Program-made: the position numbers and the translations under genes
Notes under the pieces: model-generated
The model's database searches: none
Told to the model about the DNA's origin: nothing
Seen by the model: only the letters and a program-made list of their open reading frames with translations
Part shown: piece after piece, positions 1-64,000 of the stretch
Position numbering within the stretch: the stretch's first letter is position 1
How the letters are laid out: the number at the start of each line of letters is the position of its first letter
NCBI GenBank assembly: GCA_030680355.1
Contig: JAUXVF010000018.1
Location: forward strand, 50,832 to 114,831
Direction: 5' to 3'
Length of the DNA: 64,000 nucleotides
Source: Caulobacter sp.
Lineage (GTDB): Bacteria; Pseudomonadota; Alphaproteobacteria; Caulobacterales; Caulobacteraceae

Positions 1-254
1 CGCCAGCCCGGCACCGAGGCGCCGCTGGCGGCGGCCTGGGCGAGCGAGATGCGCACGGCGGGCGCGCCGGCCTTGGGGTCCCCGGTGATGGTCACCAGGG
101 TCGCCAGGGTGAGTACGAACAGCAGCCCGGCGCCGCCGGCCCCGATGTAGGGGTTCTGGATCGCCGCCAGAGCCCGGGCGCGGACTTCCGTCAGCCGTCC
201 GGAACCGGCGGCGCTGATCGCGGCAAACGAGGGGATGGGCTTCTTTGAGAACAT
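1..254 (-). CDS. 5' part of a membrane-anchored protein, probably divergent polysaccharide deacetylase (YibQ/DUF610)
   Basis: This minus-strand reading frame is open from an ATG at 254 to the window edge (84 codons), so only the N-terminus is visible. It starts MFSKKPIPSFAAIS and has one hydrophobic segment at about residues 33-52, suggesting a single N-terminal membrane anchor facing the periplasm. It lies directly downstream of ctpA on the same strand. In Caulobacterales that position is usually held by a divergent polysaccharide deacetylase followed by rppH; the family call rests on this order, not on a catalytic motif, because the deacetylase domain is outside the window. The ORF track omits it because it is truncated. 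Confidence 0.5.
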   Translation of the reverse strand, partial: MFSKKPIPSFAAISAAGSGRLTEVRARALAAIQNPYIGAGGAGLLFVLTLATLVTITGDPKAGAPAVRISLAQAAASGASVPGW

Positions 255-256
255 GA

Positions 257-290
257 CGAGGATGAGGGAAACTCCGCGCCCTCATCCTCG
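257..290 (-). promoter_or_regulatory. Perfect 12-bp hairpin abutting a start codon
   Basis: Reading the minus strand, CGAGGATGAGGG (290-279) pairs perfectly with CCCTCATCCTCG (268-257) around a 10-base loop. The 3' arm ends two bases before the ATG at 254 and there is no T-run, so it is not a standard terminator. It lies between ctpA and the next gene. The only ribosome-binding-like GGAG is in the loop. It may tune translation or mark an intercistronic processing site; this is inference. Confidence 0.45.
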
Positions 291-311
291 CCGTTTATGG
301 TTAATGAAGCC

Positions 312-1739
312 CTATTTTGGCTTGTCGCCGCCGGTGGCCGGAACAACGCGGCCATCCACCACCGACGCGACCTGCGGCGAGGGCTTGGGAAGCTTGGGCG
401 TGGCCGCCACCGAGCCGTTGCGCAGGACGTCGAGCCCGCGCTGAAGCTGGAAGTCGCACTTCAGCTCAAGCATCGAGGTCGTGCGCTTCTTGCAGCCCTC
501 CTCGTCGAAGCTGGCCGGCGGCGCTTCGGCCGGAGCATGGGCGCCGCGACGCTTGCTGCCGTCCTCGGTGTCGAGCGCGCCGCGCAGGGAGGCCTCGCTG
601 TACTGGAACGAACGGGTGGCGATCAGCTGCGCCTGTTCGCGGGACGAGGCCACTTCCAGGTCCGGCTCGATGCCGGTGCGTTGGATCGAGCGACCCGACG
701 GGGTGAAGTAGCGGGCGGTCGTCAGCTTCAGGGCGCCGTCGGCGCCGCCGCGCAGCGGGATCACCGTCTGCACCGAGCCCTTGCCGAAGCTCGTCAGGCC
801 GACGATCTCGGCCCGTTTGCGGTCCTGCAGGGCGCCGGCGACGATCTCGGCCGCCGAAGCGGACCCGGAGTTGACCAGGACGACGACGGGCAGACCCTTC
901 AGCATGTCGCCGGCCCGCGCGTTGTAGCGCTCGATGTCGTTGGCCGCGCGTCCGCGCTGGCTGACGACCTCGCCGCCGTCGAGGAAGATGTTGGCCACGC
1001 CCACGGCCTGGTCGAGCAGGCCGCCGGGATTGTTGCGCAGGTCGAAGACCAGGCCCTTCATCTTCGGGTTCTGGGCCTGCAGGCCCTTGATGGCCGCGGT
1101 CACTTCGTCGGTGGCTTTCTCGTTGAAGCCGGACAGGCGAACGTAGCCGTAGTCGCCCTCCATCCGCGCCACGGCGGACTTCGGCTTGATCACTTCCCGG
1201 ACCAGGCTGACGTCGAAGGGATCGGTCTTCTCCCGAGCGATGGTCAGGGTGACCTTCTCGCCGGGGGCGCCGCGCATCAGTTTCACCGCCTGGTTGGTCG
1301 GCATGCCGATGACGCTCTGGCCGTCGACCGCGGTGATGTAGTCGCCCGACTGCAGGCCGGCGCGGGAGGCGGGGGTGCCGTCCATCGGGGCGATAATCTT
1401 CACCACCCCGTCCTCACTGGTGATTTCGATGCCCAGACCGCCGTATTCGCCGCGGGTGGTGTCCTGCATGTCCTCGAAACTGTCGGGGGCGAGGTAGCCG
1501 GAATGGGGATCCAGCGACGAGACCATGCCATCGAGGGCGGCCTCGATCAGCTTCCGGTCATCGACCTCGGTGACATACTGCTTCTGGACGATGTCGAGGA
1601 CATCGCCGAACAGCTCCAGCAACCGATAGGTCTGGGCGCGGGGCTGTGCGGTCGCCTGTGCGGTCTGACCGACATAGGCCATGGCCCCGGCGCCCATCAC
1701 GAAGGCGCATGCGCCGATCAGGAGGTTTTTCTTCAACAT
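312..1739 (-). CDS. ctpA: S41 family C-terminal processing peptidase (CtpA)
   Basis: This is a periplasmic serine endopeptidase of the C-terminal processing family, 475 residues from the chosen ATG. The start MLKKNLLIGACAFVMGAGA gives a clean signal peptide or anchor; the track start at 1832 is a GTG adding 31 unlikely residues. A PDZ domain follows at about residues 98-190 (GGLGIEITSEDG, then SRAGLQSGDYITAVDG). The catalytic Ser-Lys pair is visible: serine in NSGSASAAE (about residue 293) and lysine in SFGKGSVQT (about 320). The C-terminal 100 residues are less conserved and proline/alanine rich. It lies 114 bases downstream of an EnvC-like gene, a pairing typical of alphaproteobacteria and consistent with peptidoglycan remodelling. 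Confidence 0.92.
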   Translation of the reverse strand: MLKKNLLIGACAFVMGAGAMAYVGQTAQATAQPRAQTYRLLELFGDVLDIVQKQYVTEVDDRKLIEAALDGMVSSLDPHSGYLAPDSFEDMQDTTRGEYGGLGIEITSEDGVVKIIAPMDGTPASRAGLQSGDYITAVDGQSVIGMPTNQAVKLMRGAPGEKVTLTIAREKTDPFDVSLVREVIKPKSAVARMEGDYGYVRLSGFNEKATDEVTAAIKGLQAQNPKMKGLVFDLRNNPGGLLDQAVGVANIFLDGGEVVSQRGRAANDIERYNARAGDMLKGLPVVVLVNSGSASAAEIVAGALQDRKRAEIVGLTSFGKGSVQTVIPLRGGADGALKLTTARYFTPSGRSIQRTGIEPDLEVASSREQAQLIATRSFQYSEASLRGALDTEDGSKRRGAHAPAEAPPASFDEEGCKKRTTSMLELKCDFQLQRGLDVLRNGSVAATPKLPKPSPQVASVVDGRVVPATGGDKPK

Positions 1740-1853
1740 CGCCTTGCTGGAGGCTCCCTGTACGGCCGAACGCGCCGTGTTTCGTTTAAAGCCCCGGTCC
1801 GGGCCCAAATTGTGTCCTAAGCGGACGGTCACCCCGGGAATAGCCGCAATGGC

Positions 1854-2978
1854 TCATCGCGTCCCGTTTGATGCAACTCTGGCGCCGGTTTCCGACAGCC
1901 AGGGCGCGGGATTGATCGCCACGCCCGAACGCCGCAGTTCGAGATAGAGTTCGGGTCCGCTCGCGGTGTCATTTCCGGCCTCGCCCTTTTTCGCTATCCG
2001 ACCCACCGGCGCGCCCGCGGTCACCGTCTGTCCCGAGGCCACCGTCGCCTCGCCCAGCCCGGCCAGCACGACGTGATAGGCGCCCACTGTCCGGATGATC
2101 AGGATGACCCCCCAACCCGTCACCGGCCCAGCGAATTCAACCGTGCCTTGAGCCGGACTGACCACGGCGGCGCCGGGGAGCGCCCTGAACGATACGCCCT
2201 CGGCGCGGCCGCCGCCGGTCAGGGCGGCGCCGAAACCGCGAACCTGGGCGGCGCCGGCCGGTCGCAGAAGGGGGCCAGGGCCGCTGTCAGGCCCAGCGGC
2301 GCGGGGGAAGCTGTCGACGAGCTGCCCCGGACTGCCCGCTGACCGACCGACCGCGTCGGCGTCGCCCGGGCGACTGCGCTCGAAGGCGGCCTGTTCGGCC
2401 AGCAGCTTTTCAACATCGCCGCGACGGTCGGCCACCAGGCTCTCGGCCGTCAGCCAGTCGGCGTTGGCGGCGGCGGCCTGGCGCCGGAGGGCGGCGATCT
2501 CCCTCGCTTCGGCCCCGTAGGCGCGCGCCCTTGCTTCAAGGGCCGGAGTCATCGCCCGGATCAGGATGGCGGCCCGGACCGCGTCGCGCGCGTCCTCGGG
2601 GCGCACCAGCAGGGCCGGCGGCGGTTCCCGGCGGTAGAGCTGCAGGGCGCCCAGAAGCCGCGCCAGGCGGTTGCGGTCGCGACCGAGCTCGGCGATCAGC
2701 GCCGTCTCCCGGACATTGAGCATCTGCAGGCGGGCCTTGGCGTTGACGACGTCGCGATCACTTTGGGCCTGTTTCGAAGCCAGCCGCCGCAGGTCGGCCC
2801 GCAGGCCTTCGATCTGTCGGCGCGCTTCCAGCCGCCCCTCGGCCCCGGGGGGCCCGGGGGAGACGGAATAGACCGCCATCAGCCGCGGCGACGGGGCGTC
2901 AGCCGGCTCCTGCGCGGCGCCGGTGGCGGCGACCGCGCAGAGCGCGAGGGCGAAGAAGGTGGCCAGGCGACGGCGCAT
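1854..2978 (-). CDS. EnvC-like murein hydrolase activator with degenerate LytM domain
   Basis: A 374-residue exported protein: signal peptide (MRRRLATFFALALCAVAA), then a long coiled coil from about residue 45 to 210 with heptad-rich, Arg/Ala/Leu composition, a Gly/Pro linker, and a C-terminal M23/LytM fold at about 255-360 (GTVEFAGPVTGWGVILII, VASGQTVTAGAPVGRI). The zinc ligands expected of active LytM enzymes are missing: no HxxxD in the first motif, and the terminal LHFEIR-type motif reads LYLELR. That matches EnvC-type amidase activators rather than an active endopeptidase. Caulobacter has such a protein (LdpF), but orthology is inferred only. It sits between rlmH and ctpA on the same strand. 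Confidence 0.85.
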   Translation of the reverse strand: MRRRLATFFALALCAVAATGAAQEPADAPSPRLMAVYSVSPGPPGAEGRLEARRQIEGLRADLRRLASKQAQSDRDVVNAKARLQMLNVRETALIAELGRDRNRLARLLGALQLYRREPPPALLVRPEDARDAVRAAILIRAMTPALEARARAYGAEAREIAALRRQAAAANADWLTAESLVADRRGDVEKLLAEQAAFERSRPGDADAVGRSAGSPGQLVDSFPRAAGPDSGPGPLLRPAGAAQVRGFGAALTGGGRAEGVSFRALPGAAVVSPAQGTVEFAGPVTGWGVILIIRTVGAYHVVLAGLGEATVASGQTVTAGAPVGRIAKKGEAGNDTASGPELYLELRRSGVAINPAPWLSETGARVASNGTR

Positions 2979-3005
2979 GCCCGTCAGATAGCAGACCTGG
3001 CGCTG

Positions 3006-3470
3006 TCAGTCGCGGTGGTAGGGGCTTCCGGCGAGGATTGTGACGGCGCGATAGACCTGTTCGCCCAGCATGACGCGCGCCAAGGCATGCGGCCAGGTCT
3101 GCGGCCCGAAGGCCATCTTGCCGTCGGCGGCGTCGAGGATCGAAGGGTCCAGCCCGTCGGCCCCGCCGATCAGGATTACCAGCCGGCGAACGCCGTCGTC
3201 GCGCAGCCGCGCGACATGGCCGGCGAAATCCCGTGAGGTCCGCACCAGGCCATGTTCGTCGCAGGCGATGACGTGGGCGTCCTTGAGGTGCGGGAAAAGC
3301 ACCTCGGCCTCGGCCGCCTTGCCGGATTTGCGCGCCTCGACCTCGATGATCTCGACCGGGCCAAGTCCGAGCGAACGCCCGGCGGCCGTGGCCCGCCCGG
3401 CGTAGTCTTTCGCCAGCAGAGCCTCCGGCGCGCGGCCGAGCCGCCCGACCGTCAGGATCGTGATCTTCAG
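3006..3470 (-). CDS. rlmH: 23S rRNA (pseudouridine1915-N3)-methyltransferase RlmH
   Basis: SPOUT-family methyltransferase acting on pseudouridine 1915 in helix 69 of 23S rRNA. The C-terminal half is unmistakable (FLIGGADG-type ILIGGADGLDP, then GPQTWPHALARVMLGEQVYRA and terminal SPYHRD). The ORF track shows only 98 residues from an internal GTG, which would cut off the N-terminus. Reading upstream in frame gives LKITILTVGRLGRAPE, the normal RlmH beginning, with no ATG, GTG or TTG available; the only sensible start is CTG at 3470, giving 154 residues, the usual length. This CTG overlaps the rsfS stop as CTGA, the same geometry as the common ATGA coupling. Confidence 0.88.
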   Translation of the reverse strand: MKITILTVGRLGRAPEALLAKDYAGRATAAGRSLGLGPVEIIEVEARKSGKAAEAEVLFPHLKDAHVIACDEHGLVRTSRDFAGHVARLRDDGVRRLVILIGGADGLDPSILDAADGKMAFGPQTWPHALARVMLGEQVYRAVTILAGSPYHRD

Positions 3471-3883
3471 TTGGCCGCCGGGGTGATGTGCGGCGAGTCG
3501 ACGGCCCAGATCTTCTCGATGTTGTAGAAGGTCCGCACTTCGGGCCGGAACAGATGGACGATGACATCGCCGGCGTCGATCAGCACCCAGTCACAATGCG
3601 GCATGCCCTCGACCCGAGCCTTTCCGTGGCCCGATTCCTTGAGCGCGCGGATGACATGGTCGGCCAGAGCGCCGACGTGACGATGCGACCGGCCGGACGC
3701 GACGATCATCGTGTCAGCCATGGGGCTCTTACCCCTCAGGTCGATGAGCACGACGTCCTGCGCCTTGTCGTCGTCCAGGCGGGACGCGATCAATTCTTCG
3801 AGCGCCCCGGTATAGTGTCGGGGTTCGTCGGGTGAGGCCCCCGAAAGGGCCTCGTGCGCCTCGGGCGCCAACTCGCGATTCAG
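3467..3883 (-). CDS. rsfS: Ribosome silencing factor RsfS
   Basis: RsfS binds ribosomal protein L14 and blocks subunit joining in slow growth. The protein shows the family core: DVVLIDLRGKSPMADTMIVASG, then SHRHVGALADHV, HCDWVLIDAGDVIVHLFRPEVR and FYNIEKIW. Length is about 134-138 residues. The track start is TTG at 3871, but the strong AAGGAG is 19 bases ahead of that TTG and only 7 bases ahead of an in-frame CTG at 3883; I extend to the CTG, with TTG as the alternative. It is translationally coupled to rlmH by a 4-base overlap and lies downstream of nadD. Confidence 0.88.
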   Translation of the reverse strand: MNRELAPEAHEALSGASPDEPRHYTGALEELIASRLDDDKAQDVVLIDLRGKSPMADTMIVASGRSHRHVGALADHVIRALKESGHGKARVEGMPHCDWVLIDAGDVIVHLFRPEVRTFYNIEKIWAVDSPHITPAAN

Positions 3884-3950
3884 CGGAATACTCCTTGTTT
3901 TCCGTCGCTAAGGCCGTGCCATAGCACGTTCCCGGCGCGGCGTCAGCGAA

Positions 3951-4610
3951 TCAAGTGGACGTGTGTCGCTGACGCTCGCGCATCGCCGTTGACGACGCAT
4001 AATTGAATGGGCCGCACAGATAGACCCAGGCCGGCGCCGTCATGGTCGCCAGCAGGGGCGCTTCGCGGCTCGGCCTGCGGAACCGGCCAAAGCGCCGGGC
4101 CGTGGGCGATGTCCGGGCCTTGAGCGCCGCCCACGGCCGCGAGATGATCGCGACCGGCAGGGCGCGCATGAGCTGGGTCCAGCCGCGCCAGCCATGAAAA
4201 CTGGCCAGGCTGTCGGCGCCCATGATCCAGACAAAATGAACCCCCGGAAAGCGGGCCTGCAACACTCGCACCGTGTCGATCGTGTAGCGGGACCCGATCC
4301 GGGTTTCGGCGTCGGAGACGATCATGCCGGGGCCATGGGCGACGGCCCGGACGCCGGCCATGCGCTCGGCCAGGGGCGCGGTCTCGCGCGTGGATTTCAG
4401 GGGATTCTGCGGCGAGACCAGCCAGATCACCCGATCCAGTCCCAGATTCTTCAGAGCTGTCTCGGCCACATGAACATGGCCTTCGTGAACGGGGTTGAAC
4501 GAGCCGCCGTAAAGTCCCACGCGCATTCCCGGCTCCAGATTGAAGCCGAGGCGCAGGGTGGCGGGCCGCCCGGCTTCAGGGACGAGTTTGGCCGGTCCCG
4601 CGAACCACAT
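3951..4610 (-). CDS. nadD: Nicotinate-nucleotide adenylyltransferase NadD
   Basis: Catalyses adenylation of nicotinate mononucleotide to deamido-NAD in NAD synthesis. The nucleotidyltransferase signature GLYGGSFNPVHEGH carries the HxGH motif, WIMGADSLASFHGW is the substrate region, and the C-terminal SSTAMRER corresponds to the ISSTxIR element. Length is 219 residues. The ATG at 4610 overlaps the 3' end of proA by 35 bases; an internal ATG before RVGLYGG (about residue 29) is an alternative start that would avoid most of the overlap. Confidence 0.92.
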   Translation of the reverse strand: MWFAGPAKLVPEAGRPATLRLGFNLEPGMRVGLYGGSFNPVHEGHVHVAETALKNLGLDRVIWLVSPQNPLKSTRETAPLAERMAGVRAVAHGPGMIVSDAETRIGSRYTIDTVRVLQARFPGVHFVWIMGADSLASFHGWRGWTQLMRALPVAIISRPWAALKARTSPTARRFGRFRRPSREAPLLATMTAPAWVYLCGPFNYASSTAMRERQRHTST

Positions 4611-5850
4611 ATTTGTACGTTGTCAGTTGCTCGGCCCCGACCGGACCGCGGGCGTGAAGTTTGTCGGTGGCGATGCCGATCTCGGCCCCGAAGCCGAACT
4701 CGCCGCCGTCGGCGAATTGCGTCGAGGCGTTGATCAGAACGATGGCGGAATCGACCAGGGCGACGAACTGGTCCGCCGCCGCCGGGTCTTCGGTGACGAT
4801 GGCGTCGGTGTGACCCGAGCCGTAGGCGGCGATATGGGCAGCCGCGCCCTCGACGCCGTCGACCACGGCCACCGACAGGATCGGCGCCAGGTATTCGGTC
4901 GTCCAGTCCTCGCGCGTCGCCGGCTTCATCGACGGCTCGATGGCGCGGGCCGCGGCGTCGCCTCGCAGCTCGCAACGGGCCTGGATCAGGGCGTCGGCGA
5001 TGGGCGGCAGGAGGCGGCCCGCCGCCGCGCGATCAATCAGCAGGGTCTCCGTCGCGCCACAGACCGACACCCGTCGCATCTTGGCGTTGACGACGATGTC
5101 CCGCGCCTTGGCGACGTCGGCCGCCGCATGGACGAAGACGTGGCAGAGACCTTCGAGGTGACCGAGCACCGGCGCGCGGGCCTCGGCCTGGACGCGGGCG
5201 ACCAGGCTCTTGCCGCCACGGGGAATGATCAGGTCGATGGTGTGATCAAGGCCGGCGAGAATCTCGCCGACGGCCGCGCGGTCGGTGGTCCGGACGGCCT
5301 GGACGCAGCTGGCGGGCAGGCCGGCGGCCGTCAGACCCGCGACCACCGCGGCGTGCAGGGCCAGGTTTGTCCGCAGGCATTCGGAGCCGCCGCGCAGGAT
5401 GGCGGCGTTGCCTGAGCGGATACAGAGGGCCGCGGAGTCGGCCGTCACATTGGGCCGGCTCTCATAGATGATGGCGATCACACCGATCGGCGTGCGCACA
5501 CGGGCGATGTCGAGGCCGTTGGGCGGGGTCCAGCGGGCGGTCTCGACGCCGAGGGGGTCGGGAATATCGGCGACCGCCGCCACCGCGTCGGCCAGCGCCG
5601 CCAACCGCCCTTCGTCCAGCACCATGCGGTCGAGCATGGGGCCTGAAAGGCCGCCGGCCTTCGCTGCGGTCTGGTCGGCGAGGTTGGCGGCCAGGATGGC
5701 GTCGGCGCTCTGGCGAATGGCCTCGGCGGTCGCGCGAATGGCGGCGGTGCGTTGATCCGCGGTCGACAGACGAAGCGCGCGTGCGCCGTCGCGGGCGGCC
5801 CGTCCGGTCGCCAGCATTGTCGCCTGCAGGGATGCGCCCGCGTCGTCCAC
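4576..5850 (-). CDS. proA: Glutamate-5-semialdehyde dehydrogenase ProA
   Basis: Reduces gamma-glutamyl phosphate to glutamate semialdehyde with NADPH, the second proline biosynthesis step. 424 residues, the usual length. Recognisable segments are GVIAIIYESRPNVTADSA, AILRGGSE, IDLIIPRGGKSLV and the catalytic cysteine in RRVSVCGATETLL. It follows proB with a 29-base gap on the same strand and overlaps nadD at its end, so the three are likely co-transcribed. Confidence 0.95.
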   Translation of the reverse strand: MDDAGASLQATMLATGRAARDGARALRLSTADQRTAAIRATAEAIRQSADAILAANLADQTAAKAGGLSGPMLDRMVLDEGRLAALADAVAAVADIPDPLGVETARWTPPNGLDIARVRTPIGVIAIIYESRPNVTADSAALCIRSGNAAILRGGSECLRTNLALHAAVVAGLTAAGLPASCVQAVRTTDRAAVGEILAGLDHTIDLIIPRGGKSLVARVQAEARAPVLGHLEGLCHVFVHAAADVAKARDIVVNAKMRRVSVCGATETLLIDRAAAGRLLPPIADALIQARCELRGDAAARAIEPSMKPATREDWTTEYLAPILSVAVVDGVEGAAAHIAAYGSGHTDAIVTEDPAAADQFVALVDSAIVLINASTQFADGGEFGFGAEIGIATDKLHARGPVGAEQLTTYKYVVRGTGQTRP

Positions 5851-5879
5851 GGCCTGTCCTCTTTTGCTCAGGCTGAGCC

Positions 5880-7025
5880 TTAGCCGGTTTCCGGGAGACC
5901 GGCCAGCGCAAGGTCGTCGGCGTGAATCAGCGGCCCGGCGGTGTAACCGATCGCCGCTTCGATCGCGTCGGACCTCAGACCGGCGATTCGCGCAGCGTCC
6001 GCCGCGTCATAGCGGACCAGACCGCGGGCGATCTCGCCGCCGTCAGGCCCCAGCACCAGCACGGCGTCGCCCTTGCCGAAGCGACCCGCCACGGACTTCA
6101 CGCCCGCCGCCAGCAGGCTCTTGCCGCCGCGCAGGGCCGTCGCCGCGCCGGCGTCGATGCTGAGCGATCCGGCGGGCGCCAGCGACCCGGCGATCCAGCT
6201 TTTGTAGGCGGCGGTGACGCTGAGGCCCGCCTCGATGGTGGTGGCCGGCTCGCCGTCTTCGATGGCCTGGAGCGGCCGGGGGCGCTGGCCAAGGGTAATG
6301 ATCGTGGCGCATCCCGCCGCTCGGGCGATGCGCGCCGCAGCGAGTTTGGTGGCCATGCCGCCGGTGCCGACGCCGGAGGTCGCATTGGCGCCGCCGGCCA
6401 TCTCGAGAATTTCCGGTGTGATCTCGAGAACGGTGTCGAGGCGCCGGGCCGACGGGTCTTTCCGTGGGTCGGCCGTGTAGAGGCCGTCGATATCGGACAG
6501 CAGCACCAGGGCGTCGGCCCCGATCATCTGGGCCACCCGGGCGGCCAGGCGATCGTTGTCGCCGTAGCGGATCTCCTCGGTGACGACGGTGTCGTTCTCA
6601 TTGACCACGGGGACGACATTGAGGCCCAGCAGGGTCTCGACCGTGGCCCGGGCGTTCAGCCAACGCCGCCGCACCTCGGTGTCGTCCCGGGTCAGCAGCA
6701 CCTGGGCGACGGTCTGGCCGTGCGGTTCGAAGGCCTCTTCCCAGGCTCGCATCAGCAGGGACTGGCCGGCGGCGGCCGCCGCCTGCTTCTCGGGCAGGGT
6801 CAGGGCCTTGCGCTTGAGGCCGAGGCGCCGGCGACCCAGGGCCACAGCGCCGGAGGACACCACGAGAACCTGCTGCCCGCGCGCACGGAGTCGGGCGGCG
6901 TCCGCCGCGAAAGCGTTTAACCAATCCCGGTCGGGCGCGCCGGTCTCGGCGTCGACGACCAGGGCCGAGCCGACCTTGATCACCACGCGGCGGGCGCGGG
7001 AAAGCGCGGGGGACGTGTCCGACAT
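5880..7025 (-). CDS. proB: Glutamate 5-kinase ProB (with PUA domain)
   Basis: Phosphorylates glutamate in the first proline biosynthesis step. The amino-acid kinase domain spans about residues 10-255 ([58 protein letters not shown]). A C-terminal PUA domain follows to residue 381. The long track ORF begins at 7157, but the ATG at 7025 (MSDTSPALS) fits; its A is shared with the TGA stop of the upstream gene, indicating translational coupling. Feedback inhibition by proline is usual in the family. Confidence 0.94.
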
Positions 7026-7444
7026 CAGGCGGGCCGGAGCCGGTCGACAAACGCGCGGCAGGCCTCGGGCGCGCCGACGACAGCCCAGTCCAGCACGTTT
7101 CCAGCGCCGTCGAAGGCGATGGCCATGCGGCATTCCAGGGCCGGGTCGCGGTCGCATCGCATCGCGCCGGTCGCGGGGCTGATGCGGCAGTGGGTGTCCT
7201 GGGGCAGGCTGACCGACCAGGACGCCACTTCACCGTCGCGGGCCGCATGACGACCGGACGGACGCCCGAGTTTGGCCCTCAGCGGCTTGCCCGACGCTCC
7301 GCGATAGGGCGTGAGCAGGGCGTTGATCTCGGCGGTCACGGGATCGACCGCCGCCGGGATCTCGGGAGCCGCGGAGGTTTCAGCCGCAGCGGGCGCGGCG
7401 CCGGCAAGGACCAGCGCGACAAGGGCGAAGACGGGGGTCAGCAT
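7025..7444 (-). CDS. Small exported protein of unknown function
   Basis: A 139-residue protein with a clear signal peptide ([21 protein letters not shown]). The mature part has three cysteines (DTHCRI, AMRCDRD, LECRM) plus CRAF near the end, suggesting disulfides in the periplasm. I do not recognise the family. It lies between obgE and proB with an 18-base gap to obgE and a one-base overlap with proB, so it is part of the same operon, though its function need not relate to either neighbour. Confidence 0.75.
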
Positions 7445-7462
7445 GGCGATCCTCCTGGCGCG

Positions 7463-8602
<1,140 letters not shown>

Positions 8603-8636
8603 CTACCGGCCCCGAACACCCCAGACGGAACCCATC

Positions 8637-9266
8637 ATGCGCGCCGCCCTCAGACTGCTGTTCGGATTGACCGTCCTGATTCTGCTGCCGGCGGCGGCGG
8701 CGGCCCGGCCGGCGCCGCGCGCCGACGACATGACGCTGGGCAACGCCAAGGCGACGGTGATGGTGGTGGAATACGCCTCGCTGAGCTGCCCCCACTGCGC
8801 ACGCTTCCACAACGATGTCTTCCCGGCCTTCCGCAAGGCTTTCATCGACACCGGCAAGATCCAGTTCGTGTACCGCGAGTTCATCACCGGCCCGATCGAG
8901 ATCGCCATTCCGGCCACCATGCTCGCCCGGTGCGCCGGCAAGGGCGGCTATTTCAAGATGGTCGAACGGGTTTTCGCCACCCAGGGCGAGATGTACGAGG
9001 ACGGCACGGTTGGCGGTGTCCGCCGCATTCTGCGCCGCGAGGCGGGGACGCTCGGCTTCGACGACGCCCGCTACGACGCCTGCATCAAGGACGAGGCCGC
9101 CTTTGAAGCCCTGAAGGCGCGGGTCGAGCGCGCCTCGACCGAGGACGGGGTCGAGGGCACGCCCACCTTCCTGGTCAACGGCAAACGCGTCGACCCGCCC
9201 CTGGGCAAGGAAATGGATCTGGCCACCCTCAAGGCCGCCATCGCCGCGGCGCGGACAGCGAAATAG
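8637..9266 (+). CDS. DsbA-like thiol:disulfide oxidoreductase
   Basis: Exported thioredoxin-fold protein of about 209 residues. A signal peptide (MRAALRLLFGLTVLILLP) is followed by the redox motif CPHC in ASLSCPHCARFHND and a cis-proline loop at VEGTPTFLVNG. The C-terminal helix is typical of the DsbA/BdbD-like group (often annotated as thioredoxin domain protein). The ATG at 8637 gives the best signal peptide; the track start at 8499 would overlap the obgE start and add an unrelated leader. It is the only plus-strand gene in this block. Confidence 0.85.
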   Translation: MRAALRLLFGLTVLILLPAAAAARPAPRADDMTLGNAKATVMVVEYASLSCPHCARFHNDVFPAFRKAFIDTGKIQFVYREFITGPIEIAIPATMLARCAGKGGYFKMVERVFATQGEMYEDGTVGGVRRILRREAGTLGFDDARYDACIKDEAAFEALKARVERASTEDGVEGTPTFLVNGKRVDPPLGKEMDLATLKAAIAAARTAK

Positions 9267-9273
9267 CGCGCCT

Positions 9274-9807
9274 TCAGGCCAGCCAGATCATTCGCCGGGC
9301 CGGCGCGGCCTCCCGCCGGGCGCGCGAGTGCAAAAGGTCGACCTGGCCTGTGTAAAGAAATCCGGCGCGGCACAGCACCCGACCTGATGCGGGATTGTCC
9401 GAGAAGTGGACCGCCGCGACAACACGTTTGCGCCAGCAGCGGGCGGCCCAGTCCATCGCCCCGACCAGCGCCTCGCTGGCCAGGCCGCGGCCCTGCCATG
9501 CGCGACCGACCCAGTAGCCGACGCTCGCCCTGCCGGCCTCGCCGGTCGAGAAGCCCAGTCCGCCGACCACGCCCTGGTCGTCGAGTTCGATGAGGAAGGC
9601 CGCGTCCGAACGGGGGTCGGCCATCGCGGTCATGGCGATGAAGGACCGGGCGTCGTCCAGGCCATAGGGCCAGGGCATGGTCGACGTCATCCGGACAATA
9701 TCGAGGTCATCGCAAAGCCGCGCCAGGCGCGGCGCGTCTTCCGGGCGGGGCGGTCTCAGGGACAGCCGCCTGGTTTCGATCCGTGGCGTCGTGTCGACAG
9801 CACACAT
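9274..9807 (-). CDS. GNAT family N-acetyltransferase (RimJ/RimL-like)
   Basis: A 177-residue acetyltransferase of the RimJ-like subgroup: IETRRLSLRPPRPEDAPRLARL at the N-terminus, the acetyl-CoA loop GRAWQGRGLASEAL, and NPASGRVLCRAGF as the family C-terminal motif. The substrate is not predictable; it may be a protein N-terminus or a small molecule. It lies between rpmA and obgE on the same strand, after a terminator. A cysteine-rich stretch (AARCWRKR, RVLCRAG) is unremarkable. Confidence 0.85.
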   Translation of the reverse strand: MCAVDTTPRIETRRLSLRPPRPEDAPRLARLCDDLDIVRMTSTMPWPYGLDDARSFIAMTAMADPRSDAAFLIELDDQGVVGGLGFSTGEAGRASVGYWVGRAWQGRGLASEALVGAMDWAARCWRKRVVAAVHFSDNPASGRVLCRAGFLYTGQVDLLHSRARREAAPARRMIWLA

Positions 9808-9847
9808 GGTCTGCCTCCCGACCCCTCTGCGGGGGCCTGAAATACAA

Positions 9848-9878
9848 AGCGGGGAGCCCGGCGTCCGGACTCCCCGCT
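9848..9878 (-). terminator. Terminator of the rplU-rpmA unit
   Basis: A perfect 9-bp stem AGCGGGGAG/CTCCCCGCT with a 13-base loop, followed on the minus strand by the T-rich stretch TTTGTATTT. It lies 56 bases downstream of rpmA and ahead of the GNAT gene. Confidence 0.8.
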
Positions 9879-9933
9879 AGGGAATTTCATGTCCGGATCG
9901 CCTGTGGCGGTCCGGAGGGAGTGTCCTGGTCGC

Positions 9934-10206
9934 CTATTCGGCGGCCTGGGCCTCGGCCGGAACGACCGTAGCGTAGGTGCGGTTATTGCGCTTGGTCACA
10001 AACTTCACGGCGCCATGAACGAGGGCGTAAAGGGTGTGATCCTTGCCGATGCCTACGTTCATGCCCGGCCAGAACTTGGTGCCGCGCTGACGAATGATGA
10101 TGTTGCCGGCGAGGACTTTCTCGCCGCCGTATTTCTTCACGCCAAGGCGGCGGCCGGCGGAGTCGCGACCGTTGCTCGAGGAGCCGCCTGATTTTTTGTG
10201 AGCCAT
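9934..10206 (-). CDS. rpmA: 50S ribosomal protein L27
   Basis: L27, 90 residues, near the peptidyl transferase centre. It has the family start [16 protein letters not shown] and the core [22 protein letters not shown]. It follows rplU by 31 bases on the same strand. No N-terminal extension of the cleaved Firmicute type is present. Confidence 0.97.
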
Positions 10207-10237
10207 TGTGCTCTCCTACTCTCTGGGGGCGCCGCGC

Positions 10238-10861
10238 TTACGCGTCGCCGTCCTTCTTGGCGGCCGGCTTCTTGGCAGCGGCCTTCTTGGCGGGGGCCTT
10301 GGCTTCACCTTCGGCCTTGGCGGCCTTGGGCGCAGCAGCCTTCTTCGGCGCGGCGGCCTTGGCTTCAGCCTTGGGGGCTTCGGCCTTGGGCTCGGCGGCC
10401 TTCTTGGGCGCGGCGGTCTTGGCGACGACCTTCTCGGACTTGGCCGGCTTGGCGTCGGCCGGGGCCTCGACCTTCAGGCCGCGCGAGCGGGCGTTGAGCT
10501 CAAGCTTGGTGGTCATGTCCACCACGCCGTCCCACTTGTCGGTCTTGCCGCCGCCGGCGACGGCGGTGACGCGCAGCACGGTCTCATGCTGGCGGTGACC
10601 CTTGGTCCGGCGATAGCCCTGACGACGGATCTTCTTGAAGATCTTGACCTTCTCGCCCTTGCGGGTCTCGATCAGCGTGGCGTTGACCGACGCGCCGTCA
10701 ACCAGGGGCGCGCCCACGGTCACCGCGTCGCCGTCACCGAGCATCAGAACATCGCCGAAGGCGACATTCGCACCCGGCTCGCCGGCCAGTTTTTCAACAA
10801 CGAGCACATCGCCCGCTTTGACGCGGTATTGTTTCCCGCCGGTCTTGATCACCGCGTACAT
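10238..10861 (-). CDS. rplU: 50S ribosomal protein L21 with long Ala/Lys/Pro-rich tail
   Basis: The first 100 residues are a normal L21 (MYAVIKTGGKQYRV, then GDVLMLGDGD, GYRRTKGHRQ). The protein continues for roughly another 100 residues of low-complexity KAEAKAAAPKKAAAP-type sequence to 207 residues, about twice the E. coli length. Such basic alanine tails on L21 occur in alphaproteobacteria, but this one is long. It is first in the rplU-rpmA unit and has a near-consensus promoter upstream. Confidence 0.95.
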   Translation of the reverse strand: MYAVIKTGGKQYRVKAGDVLVVEKLAGEPGANVAFGDVLMLGDGDAVTVGAPLVDGASVNATLIETRKGEKVKIFKKIRRQGYRRTKGHRQHETVLRVTAVAGGGKTDKWDGVVDMTTKLELNARSRGLKVEAPADAKPAKSEKVVAKTAAPKKAAEPKAEAPKAEAKAAAPKKAAAPKAAKAEGEAKAPAKKAAAKKPAAKKDGDA

Positions 10862-10937
10862 CAGCGTGCGCCTTGAAAAGTCTTGTGTTCACAAAATGGA
10901 TAGCGCCCGCAGGATGGCCCACGGGCGAGGGAGCGGT

Positions 10938-10965
10938 CTTATACAGCCGGCGCTTTCCGAGTCAA
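10938..10965 (-). promoter_or_regulatory. Predicted housekeeping promoter for rplU-rpmA
   Basis: On the minus strand a TTGACT -35 (10965-10960) and TATAAG -10 (10943-10938) are separated by 16 bases, close to the housekeeping consensus. The leader to the rplU ATG is about 70 bases. Confidence 0.65.
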
Positions 10966-10988
10966 CGGCGGCAAGCCCCCTCTGGTGC

Positions 10989-11001
10989 GTTACTTTATAA
11001 C
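10989..11001 (+). promoter_or_regulatory. Putative Zur box 1
   Basis: GTTACTTTATAAC, an interrupted palindrome that matches 11 of 13 bases of a second site at 39834-39846 (GTTATTTCATAAC). Both precede genes with likely zinc roles, and the GTTAT-N3-ATAAC shape is that of Zur operators. A second half-site, AAGTTATA, follows directly. The box ends 16 bases before the chosen GTG of the membrane-protein gene. Confidence 0.6.
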
Positions 11002-11017
11002 AAGTTATAGCCGCCAG

Positions 11018-11668
11018 GTGAACGCGACCCTCTTCATTCCCTTCGCCGCGGCCGGCTTCGGCGTCGCCCTGATGCATGTAACCATGCCGACCCACTGGCT
11101 GCCGTTCGTGCTGGTCGGCCGCGCACAGGGCTGGCGTCTGCGGCGGGTTCTGTCTGCGGCGACGGCCGCCGCGGTCGGCCATATCCTCACCACGAGCGTG
11201 GTCGGCGTCCTCATTCTTCTCGCCGGCCGGGTGATGGAGCGTTGGGTGCAGGGCGTGATGCACTACGCCGCCGCCACCCTGCTCTTCGGTTTCGGCGTCT
11301 TCTATCTCGCGAGGGCTTTCCGCAGGCGAACGGCTCTGGCGGGCATGACGACGGGGCAGGGCGAGGCCGTCTCCCCGGCGGTCACTGATCGCGCGGCCTT
11401 CTGGGGCCTGGTCGGAACCCTGGCCCTGTCGCCGGGCGAGGTCCTGCTGTCCTTCTATCTGACAGGAGACACCCATGGCTGGCCCGGTCTGGTCCTGCTC
11501 AGCACGATGTTCCTGGCAGGCACCCTGGTCGGCATGATCGCGGTGATCACCCTGACCTGGGCGGGGCTGGCCCGGTTCCGACTGGACCGCTTGGCGCGTT
11601 ATGAGTCGGCCATCCTTGGCGGCGTCCTGATCGCGCTCGGCGTCGTGGTTATGGTTTTCAAGGCCTGA
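11018..11668 (+). CDS. Polytopic membrane protein, possible divalent metal permease
   Basis: About 216 residues with some six hydrophobic segments. The first carries paired histidines in ALMHVTMPTHWLPF, reminiscent of metal-binding transmembrane helices in the NicO/UreH-type superfamily, but I cannot assign a family firmly. The track start (GTG, 10985) lies upstream of and reads through the predicted Zur box, so I prefer the GTG at 11018. A COG0523 GTPase starts 19 bases downstream, and the pair sits behind a Zur-type site, so a role in zinc movement is inferred. No obvious Shine-Dalgarno precedes the GTG. Confidence 0.65.
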   Translation: MNATLFIPFAAAGFGVALMHVTMPTHWLPFVLVGRAQGWRLRRVLSAATAAAVGHILTTSVVGVLILLAGRVMERWVQGVMHYAAATLLFGFGVFYLARAFRRRTALAGMTTGQGEAVSPAVTDRAAFWGLVGTLALSPGEVLLSFYLTGDTHGWPGLVLLSTMFLAGTLVGMIAVITLTWAGLARFRLDRLARYESAILGGVLIALGVVVMVFKA

Positions 11669-11687
11669 GCCGCCTATCTAGTCGGCC

Positions 11688-12746
11688 ATGACCCAGACCG
11701 CGTCCCCCGCCCGTATCCCCGTCACCGTCCTCACCGGCTATCTCGGCGCCGGCAAGACGACCCTCCTCAACCGCATCCTCACCGAGGACCACGGCAAGCG
11801 CTACGCCGTGATCGTCAACGAGTTTGGCGAGATCGGCATCGACAACGACCTGGTCGTCGGCGCCGACGAGGAAGTGTTCGAGATGAACAACGGCTGCGTC
11901 TGCTGCACGGTGCGCGGCGACCTGATCCGGGTGGTCTCTGGCCTGATGAAGCGGAAGGGTGGTTTCGACGCCATCATCGTCGAAACCACCGGCCTGGCCG
12001 ATCCGGGCCCGGTGGCCCAGACCTTCTTCGTCGACGACGATGTGCGGGCGCGCACGCGGCTCGATTCGGTGACCACGGTTGTCGACGCCAAACACCTGCC
12101 CCTTCGCCTGGCTGACAGCCGTGAGGCGGTGGAGCAGATCGCCTTCGCCGACCAGATCCTGCTCAACAAGGCCGATCTGGTGACGCCGGCGGAGCTGGCT
12201 GCGGTCGAGGCCCAGATCCGCCGCATCAACCCGCTGGCGCCGATTCACCGAACAGAGCGTTCAAAGGTGCCCCTGGACGCGATCCTGGGCCGGGGCGGCT
12301 TCGACCTCGACCGCATCGTCGATCTGGAGCCGGAATTCCTCAATCCCGGTCACGGCGAAGCCGGACATGTTCATGACGAGCATTGCGAGGACGATCATGC
12401 GCACGGTCACCACCATGATCACGCGCCCGCCTATGACCATGTCGCCGAGGCCGGCATTCGCGGCGTGTCCCTGACCTTCGAAAAGCCGCTCGACGGCATC
12501 AAGGTGACCAACTGGCTCAACCAGCTTCTGGAGCAGCAGGGCCCCGACATTCTGCGGGCAAAGGGCATCCTCGATGTGAAGGGCGAAAGCCGCCGGCTGG
12601 TCTTCCAGGCCGTGCACATGATCCTGGAGGGCGACTTCCAGCGCGACTGGACGGCCGAGGAGCGCCGTTACAGCCGCATGGTCTTCATCGGCCGCAATCT
12701 TGACGAGGCGGCCCTGAAGGCTGGCTTTGAAGGGTGCGTGGCGTAA
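11688..12746 (+). CDS. COG0523 family GTPase (CobW/ZigA-like zinc metallochaperone candidate)
   Basis: A 352-residue G3E GTPase. Visible are the P-loop [12 protein letters not shown], the metal-binding [11 protein letters not shown] (CxCC), the [10 protein letters not shown] switch and the NKAD specificity motif. Between the GTPase and CobW-C domains, around residues 224-248, lies a histidine/acidic stretch ([19 protein letters not shown]) likely to bind zinc. C-terminal CobW_C domain at about 258-345. Zur-regulated COG0523 proteins serve as zinc chaperones under starvation; the upstream Zur-type box and adjoining permease-like gene support that over cobalamin synthesis. Confidence 0.88.
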
Positions 12747-12769
12747 GCGGGGACATGGTCCCTGACAGC

Positions 12770-12800
12770 AAAAAGGGCCGGTGTTTCCACCGGCCCTTTT
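12770..12800. terminator. Bidirectional terminator
   Basis: AAAAAGGGCCGGTG and CACCGGCCCTTTT form a strong stem with a TTTC loop, with A-run on one side and T-run on the other. It sits between the convergent GTPase and exbD genes and can serve both. Confidence 0.85.
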
Positions 12801-12822
12801 CAGATCTGGCGTGTGGCCGACC

Positions 12823-13275
12823 CTATTCGATGTCTTCGTTGATCAGGCCGATTTTGAAGTAGCCGTTGGACTGCAGGACGTTGAGGACGGCCATGAACTG
12901 TTCGTACTGAACTTCCGCGTCGGCGCGAACGAAGATGCGCTCTTCCTGGAAGTTGCTGGTGATGCCTTCCTTCTGCATGGCGACGGGAATGTCGGCCGGA
13001 AGGTTCTCCAGGCTGGTCTGAACCGCCTCGCCCACGAAGATGGCGCCGGTTTCCTGGATCGAAATGAAGACCGGCTTCTTGGGCTTCACATTGTCAGGCT
13101 GAGGGATCGCAGGGGGCAGATCCAGGGCGATCGAGACGGTCGCCAAGGGCGCGGCCACCATGAAGATGATCAAAAGCACCAACATGACGTCCACGAACGG
13201 CGTCACGTTGATTTCGCTGTTTTGACCCAGATCGTATTTCTTGCCGCCGCCACCGCCGCCGAGCTTCGCTGCCAT
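12823..13275 (-). CDS. ExbD/TolR family biopolymer transport protein
   Basis: 150 residues with the ExbD layout: short Gly-rich cytoplasmic start, one transmembrane helix at about 27-47 (VTPFVDVMLVLLIIFMVAA, including the essential Asp in FVDVML) and a periplasmic domain. ExbD works with ExbB and TonB to energise outer-membrane receptors, but no exbB or tonB is adjacent, so this copy is an orphan in the window. It is transcribed alone, ending at the shared terminator. Confidence 0.88.
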   Translation of the reverse strand: MAAKLGGGGGGKKYDLGQNSEINVTPFVDVMLVLLIIFMVAAPLATVSIALDLPPAIPQPDNVKPKKPVFISIQETGAIFVGEAVQTSLENLPADIPVAMQKEGITSNFQEERIFVRADAEVQYEQFMAVLNVLQSNGYFKIGLINEDIE

Positions 13276-13431
13276 TCCGACACTCCCTTATGCGGTTCGG
13301 CGCGTGCCGCCCGCTGTCATTCGGGGCCACCCATTACGCGGATGCCGCCGCTTGTAAAGCCTGTCTCGCGCGGCAGGCGAAATCGCCTCGCCGCTGTGCA
13401 AGCCCTGTCTCACCCTGATAAACGCGCCAAC

Positions 13432-14424
13432 ATGACTTTGGATCTCGACGCCTATGTGACCGCCGTCCATTTCGACCGTTCAGGGCGAACAATGTTCGCT
13501 TTGGGCGACGGCACGGTGAGACTTCTGGCCGGCCCGGGGTTCGTGACGGTGGAGGCTCATCAGGGCGCGATCCTGTCCGCCTGTCCCCACCCGTCCGGCG
13601 CCGGAATCATCACCGGCGGCGACGACGGCCGCGTGGTCTGGAGCCGGCTCGACGGTGACGATGTCGCCGCCAGCCTGATCGGCGAGGTCAAGGGCCGCTG
13701 GATCGACGCGGTGGCGGCCAGTTCCGAGTCCGGCCTGATCGCCTTCTCCGCCGGCCGCGAGCTGCATGTGCGGGACACCAGGGACGCCGCCTTCACCCGC
13801 ACCTTCACGCATGAAAAGTCGGTGGCCGATGTCGCGTTCGACCCCAAGGGGCGACGCATCGCCACGGCGACCTATAACGGCGCCGCCCTCTGGTATGCGC
13901 GGATCGCCGACCAGAAGCCGCAGCTTCTGAAGTGGGCCGGCAGTCATGTGGTGGTCGCCTGGAGTCCGGACGGCAAGTTCCTGATCAGCGCCATGCAGGA
14001 AAACCAGCTGCACGGCTGGCGGTTGTCGGATTCCAAGGACCTGCGCATGGGCGGCTATCCGGCCAAGGTGAAGAGTCTGGCCTTCCTGTCCAACGGCCTG
14101 ATGATGGCCACCTCGGGGGCCAGCGGCGCGGTGATCTGGCCCTTCGCGGGCGCCGGCGGGCCCATGGGCAAGGAGGCGGCCGAAATCGGCCATGACGAGG
14201 TTGCCATGGTCGTGCGGGTGGCCGGAACGCCGTCCGCCTCGGTGCTGGCCGCGGGCCTCGACGACGGCCGGGTCTGGGCCGCCGACCTCAAGAGCGGTCG
14301 CATCGAACAGATCAAGACCGGGAAGGGCGCGGCGATCAGCGCCCTGGCGGTCAGCGGCGATGGCGGTCGTCTCGCCTGGGGCGACGAGGACGGCGCCGCG
14401 GGGGTGGCCGAGACGGGGCTGTAG
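13432..14424 (+). CDS. WD40 repeat protein
   Basis: About 330 residues from the ATG at 13432 (MTLDLDAYVTAVHFDRSGR); the 547-residue track ORF extends far upstream through exbD and is a shadow. Repeating beta-propeller units are visible: GGDDGRVVWSRL, IATATYNGAALWY, VAWSPDGKFLISAMQ, MATSGASGAVIWPF and LAAGLDDGRVWAADL. It has no signal peptide and is likely a cytoplasmic scaffold or interaction protein. Function not known; it is divergent from exbD. Confidence 0.85.
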   Translation: MTLDLDAYVTAVHFDRSGRTMFALGDGTVRLLAGPGFVTVEAHQGAILSACPHPSGAGIITGGDDGRVVWSRLDGDDVAASLIGEVKGRWIDAVAASSESGLIAFSAGRELHVRDTRDAAFTRTFTHEKSVADVAFDPKGRRIATATYNGAALWYARIADQKPQLLKWAGSHVVVAWSPDGKFLISAMQENQLHGWRLSDSKDLRMGGYPAKVKSLAFLSNGLMMATSGASGAVIWPFAGAGGPMGKEAAEIGHDEVAMVVRVAGTPSASVLAAGLDDGRVWAADLKSGRIEQIKTGKGAAISALAVSGDGGRLAWGDEDGAAGVAETGL

Positions 14425-14462
14425 GGCCGCGCGTCCTTCGGCACGCCGCCCCGCGCGCCAGT

Positions 14463-15125
14463 TCAGTCAAACCCTTCCATGGTCGCCCAGGCTTCGAACG
14501 GGTCGCGCCGGGTGCGCAGGCCGTTGATCGGAGCGTCCTCGTCGGCCCAGCCCATGGCCATGCCGGAGAACAGCATGTGATCGTCCGGCAGATCGATGTG
14601 GTCGGCGACGGTTTTCGGATAGCGGGCCCAGAACTCCTGGGCGCAGGTCGACAGGCCGCGCTCTGTGGCCAGCAGCATCACCGTCTGCATGTACATGCCC
14701 ACGTCGGCCCACTGCGGCGGCCCCAGCTTGCGGTCGAGGCTGAAAAACAGACCCACGGGCGCATCAAAGAACTGGGTGTTCCTGAACAGTTGCCGCAGCC
14801 GGGCGGGCTTGTCGTCGCGGGGAATGCCGAGGGTGGCGTACAGATCCTCGCCGCATTCGAAACGGCGGGTGCGGAACGGGTCCCAGAGATTGGCCGGATA
14901 GACGTCGTACTCCGGCTCTTCGCCGCCGGGGTTGGCGGCCGCCTGTGCTTTCAGCGCTTCCAGCGGTTCGCCGGCCAGGGCGCAGACCCGCCAGGGCTGC
15001 AGGTTTCCGCCGGACGGCGCGCGGTGGGCGGCCTCGAGAATGTCCCGGATAACCGCGCCGGGAACAGGGTCGGGTTTGTAGGCCCGGACGGAGACGCGGC
15101 GGGCGACAGCCTCGGTGACGGTCAT
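14463..15125 (-). CDS. Nitroreductase family FMN enzyme
   Basis: 220 residues from [22 protein letters not shown]. Nitroreductase hallmarks are the early arginine-rich FMN phosphate contact (RVSVRAYKP), [14 protein letters not shown] for FMN and NAD(P)H contacts, and a C-terminal GMAMGWAD loop. It likely reduces nitro or quinone compounds with NAD(P)H; the physiological substrate is unknown. The track start at 15173 (MLATGDRS) would extend toward the divergent mtgA; the internal ATG matches the family start. Confidence 0.88.
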
Positions 15126-15204
15126 GCTGGGCTTCTTTCGGTCGGCGACAGAACGGTCGCCAGTGGCTAGCATCCCGCCGTTGCGTCAAGGCAAGGAGCG
15201 GACC

Positions 15205-16113
15205 TTGAGTTCGGAATCATCGGAGAGCCCGAAGGCCGGCGGCGTTGGCTACTGGCTGCGCGCGATCATCCTGTGGGGCTTCATCCTGACCGTGGTCGTG
15301 CCCGTGGGCCTGACCCTGGTCTATCGTTTCGTGCCGCCGCCGGTGACCATCCTGATGATTCAGCGCGCGGCGCAGGGCAAGGGGCTGGACTACCGCTGGC
15401 GGTCGATCAAACGGATGTCGCCGGCGCTCGTCCAGTCGGCCATCGCCTCCGAGGACGCCCGCTTCTGCGAACACAACGGCTTTGATTTCGAGGCCATTGA
15501 AAAGGCCATGGCCAACAACAAGCGTCGGCCCGGCAAGGTGCGCGGCGGCTCGACGATCAGCCAGCAGACAGCCAAGAACGTTTTCCTCTGGCCGCAGCGG
15601 TCCTATGTGCGCAAGGGCCTGGAGGCCTATTACACGGTTCTGATCGAGACCCTGTGGGGTAAGCGCCGGATCATGGAGGTCTATCTCAACGTCGCGGAGA
15701 TGGGCGAAGGCATCTACGGCGCCGAGGCGGCGGCCCGCCACTACTTCGGTGTCGGCGCCAACCAGCTGACGTCGGCCCAGGCCGCCCGGCTGGTGGCCAT
15801 TCTGCCCAGCCCGCTGAAGTACAAGGCGGTGCAGGCCGGCCCTTATGTCGCCCGGCGTTCGCGGCGCATCGGGGCGGCGGCGGGTACGGTGCGCAGCGCC
15901 GGTCTGGCCGCCTGTGTTGGCCGGCTGGGTCCGGTTGTTCGCGGCGAGGCGGTTGCGGATCCGGGCCCGCGGCGGGCGTTGCCGGACAGGCCCGTGGCGC
16001 AACCGCCCGCCGATCCGGCGCCTCCTGTCGAGGCGCCGGCGCCCGATCTGACCCCGGTCGAACCGGTCCTGCCGCCGCCAACCGCCGAACAAGGGTTTCC
16101 CACAACCGACTAG
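15205..16113 (+). CDS. mtgA: Monofunctional peptidoglycan transglycosylase MtgA
   Basis: GT51 glycosyltransferase polymerising lipid II. The TTG at 15205 has AAGGAG six bases upstream and gives 302 residues; the track start 90 bases earlier lacks this. One transmembrane anchor at about 18-42, then the catalytic motifs [14 protein letters not shown] (catalytic Glu), [16 protein letters not shown] and [13 protein letters not shown], with [11 protein letters not shown] and LPSP later. The last 70 residues are a Pro/Ala/Arg-rich tail absent from E. coli MtgA. Confidence 0.9.
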
Positions 16114-16171
16114 GCGCGCGCTTGACGCGGGGGCCCGGCGCCCCTTCCATGCCGCGCCAGAGACTTCCCGT

Positions 16172-18031
16172 ATGAGGACCCTTCAGATGTTGAAGATGAA
16201 ACTGCTCGCGGCCGGCGCCGCCCTGGCCATGGCCGCCGGACTCGGCGGTCTGGCGACGAGCGCCCAGGCCCAGGCCCAGGCCCCCGCCGCCGCCACCGCC
16301 GCCAAACCAACCCCCGCCGAGGCCAGGGCGTTCATCGCCAAGGCCGAGACGGATCTGGCCCGGCTGTCGGAATATGTGAACAAGGCCGCCTGGGTGAGGG
16401 CGACCTACATCACCGAGGACACCCAGTGGCTGGAAGCCAAGGCCTCGTCGGAGATCACCGATATGGCCACGCGACTGGCGATCGATGCCGCCCGTTTTGA
16501 CGGGGTGGTCCTCGACGGCGTCACCCGCCGCAAGCTGGACATTCTCAAGCGCGCCCTGGTGGCGCCGGCGCCGCAACGCCCCGGTGCGGCTGACGAAATG
16601 GCCACCATCGCCTCGCGCCTGGACTCGACCTACTCGACCGGCAAGTTCGCCTACAAGGGCAAGCAGATCACGCTCAACGACGCCGAAGACATCCTGGCCG
16701 AGAGCCGCGATCCGGAAGAGTTGAAGGCTGTCTGGGAAGGCTGGCGCTCGATCTCACCGGGCATGCGCGACGACTATGCCCGTCTGGTGGCCATGTCCAA
16801 CGAGGGCTCCGTTGCGCTCGGATACAAGGACACCGGCGCCCTGTGGCGGTCCGGCTACGACATGGATCCAGACGCCTTCGCCGCCGAGACCGACCGGCTG
16901 TGGAAGCAGATCGAGCCGTTCTACAAGAACCTTCACTGCTACGTTCGGGCCCGCCTGAATGAAAAGTACGGCGACTCCGTCCAGCCGCGCACCGGCCCGA
17001 TCCGCGCCGATCTGCTGGGCAATATGTGGGCCCAGCAGTGGGGCAACATCTATCCGATCGTCGCGCCCAAGAGCACGACGCCGTCCTACAGCCTCGACAA
17101 GCTGCTGGTCGACGCCGACTACGACGCCACGAAAATGGTCAAGACCGGCGAGGCCTTCTATGTCTCGATGGGCCTGGCGCCGCTGCCCGACACCTTCTGG
17201 ACGCGGTCGCAGATCGTCCGCCCGGAGGGCCGCGAGGTGGTCTGCCACGCCTCGGCCTGGGACCTCGATGACGCCGACGACATCCGTATCAAGATGTGCA
17301 CCAAGGTCAACGCCGAGGACTTCTACGTCGTGCACCATGAGCTGGGTCACAACTTCTACCAGCGCGCCTACAAGGATCAGTCGTTCATCTTCCGCGGCGG
17401 GGCCAACGACGGCTTCCACGAAGCCATCGGCGACTTCATCGGCCTGTCGGCCTTGACGCCCACCTATCTCAAACAGATCGGCCTTCTCGACGAAGCGCCG
17501 GGGCCGGAGGGCGACATTCCCTTCCTGCTCAAGATGGCGCTCGACAAAATCGCCTTCATGCCGTTCGGCCTTCTGGTTGATCGCTGGCGCTGGGAAGTCT
17601 TCTCCGGTGAACTGACGCCGGCGCAGTACAATGACGGCTGGTGGGCGTTGCGCACCAAGTATCAGGGCATCGTGCCGCCGGGACCGCGGCCGCAGGACGC
17701 CTTCGACCCGGGCGCGAAATATCATGTGCCGGGCAATGTGCCGTACACGCGCTATTTCCTGGCCCACATCTACCAGTTCCAGTTCCAGCGGGCCGCCTGC
17801 AAACAGGCCGGCTGGAAGGGGCCGCTGCACCGTTGCTCGATCTATGGCGACAAGGTGGTCGGGGCCAGGTTCAACGCCATGATGGAGATGGGTCAGTCCA
17901 AGCCCTGGCCTGAGGCGCTGGAGGCTTTCTCGGGCGAGACCCGCACGGACGCTTCGGCGGTGGCCGAGTATTTCAAGCCTCTGAACATCTGGCTGACCAA
18001 GCAGAACAAGGGTCAGAAGTGCGGCTGGTAA
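16172..18031 (+). CDS. M2 family peptidyl-dipeptidase (ACE-like zinc peptidase)
   Basis: 619 residues with a signal peptide (KMKLLAAGAALAMAAGLGG then AQAQA), so periplasmic. The zinc motif is VVHHELGHNFYQ (HExxH) followed by a glutamate in NDGFHEAIGD, as in angiotensin-converting-enzyme-like M2 peptidases that remove C-terminal dipeptides. Other ACE-like blocks are MWAQQWGNIYPIV and RYFLAHIYQFQFQRAAC. An alternative start MLKMK lies five codons in. It is followed by a terminator and forms a single-gene unit. Confidence 0.92.
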   Translation: MRTLQMLKMKLLAAGAALAMAAGLGGLATSAQAQAQAPAAATAAKPTPAEARAFIAKAETDLARLSEYVNKAAWVRATYITEDTQWLEAKASSEITDMATRLAIDAARFDGVVLDGVTRRKLDILKRALVAPAPQRPGAADEMATIASRLDSTYSTGKFAYKGKQITLNDAEDILAESRDPEELKAVWEGWRSISPGMRDDYARLVAMSNEGSVALGYKDTGALWRSGYDMDPDAFAAETDRLWKQIEPFYKNLHCYVRARLNEKYGDSVQPRTGPIRADLLGNMWAQQWGNIYPIVAPKSTTPSYSLDKLLVDADYDATKMVKTGEAFYVSMGLAPLPDTFWTRSQIVRPEGREVVCHASAWDLDDADDIRIKMCTKVNAEDFYVVHHELGHNFYQRAYKDQSFIFRGGANDGFHEAIGDFIGLSALTPTYLKQIGLLDEAPGPEGDIPFLLKMALDKIAFMPFGLLVDRWRWEVFSGELTPAQYNDGWWALRTKYQGIVPPGPRPQDAFDPGAKYHVPGNVPYTRYFLAHIYQFQFQRAACKQAGWKGPLHRCSIYGDKVVGARFNAMMEMGQSKPWPEALEAFSGETRTDASAVAEYFKPLNIWLTKQNKGQKCGW

Positions 18032-18058
18032 CAGGCCGCTGACGACGACGACGATCCA

Positions 18059-18087
18059 GGGGAGCGGAGTGATCCGCTCCCCTTTTT
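18059..18087 (+). terminator. Intrinsic terminator after the M2 peptidase
   Basis: GGGGAGCGGA and TCCGCTCCCC form a 10-bp stem with a GTGA loop followed by TTTTT, 28 bases after the stop codon. Confidence 0.9.
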
Positions 18088-18112
18088 CGTTCGGGTCCAG
18101 CGGCCAACATGG

Positions 18113-18133
18113 TTTGCGGACTTTTACCCTGCC
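18113..18133 (+). promoter_or_regulatory. Shared upstream element of the TadG-like array (copy 1)
   Basis: TTTGCGGACTTTTACCCTGC lies about 70-90 bases before the first TadG-like start. Closely similar blocks occur ahead of genes 2 (19606) and 3 (21632), sharing TTTG, CG, T-rich tract and ACCCT. It may be a promoter or regulator site; no known consensus fits. Confidence 0.35.
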
Positions 18134-18204
18134 TTGAGGGCCAAGCGTTTACCGTGATCGGGTCATGATCGCCCCTTGTCTGCAACTGACGTCGGGGCTG
18201 GGCC

Positions 18205-19560
18205 ATGAAGACGGATATTTCCGTGCTGGGGCGCGTGAGCAGGTTCCTGCGCGGCTTTCGGCGGGACGACGGCGCGGTCGCCGTGCAGTTCGCGCTGGTG
18301 GCGTTGCCGCTGGCGATCACCGTGTTTGGCGTCTTCGACGTCAGCCGGGCCTCCAACGAGAAGATGCACCTTCAGGACGCCCTCGACGCCGCGGCCCTGG
18401 CGGCGGCGCGATCGCCGGCGACGACCGACAGCCAGCTTCAGGCCATCGGCGCGTCGGTTCTGGCCGCTGACCTCTCGGTGTCGAAGGCGGTGCTCAAGTC
18501 ATCCAGCTTCAAACTGGAAGGCTCGAAGGTCGTCGCCACCGCCCAGGCGACAATCTCTCCCTATGTCGCGGGCCTCTGGCTCGACGGGGACATGGTGCTC
18601 GGCGCGGAGACGGAAGTGACCCGCTCGGCCAACAACCTCGAGGTCGCGCTGGCTCTGGACGTCACCGGCTCGATGTCCGGATCGAAGATCAGCGACCTCA
18701 AGGACGCGGCCAAGGAGCTGGTCGATCTGGTCGTCCAGGACGTTCAGACGCCCTACTACACCAAGCTGGCGATCGTTCCCTACTCGATGGGCGTCAACCT
18801 GGGCGGCTACGCCCAGGCCGCGCGCGGGTCCTACAGCAGCGGGACCTGCACCTCGCCCGGCTGTCAGAACTACAAGTTCACCAACGCCCGGGGCAATCTG
18901 GTGACCTTTCCGATCAGCACCTGCGTGACCGAACGCACGGGCTCCCAGGCCTACACGGACGCCGCGCCCGGCGGCGCGCCCGTGGGCCGCAATTATCCGA
19001 GCACGAACAATCCCTGCCCGTCGGCGACCATCATGCCGCTCTCGACGGACCGTTCGGCGCTTAAGAGCCGAATCGACGATCTGCAGGCGGCTGGGTCGAC
19101 GGCCGGCCAGATCGGGGTGGGGTGGGGCTGGTACATGGTCTCGCCGAACTTCGGCAGCCTGTGGCCCGCGGCCAGCCGTCCGGCGCCCTACGGCACGGAG
19201 AAGCTGCTCAAGGTCATGGTCCTGATGACCGACGGTGATTTCAACACCACCTATTGCAACGGCGTGATCAGCAAGGACGCTGGTTCGGGCAGCGGGTCCT
19301 CCAACGACAAGATCAACTGCAACGCCACCAACGGCGACGCCTTCGCCCAGGCCAAGACCCTGTGCACGAACATGAAGGCGGCCGGCGTGATCGTTTACAC
19401 CGTGGGGTTTGACGTTGGCGGGGCGCAACAGGCGCAGAACCTCCTGCAATCCTGCGCCACTGACGCCAAGCACGTCTATCTGCCCTCGTCGGGGGCCGCG
19501 CTGAAAGACGCCTTCCGCGCCATCGGCCAGGATATTTCCCAGCTTCGCCTGTCCCGCTGA
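18205..19560 (+). CDS. TadG-like von Willebrand factor A protein (array copy 1, no insert)
   Basis: 451 residues. A short cytoplasmic N-terminus (FLRGFRRDDGAVAVQFAL) and one transmembrane helix at about 27-48 fit TadE/TadG pilus-associated proteins (Tad_Flp domain). The A domain follows, with the metal-site motif DVTGSMSGSK at about 151 and MTDGDFNTTYC at about 343. Cysteines in CTSPGCQNY, STCVTER, NPCPS, YCNG, KINC and CTNM are conserved in all three array members and are probably disulfide-bonded in the periplasm. It lacks the repeat insert of copies 2 and 3, joining straight from AARGSYSSG to CTSPGCQ. No other tad genes are in the window. Confidence 0.85.
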   Translation: MKTDISVLGRVSRFLRGFRRDDGAVAVQFALVALPLAITVFGVFDVSRASNEKMHLQDALDAAALAAARSPATTDSQLQAIGASVLAADLSVSKAVLKSSSFKLEGSKVVATAQATISPYVAGLWLDGDMVLGAETEVTRSANNLEVALALDVTGSMSGSKISDLKDAAKELVDLVVQDVQTPYYTKLAIVPYSMGVNLGGYAQAARGSYSSGTCTSPGCQNYKFTNARGNLVTFPISTCVTERTGSQAYTDAAPGGAPVGRNYPSTNNPCPSATIMPLSTDRSALKSRIDDLQAAGSTAGQIGVGWGWYMVSPNFGSLWPAASRPAPYGTEKLLKVMVLMTDGDFNTTYCNGVISKDAGSGSGSSNDKINCNATNGDAFAQAKTLCTNMKAAGVIVYTVGFDVGGAQQAQNLLQSCATDAKHVYLPSSGAALKDAFRAIGQDISQLRLSR

Positions 19561-19605
19561 GCCACGCCGACCGGCAAGGCAATAACGCCGGATTCACTAC
19601 GTCCG

Positions 19606-19628
19606 TTTGCGGATTTCTCACCCTTTCC
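19606..19628 (+). promoter_or_regulatory. Shared upstream element (copy 2)
   Basis: TTTGCGGATTTCTCACCCT, closely similar to the element ahead of array copy 1, 35-57 bases before the second TadG-like start. Confidence 0.35.
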
Positions 19629-19662
19629 GCGCGATGATGAAAGATCGACAGGGTGACGGTCC

Positions 19663-21501
19663 ATGAATCGTGTTGCGAAGCGGTTTGACTCCCGGCCTGA
19701 AAAACCCGTCGTGGGCTTTCTCCGTCGATTCCGGAACGAGAGCGGCGCGGTCGCCATCTGGTTCGCCGTCCTGGCCCTGCCGCTGGCGGTGCTGTCCTTC
19801 GGGCTGATCGACGTCAATCGCGCCAGCGTCGAGAAACGCTACCTCCAGGACGCCCTGGACGCCGCCACCCTGCTGGCCGCCCGCTCGACCGCTGCAACGG
19901 ACAGCCAGCTGCAGAGCATTGGAGCCGCCGCCATGGCCGCCCAGCTCAGCGGTAGCAGTCAGGCCAAGCTGACCTCCACCAGTTTCACGGTCGTCGGCAC
20001 CAAGATCACCGGCACCGCCGTGGCGACGGTCAAGCCCGTCATCGCCAACCTCTGGCTCAAGGGCGACATGACCGTCGGGGCAAAGGCTGAGGTGATCCGC
20101 GCCTCGACCAACCTGGAAGTGGCCGTGGTGCTCGACATAACCGGCTCGATGTCGGGCTCCCGGATCACCGATCTCAAGACGGCGGCGACCGACCTGATCG
20201 ACATGGTCGTGTCCGATGTCCAGACGCCCTACTATTCGAAGGCCGCCATCGTTCCCTATTCGGTGGGCGTCAACGTCGGCGCCTACGCGGCGTCTGCCCG
20301 GGGCGCGGTGACGGCCGGCAAGACCATCACCGCAGCCTCGTGGGCGACCGGGACCGCGAAGACGATCACCGGCTCGACCAAGGCCAACCCGGTCGTGATC
20401 ACCTCCAACGGCCACGGCTTCAGCAACGGCGACGTTGTCTGGATCACCGGCGTCAAGGGGATGACCCAGCTCAACGATCGCGCCTACACGGTCGCCAACA
20501 AGTCGACCAACTCGTTCCAGCTCTCGGGCGTCAACGGGTCGAGCTACAGCACCTACAGCTCGGCTGGAACGGTCCAGAAATGTCAGGTTTCCGACTGTTC
20601 GATCGTGATCACGTCCACCGCGCACGGCTTCAATAACGGCGACAGGGTTCAGATCACCGGGGTCAACGGCATGACCCAGATCAACAACACGACGTTCACG
20701 GTGGCCAACAAGGCGACGAACACGTTTTCCCTGTCGGGGGTCAACGGGGCCGGCTACGGGACCTACAGCTCCGGCGGCACGGCCTACTGCGTCATGGCCG
20801 GCTGCCAATACTACGAGTTTACCAGCGCGACCGGGAGCACCGAGGTCTTCGGTATAAGCACCTGCGTCACCGAACGGATCGGGCTGAGCGCCGCGACCGA
20901 TGTCGCACCGAGCGGGTCTCCGGTCGGGCGCAACTACCCCAGCACGAGCAATCCCTGCCCGTCGGCTTCGATCACGCCGCTGACCAGCGACAAGGTCGCC
21001 CTGAAGAGCCAGATCAACAGCTTCTCGGCGACCGGCTCCACGGCCGGTCAGATTGGTGTCGCCTGGGGCTGGTTCATGGTCTCGCCGAACTTCGCCTACC
21101 TCTGGCCGAGCGGCCGTCAGCCCGCCGCTTACGGGACCAAGGAGTTGGTGAAGGCCGTGGTGATCATGACCGACGGCGACTTCAACACGCCCTACTGCAA
21201 CGGCGTCATCGCCAAGAACGCGGGAACCGGCAGCGGATCGAGTTCCGACAAGATCAACTGCAACGCCACCAACGGAGACCCGGTGAGCCAGGCCCTGACC
21301 ATCTGTACGAACATGAAAGCCAAGGGCGTGGTGGTCTATACGGTCGGCTTCGACGTCGACAAAGGCAGCAGCGCCGAGACCCTGATGAAGGGCTGCGCGA
21401 CGTCGACCGCTCACGTCTACCTTCCTTCGAGCGGCGGCGCCCTGAAGGACGCCTTCGCCGCGATCGGACGTGACATCATGAAACTGAGATTGTCGAAGTA
21501 G
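19663..21501 (+). CDS. TadG-like von Willebrand factor A protein with two inserted FCCH-like repeats (copy 2)
   Basis: 612 residues. N-terminal basic segment, transmembrane helix at about 30-52 and the A domain (DITGSMSGSR at about 158, MTDGDFNTPYC near 500) match copy 1. Between the early A domain and the GCQYYEFT block is an insert of roughly 160 residues, about 215-376, with two tandem repeats: GHGFSNGDVVWITGVKGMTQ and AHGFNNGDRVQITGVNGMTQ, each ending near SGVNG...YS. These resemble the FCCH-like repeats seen in phage and adhesin proteins. Two cysteines bracket the second repeat (QKCQVSDC and AYCVMAGC). Likely anchored in the inner membrane with a periplasmic or extracellular domain. Confidence 0.85.
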   Translation: MNRVAKRFDSRPEKPVVGFLRRFRNESGAVAIWFAVLALPLAVLSFGLIDVNRASVEKRYLQDALDAATLLAARSTAATDSQLQSIGAAAMAAQLSGSSQAKLTSTSFTVVGTKITGTAVATVKPVIANLWLKGDMTVGAKAEVIRASTNLEVAVVLDITGSMSGSRITDLKTAATDLIDMVVSDVQTPYYSKAAIVPYSVGVNVGAYAASARGAVTAGKTITAASWATGTAKTITGSTKANPVVITSNGHGFSNGDVVWITGVKGMTQLNDRAYTVANKSTNSFQLSGVNGSSYSTYSSAGTVQKCQVSDCSIVITSTAHGFNNGDRVQITGVNGMTQINNTTFTVANKATNTFSLSGVNGAGYGTYSSGGTAYCVMAGCQYYEFTSATGSTEVFGISTCVTERIGLSAATDVAPSGSPVGRNYPSTSNPCPSASITPLTSDKVALKSQINSFSATGSTAGQIGVAWGWFMVSPNFAYLWPSGRQPAAYGTKELVKAVVIMTDGDFNTPYCNGVIAKNAGTGSGSSSDKINCNATNGDPVSQALTICTNMKAKGVVVYTVGFDVDKGSSAETLMKGCATSTAHVYLPSSGGALKDAFAAIGRDIMKLRLSK

Positions 21502-21631
21502 ATATCGCTCCGGCCCGGGTCGCGAGGCTCGGCATTCGCCGTAGTCATCGAGCCTATGGACGGCCGGACTCGCGACGCCCAAGCCGATAGTCTCTGAGCG
21601 TCTCGGCGTCTGCTTGCCGAAAATAGGCGGC

Positions 21632-21655
21632 TTTGTTCGCTTTTCCCTTACCCTA
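21632..21655 (+). promoter_or_regulatory. Shared upstream element (copy 3)
   Basis: TTTGTTCGCTTTTCCCTTACCCT, a looser match to the elements before copies 1 and 2, 36-59 bases before the third TadG-like start. Confidence 0.3.
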
Positions 21656-21690
21656 TCGCGTCATCCTTGTGGCCGAAGGGGTGAATTGTC

Positions 21691-23520
21691 ATGACCGATG
21701 CCACGCATCGACCCGCCTTCAGGCTCCCGATGTCTGTCGCGCGATTTCTCCGACGGTTCCGCCATGAGAGCGGCGCGGTGGCCATCTGGTTCGCCGTCAT
21801 GGCTCTGCCCCTGGCGGTGCTGTCCTTCGGCCTGATCGACGTCAACAGGGCCAGCGTCGAGAAACGCCACCTGCAGGACGCCCTGGACGCCGCCACCCTG
21901 TTGGCTGCCCGCTCCACCGCCGCGACCGACAAACAGATCCAGGCCATCGGCGCCGAAGCCCTGGCCGCCCAGCTCAACGGTCGAAAGAACGCCGACCTGT
22001 CGTCGGTCGTCTTCACGATCGTCGGGTCCAAGGTCACGGGCACGGCCAGCGCCAGCGTCACGCCAGTGATCGCCAACCTCTGGCTCCAGGGCGACATGAG
22101 CGTCGGCGCCCGGGCCGAGGTGATCCGCGCCTCGACCAACCTCGAAGTGGCGCTGGTGCTCGACATCACCGGCTCGATGTCAGGCTCGAAGATCAGGGAC
22201 CTCAAGGACGCGGCCAAGGACCTGATCGACATGGTCGTGGCCGATGTCCAGTCGCCCTACTATTCCAAGGCGGCCATCGTGCCCTATTCGATCGGCGTGA
22301 ACCTCGGCGGTTACGCCGCGGCCGCCCGCGGCCCGGTTCGCGGCGGAACGATCACCGACGCGTCCTGGTCCGAGGGCTCGGCCAAGTCGATCAACGGCGT
22401 CACCAAGGGCAATCCGCCGACGATCAAGGTCAATAACCATGGTTTCAGCGACGGCGACGTCGTCTGGGTGACCGGGGTTTCCGGCTCATGGAGCATCAAT
22501 GACCGCGCCTACACCGTGGCCAACAGGACCGCCAACACACTCCAGCTCCTCGGCCATCCGGGCAACAAGTTCAACAGCTACAGGTCCGGCGGCAAGATCC
22601 AGAAGTGCAAGGTCAGCGACTGCTCCATCGTGATCACGGCGAGCAATCACGGCCTTCCCAACGGCGGGCAGGTGTATATCGACGGCGTGAAGGGCATGAC
22701 CGAGATCAACGATCGGACATTCACCGTCGGCGACAGGACGACCAACAGCTTCAGCCTGTCTGGCGTCAACGGCGCCGACTATGACGCCTACAGGTCGGGC
22801 GGGACGGCGAGCTGCACCGAGCTGGGCTGCCTCTACTACGAATTCACCAACGCCAGGGGCGACAAGCGCGTCTTCGAAATCAGCGACTGCGTCACCGAAC
22901 GCACGGGCCTGGGCGCCTATATCGACGCCTCGCCCAACGGCTCGCCGGTCGGCCTGAACTATCCCAGTCCAAGCAACCCCTGCCCGTCGGCGACGATCAC
23001 GCCGCTGACCAGCGACCGGTCGGCGCTGAAGAGCCGGATCGACAGCTTCTCCGCCGCGGGCTCCACGGCCGGTCAGATCGGGGTGGCCTGGGGCTGGTAC
23101 ATGGTCTCGCCAAACTTCGCCTACCTCTGGCCCAGCGCCAGCCAGCCAGCGGCGTACGGGACCAAGGAACTGGTGAAGGCGGTGGTGATCATGACCGACG
23201 GCGACTTCAACACGCCTTACTGCAACGGGGTTGTCGCCAGGGACGCCGCCAACGGATCGAGTTCCGACAAGATCAACTGCAACGCCACCAACGGCGACCC
23301 GGTGAGCCAGGCCCTGGCGCTGTGCACCAACATGAAGGCCAAGGGCGTGGTGGTTTACACAGTCGGTTTCGACGTGAGGTCCGGCAGCAGCGCCGAGACG
23401 CTGATGAAGGGCTGCGCCACCAGCGCCGCCCATGTCTACCTGCCGTCCGGCGGCGGCGCCCTGAAGGACGCCTTCGCCGCCATCGGGCGGGACATCATGA
23501 AGCTGAGGCTGTCGAAATAG
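21691..23520 (+). CDS. TadG-like von Willebrand factor A protein with two inserted FCCH-like repeats (copy 3)
   Basis: 609 residues, same layout as copy 2 and closest to it: transmembrane helix at about 30-52, DITGSMSGSK at about 157, insert at about 213-372, MTDGDFNTPYC near 500 and identical C-terminal SAETLMKGCATS and RDIMKLRLSK. The repeats are more diverged than in copy 2: NNHGFSDGDVVWVTGVSG and SNHGLPNGGQVYIDGVKG. The end-to-end match with copy 2 points to recent duplication followed by change concentrated in the insert. Same strand, 189 bases after copy 2. Confidence 0.85.
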   Translation: MTDATHRPAFRLPMSVARFLRRFRHESGAVAIWFAVMALPLAVLSFGLIDVNRASVEKRHLQDALDAATLLAARSTAATDKQIQAIGAEALAAQLNGRKNADLSSVVFTIVGSKVTGTASASVTPVIANLWLQGDMSVGARAEVIRASTNLEVALVLDITGSMSGSKIRDLKDAAKDLIDMVVADVQSPYYSKAAIVPYSIGVNLGGYAAAARGPVRGGTITDASWSEGSAKSINGVTKGNPPTIKVNNHGFSDGDVVWVTGVSGSWSINDRAYTVANRTANTLQLLGHPGNKFNSYRSGGKIQKCKVSDCSIVITASNHGLPNGGQVYIDGVKGMTEINDRTFTVGDRTTNSFSLSGVNGADYDAYRSGGTASCTELGCLYYEFTNARGDKRVFEISDCVTERTGLGAYIDASPNGSPVGLNYPSPSNPCPSATITPLTSDRSALKSRIDSFSAAGSTAGQIGVAWGWYMVSPNFAYLWPSASQPAAYGTKELVKAVVIMTDGDFNTPYCNGVVARDAANGSSSDKINCNATNGDPVSQALALCTNMKAKGVVVYTVGFDVRSGSSAETLMKGCATSAAHVYLPSGGGALKDAFAAIGRDIMKLRLSK

Positions 23521-23550
23521 GCGCCGGGGCGCCCGGGCCCGGTGTCGGCG

Positions 23551-25995
23551 TCAAGCACCCTGGGCGCTGATCGCGATCGCTTCGTCGGGCCGCTGGGCGC
23601 AGGCCGCTTCGAGGGCGCCAAACAGGGCGTCGGCGGAGACAGGCTTGCTCAGATGGCCATCGGCCCCGACCGCCATCGACGCGGCCACGTGCTCGGGGAG
23701 GGCGTTGGCCGAGAGCGCCCAGATCGGGGTTGAACGCCGCGATCCGGCCGCTTCGATCGCCCGGATCGCGGCGATCGCCGTCAGTCCGTCCATCACCGGC
23801 ATCTGCATGTCCATCAGGATCAGGTCAAAGCACCCTTCCCGGGCAGCCTGGACCGCCTCGGCGCCGTTCTCGACGCTGCTCAACTCGACGCCGGTTCCGG
23901 CGAAGAGCAACTCGACCACCTTTCGGTTGATCGGGTGATCCTCGGCCAGCAGCACCCGCGGCGGACGCGACTCGTCCAGCGCCGGCAGGATCGGCGTGGC
24001 CTTCTGGGCCAGGGGCTCCAGCGCGCCCGGGAGATTGACGGTCAAGGTGAAGCGCGAGCCTGATCCCGGCGTCGACTCCGCCTGAAGGACGCCGCCCATG
24101 GCCTCAGCCAGGGCGCGGGAGATGGCCAGGCCCAGGCCCGTGCCGCCGAAGCGCCGGGTGATGGAGCCGTCAGCCTGTTCGAACCGCTGGAAGAGCCGCG
24201 CCTTAACATCGGCGCTGAATCCAATACCGGTGTCGCTGACAACGACGAACAACCCGCCCTCGCCATCGACCCCGGCCTCGAGCCGGATATGGCCGGTGGT
24301 GGTGAATTTCACGGCGTTGGAGAGAAGGTTGGAGATCACCTGACGGAGACGCACGGCGTCGCCCAGGTAGGCGTCGCCGATCGCCGGATCGATGGCCAGC
24401 TGGAAATCGAGTCCCTTGTCGACGGCGCCGGGCTGGAACAGGGCGGCCGCCGACTTGAGACAGGCGACGAAATCGAATGGCTCCGGTTTCAGCTCCAATC
24501 GGCCCGATTCAATTCGGGCCAGGTCGAGAATGTCGGCCAGCAGAGCCTCGAGGGTCTGGCCGGAGGTCTCGATCAATCCCACCATTTCCGACTGGGCGGT
24601 GTTGAGTTCGGTGCGCGCCAGGGCGGCGGTGACCCCCATCACGCCATTGAGCGGCGTGCGGATCTCATGGCTCATATTGGCCAGGAATTCGCTCTTGGCC
24701 CGGTTCGCCGCTTCGGCCATTTGCCGCGCGCGCTCGGTCGCCGCCTCGACCTGTTTACGGCCGGTGATATTCTTGAGTACGCCCAGAACGCCGTTGACCT
24801 GACCGTCGTCGCCAAGGATCAACTCGGCGGCGGAGAAGGCCCACACTTCCCGACCATCGGGCGTGTTCATCCGGTAGTCGGTCCGGAAGGGGCGACCATC
24901 CTTGAGGTGTTGTTCCCAGCACGCGACAGCGGCGTCCCGGTCATCGGGATGGACGGTGACCCACATGTCGCGGGCGACGTCGTCAAAGGTCATCGCGCCG
25001 CCGAAAAAAGTGTCGGCCGCGCCGTCGTAGGTCAGCGTCCTGGTTGTGTAGTCGACCTCGTAGACAAGCACCTCGGCGATCTCCAGCGCCAGTTTGAGAC
25101 GCTTCTCCGAACGTTTGGCGCGTTGCAGAGACTCGATCACATCGGTGATGTCGTGGCTCATCGAGATCAGGCCGCCGATCTGCCCTTCCCCGTCACGCCA
25201 AGGGCCGATCGCGACCCGCAGCCAGCGATCCGAGCCATCCGATCTGGGGGCTCGCACCTGGTCGGCGGTGACCATTTCGCCGGCGAGGCACTGGTCGTAG
25301 GCCGCGCGGAATCCGGCAAAGGAGGCTGGAAAAACTTCCCCCATCGTCCGGCCGAGGGCGTCAGCCTCGGCTACAGCCTTCTCCCGCACCCATTGGTCGT
25401 TGACATAGAGGTAGCGCAAATCGCGATCTGTCATCGACAGCGATACGGGCGAGGCGTGCATGACGGCGTCCTTCAGGGACGTCGCCGCGCGGGCCTTGCG
25501 TTCGGCGACCTCGGCCTGCCGCTGCGCCCGCAGTCGTTCGATGGCGTCCCCCAGCAGGGCCGCGAGGTCGACAAGGGTGGCCACGACCACTTCGTCGCGG
25601 GCCCAGGGCTCGTTGTTGATGATGCACAGGCCGCCCAGCCGCACGCCATTCGAAAGAATGATCGGCGCCACCGCGTAGCCGCGGACGAAGGGCCAGCCGG
25701 TGACCCAGGCGTGGTCGGGGGCGTCGGCCCTGGCGTCCTCGAGCCAAAACGGCTCTTCGTCATTCAGGTGCCGGGCTGTCGTGGATTCGGCCATGGGAGC
25801 CGTTGAGTAGGGCAGGTCGTCGAGACCGCACTGCCAGACGTGGTCCTCCTCGACCAGCAGGACATAGGCGTAGGGCGCGCCCGAGGCGCGCCGGGCAAGG
25901 CGGGTCACCCGGTCGATCACCGGTTTCAGGGCGTTCAGATCAAGCGAGCGGATTTCCGCCACACGCGCGGCGTCGCTCGGCGCAGTCGGTGCCAT
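23551..25995 (-). CDS. Hybrid sensor histidine kinase (GAF-PAS-PAS-HisKA-HATPase-REC)
   Basis: 814 residues without transmembrane segments, so a cytoplasmic sensor. Approximate order: GAF (25-165, AYVLLVEEDHVWQCG), PAS (175-290), PAS (300-420, with the PAC-like GVLGVLKNITGRK), HisKA with H-box FLANMSHEIRTPLNG (about 445), HATPase (NLLSNAVKF, VSDTGIGF, GGTGLGLAIS) and a C-terminal receiver (VLLAEDHPINRK, LILMDMQMPVMDG with the phospho-acceptor Asp). The histidine likely passes phosphate to its own receiver and on to an unlinked phosphotransferase. No partner regulator is adjacent. It is convergent with TadG copy 3. Confidence 0.93.
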   Translation of the reverse strand: MAPTAPSDAARVAEIRSLDLNALKPVIDRVTRLARRASGAPYAYVLLVEEDHVWQCGLDDLPYSTAPMAESTTARHLNDEEPFWLEDARADAPDHAWVTGWPFVRGYAVAPIILSNGVRLGGLCIINNEPWARDEVVVATLVDLAALLGDAIERLRAQRQAEVAERKARAATSLKDAVMHASPVSLSMTDRDLRYLYVNDQWVREKAVAEADALGRTMGEVFPASFAGFRAAYDQCLAGEMVTADQVRAPRSDGSDRWLRVAIGPWRDGEGQIGGLISMSHDITDVIESLQRAKRSEKRLKLALEIAEVLVYEVDYTTRTLTYDGAADTFFGGAMTFDDVARDMWVTVHPDDRDAAVACWEQHLKDGRPFRTDYRMNTPDGREVWAFSAAELILGDDGQVNGVLGVLKNITGRKQVEAATERARQMAEAANRAKSEFLANMSHEIRTPLNGVMGVTAALARTELNTAQSEMVGLIETSGQTLEALLADILDLARIESGRLELKPEPFDFVACLKSAAALFQPGAVDKGLDFQLAIDPAIGDAYLGDAVRLRQVISNLLSNAVKFTTTGHIRLEAGVDGEGGLFVVVSDTGIGFSADVKARLFQRFEQADGSITRRFGGTGLGLAISRALAEAMGGVLQAESTPGSGSRFTLTVNLPGALEPLAQKATPILPALDESRPPRVLLAEDHPINRKVVELLFAGTGVELSSVENGAEAVQAAREGCFDLILMDMQMPVMDGLTAIAAIRAIEAAGSRRSTPIWALSANALPEHVAASMAVGADGHLSKPVSADALFGALEAACAQRPDEAIAISAQGA

Positions 25996-26065
25996 TCCGT
26001 TCCCTCATTTTTGTCTGTTCGAGACCATGCAGGGACAGGGTTAACTCCGAATGACCGGCGTTCGC

Positions 26066-27016
26066 TTAAAGCAGTTTAATCTCCTTGAGCCGCTGCGTCA
26101 GAAAGGCGTTGGCCGTCAGCGGATCCGGGTAGCGGTCGGGATTTTCCGCCGTGGCGCAGCCGGGCAGGGTTCTGATCTCATAGTCCGGCGCGAAATGCAG
26201 GAAGAAGGGCGTCGAATAGCGCGCCACGCCACGGCGTTCCGGCGGCGGGTTGACCACCCGGTGGATGGTCGAGGGCAGGACATGGTTGGTGGCCCGCTCC
26301 AGCATGTCGCCGATGTTGCAGACCAGGCAGCCGGGCGGCGGATTGATGGGCAGCCACTGCCCGTCGCGGTCCTTGACCTCCAGCCCGCCTTCCTCGGCGC
26401 CCAGCAGCAGGGTGATGGCGTTGATGTCCCCGTGGGCGCCCGCCCGTTCCCCGGTGGCGTCCAGCGGGATCGGCGGATAGTGCAGAAGGCGCAACACGCT
26501 GTTACCCTCGCCCACGGCGTCATCGAACTGGTGGCGCGGCAGGTTCAGGTAGTGGGCGATGGCCTGCAGAACGCGGACGCCAAAGCTGTCCAGCGCCGCG
26601 TAGAGCCAGGCGACCTTGTCGTGGAAATCCGCGACCTCCGCGGGCCAGACGTTGTCGGGCATGACGTCCCGATAGCGGTGGCCGGGCGGCAGGTCGCGGC
26701 CCATGTGCCAGAATTCCTTGAGGTCGAAATGGGTCGCGCCCTTGGCGGTTTCGATGCCGAACGGGATGTAGCCGCGCTGCCCGCCCTTGCTGACGGCGTA
26801 TTGTTTCTTCACCGCGTCGGGCAGGGCGAAGAAGCGTTTGGCGGCGTCGATGGCCGCGTCAATCTTCCGCTGATCCAGGTCGTAGTCGGAAATCACCGCG
26901 AAGCCGTAGCGGCGGAAGCTGTCGCCGAGCGCCGTCGAAAAGCCTTCGAAGTCGGCGTCATAGCGGGTGAACGAGACGGGCTCGATGGCGGAGGCTGCGG
27001 TCTGGGTGTCGGTCAT
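26066..27016 (-). CDS. 2-oxoglutarate/Fe(II)-dependent oxygenase, isopenicillin N synthase-like
   Basis: 316 residues. N-terminal DIOX_N domain (FEGFSTALGDSFRRYGFAV) and C-terminal double-stranded beta-helix with the iron ligands HxD (GAHGDINAIT) and distal H (PSTIHRVVNPPP), plus RYSTPFF supplying the RxS 2-oxoglutarate contact. The family oxidises varied small molecules; the substrate here is unknown. It is divergent from the OmpA-like gene. Confidence 0.9.
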   Translation of the reverse strand: MTDTQTAASAIEPVSFTRYDADFEGFSTALGDSFRRYGFAVISDYDLDQRKIDAAIDAAKRFFALPDAVKKQYAVSKGGQRGYIPFGIETAKGATHFDLKEFWHMGRDLPPGHRYRDVMPDNVWPAEVADFHDKVAWLYAALDSFGVRVLQAIAHYLNLPRHQFDDAVGEGNSVLRLLHYPPIPLDATGERAGAHGDINAITLLLGAEEGGLEVKDRDGQWLPINPPPGCLVCNIGDMLERATNHVLPSTIHRVVNPPPERRGVARYSTPFFLHFAPDYEIRTLPGCATAENPDRYPDPLTANAFLTQRLKEIKLL

Positions 27017-27119
27017 GGTCGATAATTACACCGCTGTTGCGTTTAGCGCACGGGAGATGATGGAACCTTTGGCAGCCCCGGGCATTGATAAACGAACCCA
27101 GTTTTCCGGAGACTACCCC

Positions 27120-27794
27120 ATGCTGAACAAAACGGCTCTCGCCGCCTGTCTGCTCGCCGCGACCGCTCTCGGCGCCTGCACCACCATCGATCCCTATTCG
27201 GGCCAGACCGTCCGCAACAACACCGGCACGGGCGCCATCGCCGGCGCGGTCGGCGGCGCTCTGCTCGGTTACCTGACCAACACCAGCGACGGCGAACAGG
27301 GCCGCAAGAACGCCCTGATCGGGGCCGGGGTTGGCGCGCTCGGCGGCGCGGCGGTCGGTAACTACATGGACAAGCAGCAGGCCGAGCTCAGCCGCGAACT
27401 GGCCGGCACCGGCGTCAGCGTCACCCGTCAGGGCGACAACCTGATCCTCAACATGCCCAGCGACGTCACCTTCGGCGTCGATCAGGCGGATATTCAATCC
27501 CAGTTCTACAAGGTTCTGGACGGCGTCGGGGTCATCCTGAACCGCTATCCCCAGACCCTGGTCGACATCACGGGCCATGCCGATTCCACCGGTGACGACG
27601 CCTACAATCAACGTCTGTCGGAGCGTCGCGCCAGCGCCGTCGCCTACTACCTGACCACCAACGGCCGGGTGCTGCGCGACCGTCTCTATGTGCAGGGTCG
27701 CGGCGAAAGCCAGCCGATCGCCAGCAACGCGACGGCCGAAGGCCGGTCGCAGAACCGGCGGGTCGAGATCGTGGTTCGCCCGTTCCGCGGCTAG
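27120..27794 (+). CDS. OmpA family lipoprotein with glycine-zipper region
   Basis: 224 residues from the ATG at 27120. The signal peptide ends with the lipobox LGAC, so it is a lipoprotein. A glycine-zipper segment (GAIAGAVGGALLGYL, GAGVGALGGAAVGNYM) follows, then a peptidoglycan-binding OmpA domain (DITGHADSTGDDAYNQRLS with the Asp and Arg used for diaminopimelate contact). It probably tethers the outer membrane to the cell wall. The long track ORF from 26967 overlaps the divergent oxygenase gene and is rejected. Confidence 0.92.
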   Translation: MLNKTALAACLLAATALGACTTIDPYSGQTVRNNTGTGAIAGAVGGALLGYLTNTSDGEQGRKNALIGAGVGALGGAAVGNYMDKQQAELSRELAGTGVSVTRQGDNLILNMPSDVTFGVDQADIQSQFYKVLDGVGVILNRYPQTLVDITGHADSTGDDAYNQRLSERRASAVAYYLTTNGRVLRDRLYVQGRGESQPIASNATAEGRSQNRRVEIVVRPFRG

Positions 27795-27805
27795 ATCGTC
27801 AGGAG

Positions 27806-27832
27806 CGCCGGGCGGGTCAGTCCCGTCCGGCG
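27806..27832. terminator. Hairpin between convergent ompA-like and kef-like genes
   Basis: CGCCGGGCGGG and CCCGTCCGGCG pair with one mismatch around TCAGT, covering the stop of the antiporter gene. No T-run follows, so this is a weak terminator candidate. Confidence 0.4.
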
Positions 27833-29703
27833 TCTCCGGCCTCGGCCTCATCGGGCCGCCAATCGTCCTCCGCGCCGGGCGTCATGGCGGCGAGATCGGC
27901 CTGGAGCAGGCGCTCCATGGTCTGGGCGGCGTCGCGTGACGCCAGGATATAGGCCTCTTCCTGACCCCATACGGGTCTGAGGTCCTCGAAGGTCCGCCGG
28001 TCATGCTGGCGGAAATAGTCCGAGGCGCGTTGCGCGCGTCGTTCATGAAAGCCCAGCGATTTCAGGGCCGTGACACCCAGGGCTAGCGCGCTTTCAAAGG
28101 TTTCCCGCTCGATCGCGTTCGCCCCGTTGGCGAGAAGGTCATAGGCATGCCGCCGGTCGAAGGCGCGGGCCAGAATAGTCAGGTCGGGGAAAGCCTCGCG
28201 GGCCTTCTCGACGATCTCGGTGGTCTTCTCCCGGTCATCCACGGCGACAATCAGCATCCGCGCCCGTTCGGCGCCCGCCGCCCGCAGCAGGTCCAACCGG
28301 GTGGCGTCGCCATAGTGCACCCGCCGGCCAAACCGCCGCAGCAGTTCGATCTGTTCGATATTGGAGTCCAGCACCGTGGACTTGAAGCCGTTGGCGATCA
28401 GAAGCCGTCCCGCGATCTGACCAAACCGTCCGAAGCCGGCGATGATGATGTCGGGCTCGGCGTCGACGTCCTCGAACTGTGGATCGGCCGGCGCGGCGTT
28501 TGGCCGGGCGGCCTCCATGGCGGTCACGATCCTGTCGAACCCCATCATCGCCAGCGGCGTCAGCGCCATGGAGACGGCCACCGCAGCCGTCAGCAGGTCG
28601 GCCAGGGGCTGGCTGGTCACGCCCGACCCGACCGTGAAGGCGAGCAGGACAAAGGCGAACTCACCGCCCTGGGCGAGGGCGACGGCCACGGTCGCGGCCA
28701 CCCGCATCGACGCTCCGCCGATCAGGGCCAGGCCGTACATGATCAGAAACTTCAGGGTCATCAGACCCAGCACGATGGCGAGCAGCAGCAGCGGTTCGCG
28801 AAGGATCAGGGCGAAGTCGATGCTGGCTCCCACCGTGATGAAAAACAGGCCCAGCAGCAGTCCGCGGAATGGCTCGATGTCGGTTTCCAGTTCGCGCCGG
28901 AATTCGCTCTCAGCCAGGACGACGCCGGCCAGGAAGGCGCCCAGGGCCGGTGACAGACCAACGACCTGCATCAGGGCGGCGACACCGACGACGATCAGCA
29001 GGGCCGAGGCGGTGAAAATCTCGCGCAGCCGCGCCTGGGCGATGAACCGGAACACCGGCTGGACCACGAAGCGGCCGCCGCCGACCACCGCGCCGACCGC
29101 GGCCAGCACCGCCAGCGCCTGAAGCCAGGCGGGCAGGTCCGCGACCAGGCTGGCGGAATGGGTCGCGGCGGTCAGTTGGACCGGCGCCGTCGCCAGCAGC
29201 GGCAGCAGGGCGAACAGCGGGATGATCGACAGGTCCTGCAGCAGCAGCACGCCGAAGGCCGCCCGGCCGACCGGCCCCTGTCGCAGGCCCTTCTCATCGA
29301 GGGTCTGCAGGACGATGGCCGTCGATGACATGGCCAGAACAAATCCCACGGCGAGCGCCGTGCGCCAGTCCAGACCCAGCGCCATACTGATCCCGGTGAT
29401 GGCCAGGGCCGTGGCCGCCACCTGGGCGCCGCCAAGGCCGAAGATGGTCTTGCGCATTGACCACAGCAGGGCGGGGCGGACCTCGAGCCCGATCAGGAAC
29501 AGCAGGATGACGACGCCGAACTCGGCGAACCGCATGACGTCCTCGGGGTCGCCGACCAGATTGAGGGCGAACGGGCCGATAAGGGCCCCGGCGATCAGGT
29601 AGCCGAGCACCGAGCCCAGACCGAGTTTCTTGGCCACGGCCACGGTCACGACCCCCGCGCCGAGATAGACCAGCGCCTGGATCAGGAGGTCTTCACCCTG
29701 CAT
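27817..29703 (-). CDS. Kef-type monovalent cation:proton antiporter with RCK domain
   Basis: About 628 residues from the ATG at 29703, which has GGGGGAG upstream; the track start is 33 bases earlier. Twelve or so hydrophobic segments form the CPA2 exchanger (GSVLGYLIAGALIGPFAL, LLFLIGLEVRP), followed by an RCK N-terminal nucleotide-binding domain at about 395-520 (IIIAGFGRFGQIAGRLL, GDATRLDLLRAAGA). This is the KefB/KefC architecture for glutathione-gated potassium efflux, but the glutathione site cannot be judged by eye. Divergent from the CoA-transferase genes. Confidence 0.9.
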   Translation of the reverse strand: MQGEDLLIQALVYLGAGVVTVAVAKKLGLGSVLGYLIAGALIGPFALNLVGDPEDVMRFAEFGVVILLFLIGLEVRPALLWSMRKTIFGLGGAQVAATALAITGISMALGLDWRTALAVGFVLAMSSTAIVLQTLDEKGLRQGPVGRAAFGVLLLQDLSIIPLFALLPLLATAPVQLTAATHSASLVADLPAWLQALAVLAAVGAVVGGGRFVVQPVFRFIAQARLREIFTASALLIVVGVAALMQVVGLSPALGAFLAGVVLAESEFRRELETDIEPFRGLLLGLFFITVGASIDFALILREPLLLLAIVLGLMTLKFLIMYGLALIGGASMRVAATVAVALAQGGEFAFVLLAFTVGSGVTSQPLADLLTAAVAVSMALTPLAMMGFDRIVTAMEAARPNAAPADPQFEDVDAEPDIIIAGFGRFGQIAGRLLIANGFKSTVLDSNIEQIELLRRFGRRVHYGDATRLDLLRAAGAERARMLIVAVDDREKTTEIVEKAREAFPDLTILARAFDRRHAYDLLANGANAIERETFESALALGVTALKSLGFHERRAQRASDYFRQHDRRTFEDLRPVWGQEEAYILASRDAAQTMERLLQADLAAMTPGAEDDWRPDEAEAGDAGRD

Positions 29704-29838
29704 CAGCTCGTCTCCCCCAGGTTTCCCGCCGATCAACCGCCATGATAGCGTTTCGGACGTCGCTTCATTTTATTCATCAACCCTTGAATTTCTCGTCCAT
29801 CCGGGCGAGACGAGCCGATCATTTCGAGCGGAGCGCGC

Positions 29839-30558
29839 ATGGCCGATAAGGTTCGCAAGAACGCCCTCGAAGCCCTGGACGGGCTTCTTTTTGATGGCAT
29901 GACGATCATGGCCGGGGGCTTTGGCCTTTGCGGCATTCCCGAAAACCTGATCGCGGCCATCCGCGAGAGCGGAGTCAAGGACCTCACGGTCGTCTCCAAC
30001 AACTGTGGCGTGGACGGGTTCGGACTGGGCATCCTGCTCGAGAACCGCCAGATCAAGAAGATGATCAGCTCCTATGTGGGGGAGAACAAGCTGTTCGAAC
30101 AGCTCTACCTCTCCGGCGAGCTGGAGCTGGAGTTCAACCCGCAGGGCACCCTGGCCGAGCGTATCCGCGCCGGCGGCGCGGGCATCCCCGCCTTCTTCAC
30201 CAAAACCGGCGTCGGCACCCTTGTCGCCGAAGGTAAGGAAGTCCGCGAGTTCGATGGCGAGCGCTATGTCATGGAGATGGGCCTCACCGCCGACCTGTCG
30301 ATCGTCAAGGCCCACACCGGCGATGCGGAAGGCAATCTGGTCTTCCGCAAGACCGCCCGCAATTTCAATCCGATGATGGCCACCGCCGGCAAGGCCACGG
30401 TCGTCGAGGTCGAGGTCCTGGTCGCCAACGGCCAGCTCGACAAGGACAATATCCATACGCCGGGCATTTTCGTCGACCGCATCTTCAAGGGCGCGGTGTT
30501 CGAAAAACGCATCGAGCGCGTCACCACCCGCCCCCGCGAAGAGAAGGCGACCGCCTGA
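29839..30558 (+). CDS. 3-oxoacid (succinyl-CoA:acetoacetate) CoA-transferase subunit A
   Basis: 239 residues, the usual alpha subunit size. Key segments: [36 protein letters not shown]-type [29 protein letters not shown] and [17 protein letters not shown]. It pairs with the beta subunit whose ATG shares a base with its TGA. The enzyme transfers CoA between succinyl-CoA and acetoacetate for ketone-body or polyhydroxybutyrate breakdown; the exact acyl specificity is inferred. Confidence 0.9.
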
Positions 30559-31199
30559 TGGCCTGGACCCGCGACGACATGGCCGCCCGTGCGGCCCGTG
30601 AGCTGAAGGACGGCTTTTACGTCAACCTCGGCATCGGCATTCCCACGCTGGTGGCCAACTACATCCCCGAGGGGGTGCATGTGACGCTGCAGAGCGAGAA
30701 CGGCATGCTGGGCATGGGTCCCTTCCCCTATGAGGGGGACGAGGACGCCGATCTGATCAATGCCGGCAAACAGACCATCACCGAGCTGGACAGTAGCTCG
30801 TACTTCTCGTCGGCCGACAGTTTCGCCATGATCCGGGGCGGTCACATCGCCCTGTCCATCCTCGGCGGCATGCAGGTGTCGGAGGACGGCGACCTGGCCA
30901 ACTGGATGGTGCCCGGCAAGATGGTCAAGGGCATGGGCGGGGCCATGGATCTGGTCGCCGGCGTCAAACGCGTCGTGGTGGTCATGGATCACTGCGAGAA
31001 GTCGGGCGCGCCCAAGCTGCTGAAGGAATGCAGCCTGCCGCTGACCGGCGCGAACGTGGTCGATCTGCTGATCACCGAACTGGGCGTCTTCGAGATCAAC
31101 CGCGGCAAGACGCCGGTGCGGCTGATCGAGCTGGCGCCGGGCGTCACGGTCGACGACGTGCGGGCCAAGACCGAGGCGGACTTCGAAGTCGCTCTCTAG
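30558..31199 (+). CDS. 3-oxoacid CoA-transferase subunit B
   Basis: 213 residues; partner of the preceding gene with a one-base stop/start overlap. The catalytic glutamate is in [12 protein letters not shown], with [22 protein letters not shown] and [19 protein letters not shown] as family blocks. Its stop overlaps the convergent GT39 gene by four bases. Confidence 0.92.
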
Positions 31200-32773
31200 T
31201 CCGTGCGCGGGGCCGGCTGGAAGGTCTCACCCAGAATCAGCGTCGCCCGACGCCGGCAGCGGTGGTCGAATCGCTCAGGCGCTTCGTCCGGTTTTGACCG
31301 GCATTTTGGGCTGAGCAGCTGGCTGACGATCTCGACGGTCCTGGCCTCGCGGAAGTCGGCGGCGATACGGTCGGACTGAAGGCCTTCGAGACTGACCGCC
31401 AGCACCCGCCCGCCCTGGGCGGGGGTCAGGGGCGCGGTCGCCTCGGCCTGGTTGCCGGCGTGTTTGCCGGCGAACCAGGCGGTCAGCGGCGGCGCGTCCG
31501 GCCCGCCGAAATAGTCTCGCCCGTAGTAGGACAGGGAGTTGAACAGAAAACGGTCGTCGACGGCTACGGCCGTCAGTCCGCCATTCAGCTGTTCCAGGCG
31601 CGCCCGGTCGATGATCGCCCGGGTCATGGGCTCCCAGCCGCGCACCCGCTTGATGTCGTTGGACCGGCCGAGCGCGTCGGCGACCCCCGGGTCGACGGAG
31701 ACGACCAGTAGCAGCACGGTTATGACCGCCTGAAGCGCCAGACCGCCGCCCAGCCACCACCAGGCCCTCCAGCGCACCAGCAGCGCCGCCGCCAGCACCG
31801 CCCCGGCCACATAGGCGCTGGCCGCCCAGTTGGCGTTGGCCCGCGAGATCAGGGCCTGGGCGGTGACCACGACCAGGGGTGGGGCCGTCAGGCAGAGCAG
31901 CAGCAGATCCTGGGGCTGCAGCCGTCGCCGCCAGATGAACAGGGCCACGCCGCCGATCAGGGCGCCGAAGGGCACCGGCCCGAAGACGCCGAACTGTTCG
32001 GCGACAAAGCCCAGCATGCCGGCCGGGTTGAACAGCTTGCCGCCAAAATTGGCGTTGGCGGCGGTATGTCCCAGGGTCGCGAATTCGTGGGTAGCGTTCC
32101 AGATCAGATTGGGCGCCAGAACCAGCCCGAACGTGACGACCGCGAGAGCCGCCGTCTTCACGTCCCAGTCCTTGCGAGCCTCACGGGAGACGCCCAGGTG
32201 AAGCCCGATTCCGATCAGGGCGTAGATGGCCGCGTATTTCGAGAGCATGGCCAGCCCTAGCGCCGCCCCCAGGCCGGCGGCGAGGGCCAGGCGGCGCTCG
32301 CCGCGGCCGATCCCGACATAGGCCAGCAAGGCCAGGGAGAGGAAACAGAGCAGCAGCGCGTCGGTGGCGATGAGGCTCGACGAAAGGGCGACGCCCGGCA
32401 TCAGCATGTAGATGGCGGTGGCGGCCAGGCCGGTCCGGTCGTCGTAGAGCCGCTTGCCGATTCCGTAGACGGCCAGTCCGGCCACGGCATGGAACAGGGG
32501 CGCTGAAAAACGAACCCAGGCCTCGGAATCGCCGCCGATCGCCGTGGTCAGCCAGATCGCCCAGGCGATCATCGGCGGTTTGGAAAAATAGCCGAAGTCC
32601 AGGGTCCGGGACCAAAGCCAGTACTGGGTTTCGTCCGGATACAGCTCCAGCGGCGTGGCGAATATCGCGCTGAGACGCAGCAACGTCAGCGCAAGGACCA
32701 GCAGTATGGCCAGGCGCCAGGGGCGGCGAAAAAATTCGCCCGCGGGGGCGGTGTGGGAGGCTTCAATGGTCAT
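31196..32773 (-). CDS. GT39-type membrane glycosyltransferase (PMT/ArnT-like)
   Basis: About 525 residues from the ATG at 32773. Around a dozen transmembrane helices occupy the first 430 residues, with the acidic motif PDETQYWLW in the first periplasmic loop typical of lipid-phosphate-sugar-dependent transferases, and a [11 protein letters not shown] block. The last 100 residues form a soluble periplasmic region. It probably moves a sugar from polyprenyl phosphate onto a lipid or protein; no partner genes indicate the acceptor. Confidence 0.85.
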
Positions 32774-32832
32774 GGATGGTGACGACGCTGGGCTCCCGGC
32801 AAAGGCGTGTAAAGGCCAGTAGTGACCAAATG

Positions 32833-32850
32833 TGTCGCAAACTTGCGACA
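32833..32850. promoter_or_regulatory. Perfect 8-2-8 palindrome (operator candidate)
   Basis: TGTCGCAA-AC-TTGCGACA lies in the 280-base divergent gap between the GT39 and TonB-receptor genes, 60 bases ahead of the GT39 start. The shape fits a dimeric repressor site; no known regulator is assigned. The remaining gap shows only the Shine-Dalgarno-like GAGAGGGG before the receptor ATG. Confidence 0.5.
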
Positions 32851-33053
32851 AGATGACCCAAAAGCGACGAGTTCGTTAACAGCTTCTTGCGCGGTGGCGA
32901 CTCCGTTCTAAGAGTGAAACTGACTGACGTTCACGACCCCTCCGATTCCGTCACCGTAGCTTCGCATTGCCGCGCTACTGCGAGTGAAGGACGACCGGCA
33001 GGGGCTCAATTGGGCCACACGGCGCGTCGGGATTGAGAGGGGATACTCAAAAC

Positions 33054-36000
33054 ATGAACTTGATCAGCAGGCTGGCGGGAGGCACCGCCCTTGTAGCGCT
33101 GGCGCTTGCGTCATCCACGGCCGTCTATGCGCAGGAAACGACCAGCGCCGTGCGCGGCACGATCACCGGTGATGGCGGCATTCCTGTCGCCGGCGCCACG
33201 GTGACGGTTGTGCACATGCCGTCAGGCACGCGGTCGACCACCGTGACCGAATCCAACGGGACGTTCGACGCCCGCGGCCTTCGCGTCGGCGGTCCGTACG
33301 AAATCACCGTCCAGGCGTCCGACTTCGAAACCCGCAAGGTGACAGGTGTCTTTCTGACCCTGGCCGACACGGCCCGCGTGGATGTCGACCTCAACTCGGT
33401 CGGCACGGTTGAGGCCCTGACCATCACCGCTTCGTCCAAGAGCGACGGCGAGACCGGTCCCAAGACCGTGCTCGACCGCGACGCCATCGAGGCGGTCGTG
33501 TCCGTGAACCGCGACATTCGCGACCTGGCCCGCCGCGACATCCTGGTCACCCAGAACATTCGCAACGACGGCGGCATTTCGATCGCCGGCTCGAACCCCC
33601 GCACCAACCGCATCACCATCGACGGCGTTGCGGCCCAGGACCCCTACGGCCTGGAAACGGGCGGCCTGCCGACCTCGCGCGGCCCGATCTCGCTCGACGC
33701 GGTTGACCAGTTCAGCATCGCGGCCGTGCCGACCGACGTTTCGAACGGCTCGTTCACGGGCGGCGCCATGAACATCGTTCTCCGCTCGGGCGGCAACGAC
33801 TTCCACGGCTCGCTGTTCCTCAACTATCTCAACGACGGCCTCGTCGGTCGTCACCTGGGCACGGCCCGCGTCTCCCAGTCGATCAGCCAGAAGAACTACG
33901 GCGCCTTCCTGTCCGGCCCGATCTGGCGGGACAAGGCCTTCTTCGCGCTGTCCTATGAAACCTACGAGACCTTCGACAACACCCTCTACGGCCCCTCAGG
34001 CGCCGGCTTCGCCAACGCCTTCGCCAACGGTTTGAGCCAGGCGACGATCGACCAGATCGTCAACACCTACAACACCGGCTACGCCAGCGCCTTCGATCTT
34101 GGCACGATCGCGCGCACCGCGCCGGTCATCGACAAGAAGTACTCGGCCAAGCTCGACTGGAACATCACCGACCGGCAACGCCTCAGCGTCAGCTATCGTC
34201 GTGCTGAATCGGGCTTCACCTCGCGGACCGATCTGGGTTCGACCACGGCTTCGCTCAATTCACACTGGTACGACTCCACCTACCTGGATGAAGCCACCAC
34301 GATCGAATTGAACTCCGACTGGACCGACCGTCTGTCGACCACCGTCCGCGCCACCTACCGCGACTGGGTCAAGGGTCAGATGCCCAAGTCCGGCCAGAAC
34401 TACTCGGACGTTACTGTCTGCTCGGCGCCGACCGCCGACGCCGCCCCGACCAACAGCACCATCACCACCTGCGCCAGCGGCTTCTCGTCGGTTCGTTTCG
34501 GGCCTGACCTGAACCGCCACGCTAACCAGCTGGATATCCAGGAAGCGGTGTTCGCCGGCACGGCCACCTATTCGATGGGCGACCACCTGTTCAAGGTCGG
34601 CTACCAGGGCTCGAAGAAGGAAGTCTTCAACGTCTTCGTTCCGAACTCCCGCGGGACCTATTATTTCGACTCGATCGCCGACTTCGCCGCTGGCCGCGCC
34701 AGCTCGCTGACCTACAACAACTCGGTCACCGGCAACGCTTTCGACGCCGCCGCCAATTTCAATTACTGGCAGCATTCGGTCTTCGCCCAGGACTCCCTGG
34801 ACGTGACCTCCGATGTGACGGTCACCGCCGGGTTCCGGTATGACTGGATCAAGATGGACGATGTTCCGAACGAAAACCCGAACTTCGTCGCGCGCAACGG
34901 CTTCTCCAACACCAAGACGCTCGATGGCCTCGGCATCATCATGCCGCGCGTCTCGGCGACCTGGCGGGTCAGCGATGCGCTGAAGGTCAACGCGGGCTTT
35001 GGCCTGTTCAGCGGCGGCCAGCCGGAAGTCCTGTTCGCCACGCCGTTCTATAACAACGGCTATCAGACGGCGAGCACGACCATCCGTCGCTGCATCACCG
35101 CCGCCTCCAACTGCACCGGCGCCAACGGCTATCTGGAGGCCTCGACCTCCAGCAGCGTGACCCCCGGGTTCACCGCCGCGGTGGGTTCGGCCGCCCTGGA
35201 CGCCCTCAATACGGTGTCTACGTTCGGCTACCAGATCCCGACCTTGGTTCGGAACTTCCAGGAGGGCACCCTGGTCGGCACGCCGGGCATCAACCCGACG
35301 AACGAAGTGATCGCCCTGTCGCCGACCTTCCAGCTTCCGGCGGAGTGGAAGGTCTATGTCTCCGGCGCCTGGGAGGTCTACGACGGCTGGCGTCTGGACA
35401 TGCAGTATGTCGCCACCCAGGCCAAGGACGCCGTCACCTTCATTGACGTTCGCGCCAAGCCCCTGATCGTCAACGGCGTGCGCGCCCTGACGCCGGATGG
35501 CCGCCTGCGCTACGACGGTCTGTCCATGACGGCTCTCCAGCGTACGGCCCAGGGCGTCAGCTCGACCAACCCCGGCGACAACCGCGACCTGATCGCCACC
35601 AACACCGACGAAGGAAAATCGTTCACGGCCGGCTTCATGCTGTCCAAGGCGTTCGATTTCGGTCTCGACGTCGGCGTCGGCTACGCCCGTCAGAATATCG
35701 ACGAGTCCAACGCCGGTCTCCGCTTCGGCACCACGGGCAGCTCGCTGTATGACCGCGTGCCGGCCGGTCTCGACCCCGCCATCGACGCCGTCGGCACGGG
35801 CCTGGAAGAGATCCAGGACCGCTACAAGCTGGAACTGGGCTACCGGAAGAACTTCTTCGGTGACAACGAGACGCGCATCACCCTGTTCGGTGAGCGCACC
35901 TCGGGCCGTCCCTATGGCTTCGTGATGTCCGACGCCACGTCGGGCCGCAGCCCGGTGTTCGGCGTCAACCGCTCCTACCAGCTGCTCTATGTGCCGGATA

Positions 36001-36464
36001 TCGCGGGTGACACGAACACCACCGACCTGCAGATCGGCAACGTGTTCTTCTCCGACGCCGCCAACCGCGACCGCTTCCTGGGCTACGTGAAAACGTTCGG
36101 CCTGGCCCAGGGCGTGAACGAGAAGTACTCGAAGCGGAACAAGGACCTCAGCCGCCTTGACCTGCAGGTGAGCCAGGAGTTCCCGACCCTCATCGACGGG
36201 CATAAACTGAAGCTGCAGTTCGACGTCCGGAACGTCCTCAACCTGATCGACAGCGATTGGGGCAAGGTTTCGGAATACTTCGACGGCAACGTCCTGACCC
36301 GCGTCAGCTGCGTCGATGCGACGGGGGCCAACCTCAACGCCGCCGTCAACGGCGCCATCTGCCCGGCCTACAAGTACTCGAGCGTGGCGAGCTCCATCAA
36401 CAAGAGCACCAACACGTCCCAGTCCCTGTGGACCATGCAGATATCGCTTCGCTACGAGTTCTAA
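33054..36464 (+). CDS. TonB-dependent receptor with carboxypeptidase-like regulatory domain (Oar-like)
   Basis: 1136 residues. The start at 33054 (MNLISRLAGGTALVALALA) is preceded by GAGAGGGG and gives a normal signal peptide; the track start adds seven residues. A carboxypeptidase-regulatory domain at about 30-110 (VRGTITGDGGIPVAGATVTV) precedes the plug (DAIEAVVSVNRDIRDLARRD, RITIDGVAAQDPYG), then a large beta-barrel ending in the C-terminal phenylalanine of LRYEF. Such Oar-like receptors import large or unknown substrates or aid adhesion. It is followed by a strong terminator and is monocistronic. Confidence 0.92.
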   Translation: MNLISRLAGGTALVALALASSTAVYAQETTSAVRGTITGDGGIPVAGATVTVVHMPSGTRSTTVTESNGTFDARGLRVGGPYEITVQASDFETRKVTGVFLTLADTARVDVDLNSVGTVEALTITASSKSDGETGPKTVLDRDAIEAVVSVNRDIRDLARRDILVTQNIRNDGGISIAGSNPRTNRITIDGVAAQDPYGLETGGLPTSRGPISLDAVDQFSIAAVPTDVSNGSFTGGAMNIVLRSGGNDFHGSLFLNYLNDGLVGRHLGTARVSQSISQKNYGAFLSGPIWRDKAFFALSYETYETFDNTLYGPSGAGFANAFANGLSQATIDQIVNTYNTGYASAFDLGTIARTAPVIDKKYSAKLDWNITDRQRLSVSYRRAESGFTSRTDLGSTTASLNSHWYDSTYLDEATTIELNSDWTDRLSTTVRATYRDWVKGQMPKSGQNYSDVTVCSAPTADAAPTNSTITTCASGFSSVRFGPDLNRHANQLDIQEAVFAGTATYSMGDHLFKVGYQGSKKEVFNVFVPNSRGTYYFDSIADFAAGRASSLTYNNSVTGNAFDAAANFNYWQHSVFAQDSLDVTSDVTVTAGFRYDWIKMDDVPNENPNFVARNGFSNTKTLDGLGIIMPRVSATWRVSDALKVNAGFGLFSGGQPEVLFATPFYNNGYQTASTTIRRCITAASNCTGANGYLEASTSSSVTPGFTAAVGSAALDALNTVSTFGYQIPTLVRNFQEGTLVGTPGINPTNEVIALSPTFQLPAEWKVYVSGAWEVYDGWRLDMQYVATQAKDAVTFIDVRAKPLIVNGVRALTPDGRLRYDGLSMTALQRTAQGVSSTNPGDNRDLIATNTDEGKSFTAGFMLSKAFDFGLDVGVGYARQNIDESNAGLRFGTTGSSLYDRVPAGLDPAIDAVGTGLEEIQDRYKLELGYRKNFFGDNETRITLFGERTSGRPYGFVMSDATSGRSPVFGVNRSYQLLYVPDIAGDTNTTDLQIGNVFFSDAANRDRFLGYVKTFGLAQGVNEKYSKRNKDLSRLDLQVSQEFPTLIDGHKLKLQFDVRNVLNLIDSDWGKVSEYFDGNVLTRVSCVDATGANLNAAVNGAICPAYKYSSVASSINKSTNTSQSLWTMQISLRYEF

Positions 36465-36490
36465 CGAACCCGTTACGAACGTGAACAGGA

Positions 36491-36519
36491 GGGCGGCCCG
36501 GCGACGGGCCGCCCTTTTT
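36491..36519 (+). terminator. Intrinsic terminator of the TonB receptor gene
   Basis: GGGCGGCCCG and CGGGCCGCCC form a 10-bp stem with a short GCGA-type loop followed by TTTTT, 26 bases after the stop. Confidence 0.92.
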
Positions 36520-36593
36520 GTTGCACCCTGTGTCTTGACCCGCCGGGTCGCCGGGGTCATCTGCCGCCCCGTTTGTTGACCAAGGTTTTGCCC

Positions 36594-37589
36594 ATGACCC
36601 CGACCGTTCCGGCCGAATGGTCCCCGCACCGCGCCATGTGGCTGGGCTTTCCCAGCCATGAGGACCTGTGGCTGGACGACCTCCAACGCGCCCAGGACGA
36701 GGTCGCGGCCCTGGCCAGGGCCCTGGCCGGCCCCGGGGCGGAACGGGTGCGGCTGATGGTCTGCGGCGACGCCGCCGAGGCCGCCGCCCGCGCCCGGCTC
36801 GACGATGTCGGCGGCGTCGAGATCGTTCGCGCCTTGTTTGGCGACATCTGGATGCGCGACACCGGCCCGATCTTCCGCGGCGACGGCCGGGCCATCGGCT
36901 TCCGGTTCAATGGCTGGGGCGGCAAATACGAGATGGAGGGTGACGATCAGGTCGCCGCCCAGATCGCCGCCGCCGCCGGCGCCCCGCTGGACGCCCATGA
37001 CTTCGTTATGGAGGGCGGCTCGCTCGACCATGACGGCCTGGGCGCGCTGCTGACCACCCGCCAGTGCCTGCTTAACCCCAACCGCAATCCGGGCTGGACC
37101 GAGGCGGCGGCCGAGGCGGCCCTGGCCGAGGCCCTCGGCGTTCGCAAGGTGCTGTGGCTGGGCGATGGTCTGCGCAACGACCATACCGACGGCCATGTCG
37201 ACAACCTCGCCCGTTTCGTGGCGCCGGGCGTGGTCGCCTGCCCGATCGCCTGGGGCAAGGCCGATCCCAACGCCAATCTCTATGACGAGACGGCCCGCCA
37301 GCTGGCGGCGATGACCGACGCGCGCGGCGGCCAGCTGCAGGTGATGCGGATTCCGTCGCCCGGCTGGATCGACGGCGAGGGCGGCCCGTCGCCGGCCAGC
37401 CACATGAACTTCATCATCGCCAACGGCGCGGTCATCGTGCCGCTCTATGACGACGCCCGGGCAGGGGCCTTCGCCGTCGACGCGGTTCAGAGCCTGTTCC
37501 CCGAACGCAAGGCCATCGGCCTGCCGTCCAGCGCCATCCTGACCGGCGGCGGTTCCTTCCACTGCATCACCCAGCAGGAGCCCGCCTGA
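36594..37589 (+). CDS. aguA: Agmatine deiminase
   Basis: 331 residues from the ATG at 36594. Converts agmatine to N-carbamoylputrescine. Family blocks: PAEWSPHRAMWLGFPSH, GDIWMRDTGPIF, the catalytic histidine in RNDHTDGHVDN and the nucleophilic cysteine in GGGSFHCITQQ. The stop overlaps the aguB start by one base, so the two enzymes are coupled for putrescine synthesis from arginine. Confidence 0.94.
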   Translation: MTPTVPAEWSPHRAMWLGFPSHEDLWLDDLQRAQDEVAALARALAGPGAERVRLMVCGDAAEAAARARLDDVGGVEIVRALFGDIWMRDTGPIFRGDGRAIGFRFNGWGGKYEMEGDDQVAAQIAAAAGAPLDAHDFVMEGGSLDHDGLGALLTTRQCLLNPNRNPGWTEAAAEAALAEALGVRKVLWLGDGLRNDHTDGHVDNLARFVAPGVVACPIAWGKADPNANLYDETARQLAAMTDARGGQLQVMRIPSPGWIDGEGGPSPASHMNFIIANGAVIVPLYDDARAGAFAVDAVQSLFPERKAIGLPSSAILTGGGSFHCITQQEPA

Positions 37590-38467
37590 TGGCCCGCACC
37601 CTGAGCCTGGCGGCCCTCCAGACCAGCTACGGCATGGATCTGGACGCCAATATCCAGAAGACCGAGTCGCTGATCCGCCAGGCGGCGGCGGCCGGGGCCC
37701 AGGTCATCCTGCCGCCGGAGCTGTTCCAGGGCCCGTATTTCTGCGTCACCCAGGAGGAGCGCTGGTTCGCCGCCGCCCACCCCTGGCGCGAGCACCCCTG
37801 TGTGAAGGCGCTGGCGCCCCTGGCCGGAGAACTGGGCGTGGTCATCCCGATCTCGATCTTCGAGAAGGAAGGGCCGCACTATTTCAACAGCCTGGTCATG
37901 GCCGACGCCGACGGATCGCTGTTGGGCGTCTATCGCAAGAGCCACATCCCCGACGGTCCCGGCTATCAGGAGAAATACTATTTCCGGCCGGGCGACACTG
38001 GCTTCCGGGTCTGGGACACGCGCTTTGGCCGCATCGGCGTCGGCATCTGCTGGGACCAGTGGTACCCGGAAGCCGCCCGGGCGATGGCCCTGATGGGCGC
38101 CGAGGCGCTGCTCTATCCGACGGCCATCGGCAGCGAGCCCCACGACCCGACCCTCGACACAGCCCTGCCCTGGCGGCGGGCGATGCAGGGTCACGCGGTC
38201 AGCAATGTCATCCCGGTGGTCGGCGCCAACCGCACCGGCTTCGAGCCCTGGGACGGCTATCCGAACGGCGGCCAAGGCTTCTATGGCTCGTCCTTCATCG
38301 CCGACCATCGCGGCGATCTGGTCTCGGAACTGGGCCGCGATGACGAGGGGCTGGTCCAGGCCACCGTCGATCTCGATTTCCTGGCCACCCACCGCGCCGC
38401 CTGGGGCTTCTTCCGCGACCGCCGGCCTGACCTCTACGGCGCGCTCAGCAGCCCTCGCCCGGCATGA
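37589..38467 (+). CDS. aguB: N-carbamoylputrescine amidase
   Basis: 292-residue nitrilase-fold enzyme that releases putrescine, carbon dioxide and ammonia. The Glu-Lys-Cys triad is seen in LPPELFQGPYFC, YRKSHIPDGPGYQ and GVGICWDQWYPEAAR. The length is that of plant and bacterial AguB. Its ATG shares a base with the aguA stop and its own stop overlaps the next GNAT gene as ATGA. Confidence 0.94.
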   Translation: MARTLSLAALQTSYGMDLDANIQKTESLIRQAAAAGAQVILPPELFQGPYFCVTQEERWFAAAHPWREHPCVKALAPLAGELGVVIPISIFEKEGPHYFNSLVMADADGSLLGVYRKSHIPDGPGYQEKYYFRPGDTGFRVWDTRFGRIGVGICWDQWYPEAARAMALMGAEALLYPTAIGSEPHDPTLDTALPWRRAMQGHAVSNVIPVVGANRTGFEPWDGYPNGGQGFYGSSFIADHRGDLVSELGRDDEGLVQATVDLDFLATHRAAWGFFRDRRPDLYGALSSPRPA

Positions 38468-38994
38468 TCGAGACGCCGCGCCTTATCCTGCGTGGCTGGC
38501 GGGAGGCCGACCTTGAGCCCTGGGCGGCGCTGAACGCCGATCCGGAGGTGATGCGTCATTTTCCGACGACCTACAGCCGAGTCGAGAGCGACGCGATGGC
38601 GGCCGTCAACCAGACTCATATCGAACAGCACGGCTTCGGCCTCTGGGCCGTCGAGCGGCGCGACGACGGCGCCTTTCTGGGCTTTACCGGTCTGATGACC
38701 CTGCGCGAGTCCAACCCGCTGGCGCCGGGCGTCGAGGCCGGTTGGCGACTGGCCCGTCATGCCTGGGGACAGGGCTATGCGACCGAGGCCGCCCGGGCGG
38801 CGCTGGACTTCGGGTTCACGCGCCTGGCGCTGGCGACCATCGTCGCCTTCACGGCGGCCCCCAACCTGCCGTCGCAGGCGGTTATGGGGCGTCTGGCGAT
38901 GATCCGTCGGCCGGACCTTGATTTCGATCATCCGGCCGTGCCGGAGGGCCACGTCCTGCGGCCGCACCGGGTCTGGTCGGCGGCGGCTCCCTAG
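38464..38994 (+). CDS. GNAT family N-acetyltransferase
   Basis: 176 residues of the RimJ-like group: IETPRLILRGWREADLEP, the acetyl-CoA loop RHAWGQGYATEAARA, and HPAVPEGHVLRPHRVW at the end. It overlaps aguB by four bases, so it is the third gene of the agmatine operon. A role in acetylating a polyamine or related amine is suggested by position only; the sequence itself is of the protein or antibiotic acetyltransferase type. It overlaps the convergent phosphatase stop by four bases. Confidence 0.85.
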   Translation: MIETPRLILRGWREADLEPWAALNADPEVMRHFPTTYSRVESDAMAAVNQTHIEQHGFGLWAVERRDDGAFLGFTGLMTLRESNPLAPGVEAGWRLARHAWGQGYATEAARAALDFGFTRLALATIVAFTAAPNLPSQAVMGRLAMIRRPDLDFDHPAVPEGHVLRPHRVWSAAAP

Positions 38995-39737
38995 GCCGGG
39001 CAGTTCGCCGGCGTTCCGGCCTTGGCGGCTTCGGCCCTGGCCAGCGCCAGGTCCTTGAGAAACTCGGGATCGGCGTGCAGCCGCGCCACCGTCGCCGCGC
39101 CCATGGTCTGGCCGGCGATGATGTCACTGGCGAAGTGCAGACCGCAGACGGCGCGGCTCTCACCGAAGGCCTGGCCTCGCGCCAGGATCGCCGTGGCCCT
39201 GGCCGGTTCCACCTCGGTCAGCACCAGCGCCCAGGCCCAGCCGATGGCCGCATGGCCTGACGGGTAGGAGCCGTTGGTCTTCATCCAGTCTTCCCGCGGC
39301 ACGCAGATGGGAAGGCTGTCATCGACGATCAGGGGGCGTTTGCGATCGTAGTGGGCCTTGGCGGAGGAGACGCTGCGGCCGGCGTCGATCAGCACCCGAT
39401 CCATCATCCGCGACAGGACCGGCGTCTTCTCTTCGCTGATGGCGACGCCGGCGGCGCAGGCGAAACTGGCGTGCGCCTTGTCGCCGAACAGTTCGGCATC
39501 GGCGGTGGCCTGTGTCCAGCGGGCGGAGCCTTCGAGGGCGCGGCTGGCCCGGAAGGCCGCCATCTCGGCGGTCGCTCGGGGCGAGTCGGCCGCGGGCGGC
39601 GGACCGAGGATCACCATGCTGTCAGGAAGCGCTTCGGCGGCCAGGTAGCCGGAGGGCCGTTCGCCTTCGGCCATGACCGCCACGGTCATTGTCAGGGCGA
39701 TGGCGGCGCCCGCTGCGAGAGTTCCCAGTCTGAACAT
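38991..39737 (-). CDS. Class A (PhoN-type) non-specific acid phosphatase
   Basis: 248 residues with a signal peptide, hence periplasmic. All three PAP2-superfamily motifs are intact: KAHYDRKRP (Kx6RP), YPSGHA (PSGH) and SRAVCGLHFASD (SRx5Hx3D). Paired cysteines (FACAAG, PICVP, VCGL, ANCPA) suggest disulfides. It would release phosphate from phosphomonoesters. Transcribed away from the zinc operon, with the Zur-type promoter in the gap. Confidence 0.92.
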   Translation of the reverse strand: MFRLGTLAAGAAIALTMTVAVMAEGERPSGYLAAEALPDSMVILGPPPAADSPRATAEMAAFRASRALEGSARWTQATADAELFGDKAHASFACAAGVAISEEKTPVLSRMMDRVLIDAGRSVSSAKAHYDRKRPLIVDDSLPICVPREDWMKTNGSYPSGHAAIGWAWALVLTEVEPARATAILARGQAFGESRAVCGLHFASDIIAGQTMGAATVARLHADPEFLKDLALARAEAAKAGTPANCPA

Positions 39738-39818
39738 GATCGTCGCCCCGTGATTGTCTTCACCATCGACCTCAATGAAGCGAACGCCCGGGTCAAGCCG
39801 GAAGTGACCACGAGGGGA

Positions 39819-39847
39819 TTGACGACGTGGTATGTTATTTCATAACA
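39819..39847 (+). promoter_or_regulatory. Promoter of the zinc-uptake operon, overlapped by Zur box
   Basis: TTGACG at 39819-39824 is followed after 17 bases by ATAACA, the likely -10, which lies inside the Zur-type box. Repressor binding would block RNA polymerase directly. Confidence 0.55.
39834..39846 (+). promoter_or_regulatory. Putative Zur box 2
   Basis: GTTATTTCATAAC, a perfect GTTAT-N3-ATAAC palindrome, ahead of the barrel-protein, zinc-binding-protein and permease genes. It matches the box at 10989 in 11 of 13 bases. Confidence 0.75.
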
Positions 39848-39905
39848 ACGAATTCATCCTGCGGACCCGGCCTGTCGCCGGCCGCCACGGTTGAGGGTGC
39901 GGGCC

Positions 39906-41300
39906 ATGCGGAAAGCTCCAATGAACAAGACTATGTCCCGGGTCGGCATGCTGGCTGTTGTCGCCGTCATGGCGACGGCGCCGCGCCCGGCCTCGGCGGC
40001 CGAGGCGGACGTCGCCGCCATCCGCGAGGAAATCGCGGCCATGCGCGCCGACTACGAAGCCCGGATCGCCGCGCTTGAGGCGAGGGTGGCCGCCGCCGAA
40101 GCCGCAGCCAGCACCCAGCAGGCCTCGATCGCGGACCTGTCGGCGGACAGCGCCGCGCCCCTCGCCCTGACCCTCGATGACGGCCCCGCGCCCGCGATGG
40201 CCGGCCCCGCGACAGCGGCCGGCAACGCGCTCAACCCGGGCATCTCCGTGGTTCTGAACGGCAACTATTTCGCCGCCTCGCGCGACCTGTCCGCTAGCCG
40301 CATGCCCGGCTTCGCGCTTGGCGATGAGGCGGGCCCGCCATCGCGGGGCTTCTCCCTGGCGGAATCGGAAGTCACCCTGGCGGCGAACGTCGACCCCTAT
40401 CTCAACGCCAACCTGACCGTCGCCTTCGATGGCCAGGGCGAGGCCGGGGTCGAAGAGGCCTATGTCCAGACCACGGCCCTGCCGGGCGGTCTGACGCTTA
40501 AGGGTGGCCGCTTCTTCTCCGGCATCGGCTACCTCAACGAGCGGCATGCCCACAACTGGTCGTTCATCGACATGCCGCTGCCCTACCGGGCTCTGCTCGG
40601 AAACCAGTACGGCGACGATGGCGTCCAGGTTCGCTGGCTGGCGCCGACGGACGTCTTCCTGGAGTTCGGCGGCGAATGGCTGCGCGGCGACAGCTTTCCC
40701 GCCGCCAACGGCGCCAATGCGGGCACGGGAACCCAGACCCTGTTTGTTCATACCGGCGGCGACGTCAACGCCTCGTCCAGCTGGCTGGCGGCGGGTTCGT
40801 GGATCCACGCCAAGGCCGATGGGCGCGAGACCCTCGATCCCGTCTTCGGGCCGGATATCTTCTCGGGCGACACCGATCTGGGCATCGTCTCGGCGGTCTA
40901 CAAATGGGCGCCGGGCGGCAATGGCGTTCAGCGCAACCTGATGCTCAGCGGCGAGTATTTCTTCGGAACCGAGCACGGCCGGTTCAACGGCGCGCCGGTC
41001 GATGTCGATCGCGCCGGCTGGTACGCCCAGGGGGTCTATCAATTCATGCCGCGCTGGAGCGTCGGCCTGCGCTACGCCGAACTCAAGGCCGGCGACCCTG
41101 GCGCGGCGTTCGCCGGCACGACCCTCGACGATTTCGGGAACCGGTCGTGGAGCGCCACCGCGCTGCTCGAATACGATTCAAGCGAGTTTGGCCGGTTCCG
41201 CGCCCAGTACAGCCGCGACGAAAGCGACGTCCGGGCCAGTGACCAGCTGATGCTCCAGTACACCGTTGTCTACGGCCCCCATGGCGCCCACCGCTACTAA
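39906..41300 (+). CDS. Predicted outer-membrane beta-barrel of the zinc operon
   Basis: About 464 residues: signal peptide (MNKTMSRVGMLAVVAVMA then ASAA), a coiled coil at about 35-70 rich in Ala/Glu/Arg (IREEIAAMRADYEARIAALE), then a barrel-like region with alternating hydrophobic strands and a C-terminal aromatic residue (YGPHGAHRY). This layout resembles porins with an N-terminal trimerising helix; no TonB box or plug domain is visible. Start may be 39906 or 39921. Lying first behind the Zur-type promoter, it probably lets zinc or a zinc complex cross the outer membrane. I do not recognise the exact family. Confidence 0.75.
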   Translation: MRKAPMNKTMSRVGMLAVVAVMATAPRPASAAEADVAAIREEIAAMRADYEARIAALEARVAAAEAAASTQQASIADLSADSAAPLALTLDDGPAPAMAGPATAAGNALNPGISVVLNGNYFAASRDLSASRMPGFALGDEAGPPSRGFSLAESEVTLAANVDPYLNANLTVAFDGQGEAGVEEAYVQTTALPGGLTLKGGRFFSGIGYLNERHAHNWSFIDMPLPYRALLGNQYGDDGVQVRWLAPTDVFLEFGGEWLRGDSFPAANGANAGTGTQTLFVHTGGDVNASSSWLAAGSWIHAKADGRETLDPVFGPDIFSGDTDLGIVSAVYKWAPGGNGVQRNLMLSGEYFFGTEHGRFNGAPVDVDRAGWYAQGVYQFMPRWSVGLRYAELKAGDPGAAFAGTTLDDFGNRSWSATALLEYDSSEFGRFRAQYSRDESDVRASDQLMLQYTVVYGPHGAHRY

Positions 41301-41310
41301 GGAAACCCCC

Positions 41311-42213
41311 ATGATCCGATCCCTTGTTCTCGCGGCCGCGCTGGCCCTGGGCGTCAGCTCGCCGAGCTGGGCCCTCAGTGTCTTCGCCTGTGAGCCGGAG
41401 TGGGCGGCCTTGGCGACAGAGATCGGCGGGCCCAAGGTCACCACCTATACCGCCACCACGGCCTTGCAGGACCCGCACCAGATCCAGGCCCGCCCCAGTC
41501 TGATCGCCAAGGCGCGGGCGGCCGATATCGCCGTCTGCACCGGCTCCGAACTCGAGGCCGGCTGGCTGCCCCAGATCGTCGCGCAGTCGGCCAACCGGAA
41601 GATCGCGCCGGGCGCCGCCGGCTTTTTCGAGGCGACGCGCTATGTGCCCCTGCTGGAAAAGCCCGCCCGCCTCGACCGGGCCGAGGGCGACATCCACGCC
41701 GGCGGCAACCCCCATATCCAGTCCGATCCCCGGGTGATGATCCCGGTGGGCAAGGCGATGGCCGAGCGGTTCGCCCAGATCGACCCGGCCAACGCCGCCC
41801 TCTATCAGTCGCGCTACGCCGCCTTCGCGGTGAAATGGCAGGCGGCCCTGGACCGCTGGCAGGTCCGCGCCGCGCCGTTGCGCGGTCAGCCGATCGCCGT
41901 CCAGCACAAGACCTGGATCTATCTGGAAACCTGGCTGGGGCTGAAGCGCGTTGTGGCGCTCGAGCCCAAGCCCGGCGTGCCGGCTTCCAGCGGCTATCTG
42001 GCCCAAGTGCTCGGCGTTCTGAACAAAACCCCTGTCAAAATGATCATTCGCTCGGCCTACGAGGACGGCCGGTCGTCTGAGTTCGTCTCGCAGCGCGCCG
42101 GGGTCCCGGCCGTGGTGCTGCCCTACACGATCGGCGGCACCGCGGGGGCCAAGGACCTCTACTCGCTCTACGACGACACCCTCACCCGCCTGCTCGGGGC
42201 CCTGAAACCGTGA
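41311..42213 (+). CDS. Zinc ABC transporter substrate-binding protein (ZnuA-like)
   Basis: 300 residues, signal peptide (MIRSLVLAAALALGVSSPSWA). Cluster A-I zinc-binding protein with metal-binding histidines likely in DPHQIQARPS, GGNPHIQSDPR and VQHKTWIYLETW. A start at 41311 is preceded by AAGGAA. There is no histidine-rich loop of the E. coli ZnuA type. It is 10 bases after the barrel gene and overlaps the permease start by four bases. Together with the Zur-type box this supports zinc over manganese. Confidence 0.85.
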   Translation: MIRSLVLAAALALGVSSPSWALSVFACEPEWAALATEIGGPKVTTYTATTALQDPHQIQARPSLIAKARAADIAVCTGSELEAGWLPQIVAQSANRKIAPGAAGFFEATRYVPLLEKPARLDRAEGDIHAGGNPHIQSDPRVMIPVGKAMAERFAQIDPANAALYQSRYAAFAVKWQAALDRWQVRAAPLRGQPIAVQHKTWIYLETWLGLKRVVALEPKPGVPASSGYLAQVLGVLNKTPVKMIIRSAYEDGRSSEFVSQRAGVPAVVLPYTIGGTAGAKDLYSLYDDTLTRLLGALKP

Positions 42214-43001
42214 CCCTCAGCGCCATCGAACTCAGCATCCTGCTGCCGGCCTTTCTCGCCGGCCTGCTGGTGCTCTCCACCCACGTGCCCATGGGCCAGC
42301 AGGTGTTGAACCGCGGCATCGTCTTCATCGATCTGGCCATCGCCCAGGTCGCGGGACTGGGCGTGACGGTGGCCAGCGTGCTCGGCGCCGAACCGCACGG
42401 CTGGCACATCCAGCTGGCGGCCTGCACGGCCGCCCTCGTCGGGGCCCTGGCCCTGACCTGGACCGAGAAGAAATGGCCCGAGGTGCAGGAAGCCCTGATC
42501 GGCGTCCTCTTCGTTCTGGCGGCCTGTGTTGAGCTCTTGCTGCTGGCCAACAATCCGCATGGCGGGGAGCATCTGAAGGACCTGCTGGTCGGTCAGATCC
42601 TCTGGGTCCAGTCGCCCAGCCTGATCCCGATCGCCCTCTTCTACGCCGCGGCCCTCGCGGTCTGGTTCCTGCTGCGTCAGCGGCTCGGCCAGATCGGCTT
42701 CTATGTGTTGTTCGCCCTGGTGGTCACCCAGTCGGTGCAGCTGGTCGGCGTCTATCTGGTGTTCGCCAGCCTGATCGTGCCGGCCCTGGCCTCACGCCGG
42801 TTCGCGCTGCGCCTGAGGCTGGCGGTGGGTTATGCCGTTGGCCTGGCCGGCTATGTCGCCGGCTTGATCCTGTCGTCGAAGATGGATCTGCCGACGGGCG
42901 CCGCCATCGTGGTGACGCTGGTGGCCAGCTTTGTCGTGGCGGTGATCGCCTCGCTGATGGTCCCGGCCGCTCTGCGCGCCGAGTCGGAGCCGGCGCACTG
43001 A
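42210..43001 (+). CDS. Zinc ABC transporter permease (ZnuB-like)
   Basis: 263 residues with seven or eight transmembrane helices, of the ABC-3 metal permease family (FIDLAIAQVAGLGVTVASVLG, LVFASLIVPALASRRFA). It starts with GTG overlapping the previous stop (GTGA). No ATP-binding cassette gene lies within or beside the operon, so the energising subunit must be elsewhere or shared. An oddity is the shortish C-terminus without the usual histidine cluster. Confidence 0.85.
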   Translation: MTLSAIELSILLPAFLAGLLVLSTHVPMGQQVLNRGIVFIDLAIAQVAGLGVTVASVLGAEPHGWHIQLAACTAALVGALALTWTEKKWPEVQEALIGVLFVLAACVELLLLANNPHGGEHLKDLLVGQILWVQSPSLIPIALFYAAALAVWFLLRQRLGQIGFYVLFALVVTQSVQLVGVYLVFASLIVPALASRRFALRLRLAVGYAVGLAGYVAGLILSSKMDLPTGAAIVVTLVASFVVAVIASLMVPAALRAESEPAH

Positions 43002-43135
43002 GGAAAGGGACGGGCGCTCAAGGGCCTATCGTCGCGCCATTGAGGGACTCTGGCCCGCCTGTCGTCACTCCTCCTGTACCGGACCCGCCCCCGACCCTCG
43101 GGGGCGTCGCCGGTCAGCACAGACAGGACCTTTCG

Positions 43136-43303
43136 ATGAGCATTTCTCCCGTCGGCGCGCCGCCGCCGATCCGCACACCCGAAGCCGCCGAGCCCGCGGG
43201 GCCTGATCGTGTGAACGACCACGATGGCGATGACGCCGCAACGGTCGCGCCGCGCCAGACGCCGCCGAAGGGCCAGGGCACGGTTGTCGACAGGACGGCC
43301 TGA
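43136..43303 (+). CDS. Small Pro/Asp-rich protein
   Basis: 55 residues from ATG 43136 with AGGACC six bases upstream. It is a polar, disorder-like peptide (MSISPVGAPPPIRTPEAAEP, then VNDHDGDDAATV) without cysteine or membrane segment. The longer track ORF has an unlikely start. Convergent with the MaoC gene, and 134 bases after the permease. No known family is recognised, and it could be a non-coding shadow. Confidence 0.45.
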   Translation: MSISPVGAPPPIRTPEAAEPAGPDRVNDHDGDDAATVAPRQTPPKGQGTVVDRTA

Positions 43304-43312
43304 TCCGGGACC

Positions 43313-44164
43313 CTAGCCGAGCGTCGTCTTGCCGTTCTTGACGACGGTGACGCCCCGGTCCTTCACCCGCGCCTCGAAGGAGACCACGTCGCCGTCTTTC
43401 CACAGATCGACGGTGATCGTCTCGCCCGGGAAGACGGGGCTGGAGAACCGCACCTGGTGGCTCTTGATCCGCGCCGGGTCGAAGTCGGCGTAGGCCTGAA
43501 GCACCGCCCGGCAGGTGATCCCGTAGGTGCAGAGGCCGTGCAGGATGGGCCGCGGAAAGCCGGCGGCCTTGGCGAACTTCGGATCGGCATGCAGCGGATT
43601 GCGATCACCGCTCAGCCGGTAGATCAGCGCCTGGTCGGGACGGGTGGCGAAATCCAGCGACAGGTCGGGCGCCCGGGCCGGGACCGCGTGCGGCTCGGGG
43701 GCTCCGTCCGAGGGGCCGCCGAAATTGCCGTCGCCGCGGGCGAAGGTCGAACCGGTCAGGGTGGCGATGGCTTCGCCTGACCGGGCGTCCTTCAGCGTTG
43801 TCTCGACATAGATCACCGCGCCCTTGTCGCCCTTGTCGTAGACGCCGAGGATTCGACCCTCGGCGGTGATCTCGGCTTCGGACGGGAACGGCTTGTGGAA
43901 CTCGACCTTCTGCTCGCCATGAACGACCAGCAGAAAGTTGATGCCCATCTTGCCGAGGCTGGGCCCCGCGCCCCAGGCCACGGTCGTGGCCATGGTCGGC
44001 ACCGCCTTGAGGCCGCTCTCATAAACGAAGGGAAGTTCCTGTTCGTTCATGGGGTCGGCGCCCATGCCGACGCCCAGGGCGTAGAGCATGGTTTCGCGGT
44101 CCGTCCAGGCGAAGGGCTGGGGCTCGCTGGTGATCGTCAGAATCTCGGGGTAGGCGATAGGCAT
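43313..44164 (-). CDS. MaoC-type (R)-specific enoyl-CoA hydratase family protein
   Basis: 283 residues: a two-part hot-dog protein of the hydratase-2/MaoC family. The hydratase motif is YRLSGDRNPLHADPKFAKAA (Asp and His dyad), followed by GFPRPILHGLCTYG. Acts on enoyl-CoA in beta-oxidation or polyketide/PHA pathways; substrate chain length unknown. Divergent from the SapC gene. Confidence 0.9.
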   Translation of the reverse strand: MPIAYPEILTITSEPQPFAWTDRETMLYALGVGMGADPMNEQELPFVYESGLKAVPTMATTVAWGAGPSLGKMGINFLLVVHGEQKVEFHKPFPSEAEITAEGRILGVYDKGDKGAVIYVETTLKDARSGEAIATLTGSTFARGDGNFGGPSDGAPEPHAVPARAPDLSLDFATRPDQALIYRLSGDRNPLHADPKFAKAAGFPRPILHGLCTYGITCRAVLQAYADFDPARIKSHQVRFSSPVFPGETITVDLWKDGDVVSFEARVKDRGVTVVKNGKTTLG

Positions 44165-44323
44165 GGACGTCTCCCGGTGTTTTCTTCTTGCGGTGATTGA
44201 AGCGCGTTGACCCTAGGGACCGCAAGACGGGAGCTCGCATTGCCGGGGTGTTCCTGATCGGCTAGAAGCGCCGGCTTGACCTTCATCGCGGCTGAAACCG
44301 CCCGCAGCTTAAACGAGTCTCGA

Positions 44324-45112
44324 ATGGAACCGACCCAAGCCGATCCCGTCAGCGGCAGCCTCCTGTTTTACACGACTCCCGAGCCCCTGAGCCGCGAAGG
44401 CCACGGCGGCCTGGGCGTGCGTCGGCTGGACAAGCCTTTCCACTTCGCCGCGCCCGGCCATGTCGTGCCGCTGACCGTCGCCGAGTTCAATTTCGCCGCG
44501 ACCAGCTATCCGATCATCTTCGCCGGTCCCGAGCACATGCCGCTGGCGGTCACGGGCATCAACCCCGGCCAGAACCTGTTCGTCAACGAAGACGGCAGCT
44601 ACGTCGTCGGCGCCTATGTGCCGGCCTACGTCCGCCGCTATCCCTTCGTGCTGGCGACCGACGACGCCCAGGAGCGCATGGTCGTCTGCATCGAGCGCGG
44701 CGCCGACATCTTCGCCGACAAGAAGGACGCCGATACGCCCCTGTTCGACGAAAAGGGCGAGCCGTCGGAATACACCGTGGGCGCCATCAAGTTCTGCGAG
44801 GACTTCGAGACCGAACGTCGCCGGACCGAATCCTTCGCCAAGCTGCTCGGCGACCTGGACCTGTTTGAACAGCGCGACGCCACGTTCAACTTCCCCAACC
44901 AGGACGGCACGTCCCAGGCGGTGAAACTGGCCGACTACTTCGCCGTGTCGGAAGAGAAGCTCGCCGCCCTGCCGGCCGAGAAGCTCGCCGAACTGCGCGA
45001 CAGCGGCGCGCTGGAAAAAATCTACAACCACCTGACCTCGCTGGTCGGCTGGGACCGTCTGGTCGCCATCGCCAGCGACACCGCCGCCCGCAAGGCCGGC
45101 GTCGCCAAGTAA
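44324..45112 (+). CDS. SapC family protein
   Basis: 262 residues from MEPTQADPVSGS. The SapC domain occupies most of the protein (FHFAAPGHVVPLTVAEFNFA, YPIIFAGPEHMPLAVTG, VPAYVRRYPFVLA, GAIKFCEDFETER). The name derives from surface-layer-associated proteins; in Caulobacterales such genes are common and often lie near TonB receptors, but the biochemical role is unknown. No signal peptide. The track start 16 codons earlier is less likely. Confidence 0.88.
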   Translation: MEPTQADPVSGSLLFYTTPEPLSREGHGGLGVRRLDKPFHFAAPGHVVPLTVAEFNFAATSYPIIFAGPEHMPLAVTGINPGQNLFVNEDGSYVVGAYVPAYVRRYPFVLATDDAQERMVVCIERGADIFADKKDADTPLFDEKGEPSEYTVGAIKFCEDFETERRRTESFAKLLGDLDLFEQRDATFNFPNQDGTSQAVKLADYFAVSEEKLAALPAEKLAELRDSGALEKIYNHLTSLVGWDRLVAIASDTAARKAGVAK

Positions 45113-45126
45113 TATCCGCGCCCGGT

Positions 45127-45519
45127 TTACCGGGCGAAGATGCTGCGGGTCAGACAGGAAAAGACGAGGCGCCCGGCCTCGTCGAGCAGATCATGCTGGG
45201 CGATGACGATACCCTTGTCATCGCCCACCGGGTCCTTCCCCATCACCGTCATCCGTCCACGCAGCAGTTCGCCCGCGGGCGGATTTCGAGCCCAGCGCAG
45301 GGCGTCGACGCCCAGACGCTTGGTCTGGGGCCAGTCCGCCGAGGCGTGCGCCTCCAGGCGGGACCAGAGAGCGAAGATCATCGCGTCAGGCGCGCCGTCG
45401 TCGGTCTCCCAACCCGGTGCGAAGGCGCGTGCGAAGGTCTCCAGGGCCTGGGGGTCCACCGCCACCACGCCCAGGGTCACGACCTGACCGATCAGGATGT
45501 CGTCGAAACGTGCGGGCAT
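45127..45519 (-). CDS. MaoC-like hot-dog domain protein
   Basis: 130 residues from MPARFDDILIGQ. It shows the hot-dog order (FDDILIGQVVTLGVVAVDPQALETFARAFAP) with LRWARNPPAGELLRGRM and a final FSCLTRSIF, a shape common in MaoC-family thioesterases or dehydratases lacking the canonical Asp-His motif. It follows the MDR reductase gene by four bases, so the two are co-transcribed and may act on the same acyl-CoA. Confidence 0.7.
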   Translation of the reverse strand: MPARFDDILIGQVVTLGVVAVDPQALETFARAFAPGWETDDGAPDAMIFALWSRLEAHASADWPQTKRLGVDALRWARNPPAGELLRGRMTVMGKDPVGDDKGIVIAQHDLLDEAGRLVFSCLTRSIFAR

Positions 45520-45523
45520 GCGC

Positions 45524-46540
45524 TCAAGGCTCCGGCGATATACGGACGAGCAGCTTGCCGTCATGGTCGCCGGTGAACAGCCGCTTGACCGCCTCGGCGG
45601 CGTTTTCGAGCCCCTCGACGACATGGGCCTTCCACTTGATCTTGCCCTCGAGCACCCAGGGGGCCAGTTCGGCCATGCCTTCGGCCGCGCGGGGCAGGTA
45701 GTCGATGACGATGAAGCCCTTGATCAGGATCCGCCGCATCAGCACCCGGGCGAAGTCGCTGGGGCCGGGCACGGGCTCGGTGCTGTTGTAGCTGCTGATC
45801 ATGCCGCACAGGGGCATGCGGCTGAAGTTGTTCATGCGGGCGATCACCGCATCCATGATCTCGCCGCCGACATTCTCGAAATTGACGTCGATTCCGCGCG
45901 GGCAATGCCGGTCGAGGGCCGCGCCGACGTCCTCGTTCTTGTAGTCGATGGCGGCGTCGAACCCGAGGTCGCCGGTCAGCCAGGCGCATTTGGCGGGTCC
46001 GCCGGCGATGCCGACGACGCGGGCGCCCTTGAGCTTGGCGATCTGGCCGGCGATCGAACCCACCGCTCCGGCCGCGGCCGAGATCACCACCGTCTCGCCC
46101 GGCTGCGGGCGGCCGATATCGGTCATGCCGAAAAAGGCCGTCAGGCCGGTCGCGCCCAGCACGCTCATATAGGCCGTCAGCGGCACGCCGGGCAGGGTCG
46201 GGACCGGATTGGCCATGGCCTCATGGACGATGGAATAGGTCTGCCAGCCCGACAGGCCGGCGTTGACCACCTGGCCTTCCTTGATGCGGTCAGAGCGGCT
46301 GGCCTCGACCACGCCGATGGTGCCGCCGCGCATGACGTCGCCGACCTCGACCGGCGGCAGATACTGGTCCTGGTCGCTCATCCAGATGCGGTTGGTCGGG
46401 TCCAGCGACAGATAGACGTTGCGGACCAGCACCTCGCCCGGCTCGAGCGGGCGTAGGGGCGCGTCGACAAAAGCCAGGTCGCCCGGGGCGATATCGCCCA
46501 CCGGCCGCTTCTTCAGAACCCACTGGCGATTGCCCGGCAT
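45524..46540 (-). CDS. MDR-family NADP-dependent oxidoreductase (alkenal/one reductase-like)
   Basis: 338 residues from MPGNRQWVLKKRP, with GGAGGAATGTC ahead. Zinc-free medium-chain dehydrogenase of the leukotriene B4 12-hydroxydehydrogenase type: LSLDPTNRIWM, GVVEASRSDRIKEG, and the nucleotide loop VISAAAGAVGSIAGQIAKLKG. It reduces alpha,beta-unsaturated carbonyls using NADPH. Upstream of the MaoC-like gene with four bases between, and divergent from the DsbD-like gene. Confidence 0.9.
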   Translation of the reverse strand: MPGNRQWVLKKRPVGDIAPGDLAFVDAPLRPLEPGEVLVRNVYLSLDPTNRIWMSDQDQYLPPVEVGDVMRGGTIGVVEASRSDRIKEGQVVNAGLSGWQTYSIVHEAMANPVPTLPGVPLTAYMSVLGATGLTAFFGMTDIGRPQPGETVVISAAAGAVGSIAGQIAKLKGARVVGIAGGPAKCAWLTGDLGFDAAIDYKNEDVGAALDRHCPRGIDVNFENVGGEIMDAVIARMNNFSRMPLCGMISSYNSTEPVPGPSDFARVLMRRILIKGFIVIDYLPRAAEGMAELAPWVLEGKIKWKAHVVEGLENAAEAVKRLFTGDHDGKLLVRISPEP

Positions 46541-46623
46541 GACATTCCTCCCTGCACTGGCGGTGATCATGGCGGGCGAGCCGCCATTGTCGAGGGGGCT
46601 TGGCGCGCCATATAGCTGTGGGC

Positions 46624-48723
46624 ATGCGACTGACCCCGTTTCTCGCCCTGATCGCCGGCGCCTTGCTGCTGACAGCCCCCGCCCGCGCCGCGCCGGTCGA
46701 CACCGGCCATATCCAGGCCGAGCTGGTCGCCCAGGAGGCCGCGATCCCGGGCGGCACGGTCTACGTCGCCCTGCGTCAGAACATCGATGACGGTTGGCAC
46801 ACCTACTGGCGAAACCCGGGCGATTCCGGCCTGCCGACGACCATCGACTGGACCCTGCCCGCCGGCTGGACGGCCGGTGAGATCGTCTGGCCGGCGCCGA
46901 CGCGTTTGCCGGTCGGTCCGCTGCTCAACTACGGCTACACCGGCGATGTCTTGCTGCCGGTTGCCCTGGCGGTTCCGGCCTCGGCGCGGCCGGGTGAGTC
47001 GGTCCGGCTTGAGGCGGACGTGGTTTTCCTGGTCTGCAAGGAAACCTGTGTCCCCGAGGAGGCGCACCTCAGCCTGACGCTGCCGGTCGTGGCGGGACCG
47101 CCGCGGCTGGACCCCGTCTGGGGTCCGCGCATCGCCGCGACGCTCGCCGCGGCGCCCAAACCCGCGGGGCTGACCGCCGCCTTCCAGACCGCCGGATCGC
47201 GCCTGACCCTGGCGGTCACCGGGTCGCCGCTGGCGGGCGCGGATGTCGCCGACGCCTATTTCTTTCCGTTCAGCGGGACGGTGATTGAACACGCCGGGCC
47301 CCAGGGCATCGAGCGTGGCCCCGAGGGCCTGACCCTGACCCTACCGGCCGGTTACGACTTCACCGAGGGCCAGGCGCCGGCGGCGCTCGAGGGCGTTCTG
47401 GTGCTGCACGACCGGGCTTTCGAGATCAGCGCGGTCGCGGGACCGCCGCCGCCCGGCGCCGCGGGCCTGGGTCCGCCACCGGCGGCCGGCGGCGGCGCGG
47501 GTCTGGCGGCGGCGCTGTTGTTCGCCCTGCTCGGCGGCCTCATCCTCAACCTAATGCCCTGCGTGTTTCCGGTGCTGTCGATGAAGGCGGCGGCCCTGGC
47601 CGGTCATGCCCATGAACAGAAGGCCGCACGAGCCCAGGGCCTGGCCTATCTGGCCGGGGTGCTGGCCACCTTCCTCGCGCTCGCCGGGGTGCTGATCGCG
47701 CTCAAGGCGGCGGGCGCGGCGATCGGCTGGGGCTTTCAGCTACAGTCGCCCGCCGTGGTCGCCGGTCTGGCGGCGGTCATGCTGCTGGTGGCGTTGAATC
47801 TGTCGGGCGTGTTCGAGGCGGGCTCTCCTTTGCAGGCGGCCGGCGGCGGTCTGGCGTCACGGCGAGGCCTGGCCGGCAGCTTCCTGACCGGCGTGCTGGC
47901 CGTCACCGTCGCCGCGCCCTGCACGGCGCCCTTCATGGCCACGGCCATGGGCTACGCCTTCACCCAGAGCGCGGCGGTGACCCTGCTGGTCTTCGCGGCC
48001 CTCGGGCTGGGGCTGGCCGCGCCGTTCGTGGTTCTGTCGTTCGCGCCCGCCCTGCTACGGCGGATGCCGAAGCCGGGACCCTGGATGGCGACCCTGCGCC
48101 ACCTGCTCGCCTTTCCAATGTACGCAGCGGTGGCCTGGCTGGTCTGGGTGCTGGCCCAACAGACCGGGCCGGTAGGTCTGGCCTTCGGGCTGGCCGCCGG
48201 GCTGCTGACCGCCTTCGCCGCCTGGCTGTATGGCCTGGCCCAGCGCCGACGTCCCGCGCCGGTCGTCAGCGTCCTGTCGGCCCTGTCCCTGCTGGCCGCT
48301 GTCGGTCTGATCGCCGCGCTGGCCCTGGAGCGAGACACGCCGACGGCCGCCGCGGAAAACGCCGCCGCCGCGCTGCCGTCGGAGCCCTGGTCGCCGGCCC
48401 GACTGGCCGCTCTGCGCGCCGAGGGCAGGCCGGTGCTGGTCAATTTCACCGCCGCCTGGTGCGTGACCTGTCAGGTCAATGATCGTCTGGCCTTGTCGAC
48501 GACGACCGTGGCCGAGGCGGTCCGGCGCAACAACGCGATCTATCTGGTGGCCGACTGGACCAATCGCGACGCGGCCATCGCCGCGGCCCTGGCCGAGCAT
48601 GGCCGGGTGGGGGTGCCGCTATATCTGGTCTATGGCGTCGATGGCGGGGGGGCGGTGGCGCTGCCGCAGCTGCTGACGGCGGGCATGGTCGCCGGAGCGC
48701 TGGACGAGGCCGGCGGGCGCTAG
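46624..48723 (+). CDS. DsbD/ScsB-like transmembrane thiol:disulfide interchange protein
   Basis: About 699 residues from MRLTPFLALIAG. After the signal peptide comes a periplasmic DsbD-like N-terminal domain to about 280 (FLVCKETCVPEEAHL), then about eight transmembrane helices with redox cysteines in LMPCVFPVLSMK and AAPCTAPFMA, and a C-terminal thioredoxin domain with FTAAWCVTCQVN. It carries electrons from cytoplasmic thioredoxin to periplasmic substrates. A DsbA-like gene elsewhere in the window may be part of the same thiol network, but not in an operon with it. Confidence 0.93.
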   Translation: MRLTPFLALIAGALLLTAPARAAPVDTGHIQAELVAQEAAIPGGTVYVALRQNIDDGWHTYWRNPGDSGLPTTIDWTLPAGWTAGEIVWPAPTRLPVGPLLNYGYTGDVLLPVALAVPASARPGESVRLEADVVFLVCKETCVPEEAHLSLTLPVVAGPPRLDPVWGPRIAATLAAAPKPAGLTAAFQTAGSRLTLAVTGSPLAGADVADAYFFPFSGTVIEHAGPQGIERGPEGLTLTLPAGYDFTEGQAPAALEGVLVLHDRAFEISAVAGPPPPGAAGLGPPPAAGGGAGLAAALLFALLGGLILNLMPCVFPVLSMKAAALAGHAHEQKAARAQGLAYLAGVLATFLALAGVLIALKAAGAAIGWGFQLQSPAVVAGLAAVMLLVALNLSGVFEAGSPLQAAGGGLASRRGLAGSFLTGVLAVTVAAPCTAPFMATAMGYAFTQSAAVTLLVFAALGLGLAAPFVVLSFAPALLRRMPKPGPWMATLRHLLAFPMYAAVAWLVWVLAQQTGPVGLAFGLAAGLLTAFAAWLYGLAQRRRPAPVVSVLSALSLLAAVGLIAALALERDTPTAAAENAAAALPSEPWSPARLAALRAEGRPVLVNFTAAWCVTCQVNDRLALSTTTVAEAVRRNNAIYLVADWTNRDAAIAAALAEHGRVGVPLYLVYGVDGGGAVALPQLLTAGMVAGALDEAGGR

Positions 48724-49184
48724 GTCCCCGAGGTCGTCTTGGCCGGGGTGGTGATGACCTCGACATTGTCGCGCAGCAGCCAGAACATCTCCTTCAGGGC
48801 CATGTCCCGGGCGCGCTGGTCGGCGGCCGTCTCGACCTCCTTGAGCCGCACCGGCAGGTCCTGGGAAATGCCGCGCAGGATGCATTTCAGATCGCCGTCC
48901 GTACCGCGTTTGGCCAGCAGCAGGTGAGCCTGCATGTCGAGGGCGGAGAGTTCGCCGATCTGGCGGCTGAAGACGTCGAAGCCGGGCAGGGCGCCGTCCT
49001 GGCCCTTCCAGCCGTCGACCTGGCCTTTGAGAGCGTCGGCGCGTTTGACGATGTCCATAAACAGCGGCTCGCCAGCCACCGGCGCGGGGGCGGCCACGGC
49101 CACGGCCGGCGCGGCGGCGACGGCGGTCGGCGAGGCCGAGGCCATCCAGAGCATGGCGGAAAAGGCTATCGCGTCGCAGGACAT
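48720..49184 (-). CDS. Small exported helical protein, function unknown
   Basis: 154 residues with a short Ala-rich signal-like N-terminus (AMLWMASASPTAVAAAP). The rest is helical and charged, with one cysteine (DLKCILRG) and ends in KTTSGT. No family recognised. It overlaps the end of the convergent DsbD-like gene by four bases, and is divergent from pgi. Confidence 0.65.
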   Translation of the reverse strand: MSCDAIAFSAMLWMASASPTAVAAAPAVAVAAPAPVAGEPLFMDIVKRADALKGQVDGWKGQDGALPGFDVFSRQIGELSALDMQAHLLLAKRGTDGDLKCILRGISQDLPVRLKEVETAADQRARDMALKEMFWLLRDNVEVITTPAKTTSGT

Positions 49185-49261
49185 CGGCGTCCCTCCGTGC
49201 AGGGGTGTTCGCCCTCTGATAACCCGGACATGGTAAACGGCGCCTTGCCATTGGAGATCGC

Positions 49262-50824
49262 ATGACCCAGCCCGCCGCCGCCTGGACCGCTCTTGAAGCC
49301 GCCGCCCGCAAGGATGGCGCGACGCGAATCGTCGATCATTTCAAGGCCGAGCCGGACCGGCTGGAGCGGCTGGTGGTGGACGCCTGCGGCCTGCGGCTGG
49401 ACCTGTCCAAACAACCTTGGAGCCGCGCTGGACTGGCCGCGGCCCTGGCCCTGGCCGGCGCCGCCGGCGTCGAGGCGGCGCGGGAGCGGATGTTCAGCGG
49501 TCAGGCGATCAATGTCACCGAAGGGCGCGCGGTCCTGCATATGGCGCTGCGCGCGCCGGACGGGGCCGCCTTCCACGCCGAGGGGCGACCGGTGTCCCGC
49601 GGGGTCGAGACGGTCCGCGCCCGCATCTACGCCTTCGCCGAAGCCGTCCGCTCGGGCGAGATCCGCGGCGCCACGGGCAAGGCCTTCCGGACCATCGTTC
49701 ATATCGGCATCGGCGGTTCCGACCTGGGGCCGCGTCTGGTCTGGCGGGCCCTGAAGCCGCTCGAGCCGGCCATCGACCTGCGTTTCGTGGGCAATGTCGA
49801 CCCCGCCGACGTGGCCCAGGCCCTGGCCGGTCTGGACCCCGAAACCACGCTGGTGGTGGCGGTCTCCAAGACCTTCACCACCCAGGAGACCATGGCCAAC
49901 GCCTTCGCCGCCCGGACCTGGCTGCGCGAGGCCCTGGGGCCGAAGGCGGACGGCCATCTGGCGGCGGCCTCGACCAACCTGCCGGCCTGCGCCGCCTTCG
50001 GCATCGCGGCTGACCGGGTGTTCGGTTTCGAGGACTGGGTCGGCGGCCGCTATTCGGTGATGTCGGCGGTGGGGCTGTCCTGCGCCATCGCCCTGGGCCG
50101 GGTCGCCTTCGAGGATCTGCTGGCCGGGGCCGCGGCGATGGACGACCACTTCCGCGCCGCGCCGCTTGCGACCAACGCCCCGGTGATGCTGGCCCTGGCC
50201 CATGTCTTCAACCGCAACGGCCTTGGCCGGCCCATGCGTGTCGTCGAGCCCTATGCCGAGCGGCTGGGCCTGCTGGCCAACTATCTGCAGCAGCTGGAGA
50301 TGGAGTCCAACGGCAAGCGGGTGACCCTGGGCGGCGAACCCGTCGGCCGGGCCACCGCCGCCGCCGTGTTCGGCAACGCCGGCACCAACGACCAGCACGC
50401 CTTCTTCCAGATGCTGCATCAGGGCGCCGACATCATCCCGGTGGACTTCGTCGCCGTGGCCCGGTCCGCCGAGGGGCCGCCGCGGCAACAGACCATCCTG
50501 CTGGCCAACGCCATCGCCCAGGCCGAGGCCCTGATGACCGGCAAGGCCAACGCCGCCGAGCCGCATCGCGACTTCCCCGGCGACCGGCCGTCCAGCTTCA
50601 TCCTGATGGACCAGCTGACGCCGCACGCCCTGGGCGCCCTGATCGCCCTCTATGAGCACAAGGTCTTCGTCGAGGGCGTGCTGTGGGACATCGACAGTTT
50701 CGACCAGTGGGGCGTGGAGCTGGGCAAGTCCCTGGCCGGCAAGGTGCTGGCCGAGCTGGAAGGCGGCGAGCCGGACGCGCATGATCCGTCGACCGCCGCG
50801 CTGATCCGGCGCCTGCGCGAGTAG
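49262..50824 (+). CDS. pgi: Glucose-6-phosphate isomerase
   Basis: 520 residues, interconverts glucose 6-phosphate and fructose 6-phosphate. PGI signatures are GIGGSDLGPRLVW, VSKTFTTQETMANA, DWVGGRYSVMSAVGLS, and the catalytic His region NAGTNDQHAFFQM. The helix SLAGKVLAELEGGE matches the C-terminal part. It precedes a small zinc-ribbon gene by 10 bases. Confidence 0.96.
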   Translation: MTQPAAAWTALEAAARKDGATRIVDHFKAEPDRLERLVVDACGLRLDLSKQPWSRAGLAAALALAGAAGVEAARERMFSGQAINVTEGRAVLHMALRAPDGAAFHAEGRPVSRGVETVRARIYAFAEAVRSGEIRGATGKAFRTIVHIGIGGSDLGPRLVWRALKPLEPAIDLRFVGNVDPADVAQALAGLDPETTLVVAVSKTFTTQETMANAFAARTWLREALGPKADGHLAAASTNLPACAAFGIAADRVFGFEDWVGGRYSVMSAVGLSCAIALGRVAFEDLLAGAAAMDDHFRAAPLATNAPVMLALAHVFNRNGLGRPMRVVEPYAERLGLLANYLQQLEMESNGKRVTLGGEPVGRATAAAVFGNAGTNDQHAFFQMLHQGADIIPVDFVAVARSAEGPPRQQTILLANAIAQAEALMTGKANAAEPHRDFPGDRPSSFILMDQLTPHALGALIALYEHKVFVEGVLWDIDSFDQWGVELGKSLAGKVLAELEGGEPDAHDPSTAALIRRLRE

Positions 50825-50834
50825 GTCTCCAACC

Positions 50835-51263
50835 ATGGCCGGGCGCGATGAGAAATCCAGGCGGATGGAACTGCGACGCGCCAGCGGGACGCGCCTATCG
50901 CCCGAACCGCCCCCGCTGACCCTGGTGCGAAGCCCGGCCTACCGGGCGGCTCATGCCTGTTTCGGCTGCCGGCTTTCCTTCAAGCTGATTTGTGATCCGA
51001 CCCTGGAGCCGGACGTGGAGCATCGCTGTCCGGGATGCGGGGGCGCGTTGCACCGCATGGGGCGCAACTTCGCCGCGCCGAAGAAGACCAACCGCGATCA
51101 ATGGCGCAAGGTTGAGATCCTCTGGAAGGCGGGTTTCCGCTTCGACAGCTTCCGCAGTTTTCCCGACGCCGAGCCGCTGCCCGCCACCCTCGGCGAGGTT
51201 GAGGACTTCGTGCGCCGAAATCCCGATCATCCGTTGCGCAAGGGCGTTCCTCGCGGCGGATAG
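50835..51263 (+). CDS. Zinc-ribbon protein of unknown function
   Basis: 142 residues. A basic N-terminal segment is followed by a four-cysteine ribbon (HACFGCRLSFK and HRCPGCGGALHRMGRN), then a basic helix (KKTNRDQWRKVEILWKAGF). It may bind nucleic acid or protein; I do not recognise the family. It is 10 bases after pgi on the same strand, so possibly co-transcribed. Confidence 0.7.
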   Translation: MAGRDEKSRRMELRRASGTRLSPEPPPLTLVRSPAYRAAHACFGCRLSFKLICDPTLEPDVEHRCPGCGGALHRMGRNFAAPKKTNRDQWRKVEILWKAGFRFDSFRSFPDAEPLPATLGEVEDFVRRNPDHPLRKGVPRGG

Positions 51264-51330
51264 GCGGGTGCGCGTGATCCGTCGACGATGGCGCTGATCG
51301 CGCTCCGGCCGCGATGAGAGTGTGGGTGGG

Positions 51331-51359
51331 ATGACAGTGAGGGATTGCTTCGCTATAGA
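51331..51359 (+). promoter_or_regulatory. Promoter for the his leader and hisS-hisZ-hisG
   Basis: ATGACA at 51331-51336 and TATAGA at 51354-51359 are spaced by 17 bases, close to the housekeeping consensus. The predicted start point (about 51366) is only a few bases before the leader ATG at 51369. Confidence 0.6.
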
Positions 51360-51368
51360 CCCGCCCCG

Positions 51369-51443
51369 ATGACCCGCGCCGCGCACCACCATCATGCCCA
51401 CCACGCCATCCCTCGCGGGACGGAACGGGTAAGCGCGGCCTGA
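51369..51443 (+). CDS. hisL: Histidine-rich leader peptide of the hisS operon
   Basis: A 24-codon reading frame too short for the ORF track. It begins MTRAAHHHHAHHAIPR, with six histidine codons in a run of seven, and ends at TGA 51441. Such a leader is the standard sensor for charged tRNA-His: ribosomes stall at the histidine codons when histidine is scarce. It directly precedes alternative hairpins and hisS, so a his attenuation-type control is highly likely. The leader ATG sits near the predicted transcription start, so it may be translated as a leaderless mRNA. Confidence 0.85.
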   Translation: MTRAAHHHHAHHAIPRGTERVSAA

Positions 51444-51505
51444 GGCCAGCGCACTGCCCCTCCGGCCCCGCCCGACGCGGATGGGGCTGAAGACAGCTCC
51501 ATCCG
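51433..51505 (+). promoter_or_regulatory. Alternative hairpins of the his leader (attenuator-like)
   Basis: Three arrangements can be traced. Hairpin A pairs GCGCGGCC (51433-51440) with GGCCAGCGC (51444-51452), next to the leader stop. GCCCCTCCG (51456-51464) can pair with CGGATGGGGC (51478-51487). The latter also forms a 12-bp stem, CGGATGGGGCTG with CAGCTCCATCCG (51494-51505), around an AAGA loop. The last two are mutually exclusive, as in antiterminator versus terminator. No T-run immediately follows, only TTTT at 51527-51530, so termination may not be intrinsic. Confidence 0.65.
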
Positions 51506-51533
51506 GCCTGACTGACCCGATGAGAGTTTTCCG

Positions 51534-53006
51534 ATGACCGACCAGCCTTTCCGTCCTGAAGCCCGCGCGCCACGCGGTTTCGCCGACAAGCGCGCCGCCA
51601 CCCTGCGCGCCGAGCGGCGCATCGTCGAGCAGGTGTCGAAGGTCTATGAGCAGTGGGGCTTCGAGCCACTCGACACCGGGGCGTTCGAATACGCCGACGC
51701 CCTGGGCAAGTTCCTGCCCGACAGCGACCGGCCCAACGAGGGCGTGTTCGCGCTGCAGGACGACGACGAACAGTGGATGGCCCTGCGTTATGACCTGACC
51801 GCGCCGCTGGCCCGGTTCGCGGCGCAGAACTGGGAGACCCTGGCCAAGCCCTATCGTCGCTACGCCTTCGGGCCGGTCTGGCGCAATGAGAAGCCGGGAC
51901 CCGGGCGGTACCGCGAGTTCATCCAGTGCGACGCCGACACCGTCGGCTCGGCCCGGCCCGAGGCTGACGCCGAGATCATCGCCCTGGCCGTCGCCGGGCT
52001 CGAAGCCGCCGGCCTGCCGCGCGGAACCGCGGTGATGAAGATCAACAACCGCAAACTGCTCAACGGCCTGCTGACGGCGGCCGGGGTGGCCACCGAAGGC
52101 CAGAAGCTGGGCGTACTGCGCGCGGTCGACAAGCTTGACCGGCTCGGGACCGAGGGCGTGACCCTGCTGCTCGGCGAAGGCCGCAAGGACGAGTCCGGCG
52201 CCTTCACCAAGGGCGCGGGCCTGACGGCCAAGGCCATCGATTCGGTGCTGGCCTTCGTGGCCGCCGGCCAGACTGATCGCGGCGCGACGCTGGACGCCCT
52301 GAGCAAGGTGATCGGCGGCTCGCCCGAGGGCGACGAGGGGCTGGAGGAACTGGCGAAGATCGACGCGGCCCTCAAGGGTCTGGGCGTCGGCGGCGACCAG
52401 GCGGCCTTCGACCCCTCGATCGTGCGCGGGCTGGAATACTACACCGGCGCCGTGTTCGAGGCTGATCTGCTGCTGGAGACCCTCGACGACAAGGGCCAGG
52501 CGATCCGCTTCGGCTCGATCGGCGGCGGCGGTCGCTATGACGATCTGGTCGCCCGGTTCACCGGCGAGCGGACACCGGCGACCGGCTTTTCGTTCGGCGT
52601 CTCGCGGCTGGCGGCGGCGCTGGCCGCGGCGGGGCGGACCGAGGCCGGGGAGACCCGCGGGCCGGTGGTGGTCATCGCCTTCGACCAGGCCCGGATGGCC
52701 GACTATTTCGCCGTCGCGGCCGAGCTGCGCAACGGCGGTCTGGCCGCCGAGGTCTATCTCGGCTCTTCCGGCATGCGGGCGCAGATGAAATACGCCGACC
52801 GCCGACTGTCGCCCGCCGCGGTGATCATCGGCGAGGACGAGTTCGCCGCCGGGACCGCCACGGTCAAGGACCTCGACCTCGGCCGCGACCTGTCCAGGGA
52901 CATGACCGACAACGCCGCCTGGAAGGCCGAACGGCCGGGCCAGCAGACCATTCCCCGCGCCGACCTGGTCGCCGTGGTCCGCAAGATCGTCGAGGCCGCC
53001 CAATGA
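51534..53006 (+). CDS. hisS: Histidyl-tRNA synthetase
   Basis: 490-residue class II synthetase charging tRNA-His. Motifs seen: motif 2 region [23 protein letters not shown]-type sequence (RPG...REFIQCDAD), the HisS loop [20 protein letters not shown] and motif 3 [12 protein letters not shown] C-terminal anticodon-binding domain follows. Its position after a histidine-rich leader fits tRNA-His-responsive control. Stop overlaps the hisZ start by four bases (ATGA). Confidence 0.95.
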   Translation: [490 protein letters not shown]

Positions 53007-54133
53007 GACTGGAGCCCCCCGTTCCCGCCGCCGCCCTGGCGGCCGTTCGCGCGCCGTTCGTCGAGGCCGGGGCGGTGACGCTGGACGTCTCCGTTCTCCA
53101 GCCGCTGGCCCTGCTGCTCGAGCTGTCGGGCGAGGCCATGCGGCCGCGGCTGTTCGTGGTCCAGGCCGAGGGCGGCGAGGAACTGGCCCTGCGCCCCGAT
53201 TTCACCATTCCCGTGGCCCGCGCCCACATCGAGCGCGGCGCCGCCGAGGGTCGGTACGCGTATGAGGGCAAGGCCTTCCGGGCCGCGCCGGCCGGGTCCA
53301 GCCGGGCCGAGGAGTTCCTGCAGATCGGCGTCGAGGCCTTCGGCGGCGGTGACCCAGCAACGGCCGACGCCGAGGTCGCCGGCCTGGCCTGGCGCTCGGC
53401 CGCCGCCGGGGGCCGCAAGGACCTGTCGCTGGTCGTCGGCGACATCGCCCTGTTCGCCGCCTTCGTCGACAGCCTGGGCCTGGCGCCGGCCCTGGCGACC
53501 CGGCTCAAGCGGCTGTTCACCCGGCCGCGGCTGCTGCAGATCGAACTGGAGCGGGCCGAGGCGGGGCAGGGCGCCGCTCCGGCGACGATCATCAATCCGC
53601 TGGAAGGCGTGCCGGCGGGCCAGGGCGAGACCGCCCTGCGCCAGCTGTGGACCATCGCCGGCATCGAACCGGTCGGCGGCCGTCCGGCCGAGGAGATCGT
53701 CCGGCGTCTGGCCGAACGGGCGGAAGCGGCCCGCACGCCGAGCCTGTCGCCGGCCGAGGCTGGCGCGGTGCGCAGATACCTGGCGGTGTCCGGCGCGCCT
53801 GACAGCGCCTTCGCGGCCATCGCCGGCCTGGCCGGACCGGCCACGGCCGCGCTTGACGCCGCCTTGGCCGGCTGGACCCGGCGGCTCGCCGGTCTGGTCG
53901 AACGCGGCGTCCCGGCCGCGGCCGTCACCTTCACCGCCGCCTTCGGGCGCGCCTTCGGCTACTACGACGGTCTGGTCTTCGAGGTGCGCAGCGCCGCCCT
54001 CGGCGAAGAGCGGCCGGTCGCGGCCGGTGGTCGCTACGACAGCCTGCCCGAGCGGCTCGGCGCCGGACCGGGGCAGGGCGCCGTCGGCTGCATGGTGCGG
54101 CCGGCCCGCGCCGTTATGGGAGGCGTGGAATGA
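53003..54133 (+). CDS. hisZ: ATP phosphoribosyltransferase regulatory subunit HisZ
   Basis: 376 residues, related to HisS but lacking the synthetase's anticodon-binding domain. Class II-type segments are recognisable (LALRPDFTIPVARAHIER, FLQIGVEAFGGGD, YDGLVFEVRS, AGGRYDSLPERLG). HisZ pairs with HisG to form the first enzyme of histidine biosynthesis. It overlaps both hisS and hisG by four bases. Confidence 0.93.
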   Translation: MRLEPPVPAAALAAVRAPFVEAGAVTLDVSVLQPLALLLELSGEAMRPRLFVVQAEGGEELALRPDFTIPVARAHIERGAAEGRYAYEGKAFRAAPAGSSRAEEFLQIGVEAFGGGDPATADAEVAGLAWRSAAAGGRKDLSLVVGDIALFAAFVDSLGLAPALATRLKRLFTRPRLLQIELERAEAGQGAAPATIINPLEGVPAGQGETALRQLWTIAGIEPVGGRPAEEIVRRLAERAEAARTPSLSPAEAGAVRRYLAVSGAPDSAFAAIAGLAGPATAALDAALAGWTRRLAGLVERGVPAAAVTFTAAFGRAFGYYDGLVFEVRSAALGEERPVAAGGRYDSLPERLGAGPGQGAVGCMVRPARAVMGGVE

Positions 54134-55086
54134 CCGCTCCGCTGATCATCGCCATCCCCTCCAAGGGGCGGCTGAAAGAACAGGTCGAGGCCTGGCTGGC
54201 CGAGGCCGGCCTGCCGATGAGCTCGGCGCCGGGCGGGCGCGGCTATACCGCCGCCATTCCGGCCCTGCCGTCGGTCGAGGTGCGGCTGCTGTCGGCCTCC
54301 GACATCGCCGCGGCCCTGGATTCAGGCGACGTTCACCTGGGCGTCACCGGCGAAGACCTGTTGCGCGAACAGGTGGCCGACCTCGACGCCCGGATCATGC
54401 TGCTGCGCGCCCTCGGCGTCGGCCGTGCCGATCTGATCGTGGCCGTGCCGAGAAGCTGGCTGGACGTCGACACCATGGCCGATCTGGAGGAGGTGGCCCA
54501 TCTGCACCTGCTCCGCACCGGCCGCCGCCTGCGGGTGGCGACCAAATACCTGGTCCAGACCCGGGCCTTCTTCAGCCGCTGTGGCGTGACCGACTACCGC
54601 ATCGTCGAGTCGGGGGGCGCCACCGAGGGCGCGCCGACCTCCGGCGCGGCGGAGATCATCGTCGACATCACCACCACCGGGGCGACCCTGGCGGCCAACC
54701 ACCTGAAGATCCTGAGCGACGGTGTCATTCTCAAGAGCCAGGCCCAGATGGCGGCGTCCCTGTCGGCCGACTGGGACGCGGAGCGGCTGGCGACGGTGCG
54801 ACAGCTGCTGGGCGTGGTCGAGGCGCGGGCGCGGGCGCGGGAGTCGATGATGCTGGTCTGGCCGGCCGAGCGCGACGCGGCGGCCCGGGACGCCCTGACG
54901 GCGCTGGTGGCGCGGGGCGCCCGGCCGCGCGCCAATGGCCTGCTGATCGCCGAGAGGGATCTGCTTGAGGCCCAGCGCCTGCTCGCCGGCGCGGGAATCG
55001 GTCCGGTGGCGGCCAGTCGACCCGAGCATCTCTTTGAACCGGTGTCGGCGGCGGCTGAGGCCCTGGCCGCGAAACTCGCACAGTAA
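54130..55086 (+). CDS. hisG: ATP phosphoribosyltransferase HisG
   Basis: 318 residues; catalyses condensation of ATP with PRPP. The catalytic part resembles HisG (AIPSKGRLKEQVEAWL, LGVTGEDLLRE, RIVESGGATEGAP, VDITTTGATLAANHL for PRPP). Length exceeds the short HisG (about 200-230 residues) that normally needs HisZ, yet HisZ is encoded immediately upstream; Caulobacter has a similar long form. The extra C-terminal 100 residues are alanine/arginine-rich and may not be a true feedback domain. Stop at 55086 has no obvious terminator. Confidence 0.92.
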   Translation: MTAPLIIAIPSKGRLKEQVEAWLAEAGLPMSSAPGGRGYTAAIPALPSVEVRLLSASDIAAALDSGDVHLGVTGEDLLREQVADLDARIMLLRALGVGRADLIVAVPRSWLDVDTMADLEEVAHLHLLRTGRRLRVATKYLVQTRAFFSRCGVTDYRIVESGGATEGAPTSGAAEIIVDITTTGATLAANHLKILSDGVILKSQAQMAASLSADWDAERLATVRQLLGVVEARARARESMMLVWPAERDAAARDALTALVARGARPRANGLLIAERDLLEAQRLLAGAGIGPVAASRPEHLFEPVSAAAEALAAKLAQ

Positions 55087-55088
55087 AC

Positions 55089-55102
55089 TGACGCGTTCGT
55101 CA
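55089..55102. promoter_or_regulatory. TGACG-N4-CGTCA palindrome (copy 1)
   Basis: TGACGCGTTCGTCA immediately after hisG, followed by AAAAAATAT. It shares its arms and trailing A-rich motif with a second palindrome at 55372. TetR-type operators often have this shape. Confidence 0.45.
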
Positions 55103-55251
55103 AAAAATATGATCCGTAGGGGTTCTTTTGACTCGTGAGTCCAAGAAATCTCCCATTTTGGGTTGTTTTAGCGTGATTTGTTGCGCGGACAGGCGGCCCT
55201 GAGCCTTGACAGAGAAAGGGAAGTGCCGTCTTTTCAGGGGGCGCGAGGGAC

Positions 55252-55362
55252 GGGAACCCCAGAGAGTTCCCACCTCACGGCGTTTCGGGGAGGAAACGCC
55301 CGCTTGAATCGAGTGATCGAGGAATAAGCCGAACCCGTCGCGATTATCCCCCGCGACGGGTT
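55252..55362 (+). ncRNA. Candidate structured RNA: four successive hairpins
   Basis: In the 388-base gap between hisG and the AAA-ATPase gene, four stems follow in order: GGGAAC/GTTCCC (55252-55271), GGCGTTTC/GAAACGCC (55279-55300), a TCGA-GTGA-TCGA stem (55309-55320) with outer CTT/AAG, and a strong 11-bp stem AACCCGTCGCG/CGCGACGGGTT (55332-55362) with a short T-run. Upstream, TTGACA at 55206 could be a -35, though no good -10 is seen. It could be a small RNA ending at the last hairpin or a 5' leader element of the downstream gene. No known class recognised. Confidence 0.35.
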
Positions 55363-55371
55363 TGGTGTATC

Positions 55372-55385
55372 TGACGGTACCGTCA
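55372..55385. promoter_or_regulatory. Perfect 14-bp palindrome (copy 2)
   Basis: TGACGGTACCGTCA followed by AAAAATAT, upstream of the AAA-ATPase gene. It is a perfect palindrome and resembles the copy at 55089. Operator candidate for a dimeric repressor such as TetR type. Confidence 0.5.
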
Positions 55386-55474
55386 AAAATATCCCGAGGC
55401 CGGAATGTCTCGCCGGGCGCCGCGCGCCGAACCGCCTTTTCAACCCGCCACAGCTATTTCGAAAGGGACCGACC

Positions 55475-56062
55475 ATGGGTCTCCAGGGCGAGGACGGCTA
55501 TCTGCTGTCCAGGATCGCTGACCGTCGCGACGGGCTGGTGGTCATCACCGGCTGCTCGGGCGGCGGCAAGTCATCGCTGCTGGCCGAACTGGCCCGGCGC
55601 GGCCATCGCGTCTTCGAGGAGCCGGGTCGCCAGATCGTCCGGGAACAGGACTGGCTGGGCGGCGACGCGCTGCCCTGGACCCAGCCCCTGACGTTCGCCG
55701 AACTGGCCGTGTCACGCTCGGTGCACAATCTGGTCAGCGCCGCCCGTTTGGAGGGGGCGGCCTTCTTTGATCGCGGCGTCGTTGATCAGCTCGCCGGGCT
55801 GGAGCGGCTGGGCCTGGCGGTCCCGGCGGTCATCGCCAACGCCGCTGAACGCTGCCGCTACGCCGAGACGGTCTTCGTGGCGCCGCCCTGGCCGGAGATC
55901 TACCGGACCGACGCCGAGCGTCGCCATGGCTTCGAGGGCGCCCTGGCCGAGTACGAGGTGCTGCTGGCGACCTACCGTCGGCTGGACTACCGGCTGGTCG
56001 AGATCCCGCGGAGGGACGTGGCCGCCCGCGCCGATTTCGTGCTCGGGCGTCTTGGCCTTTAG
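55475..56062 (+). CDS. Small AAA-type ATPase/kinase-like protein
   Basis: 195 residues. Walker A is VITGCSGGGKSSLLAEL, and the DRGVVDQLAG segment supplies an acidic Walker-B-like region, with YAETVFVAPPWPEIYRTDAERR later. This matches the AAA_28-type (NadR/deoxynucleoside-kinase-like) small P-loop proteins, whose substrates are mostly unknown. It stands alone behind the structured gap and palindromes. No membrane or signal segment. Confidence 0.75.
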   Translation: MGLQGEDGYLLSRIADRRDGLVVITGCSGGGKSSLLAELARRGHRVFEEPGRQIVREQDWLGGDALPWTQPLTFAELAVSRSVHNLVSAARLEGAAFFDRGVVDQLAGLERLGLAVPAVIANAAERCRYAETVFVAPPWPEIYRTDAERRHGFEGALAEYEVLLATYRRLDYRLVEIPRRDVAARADFVLGRLGL

Positions 56063-56072
56063 GTCCAACTCT

Positions 56073-56328
56073 CCCTCCCCTTCATGGGGAGGGCTATCGC
56101 ATTTGCCCGGTGGGGCGCGTCAGGCTCCCTTCCCCCTCGATGGAGGAGGGTTGGGGATGGAGGTGTGGCTCGAGTGTTGCGGGATGGGTGCGGTTGGGCG
56201 CCGGCGCCTGGCAGAGCCTTCCCCCCAGGTCCCGCGGCCACACCACCACCCAACCCTCCTCCATCGAGGAGGAGGGCTCTTAGGGGCGGCATCCGGCCTT
56301 TGACCGTCCCTCCTCAAGAAGGGAGGGA
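56073..56328. repeat. Palindromic intergenic repeat cluster
   Basis: Three inverted repeats fill the gap after the ATPase gene: CCCTCCCC/GGGGAGGG (56073-56093); a long one with arms 56136-56168 and 56238-56268 sharing CTCGATGGAGGAGGGTTGGG on opposite strands around a 69-base GC-rich loop; and TCCCTCCT/AAGGGAGGGA (56307-56328). This is the GGAGGG-type repeat seen again at 61190-61370 and 63610-63660. No coding signal. The outer hairpins could terminate the genes on each side. Confidence 0.8.
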
Positions 56329-56345
56329 GGGCGCGTAGCGATGGT

Positions 56346-58463
56346 CTACCAGATGCGCACGCGCTCGGCCGGAGCGACATAGAGCTTGTCGCCCTCCTTG
56401 ACGCCGAAGGCGTCGTACCAGGCGTCAATGTTCCGGATCGTGCCGTCGACGCGGTAGTAGGCCGGCGAGTGGGGGTCGGAGACCACCTGCTGGCGGACGT
56501 AGTCCTCGCGGGCCTTCTGGCGCCAGACCTGGGCCCAGCCGAGGAACACCCGCTGCTGGCCGGTGAAGCCGTCCAGGACCGGGGCCGGCTTGCCGCCCAG
56601 CGACATCAGATAGGCGTCATAGCCCAGCGACAGGCCGCCCATGTCGCCGATGTTCTCGCCCATGGTCAGGGCGCCGTTGACCTTGGCGCCGGGGTAGGGC
56701 TCGAATGCAGAATACTGGGCGCCGAGACGGTCGGCCTGGGCCTTGAACTTGGCCGCGTCCTCCGGCGACCACCAGTCGCGCAGCACGCCGTCGCCGTCGC
56801 CCTTGCGGCCCTGGTCGTCGAAGCCGTGGCTGATCTCGTGACCGATGACTCCGCCGATGCCGCCATAGTTGACGGCCGGGTCGGCGTCGGGGTGGAAGAA
56901 GGGCGCCTGCAGGATGGCGGCCGGGAAGACGATCTCGTTCTTCACCGGGCTGTAGTAGGCGTTGACGGTCTGCGGGGTCATGCCCCACTCGGTCTTGTCG
57001 ACCGGGCCGTTGAGGCGGGCGACCTCATAGTCCCACTCGAAGGCGGCCGCGCGGAGCATGTCGCCGTAGAGGTCGTCGGCCCGGATCTCGAGGGCCGAAT
57101 AGTCGCGCCATTTATCCGGATAGCCGATCTTGACGCCGAACTTGGTCAGCTTGTCGAGCGCCTTGACCTTGGTTTCGGCGCTCATCCAGTCGAGGTGCTC
57201 GATGCGCACCTTCATCGCCGCGCGGATGTTGCTGACCAGGTCTTCCATCTTGGCCTTGGATTCCGGCGGGAAATAGCGGGCGACATAGACCTGGCCGACG
57301 GTCTCGCCGAGCGTGCCGTTGACGAAGCCGACGCCGCGTTTCCAGCGGGGCTTCTGCTCGGGCTGGCCGGCCAGGGTCTTGGAGCGGAAGTCGAAATGGG
57401 CGTCGACAAAGCGCTTCGACAGCAGCGGCGCGGCGCCGTCGGCGACGCGGAAGGCCTCCCAGGCCTTGAGGGTGTCGACCGGCGTTTCCGCGTAGATGGC
57501 CGCGAACTTGGGGAAGGCGGTGTTGGTGCTGACGATGTAGCGGTCAACGCCCTTCAGGCCCGTGCCGACCAGATAGCGGTCCCAGTTGAAGCCCGGCGTC
57601 GCCGCCTTGAGCTCGGCCAGGGTCATGGGGTTGTAGGTCTTGTCCCGGTCGCGGCGCTCGGCGCGGGTCCAGGACGCTTCCGCCAGCCGGGTTTCGAAGG
57701 CGACGATGGCCTTGGCGCTTTCGGCCGGCTTGCTCCAGCCGACCAGGGTCAGCATCTGGGTGATATAGGCCTGATAGGCGGCCTTCTTCTCGGCGAACTT
57801 GGCGTCGAGATAGTAGTCGCGGTCAGGCAGGCTCAGACCGCCGGAGCCGGCGTAGACGGCGTATTTCGACGGGTCCTTGGCGTCATCGCCGATGCCCAGG
57901 CCGAAGATGGCTCCAAAGCCGGTGGTGTTTGTCCGACCCATCAGGGCGGTGATGTCGTCACGGGTTTTGGCGGCCTTGATGGCGGCCAGCTCGGGGGCGA
58001 TCGGCTTGGCGTCGAGGGCCTCGACGCGGGCCTCGTCCATGAAGGCGGCGTAGGCGGCGCCGACCTTGGCCGCCTCGGGACCAGGAATGCGGCCTGCCGC
58101 GGAGTCCTCGATGATCGACCGCGTGCGGGCTTCCGACAGGATCGACAGGGCGTCGAAATTACCGAACCGGGTGCGGTCGCCCGGGATCTCGGTGCGGGCG
58201 TTCCAGGCCCCGCTGGCCCACATGTAGAAGTCGTCGCCGGGCTTCACCGACCGGTCCATGCCGCTCATGTCAAAACCCCAGGCGCCGTAGCGGGGGCTCT
58301 CCAGAGACACGGTCTCGCCGCCGCCCGTGGTGTCGGTGGAGGCGAACAGCGACTCGCTGAGACAGAAGGCGTCCAGACAGGCGTGGTCATCGCTCGCCAG
58401 GGCCGGGGCCGCGGCGAAGGTGAGAACGGCGGCGGCGGCCGCGCCCATCAAAAACAGCTTCAT
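56346..58463 (-). CDS. M13 family zinc metallopeptidase (PepO/neprilysin-like), copy A
   Basis: 705 residues from the ATG at 58463 (MKLFLMGAAAAAVLTFAAA), a signal peptide without visible lipobox. Zinc motif VIGHEISHGFDDQGR (HExxH) and third ligand region GENIGDMGGLSLG are intact; NAYYSPVKNEIVFPAAILQ is the M13 substrate-binding NAYY motif. C-terminal VRIW is conserved with copy B. A periplasmic oligopeptidase or protein turnover enzyme; strongly similar to the adjacent copy, so likely a duplicate. Confidence 0.93.
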   Translation of the reverse strand: MKLFLMGAAAAAVLTFAAAPALASDDHACLDAFCLSESLFASTDTTGGGETVSLESPRYGAWGFDMSGMDRSVKPGDDFYMWASGAWNARTEIPGDRTRFGNFDALSILSEARTRSIIEDSAAGRIPGPEAAKVGAAYAAFMDEARVEALDAKPIAPELAAIKAAKTRDDITALMGRTNTTGFGAIFGLGIGDDAKDPSKYAVYAGSGGLSLPDRDYYLDAKFAEKKAAYQAYITQMLTLVGWSKPAESAKAIVAFETRLAEASWTRAERRDRDKTYNPMTLAELKAATPGFNWDRYLVGTGLKGVDRYIVSTNTAFPKFAAIYAETPVDTLKAWEAFRVADGAAPLLSKRFVDAHFDFRSKTLAGQPEQKPRWKRGVGFVNGTLGETVGQVYVARYFPPESKAKMEDLVSNIRAAMKVRIEHLDWMSAETKVKALDKLTKFGVKIGYPDKWRDYSALEIRADDLYGDMLRAAAFEWDYEVARLNGPVDKTEWGMTPQTVNAYYSPVKNEIVFPAAILQAPFFHPDADPAVNYGGIGGVIGHEISHGFDDQGRKGDGDGVLRDWWSPEDAAKFKAQADRLGAQYSAFEPYPGAKVNGALTMGENIGDMGGLSLGYDAYLMSLGGKPAPVLDGFTGQQRVFLGWAQVWRQKAREDYVRQQVVSDPHSPAYYRVDGTIRNIDAWYDAFGVKEGDKLYVAPAERVRIW

Positions 58464-58560
58464 GGTCAAAATTTCCCCGGATCAGCGAAAGGGCGGCAGA
58501 ATGCACGCCCCTGGGTCGGGCCGATGTTAAACATATTTAATGGGCGTCAATTTGACGAAA

Positions 58561-58583
58561 GGCCCTCCCCGCGGGGGAGGGCC
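58561..58583 (-). terminator. Terminator of M13 copy B
   Basis: GGCCCTCCCC and GGGGAGGGCC pair around a short GC spacer in minus-strand reading, followed by TTTCGTC. It lies just downstream of the 58591 gene. Confidence 0.7.
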
Positions 58584-58590
58584 CTGGCGA

Positions 58591-60681
58591 TCACCAGATA
58601 CGGACGCGATCTTCCGGCTTCACGTACCATTTCTCACCGGCCTTGACGTTCCAGGCGTCATACCAGGCGTCGACGTTGCGCAGGGTGCCGATGACCCGGA
58701 ACATCGCCGGCGAGTGGGGGTCGGAAACCACCTGGTTGCGGACGGCGTCGTCGCGGTACTTGCTGCGCCAGATCTGGGCGAAGCCCAGGAAGAAGCGCTG
58801 GTCGCCGGTCAGGCCGTCGATGACCGGGGCCGGCTTGCCGCCCAGCGACAGGTGATAGGCGTCGAGGGCGATCAGGATGCCGCCCAGGTCGCCGATGTTC
58901 TCGCCCATGGTCAGGTCGCCGTTGACCTTGGCGCCGGGGACCGGTTCGAAGGCCGAATACTGGCCGCCCAGACGTTTGGTCTGGACCTCGAACTTCTCCG
59001 CGTCGCTCGGCTGCCACCAGTCGCGCAGGCTGCCGTCGGCGTCGTATTTGCGCCCCTCGTCGTCGAAGCCGTGGCTGATCTCGTGACCAATCACCGCGCC
59101 GATGCCGGCGTAGTTCACCGCCGCGTCAGCCTCGGGGTCGAAGAAGGGCGGCTGCAGGATGGCGGCCGGGAAGACGATCTCGTTGAGCGTCGGGTTGTAG
59201 TAGGCGTTGACCGTCTGCGGGAACATGCCCCACTCGTCGCGGTCGACGGGCTTGCCCAGCTTGGCGACCTCGAAGGCCCATTCGAAGGCCGTCGCGCGCT
59301 GGACGTTGCCGTACAGATCATCGGGCTTGATGGTTAGAGCAGCATAGTCGCGCCATTTGTTCGGATAGCCGATCTTGACCGTGAAGCTGGCCAGCTTGGC
59401 CTGGGCCCGGACCTTGGTCTCGGGGCTCATCCAGTCGAGCTTCTCGATCCGGGCCTTCAGGGCGACCCGCAGATCGGCGACCAGCTTCTCGGCCTTGGCC
59501 TTGGATTCGGCCGGGAAATAGGCGTCGACATAGAGTTTGCCGACGGCCTCGCCGAGGTTGCCGCTGACCAGGGTCACGCCCCGCTTCCAGCGCGCGCGCT
59601 GCTCGGGCTGGCCGCTGAGGGTCTTGGCCCGGAAGTCGAAATTGGCGTCGACGAAGGCCTTCGACAGATAGGGCGCGGCCTGGTCGGCGGTGTGGAAGGC
59701 CTGCCAGGCCTGCAGGGTGGCGACCGGGGTCGCCGCGTAGAGGGCGGCGATCTTGGTGAAGGCGGTCGGCTCGCCGACGATGACGCGGCCGGCCTTGTCG
59801 AGGCTCGCGCCCTTCAGCCAGGCCTGCCAGGGGAAGCCCGGCGCCAGGGTTTCAAGCTCGGCGAAGGTCCTGGGGTTGAAGGTCTTGTCCGGGTCGCGCT
59901 GCTCGGCGATCGGCCAGCTGGCCTCGGCGATGCGGGTTTCCAGGGCCAGGATGTCGTCGGCCGCCTTGTCGGCGCCGGCCCATCCCGCCAGGGTCAGAAG
60001 CTGGGCGACATAGGCCCGGTAAGCAGCCTTCTTCTCGGCGAACTTGGCGTCGAGATAGTAGTCGCGGTTGGGCAGGCCCAGACCGGCCTGGCTGACATAG
60101 CCGACGCTCTGGTCGGGGTCCTTGGCGTCCTGCGAGATATAGGTCCCGAAGAAGGAGCCGCCGAAACCGCCCTGGGTGGCGCCCATCATGGCGGCGAGAG
60201 CCTCGCGGGTCTTGGCGGCCTTGATGGCGGCCAGCGGCGCGGCCAGCGGCTTGGCGCCCAGCCCCTCGACCCGGGCCTCGTCCATGAAGCTGTTGTAGAG
60301 GCCGCCGATCTGCTGCGCCTCGCCCTTGGCGGCGGGGGTGGCGGCGGAGGTGTCGATCACCGCCTTGATGCGGGCGTCGGACAGTTCGCGCAGGACGTTG
60401 AACGACCCCCAGCTCGACCGGTCGGACGGGATCTCCAGCGTGTCCAGATAGCGGCCCGAGGCGAAACGGACGAAGTCGTCGCCGGGTTTGATGGACCGGT
60501 CCATGGCCTCGATATCGAAGCCCCAGGGCCCCATGCGGGGCGCCTTGGCCAGGTCGGCCTGGGTGGTGGCCGTAGCGGCGGTGGCCGTGGCCGCCGGCGC
60601 GGTGGCGGCGAAGGCCGGAGCGGCGCCGAGGCCGGCGGTGATCGCCAGGGCGGCGGCGGCGGAAAGCAGAACGCGTTTCAT
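58591..60681 (-). CDS. M13 family zinc metallopeptidase (PepO/neprilysin-like), copy B
   Basis: 696 residues with a signal peptide (MKRVLLSAAAALAITAGLG). Active-site blocks are intact: VIGHEISHGFDDEGR, GENIGDLGGILIAL, and NAYYNPTLNEIVFPAAILQ. Overall similarity to copy A extends from PWGFDIEAMDRSIKPGDDF to the shared VRIW end. The copies are on the same strand with 127 bases between, including a terminator for copy B, so each may have its own promoter. Confidence 0.93.
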   Translation of the reverse strand: MKRVLLSAAAALAITAGLGAAPAFAATAPAATATAATATTQADLAKAPRMGPWGFDIEAMDRSIKPGDDFVRFASGRYLDTLEIPSDRSSWGSFNVLRELSDARIKAVIDTSAATPAAKGEAQQIGGLYNSFMDEARVEGLGAKPLAAPLAAIKAAKTREALAAMMGATQGGFGGSFFGTYISQDAKDPDQSVGYVSQAGLGLPNRDYYLDAKFAEKKAAYRAYVAQLLTLAGWAGADKAADDILALETRIAEASWPIAEQRDPDKTFNPRTFAELETLAPGFPWQAWLKGASLDKAGRVIVGEPTAFTKIAALYAATPVATLQAWQAFHTADQAAPYLSKAFVDANFDFRAKTLSGQPEQRARWKRGVTLVSGNLGEAVGKLYVDAYFPAESKAKAEKLVADLRVALKARIEKLDWMSPETKVRAQAKLASFTVKIGYPNKWRDYAALTIKPDDLYGNVQRATAFEWAFEVAKLGKPVDRDEWGMFPQTVNAYYNPTLNEIVFPAAILQPPFFDPEADAAVNYAGIGAVIGHEISHGFDDEGRKYDADGSLRDWWQPSDAEKFEVQTKRLGGQYSAFEPVPGAKVNGDLTMGENIGDLGGILIALDAYHLSLGGKPAPVIDGLTGDQRFFLGFAQIWRSKYRDDAVRNQVVSDPHSPAMFRVIGTLRNVDAWYDAWNVKAGEKWYVKPEDRVRIW

Positions 60682-61359
60682 GGAGGGTTTTTCCCGGGAT
60701 GAATGGATTGCCGCGGACCATGCACGTTGCGGCGGTCGGCGCCTCTTACAAAAGAGTCATGAAAGCGTGGTTCTGGGCCTCAAACCCGGCGAATTGAAGG
60801 TGGGGAGGGGTCGATCGCGTGCATGGGAGGCTGGGTGCGGGGTTCGACACGCGCTGCGCGCTGCTCACCATGACCTGGAAAAAATGCGAGTCATCCTGAG
60901 CAGGCCCGAAGGGCCGTGTCGAAGGACGCACGCTTTCGCCGCTTCACGCCGCAAGCGGCTGAAGGTGGGGAGGTGGTGCGGAGCGCCCCGGCTGTCGCCG
61001 GTTGCAGAGGGTGGTGTGGTGGACGCCTGCGGCAGTCGAAACGCTCCGCGATGACCGTTTTGTCGGGGGCGCCGGTAGGCAGCCGTTTGAAGGCTTAGCC
61101 GACGCGCTCCCGGCGGGCGGGCCGGCGCACTGATGCCGATCCCGATGGTTCCCCGCTCGATCATCGTCCCCGCCGCCGTAAGGTCGTATGCGCCTACGCC
61201 CTCCCCGTGCGGTGGGGATGGGAAGGAGTATGGGGGCGGTTGAAGGGGTGGGGACTGGTTGGGGTGAATGCACGGGGCAGGGCGGGCGAGAGGGTGTGGA
61301 ATCAAGGGGTTGGGCGCGGCAATCCGGCCCCTATCCACGGCCCTTCCTCTCCCGGAGGG
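60682..61359. repeat. Repeat-rich non-coding spacer
   Basis: About 680 bases with no convincing gene. It holds repeated blocks such as GTCATCCTGAGCAGGCCCGAAGGGCC (60893 region; hairpin GGCCCGAAGGGCC), AAGGTGGGGAGG units, and CCCTCCCC/GGTGGGGATGGG (61199 region). Track ORFs here are short, overlap on both strands and lack homology signals. The right edge CCCGGAGGG is duplicated at the far side of the adjoining mobile element. Confidence 0.6.
61351..61359. repeat. Target-site duplication, left copy
   Basis: CCCGGAGGG directly precedes the left inverted repeat and recurs at 63610-63618. IS1595-type elements usually duplicate 8 bases; the ninth may be chance or belong to the terminus. Confidence 0.75.
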
Positions 61360-61389
61360 GGTAACGATATACGTGACAAAGCAAACGCC
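61360..61389 (+). repeat. Left terminal inverted repeat
   Basis: Starts GGTAACGATATACGTGAC and continues with AAAGCAAACGCC; matches the right end with 27 of 30 bases. Confidence 0.85.
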
Positions 61390-61588
61390 CGGCGCTACAG
61401 ATTCAAGCGACAGGCCGGCGCTTACTGAGGTTGAGGTTTCCGAGGCGATGATTGAGGCGGGCGTCAGCGCCCTTTCCCAGATATTCGGCCACTACGATCT
61501 ACAGCCCGCTTCGGAGAGGCGTGCTGCAAGAGCGGTGTTTCTCGCAATGGCGGCGGTGGCCCCATCTCGGGAAAGGCTGCAAACATAA
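61373..61588 (+). CDS. Small ORF at the left end of the IS element, doubtful
   Basis: A 71-residue frame from a GTG inside the inverted repeat (VTKQTPGATDSSDRPALTEV, then AMIEAGVSALSQI and AARAVFLAMAAV). This helical pattern recalls small phage-type proteins. It runs antisense through the 3' end of the HEPN-like gene for 125 bases, so at most one of the two overlapping parts is likely well expressed. An ATG at 61448 is an alternative start. Confidence 0.3.
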   Translation: MTKQTPGATDSSDRPALTEVEVSEAMIEAGVSALSQIFGHYDLQPASERRAARAVFLAMAAVAPSRERLQT

Positions 61589-62063
61589 GGTCGTTGTGGA
61601 CGACCTTGATTTCCACGACCAGGGCAACGATGTCCTTCTCCTTAACGATTATGCGCCGCGCCTGAGTGTCTGGGGTTTCTCGGTAGTCCCAGCGGCAGAC
61701 CCTGCCGCGTTCATCAACGCCCATCATGTGGTGGATGTAGACATTCCGCCTTTTGGCGAGCGATGAAACTTTGTCGAGGGCCGCGTTAAGTGCTGTTCGT
61801 GTTTGTTTGCTCGCCGTTCGGGCGGCCACCGCGCGGATGATTTCTATTTTTCCCGCGGTGCTGTTCAGGGCGAACAAGATGACCTGTGCGGGCTCTTCTT
61901 CAATGCCGAGGACCTTGGCCAACACCTTTGGGAACGTGTGCTCCAAGTAGGCCCATATGGTGGTAAGCTCTCCTAACTGGAAGGCGATATTCGGAGCCCC
62001 CGCAAGGGAGCCAACATGCCAAGTCTCGTTCTTCGGGAGTCCCGTTGTGCCCATGACCGACAA
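61464..62063 (-). CDS. HEPN-like passenger protein of the IS element
   Basis: 199 residues. Helical throughout, with IWAYLEHTFPKVLAKVLG, then NSTAGKIEIIRAVAART and ALDKVSSLAKRRNVYIHHM. The last contains R106-x4-H111, the Rx4-6H signature of HEPN ribonuclease-type domains, in the usual helix position. HEPN proteins are often toxins or RNA-cutting defence factors, but many are inactive or structural. No signal peptide. It is divergent from a small basic protein, and the start codons overlap by 11 bases. Confidence 0.6.
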   Translation of the reverse strand: MSVMGTTGLPKNETWHVGSLAGAPNIAFQLGELTTIWAYLEHTFPKVLAKVLGIEEEPAQVILFALNSTAGKIEIIRAVAARTASKQTRTALNAALDKVSSLAKRRNVYIHHMMGVDERGRVCRWDYRETPDTQARRIIVKEKDIVALVVEIKVVHNDLMFAAFPEMGPPPPLRETPLLQHASPKRAVDRSGRISGKGR

Positions 62064-62202
62064 GCCCTCTGAAGCTGAAGAAAAGGCCGCTGAAGCCGAG
62101 TTTCAGCGGGTGCTGGGTAATCTGGCGAACATGCCGCACAAGCCGCACGCCCCGTCCAAGCCAGAGCCGGGACGAAAGCGCGGGCGACCGAAGGCTAATT
62201 GA
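62053..62202 (+). CDS. Small basic-tailed protein within the IS element
   Basis: 49 residues from ATG 62053: an acidic helix (SEAEEKAAEAEFQRVLGNL) followed by a Pro/Lys/Arg-rich tail ending GRKRGRPKAN, an AT-hook-like sequence. It could bind nucleic acid. Its start overlaps that of the HEPN-like gene on the other strand, and its end overlaps the DUF3467-like gene by eight bases. It is a candidate partner or antitoxin by proximity only. Confidence 0.5.
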   Translation: MTDKPSEAEEKAAEAEFQRVLGNLANMPHKPHAPSKPEPGRKRGRPKAN

Positions 62203-62494
62203 CCGCGCCGCCCACGGCGCTCGGGTCCACGTAGCCATTTCGTTTTAGGTAGTCGAACAGGGCGACGGCCAGATCATGGGCCGCGTTCGGCGGCATGATC
62301 GCCCGCCCGATAACTACCCGATTGACCGGCCCCGGACTGGTCGAGTGATCAACCCGAATGGATTCCAGCGTAATGGCGACATTGCCCCCCACCGAACAAA
62401 GGCCGGAAAACGCCGAGGCAAAAACCTCTGGGGCGTGTGGATTGTCGATAAAGGCAAGCGGCACCGGCTCATCGGTCATCGTGCAAATGTCCAT
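62195..62494 (-). CDS. DUF3467-like passenger protein
   Basis: About 99 residues from MDICTMTDEPVPLAFIDN; the track start adds 16 residues, and a second internal ATG is five codons in. Features are VPLAFIDNPHAPEVFASA, GGNVAITLESIRVDHS, and VNRVVIGRAIMPPNAAHDLAVALFDYL, as in DUF3467-type small proteins. No enzymatic motif. It lies directly downstream of the transposase on the same strand, so it is probably a stable passenger of the element. Confidence 0.55.
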   Translation of the reverse strand: MDICTMTDEPVPLAFIDNPHAPEVFASAFSGLCSVGGNVAITLESIRVDHSTSPGPVNRVVIGRAIMPPNAAHDLAVALFDYLKRNGYVDPSAVGGAVN

Positions 62495-62605
62495 GTGCGA
62501 CCCTGAGCGCCGGTTCTGGCGTTCAGCGGATGGGGGCCACAACTGGACCGTTATTTCTGCCGATTCGCAGCTTTCCGCATAACCTGAAGACGCTTCGCCT
62601 TCTGC

Positions 62606-63544
62606 TTACGCGTGCGCGGCCTCACCAGTCCGCCGATAAGTCAGGCGCTTGCCACCGATGCCGCGCAGCAGTTCGTCGGTGCGCATCGTGTCGTTGATGC
62701 CGAGAGCGATGCGGTTGGAGTAGCGGAAATCGAACTCGGCCAGATAGCGGGCGAGGTGGGCCTCGCTGACGTGATGGAAGGTCCCGACCACGCCGCGTTT
62801 CAGGAGGGAGAAGAAGCCCTCGACGGTGTTTGAGTGAGCGTTACCGCGCACATATTCCTCGATGCCGTGGTTGACCGTCTCATGGCTGGCGAACTCCTTG
62901 CCGACCGGGCGGTATTGGCCCGCATCGTCGGTCATGAGGGCCGACTTGCGGTCAACGTGCTTCACGAGAAGCGGACGCAGGGTTTTGCCGCTGACGTTGG
63001 CGACATGGAATGAACGGGCGCGGCCACTGCGCTCGACCAGGGTGAAGACAACCTGCTTGCCGACCGCGCCGATATTCTTGGCGTTGCGCTTGGACAGGCG
63101 CTTGTTCTTCTCCTTGCCGCCCACAACGCTCTCGTCGGCTTCGACGGTCTTGCCCTCGCCGCCCATCGGAGCGGGGTTCGCTTCGGCCATAGCCTCGCGG
63201 ATGCGGTGGCACATGAACCACGCGGTCTTGTAGGTCACGCCAAGGGTGCGCCCGACCTGATGGGCCGAGATGCCCTTCTTGCTGGACGACATGAGATAGG
63301 TCGCCAGCAGCCACTTGTTCAGCGGCACCTTGGAGCGTTCGAAGACGGTTCCGACGGTGATGGTGAACTGCTCACGGCAGGCGTTGCACTGATAGAGCCC
63401 GGCGCGGTGCGCAGAGCCCTTCAGAGCCGTCGCCTCATCAATCACGCCACAGTGCGGGCAGATCGGACCATGCGGCCAGCGGGTCGCTTCGAGGTGTTCG
63501 CGGGCCTTGTCGGCGTCGGTGAAGATCGGTGCGGTGAGGTTCAT
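62606..63544 (-). CDS. IS1595-family (ISXO2-like) transposase
   Basis: 312 residues. An N-terminal zinc ribbon has C29-x2-C32 and C53-x2-C56 (ICPHCGV, YQCNACRE). The ISXO2-type catalytic domain carries the acidic residues at D137 (EADESVVGG), D206/207 (MTDDAGQY) and the HSNTVEGFFSLLKRG block near 237-251. No frameshift or stop, so it may be functional. It starts 65 bases inside the right end of the element. Confidence 0.92.
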   Translation of the reverse strand: MNLTAPIFTDADKAREHLEATRWPHGPICPHCGVIDEATALKGSAHRAGLYQCNACREQFTITVGTVFERSKVPLNKWLLATYLMSSSKKGISAHQVGRTLGVTYKTAWFMCHRIREAMAEANPAPMGGEGKTVEADESVVGGKEKNKRLSKRNAKNIGAVGKQVVFTLVERSGRARSFHVANVSGKTLRPLLVKHVDRKSALMTDDAGQYRPVGKEFASHETVNHGIEEYVRGNAHSNTVEGFFSLLKRGVVGTFHHVSEAHLARYLAEFDFRYSNRIALGINDTMRTDELLRGIGGKRLTYRRTGEAAHA

Positions 63545-63579
63545 GGCTGTAGTCCTTCGATGAAGGAATCCTACCGAAC

Positions 63580-63609
63580 GGCGTTTGCTTTGTCACGTAT
63601 ATAATCACC
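63580..63609 (-). repeat. Right terminal inverted repeat
   Basis: Minus-strand GGTGATTATATACGTGACAAAG followed by CAAACGCC, matching the left end in 27 of 30 bases. Confidence 0.85.
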
Positions 63610-63618
63610 CCCGGAGGG
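63610..63618. repeat. Target-site duplication, right copy
   Basis: CCCGGAGGG, identical to 61351-61359, followed by the rest of the broken palindrome, GAGAGG. Confidence 0.75.
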
Positions 63619-63661
63619 AGAGGTGGCCTGGCGGAGCCAGGTCGGAGAGGGAGAAACCGCT

Positions 63662-64000
63662 CTATCCGAACGGAAACCCCGGCCCCCGCCAGCCCAGTTC
63701 CGAAGCGATCAGATCCAGCGCCGCGTCGACGTCCTCCAGCACCAACCGCGCGGGCAGTCGCAGCGTCCGGACGCCCTGCCCTGCCACCCAGGCGTCGCGC
63801 GCGGCGTCGCGCATTCTCTGGTCCTCGTCCTGGTGAACGCCGCCATCAACCTCGACGGCCAGCCTGACCCGGTCGCAGTAGAAGTCGAGCACGTAGGGGC
63901 CGAAGGGATGCTGGCGTCGAAAGCGGAGGCCCTGGAACCGGTTGGCTCGCAGGACGCGCCAGAGAGCCGTCTCGGACGGCGTCATGGCCTGACGATGAGC
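63662..64000 (-). CDS. DUF559 endonuclease-like protein, 5' end uncertain or beyond window
   Basis: The track starts at an ATG (63985) giving 107 residues: LWRVLRANRFQGLRFRRQHPFG, then VLDFYCDRVRLAVEVDGGVHQ with the acidic residues of a Vsr/restriction-like fold (DF, E, D). DUF559 proteins usually have about 15 more N-terminal residues, and the frame stays open to the window edge (five codons), so the true start may lie outside. These small nucleases are common near repeats; function unproven. Between it and the IS lies GGAG-rich repeat sequence. Confidence 0.75.
   Translation of the reverse strand, partial: AHRQAMTPSETALWRVLRANRFQGLRFRRQHPFGPYVLDFYCDRVRLAVEVDGGVHQDEDQRMRDAARDAWVAGQGVRTLRLPARLVLEDVDAALDLIASELGWRGPGFPFG

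Follow-up and report, generated by a model that had tools for sequence, protein, structure and literature searches.

In Caulobacter crescentus, CpaL (CCNA_0199) has been proposed as a minor pilin at the tip of the Tad pilus, and it is encoded by an orphan gene outside the cpa cluster (mBio 2025, PMC12607857). Its published layout comprises a pilin-like module (residues 27-147) and a VWA domain (148-203 and 384-626), the latter split by two tandem six-stranded beta-barrels (204-383) and carrying the MIDAS residues D160/T162/S164/T470/D515. In the published model the barrels face away from the MIDAS (PMC12607857). Together with CpaJ/CpaK, the pilin module would hold the protein at the tip of the pilus and leave the VWA head exposed (PMC12607857, PMC13170226). 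Despite its orphan position, cpaL affects piliation and the sensitivity to phage phiCbK, and its deletion stimulates the surface-sensing pathway (PMC12607857).

MIDAS-bearing VWA domains are also located at the tips of different pili, Gram-positive and Bacteroidetes, in the proteins SpaC, RrgA, GBS104, Mfa5 and S. sanguinis PilB. The VWA domains of RrgA and GBS104 also carry insertions. In Myxococcus, Tad pili have several alternative, exchangeable tips per genome, the TadG/Tip (KilN) complexes (PMC12075869).

Here, we analysed a 64,000-nucleotide stretch of a Caulobacter sp. genome (GCA_030680355.1, contig JAUXVF010000018.1), called the window in the following, in which three CpaL/TadG-type genes lie in tandem. 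Their architecture is already known, being that of the published CpaL: a pilin-like module, a VWA split by two barrels, a D/T/S/T/D MIDAS, an orphan position and the same neighbouring genes. CpaL was described as a single gene, whereas the window has three tandem copies, one of them without barrels. The array is a member of the published CpaL kind, in a tandem variant with one barrel-free copy, and the barrels are newly identified. Myxococcus tips likewise contain a large TadG-type minor pilin whose exposed domain is modular and variable, but each tip has a gene cluster of its own, which includes its small minor pilins, and the tips vary in the C-terminal domain (PMC12075869). In the window array, the module that varies is part of the VWA, and the TadG-type gene alone has been multiplied.

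Three CpaL-type genes and their neighbourhood

A preliminary description of the window, made from the sequence, reported three membrane-anchored, TadG-like VWA proteins in a row. The reading frames and domains are as it described, and the TadG-like label holds: a Pfam search placed Tad (PF13400, above cut-off) and TadE (PF07811) at the N-terminus of all three copies, and VWA (PF00092) in their C-terminal part, with copy 2 just below the PF00092 cut-off. A membrane anchor alone does not describe the N-terminus, which is a pilin-like module with an A-x4-F prepilin-type site in copies 1, 2 and 3. The MIDAS is complete in copy 1 (D152/T154/S156/T299/D343), copy 2 (D158/T160/S162/T460/D504) and copy 3 (D158/T160/S162/T459/D503). 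As first reported, the extra residues of copies 2 and 3, about 161 of them, enter at one point, from after residue 214 (AxARG) to the C-x4-C block. The features are as follows.

18205..19560, + strand: copy 1, CpaL/TadG-like, 451 aa, pilin-like N-terminus and VWA, without FCCH
18820..18924, + strand: copy 1 counterpart of the insert site, a short Cys hairpin from C215-x4-C220 up to C240, without FCCH
19663..21501, + strand: copy 2, CpaL/TadG-like, 612 aa, two FCCH domains interrupting the VWA (AlphaFold pLDDT 88.5)
19744..20103, + strand: copy 2 pilin-like module (aa 28-147) with A-x4-F prepilin-type site (PF13400/PF07811)
20110..20304, + strand: copy 2 first part of the VWA, holding the MIDAS D-x-T-x-S, with AxARG at its end
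20305..20787, + strand: copy 2 insert (aa 215-375)
20362..20589, + strand: copy 2 FCCH unit 1 (custom HMM E 1e-35; PF16190; VIA Z 15 to UBA6 FCCH)
20569..20799, + strand: copy 2 FCCH unit 2 (custom HMM E 2e-36; second PF16190 stretch)
20815..21498, + strand: copy 2 second part of the VWA, with MIDAS T460 and D504
21691..23520, + strand: copy 3, CpaL/TadG-like, 609 aa, two FCCH domains interrupting the VWA; sister duplicate of copy 2 (tree 100/98)
22333..22812, + strand: copy 3 insert (aa 215-374)
22387..22614, + strand: copy 3 FCCH unit 1 (custom HMM E 3e-25)
22594..22821, + strand: copy 3 FCCH unit 2 (custom HMM E 5e-34; PF16190)

In the full model of copy 2 (pLDDT 88.5), the FCCH pair comes after VWA strand 2 and a short helix. 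The modelled VWA is nearest to the pilus-tip adhesins named above (Z 18-22), namely Mfa5, SpaC, RrgA and GBS104 (Z 19-22) and PilB (Z 18.5). Copy 1 is a CpaL paralogue without barrels. A promoter scan of the array gave nothing usable.

A same-genus protein (L086, genome G077) is 626 aa long from its first Met, has the five MIDAS residues at the CpaL numbers and carries PF16190; all of the published CpaL landmarks are present. Genes for a 2OG-oxygenase, OmpA and KefB/C lie downstream of both the window array and the CpaL-matching gene (L151), and also at L152 and L157. Judged by its neighbours, the window array sits at the cpaL locus. The preliminary description had pointed out the lack of other tad genes nearby. 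This observation stands, but it is no oddity: missing tad neighbours are normal, as the cpaL of C. crescentus also lies on its own, away from the cpa cluster (PMC12607857). A full cpa/tad cluster is located on another contig (C27), with CpaA, CpaB, CpaC, CpaD, CpaE, CpaF, CpaG/H and two CpaJ/K-like TadE genes. Searching the assembly, which is ~91% complete, with PF13400 gave no match beyond the three array genes. As the sole matches in a genome with a tad cluster, they are its apparent CpaL set; given the completeness, a further TadG may have been missed.

The gene that follows the array directly encodes a GAF-PAS-PAS hybrid histidine kinase (23551-25995, - strand), a candidate linked regulator. 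The same kinase holds this position in most array-bearing genomes whose stretch reaches that far, and is not found beside single cpaL-type genes (L151, L152, L157). The conserved upstream neighbour is an M2 (angiotensin-converting-enzyme family) peptidase (16172-18031, + strand; PF01401, 721 bits).

The barrels as FCCH domains

The insert had been described as two FCCH-like repeats, and the domain searches agree. PF16190 (E1_FCCH) matches the inserts with 94.1 and 66.3 bits (cut-off 29.5; E 5e-27 and 3e-18), sequence matches that far exceed chance. The suggested structure prediction, with the insert modelled alone (AlphaFold, with 21 relatives), returned an FCCH fold with a pLDDT of 93.6. In VIA-align, the model matched the FCCH domain of human UBA6 (7pvn) with Z 15.0 and 1.2 Å over 79 residues, a range that corresponds to the first FCCH unit, the second being matched by sequence; Foldseek agrees. 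A VIA-align match to the tail tube of phage T1 (9l0f) reached Z 11.0. Furthermore, an insert profile retrieves E1 enzymes by sequence (E 4e-9). The insert has both the fold and the sequence signature of the E1_FCCH domains of UBA1/UBA6, at ~20-30% identity. The array proteins differ from these enzymes by having no adenylation or Cys domains, and by carrying FCCH in tandem in a pilus protein, with a C-x4-C pair after each unit that is invariant in 21 aligned inserts.

Homologous domains are also found in phage tail proteins. The Pfam and PHROG tail families PF08813 and PHROG 584 match within the insert only, and tblastn retrieved the FCCH domain in 40 phage records. The best phage match, with 65% identity over ~60 residues, was the tail tubular protein B of Pelagibacter phage Baldr. 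In contrast to the array proteins, the FCCH-bearing phage proteins are virion proteins with other domain contexts, without VWA or pilin module.

Two functional labels that such matches could bring along were rejected. For a ubiquitin-activating E1 function, neither Pfam nor NCBIfam gave an adenylation or catalytic-Cys domain beside FCCH in the array proteins, and the Ube1 model match is confined to the FCCH part (37 bits versus a cut-off of 750). For a phage tail tube or tail tubular protein, matches occur only in the insert, and the neighbouring genes are chromosomal and conserved.

In the CpaL paper, a Dali search of the barrel region gave no strong match, and FCCH goes unmentioned (PMC12607857). 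Based on sequence and predicted structure, the barrels left without an assignment there are FCCH domains. Among the open-access papers searched, we found none that mentions both FCCH and the pilus. Naming the domain connects the beta-region of CpaL with phage tail modules and with a family for which many structures exist.

Distribution and history of the insert

Within the Caulobacteraceae, 26 of 119 genomes have PF16190, and the loci fetched for these matches hold CpaL/TadG-type frames. In a class-wide sample the domain was found in 12 of 289 genomes, and frames there from outside the family do not match copy 1. The search for VWA-FCCH fusions in other genomes, proposed with the preliminary description, was successful: Brevundimonas, Hyphomonas and Devosia have the same insert at the same site. 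The insert is not universal among homologues. Of 164 relatives, 90 have no FCCH unit at the site, 11 have one, 62 have two and one has three, a variation from 0 to 3 that leaves the frame intact. The three-FCCH protein is of the CpaL type (L037:4507-6717). At the same VWA site, the TadG-like paralogues of the Hyphomonas type have a different, unrelated insert, which is ~74 residues long and contains a GKRFFYY motif (L020:7792-9357, L027:7807-9372, L045:1628-3208, and similar). Because the number of FCCH units varies and unrelated inserts occur there, the site behaves as a general insertion point. Some Hyphomonas-like TadG genes are on contigs labelled Acidobacteria or Sulfopaludibacter (L020, L031, L036), which are probably misbinned.

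Many related genomes have two or three TadG-like genes in a row at the locus, both FCCH-bearing and FCCH-free. In several genomes, the array also includes a further, divergent TadG-like gene without FCCH, which has other inserts (L007:9325-10800, L018:6054-7523, L153:11378-12955, L154:8526-10280). With several candidate tips at this locus in many Caulobacter-type genomes, CpaL is not always single.

Copy 1 had been taken to show the un-inserted state, and the phylogeny points the other way. On a tree of the protein bodies (69 rows, insert columns excluded), copies 2 and 3 are sisters (100/98), which points to a fairly recent duplication. Copy 1 is nested, together with its orthologues, in a Caulobacteraceae clade (99/99; inner 99/89) that otherwise consists mostly of FCCH-bearing proteins. 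AU tests rejected both a single clade of Caulobacteraceae FCCH-bearers without copy 1 (p = 0.004) and a single clade of all FCCH-bearers (p = 6e-6). Since copy 1 is nested among FCCH-bearers and the AU test rejects the alternative grouping, a secondary loss of FCCH is probably the simplest and better reading of its sequence. The main alternative is gene conversion among the tandem genes: copy 1 would be ancestral and never inserted, copies 2 and 3 would have gained FCCH, and conversion would have drawn copy 1 into the FCCH clade. Tandem genes can indeed convert one another, and un-inserted homologues from Pelagibius and Hyphomicrobium share the short hairpin region. A deletion remnant would speak for loss, and here the picture is mixed. 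The YSSG-x-C stretch of copy 1 resembles the end of an FCCH unit, but the same hairpin is present in un-inserted Pelagibius proteins and the FCCH profile gave no match in the hairpin region of copy 1, so that a clear FCCH remnant is lacking, as an ancestral copy 1 would have it. However, in most other species the copy-1 orthologue does not group with the FCCH-bearing genes next to it, and both AU rejections stand against an ancestral copy 1, which we consider unlikely.

The preliminary description also stated that the repeats diverge faster than the flanks, as in a surface or recognition module. The faster divergence was confirmed. Between copies 2 and 3, identity is 60% in the insert and 84% in the VWA flanks, and among 19 independent closest pairs, most show lower conservation in the insert than in its flanks (a median of 12 points, Wilcoxon p = 2e-5). 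The insert also has more four-fold silent differences (median +0.08, p = 3e-4, 19 pairs), a signal to which misalignment of the insert could add; single pairs deviate both ways. For copies 2 and 3, dS is 0.99 in the insert and 0.43-0.64 in the flanks. Positive selection on the insert was rejected, with a dN/dS of 0.33 (copy 2/copy 3), below 1. Because silent sites are raised too and dN/dS is below 1, the comparison with a recognition module is only partly borne out, and the rapid change of the insert may have causes other than selection on binding. The raised silent divergence suggests more than selection alone, namely that insert alleles were exchanged or that the flanks were homogenised. The tree topologies hint at cassette exchange without settling it: the flanks reject the insert tree (p = 3e-6), but the insert does not clearly reject the flank tree (AU p = 0.06).

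Candidate roles at the pilus tip

We consider it likely that the three genes are tandem CpaL/TadG-type minor pilins at the cpaL locus that serve as pilus tips, with FCCH as a contact module and copy 1 having lost its barrels. After cleavage by the prepilin peptidase, the N-terminal pilin module would assemble with CpaJ/CpaK, the two TadE-like minor pilins, at the far end of the Tad pilus and so present the MIDAS-bearing VWA at its tip. The tips made from copies 2 and 3 would be extended by the two FCCH barrels that their VWA strand-2 loop holds, with a Cys pair after each; these barrels may serve as an exchangeable module that contacts a surface, a cell or a phage. The tip made from copy 1 would have lost the barrels. 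By analogy with the C. crescentus work, we infer that the array proteins would be located at the Tad-pilus tip; ligand contact by FCCH and the use of the copies as alternative tips are likewise putative.

The main rival to a contact role is that the FCCH pair would have no specific ligand and would act in a mechanosensing tip, as a structural spacer or as a stack that bears force; it would stiffen or lengthen the VWA head, keep the tip outside the secretin and report tension. The stimulated surface-sensing pathway of the cpaL deletion fits such a role, as does the published CpaL model, with its barrels turned from the MIDAS (PMC12607857). CpaL may chiefly prime the pilus and sense force, and FCCH would then be a passive spacer. 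A spacer would also tolerate 0 to 3 in-frame units, and the invariant Cys pairs behind each unit are consistent with it. A passive spacer would not need to diverge beyond its flanks, though, as the insert does in most of the 19 pairs, and many genomes keep an FCCH-free tip beside an FCCH-bearing one. The spacer is possible, but we favour the contact role. It is quite improbable that the array proteins have no relation to the Tad machine and are instead VWA adhesins anchored in the envelope, or secreted surface proteins. The genes do lie outside the tad cluster, but the equally orphan cpaL of C. crescentus affects piliation and phiCbK sensitivity (PMC12607857). Moreover, the prepilin-type site is conserved, and the genome contains no other Tad-domain gene although it possesses a tad cluster with its TadE pair.

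We tentatively propose that the VWA strand-2 loop of TadG/CpaL could be a module socket, in which FCCH cassettes, as homologues of phage tail domains, come and go, multiply (0-3) and are swapped between species. Tandem cpaL genes might then provide alternative tips, whose cassette sets the contact and possibly phage adsorption. The natural versions with 0, 1, 2 and 3 units, together with the barrel-free copy 1, allow a comparison of contact and spacer roles. The beta-region of CpaL belongs to a candidate surface sensor of a model bacterium. If the socket proposal is true, the FCCH cassette would decide what the tip touches, and possibly which pilus-dependent phages adsorb.
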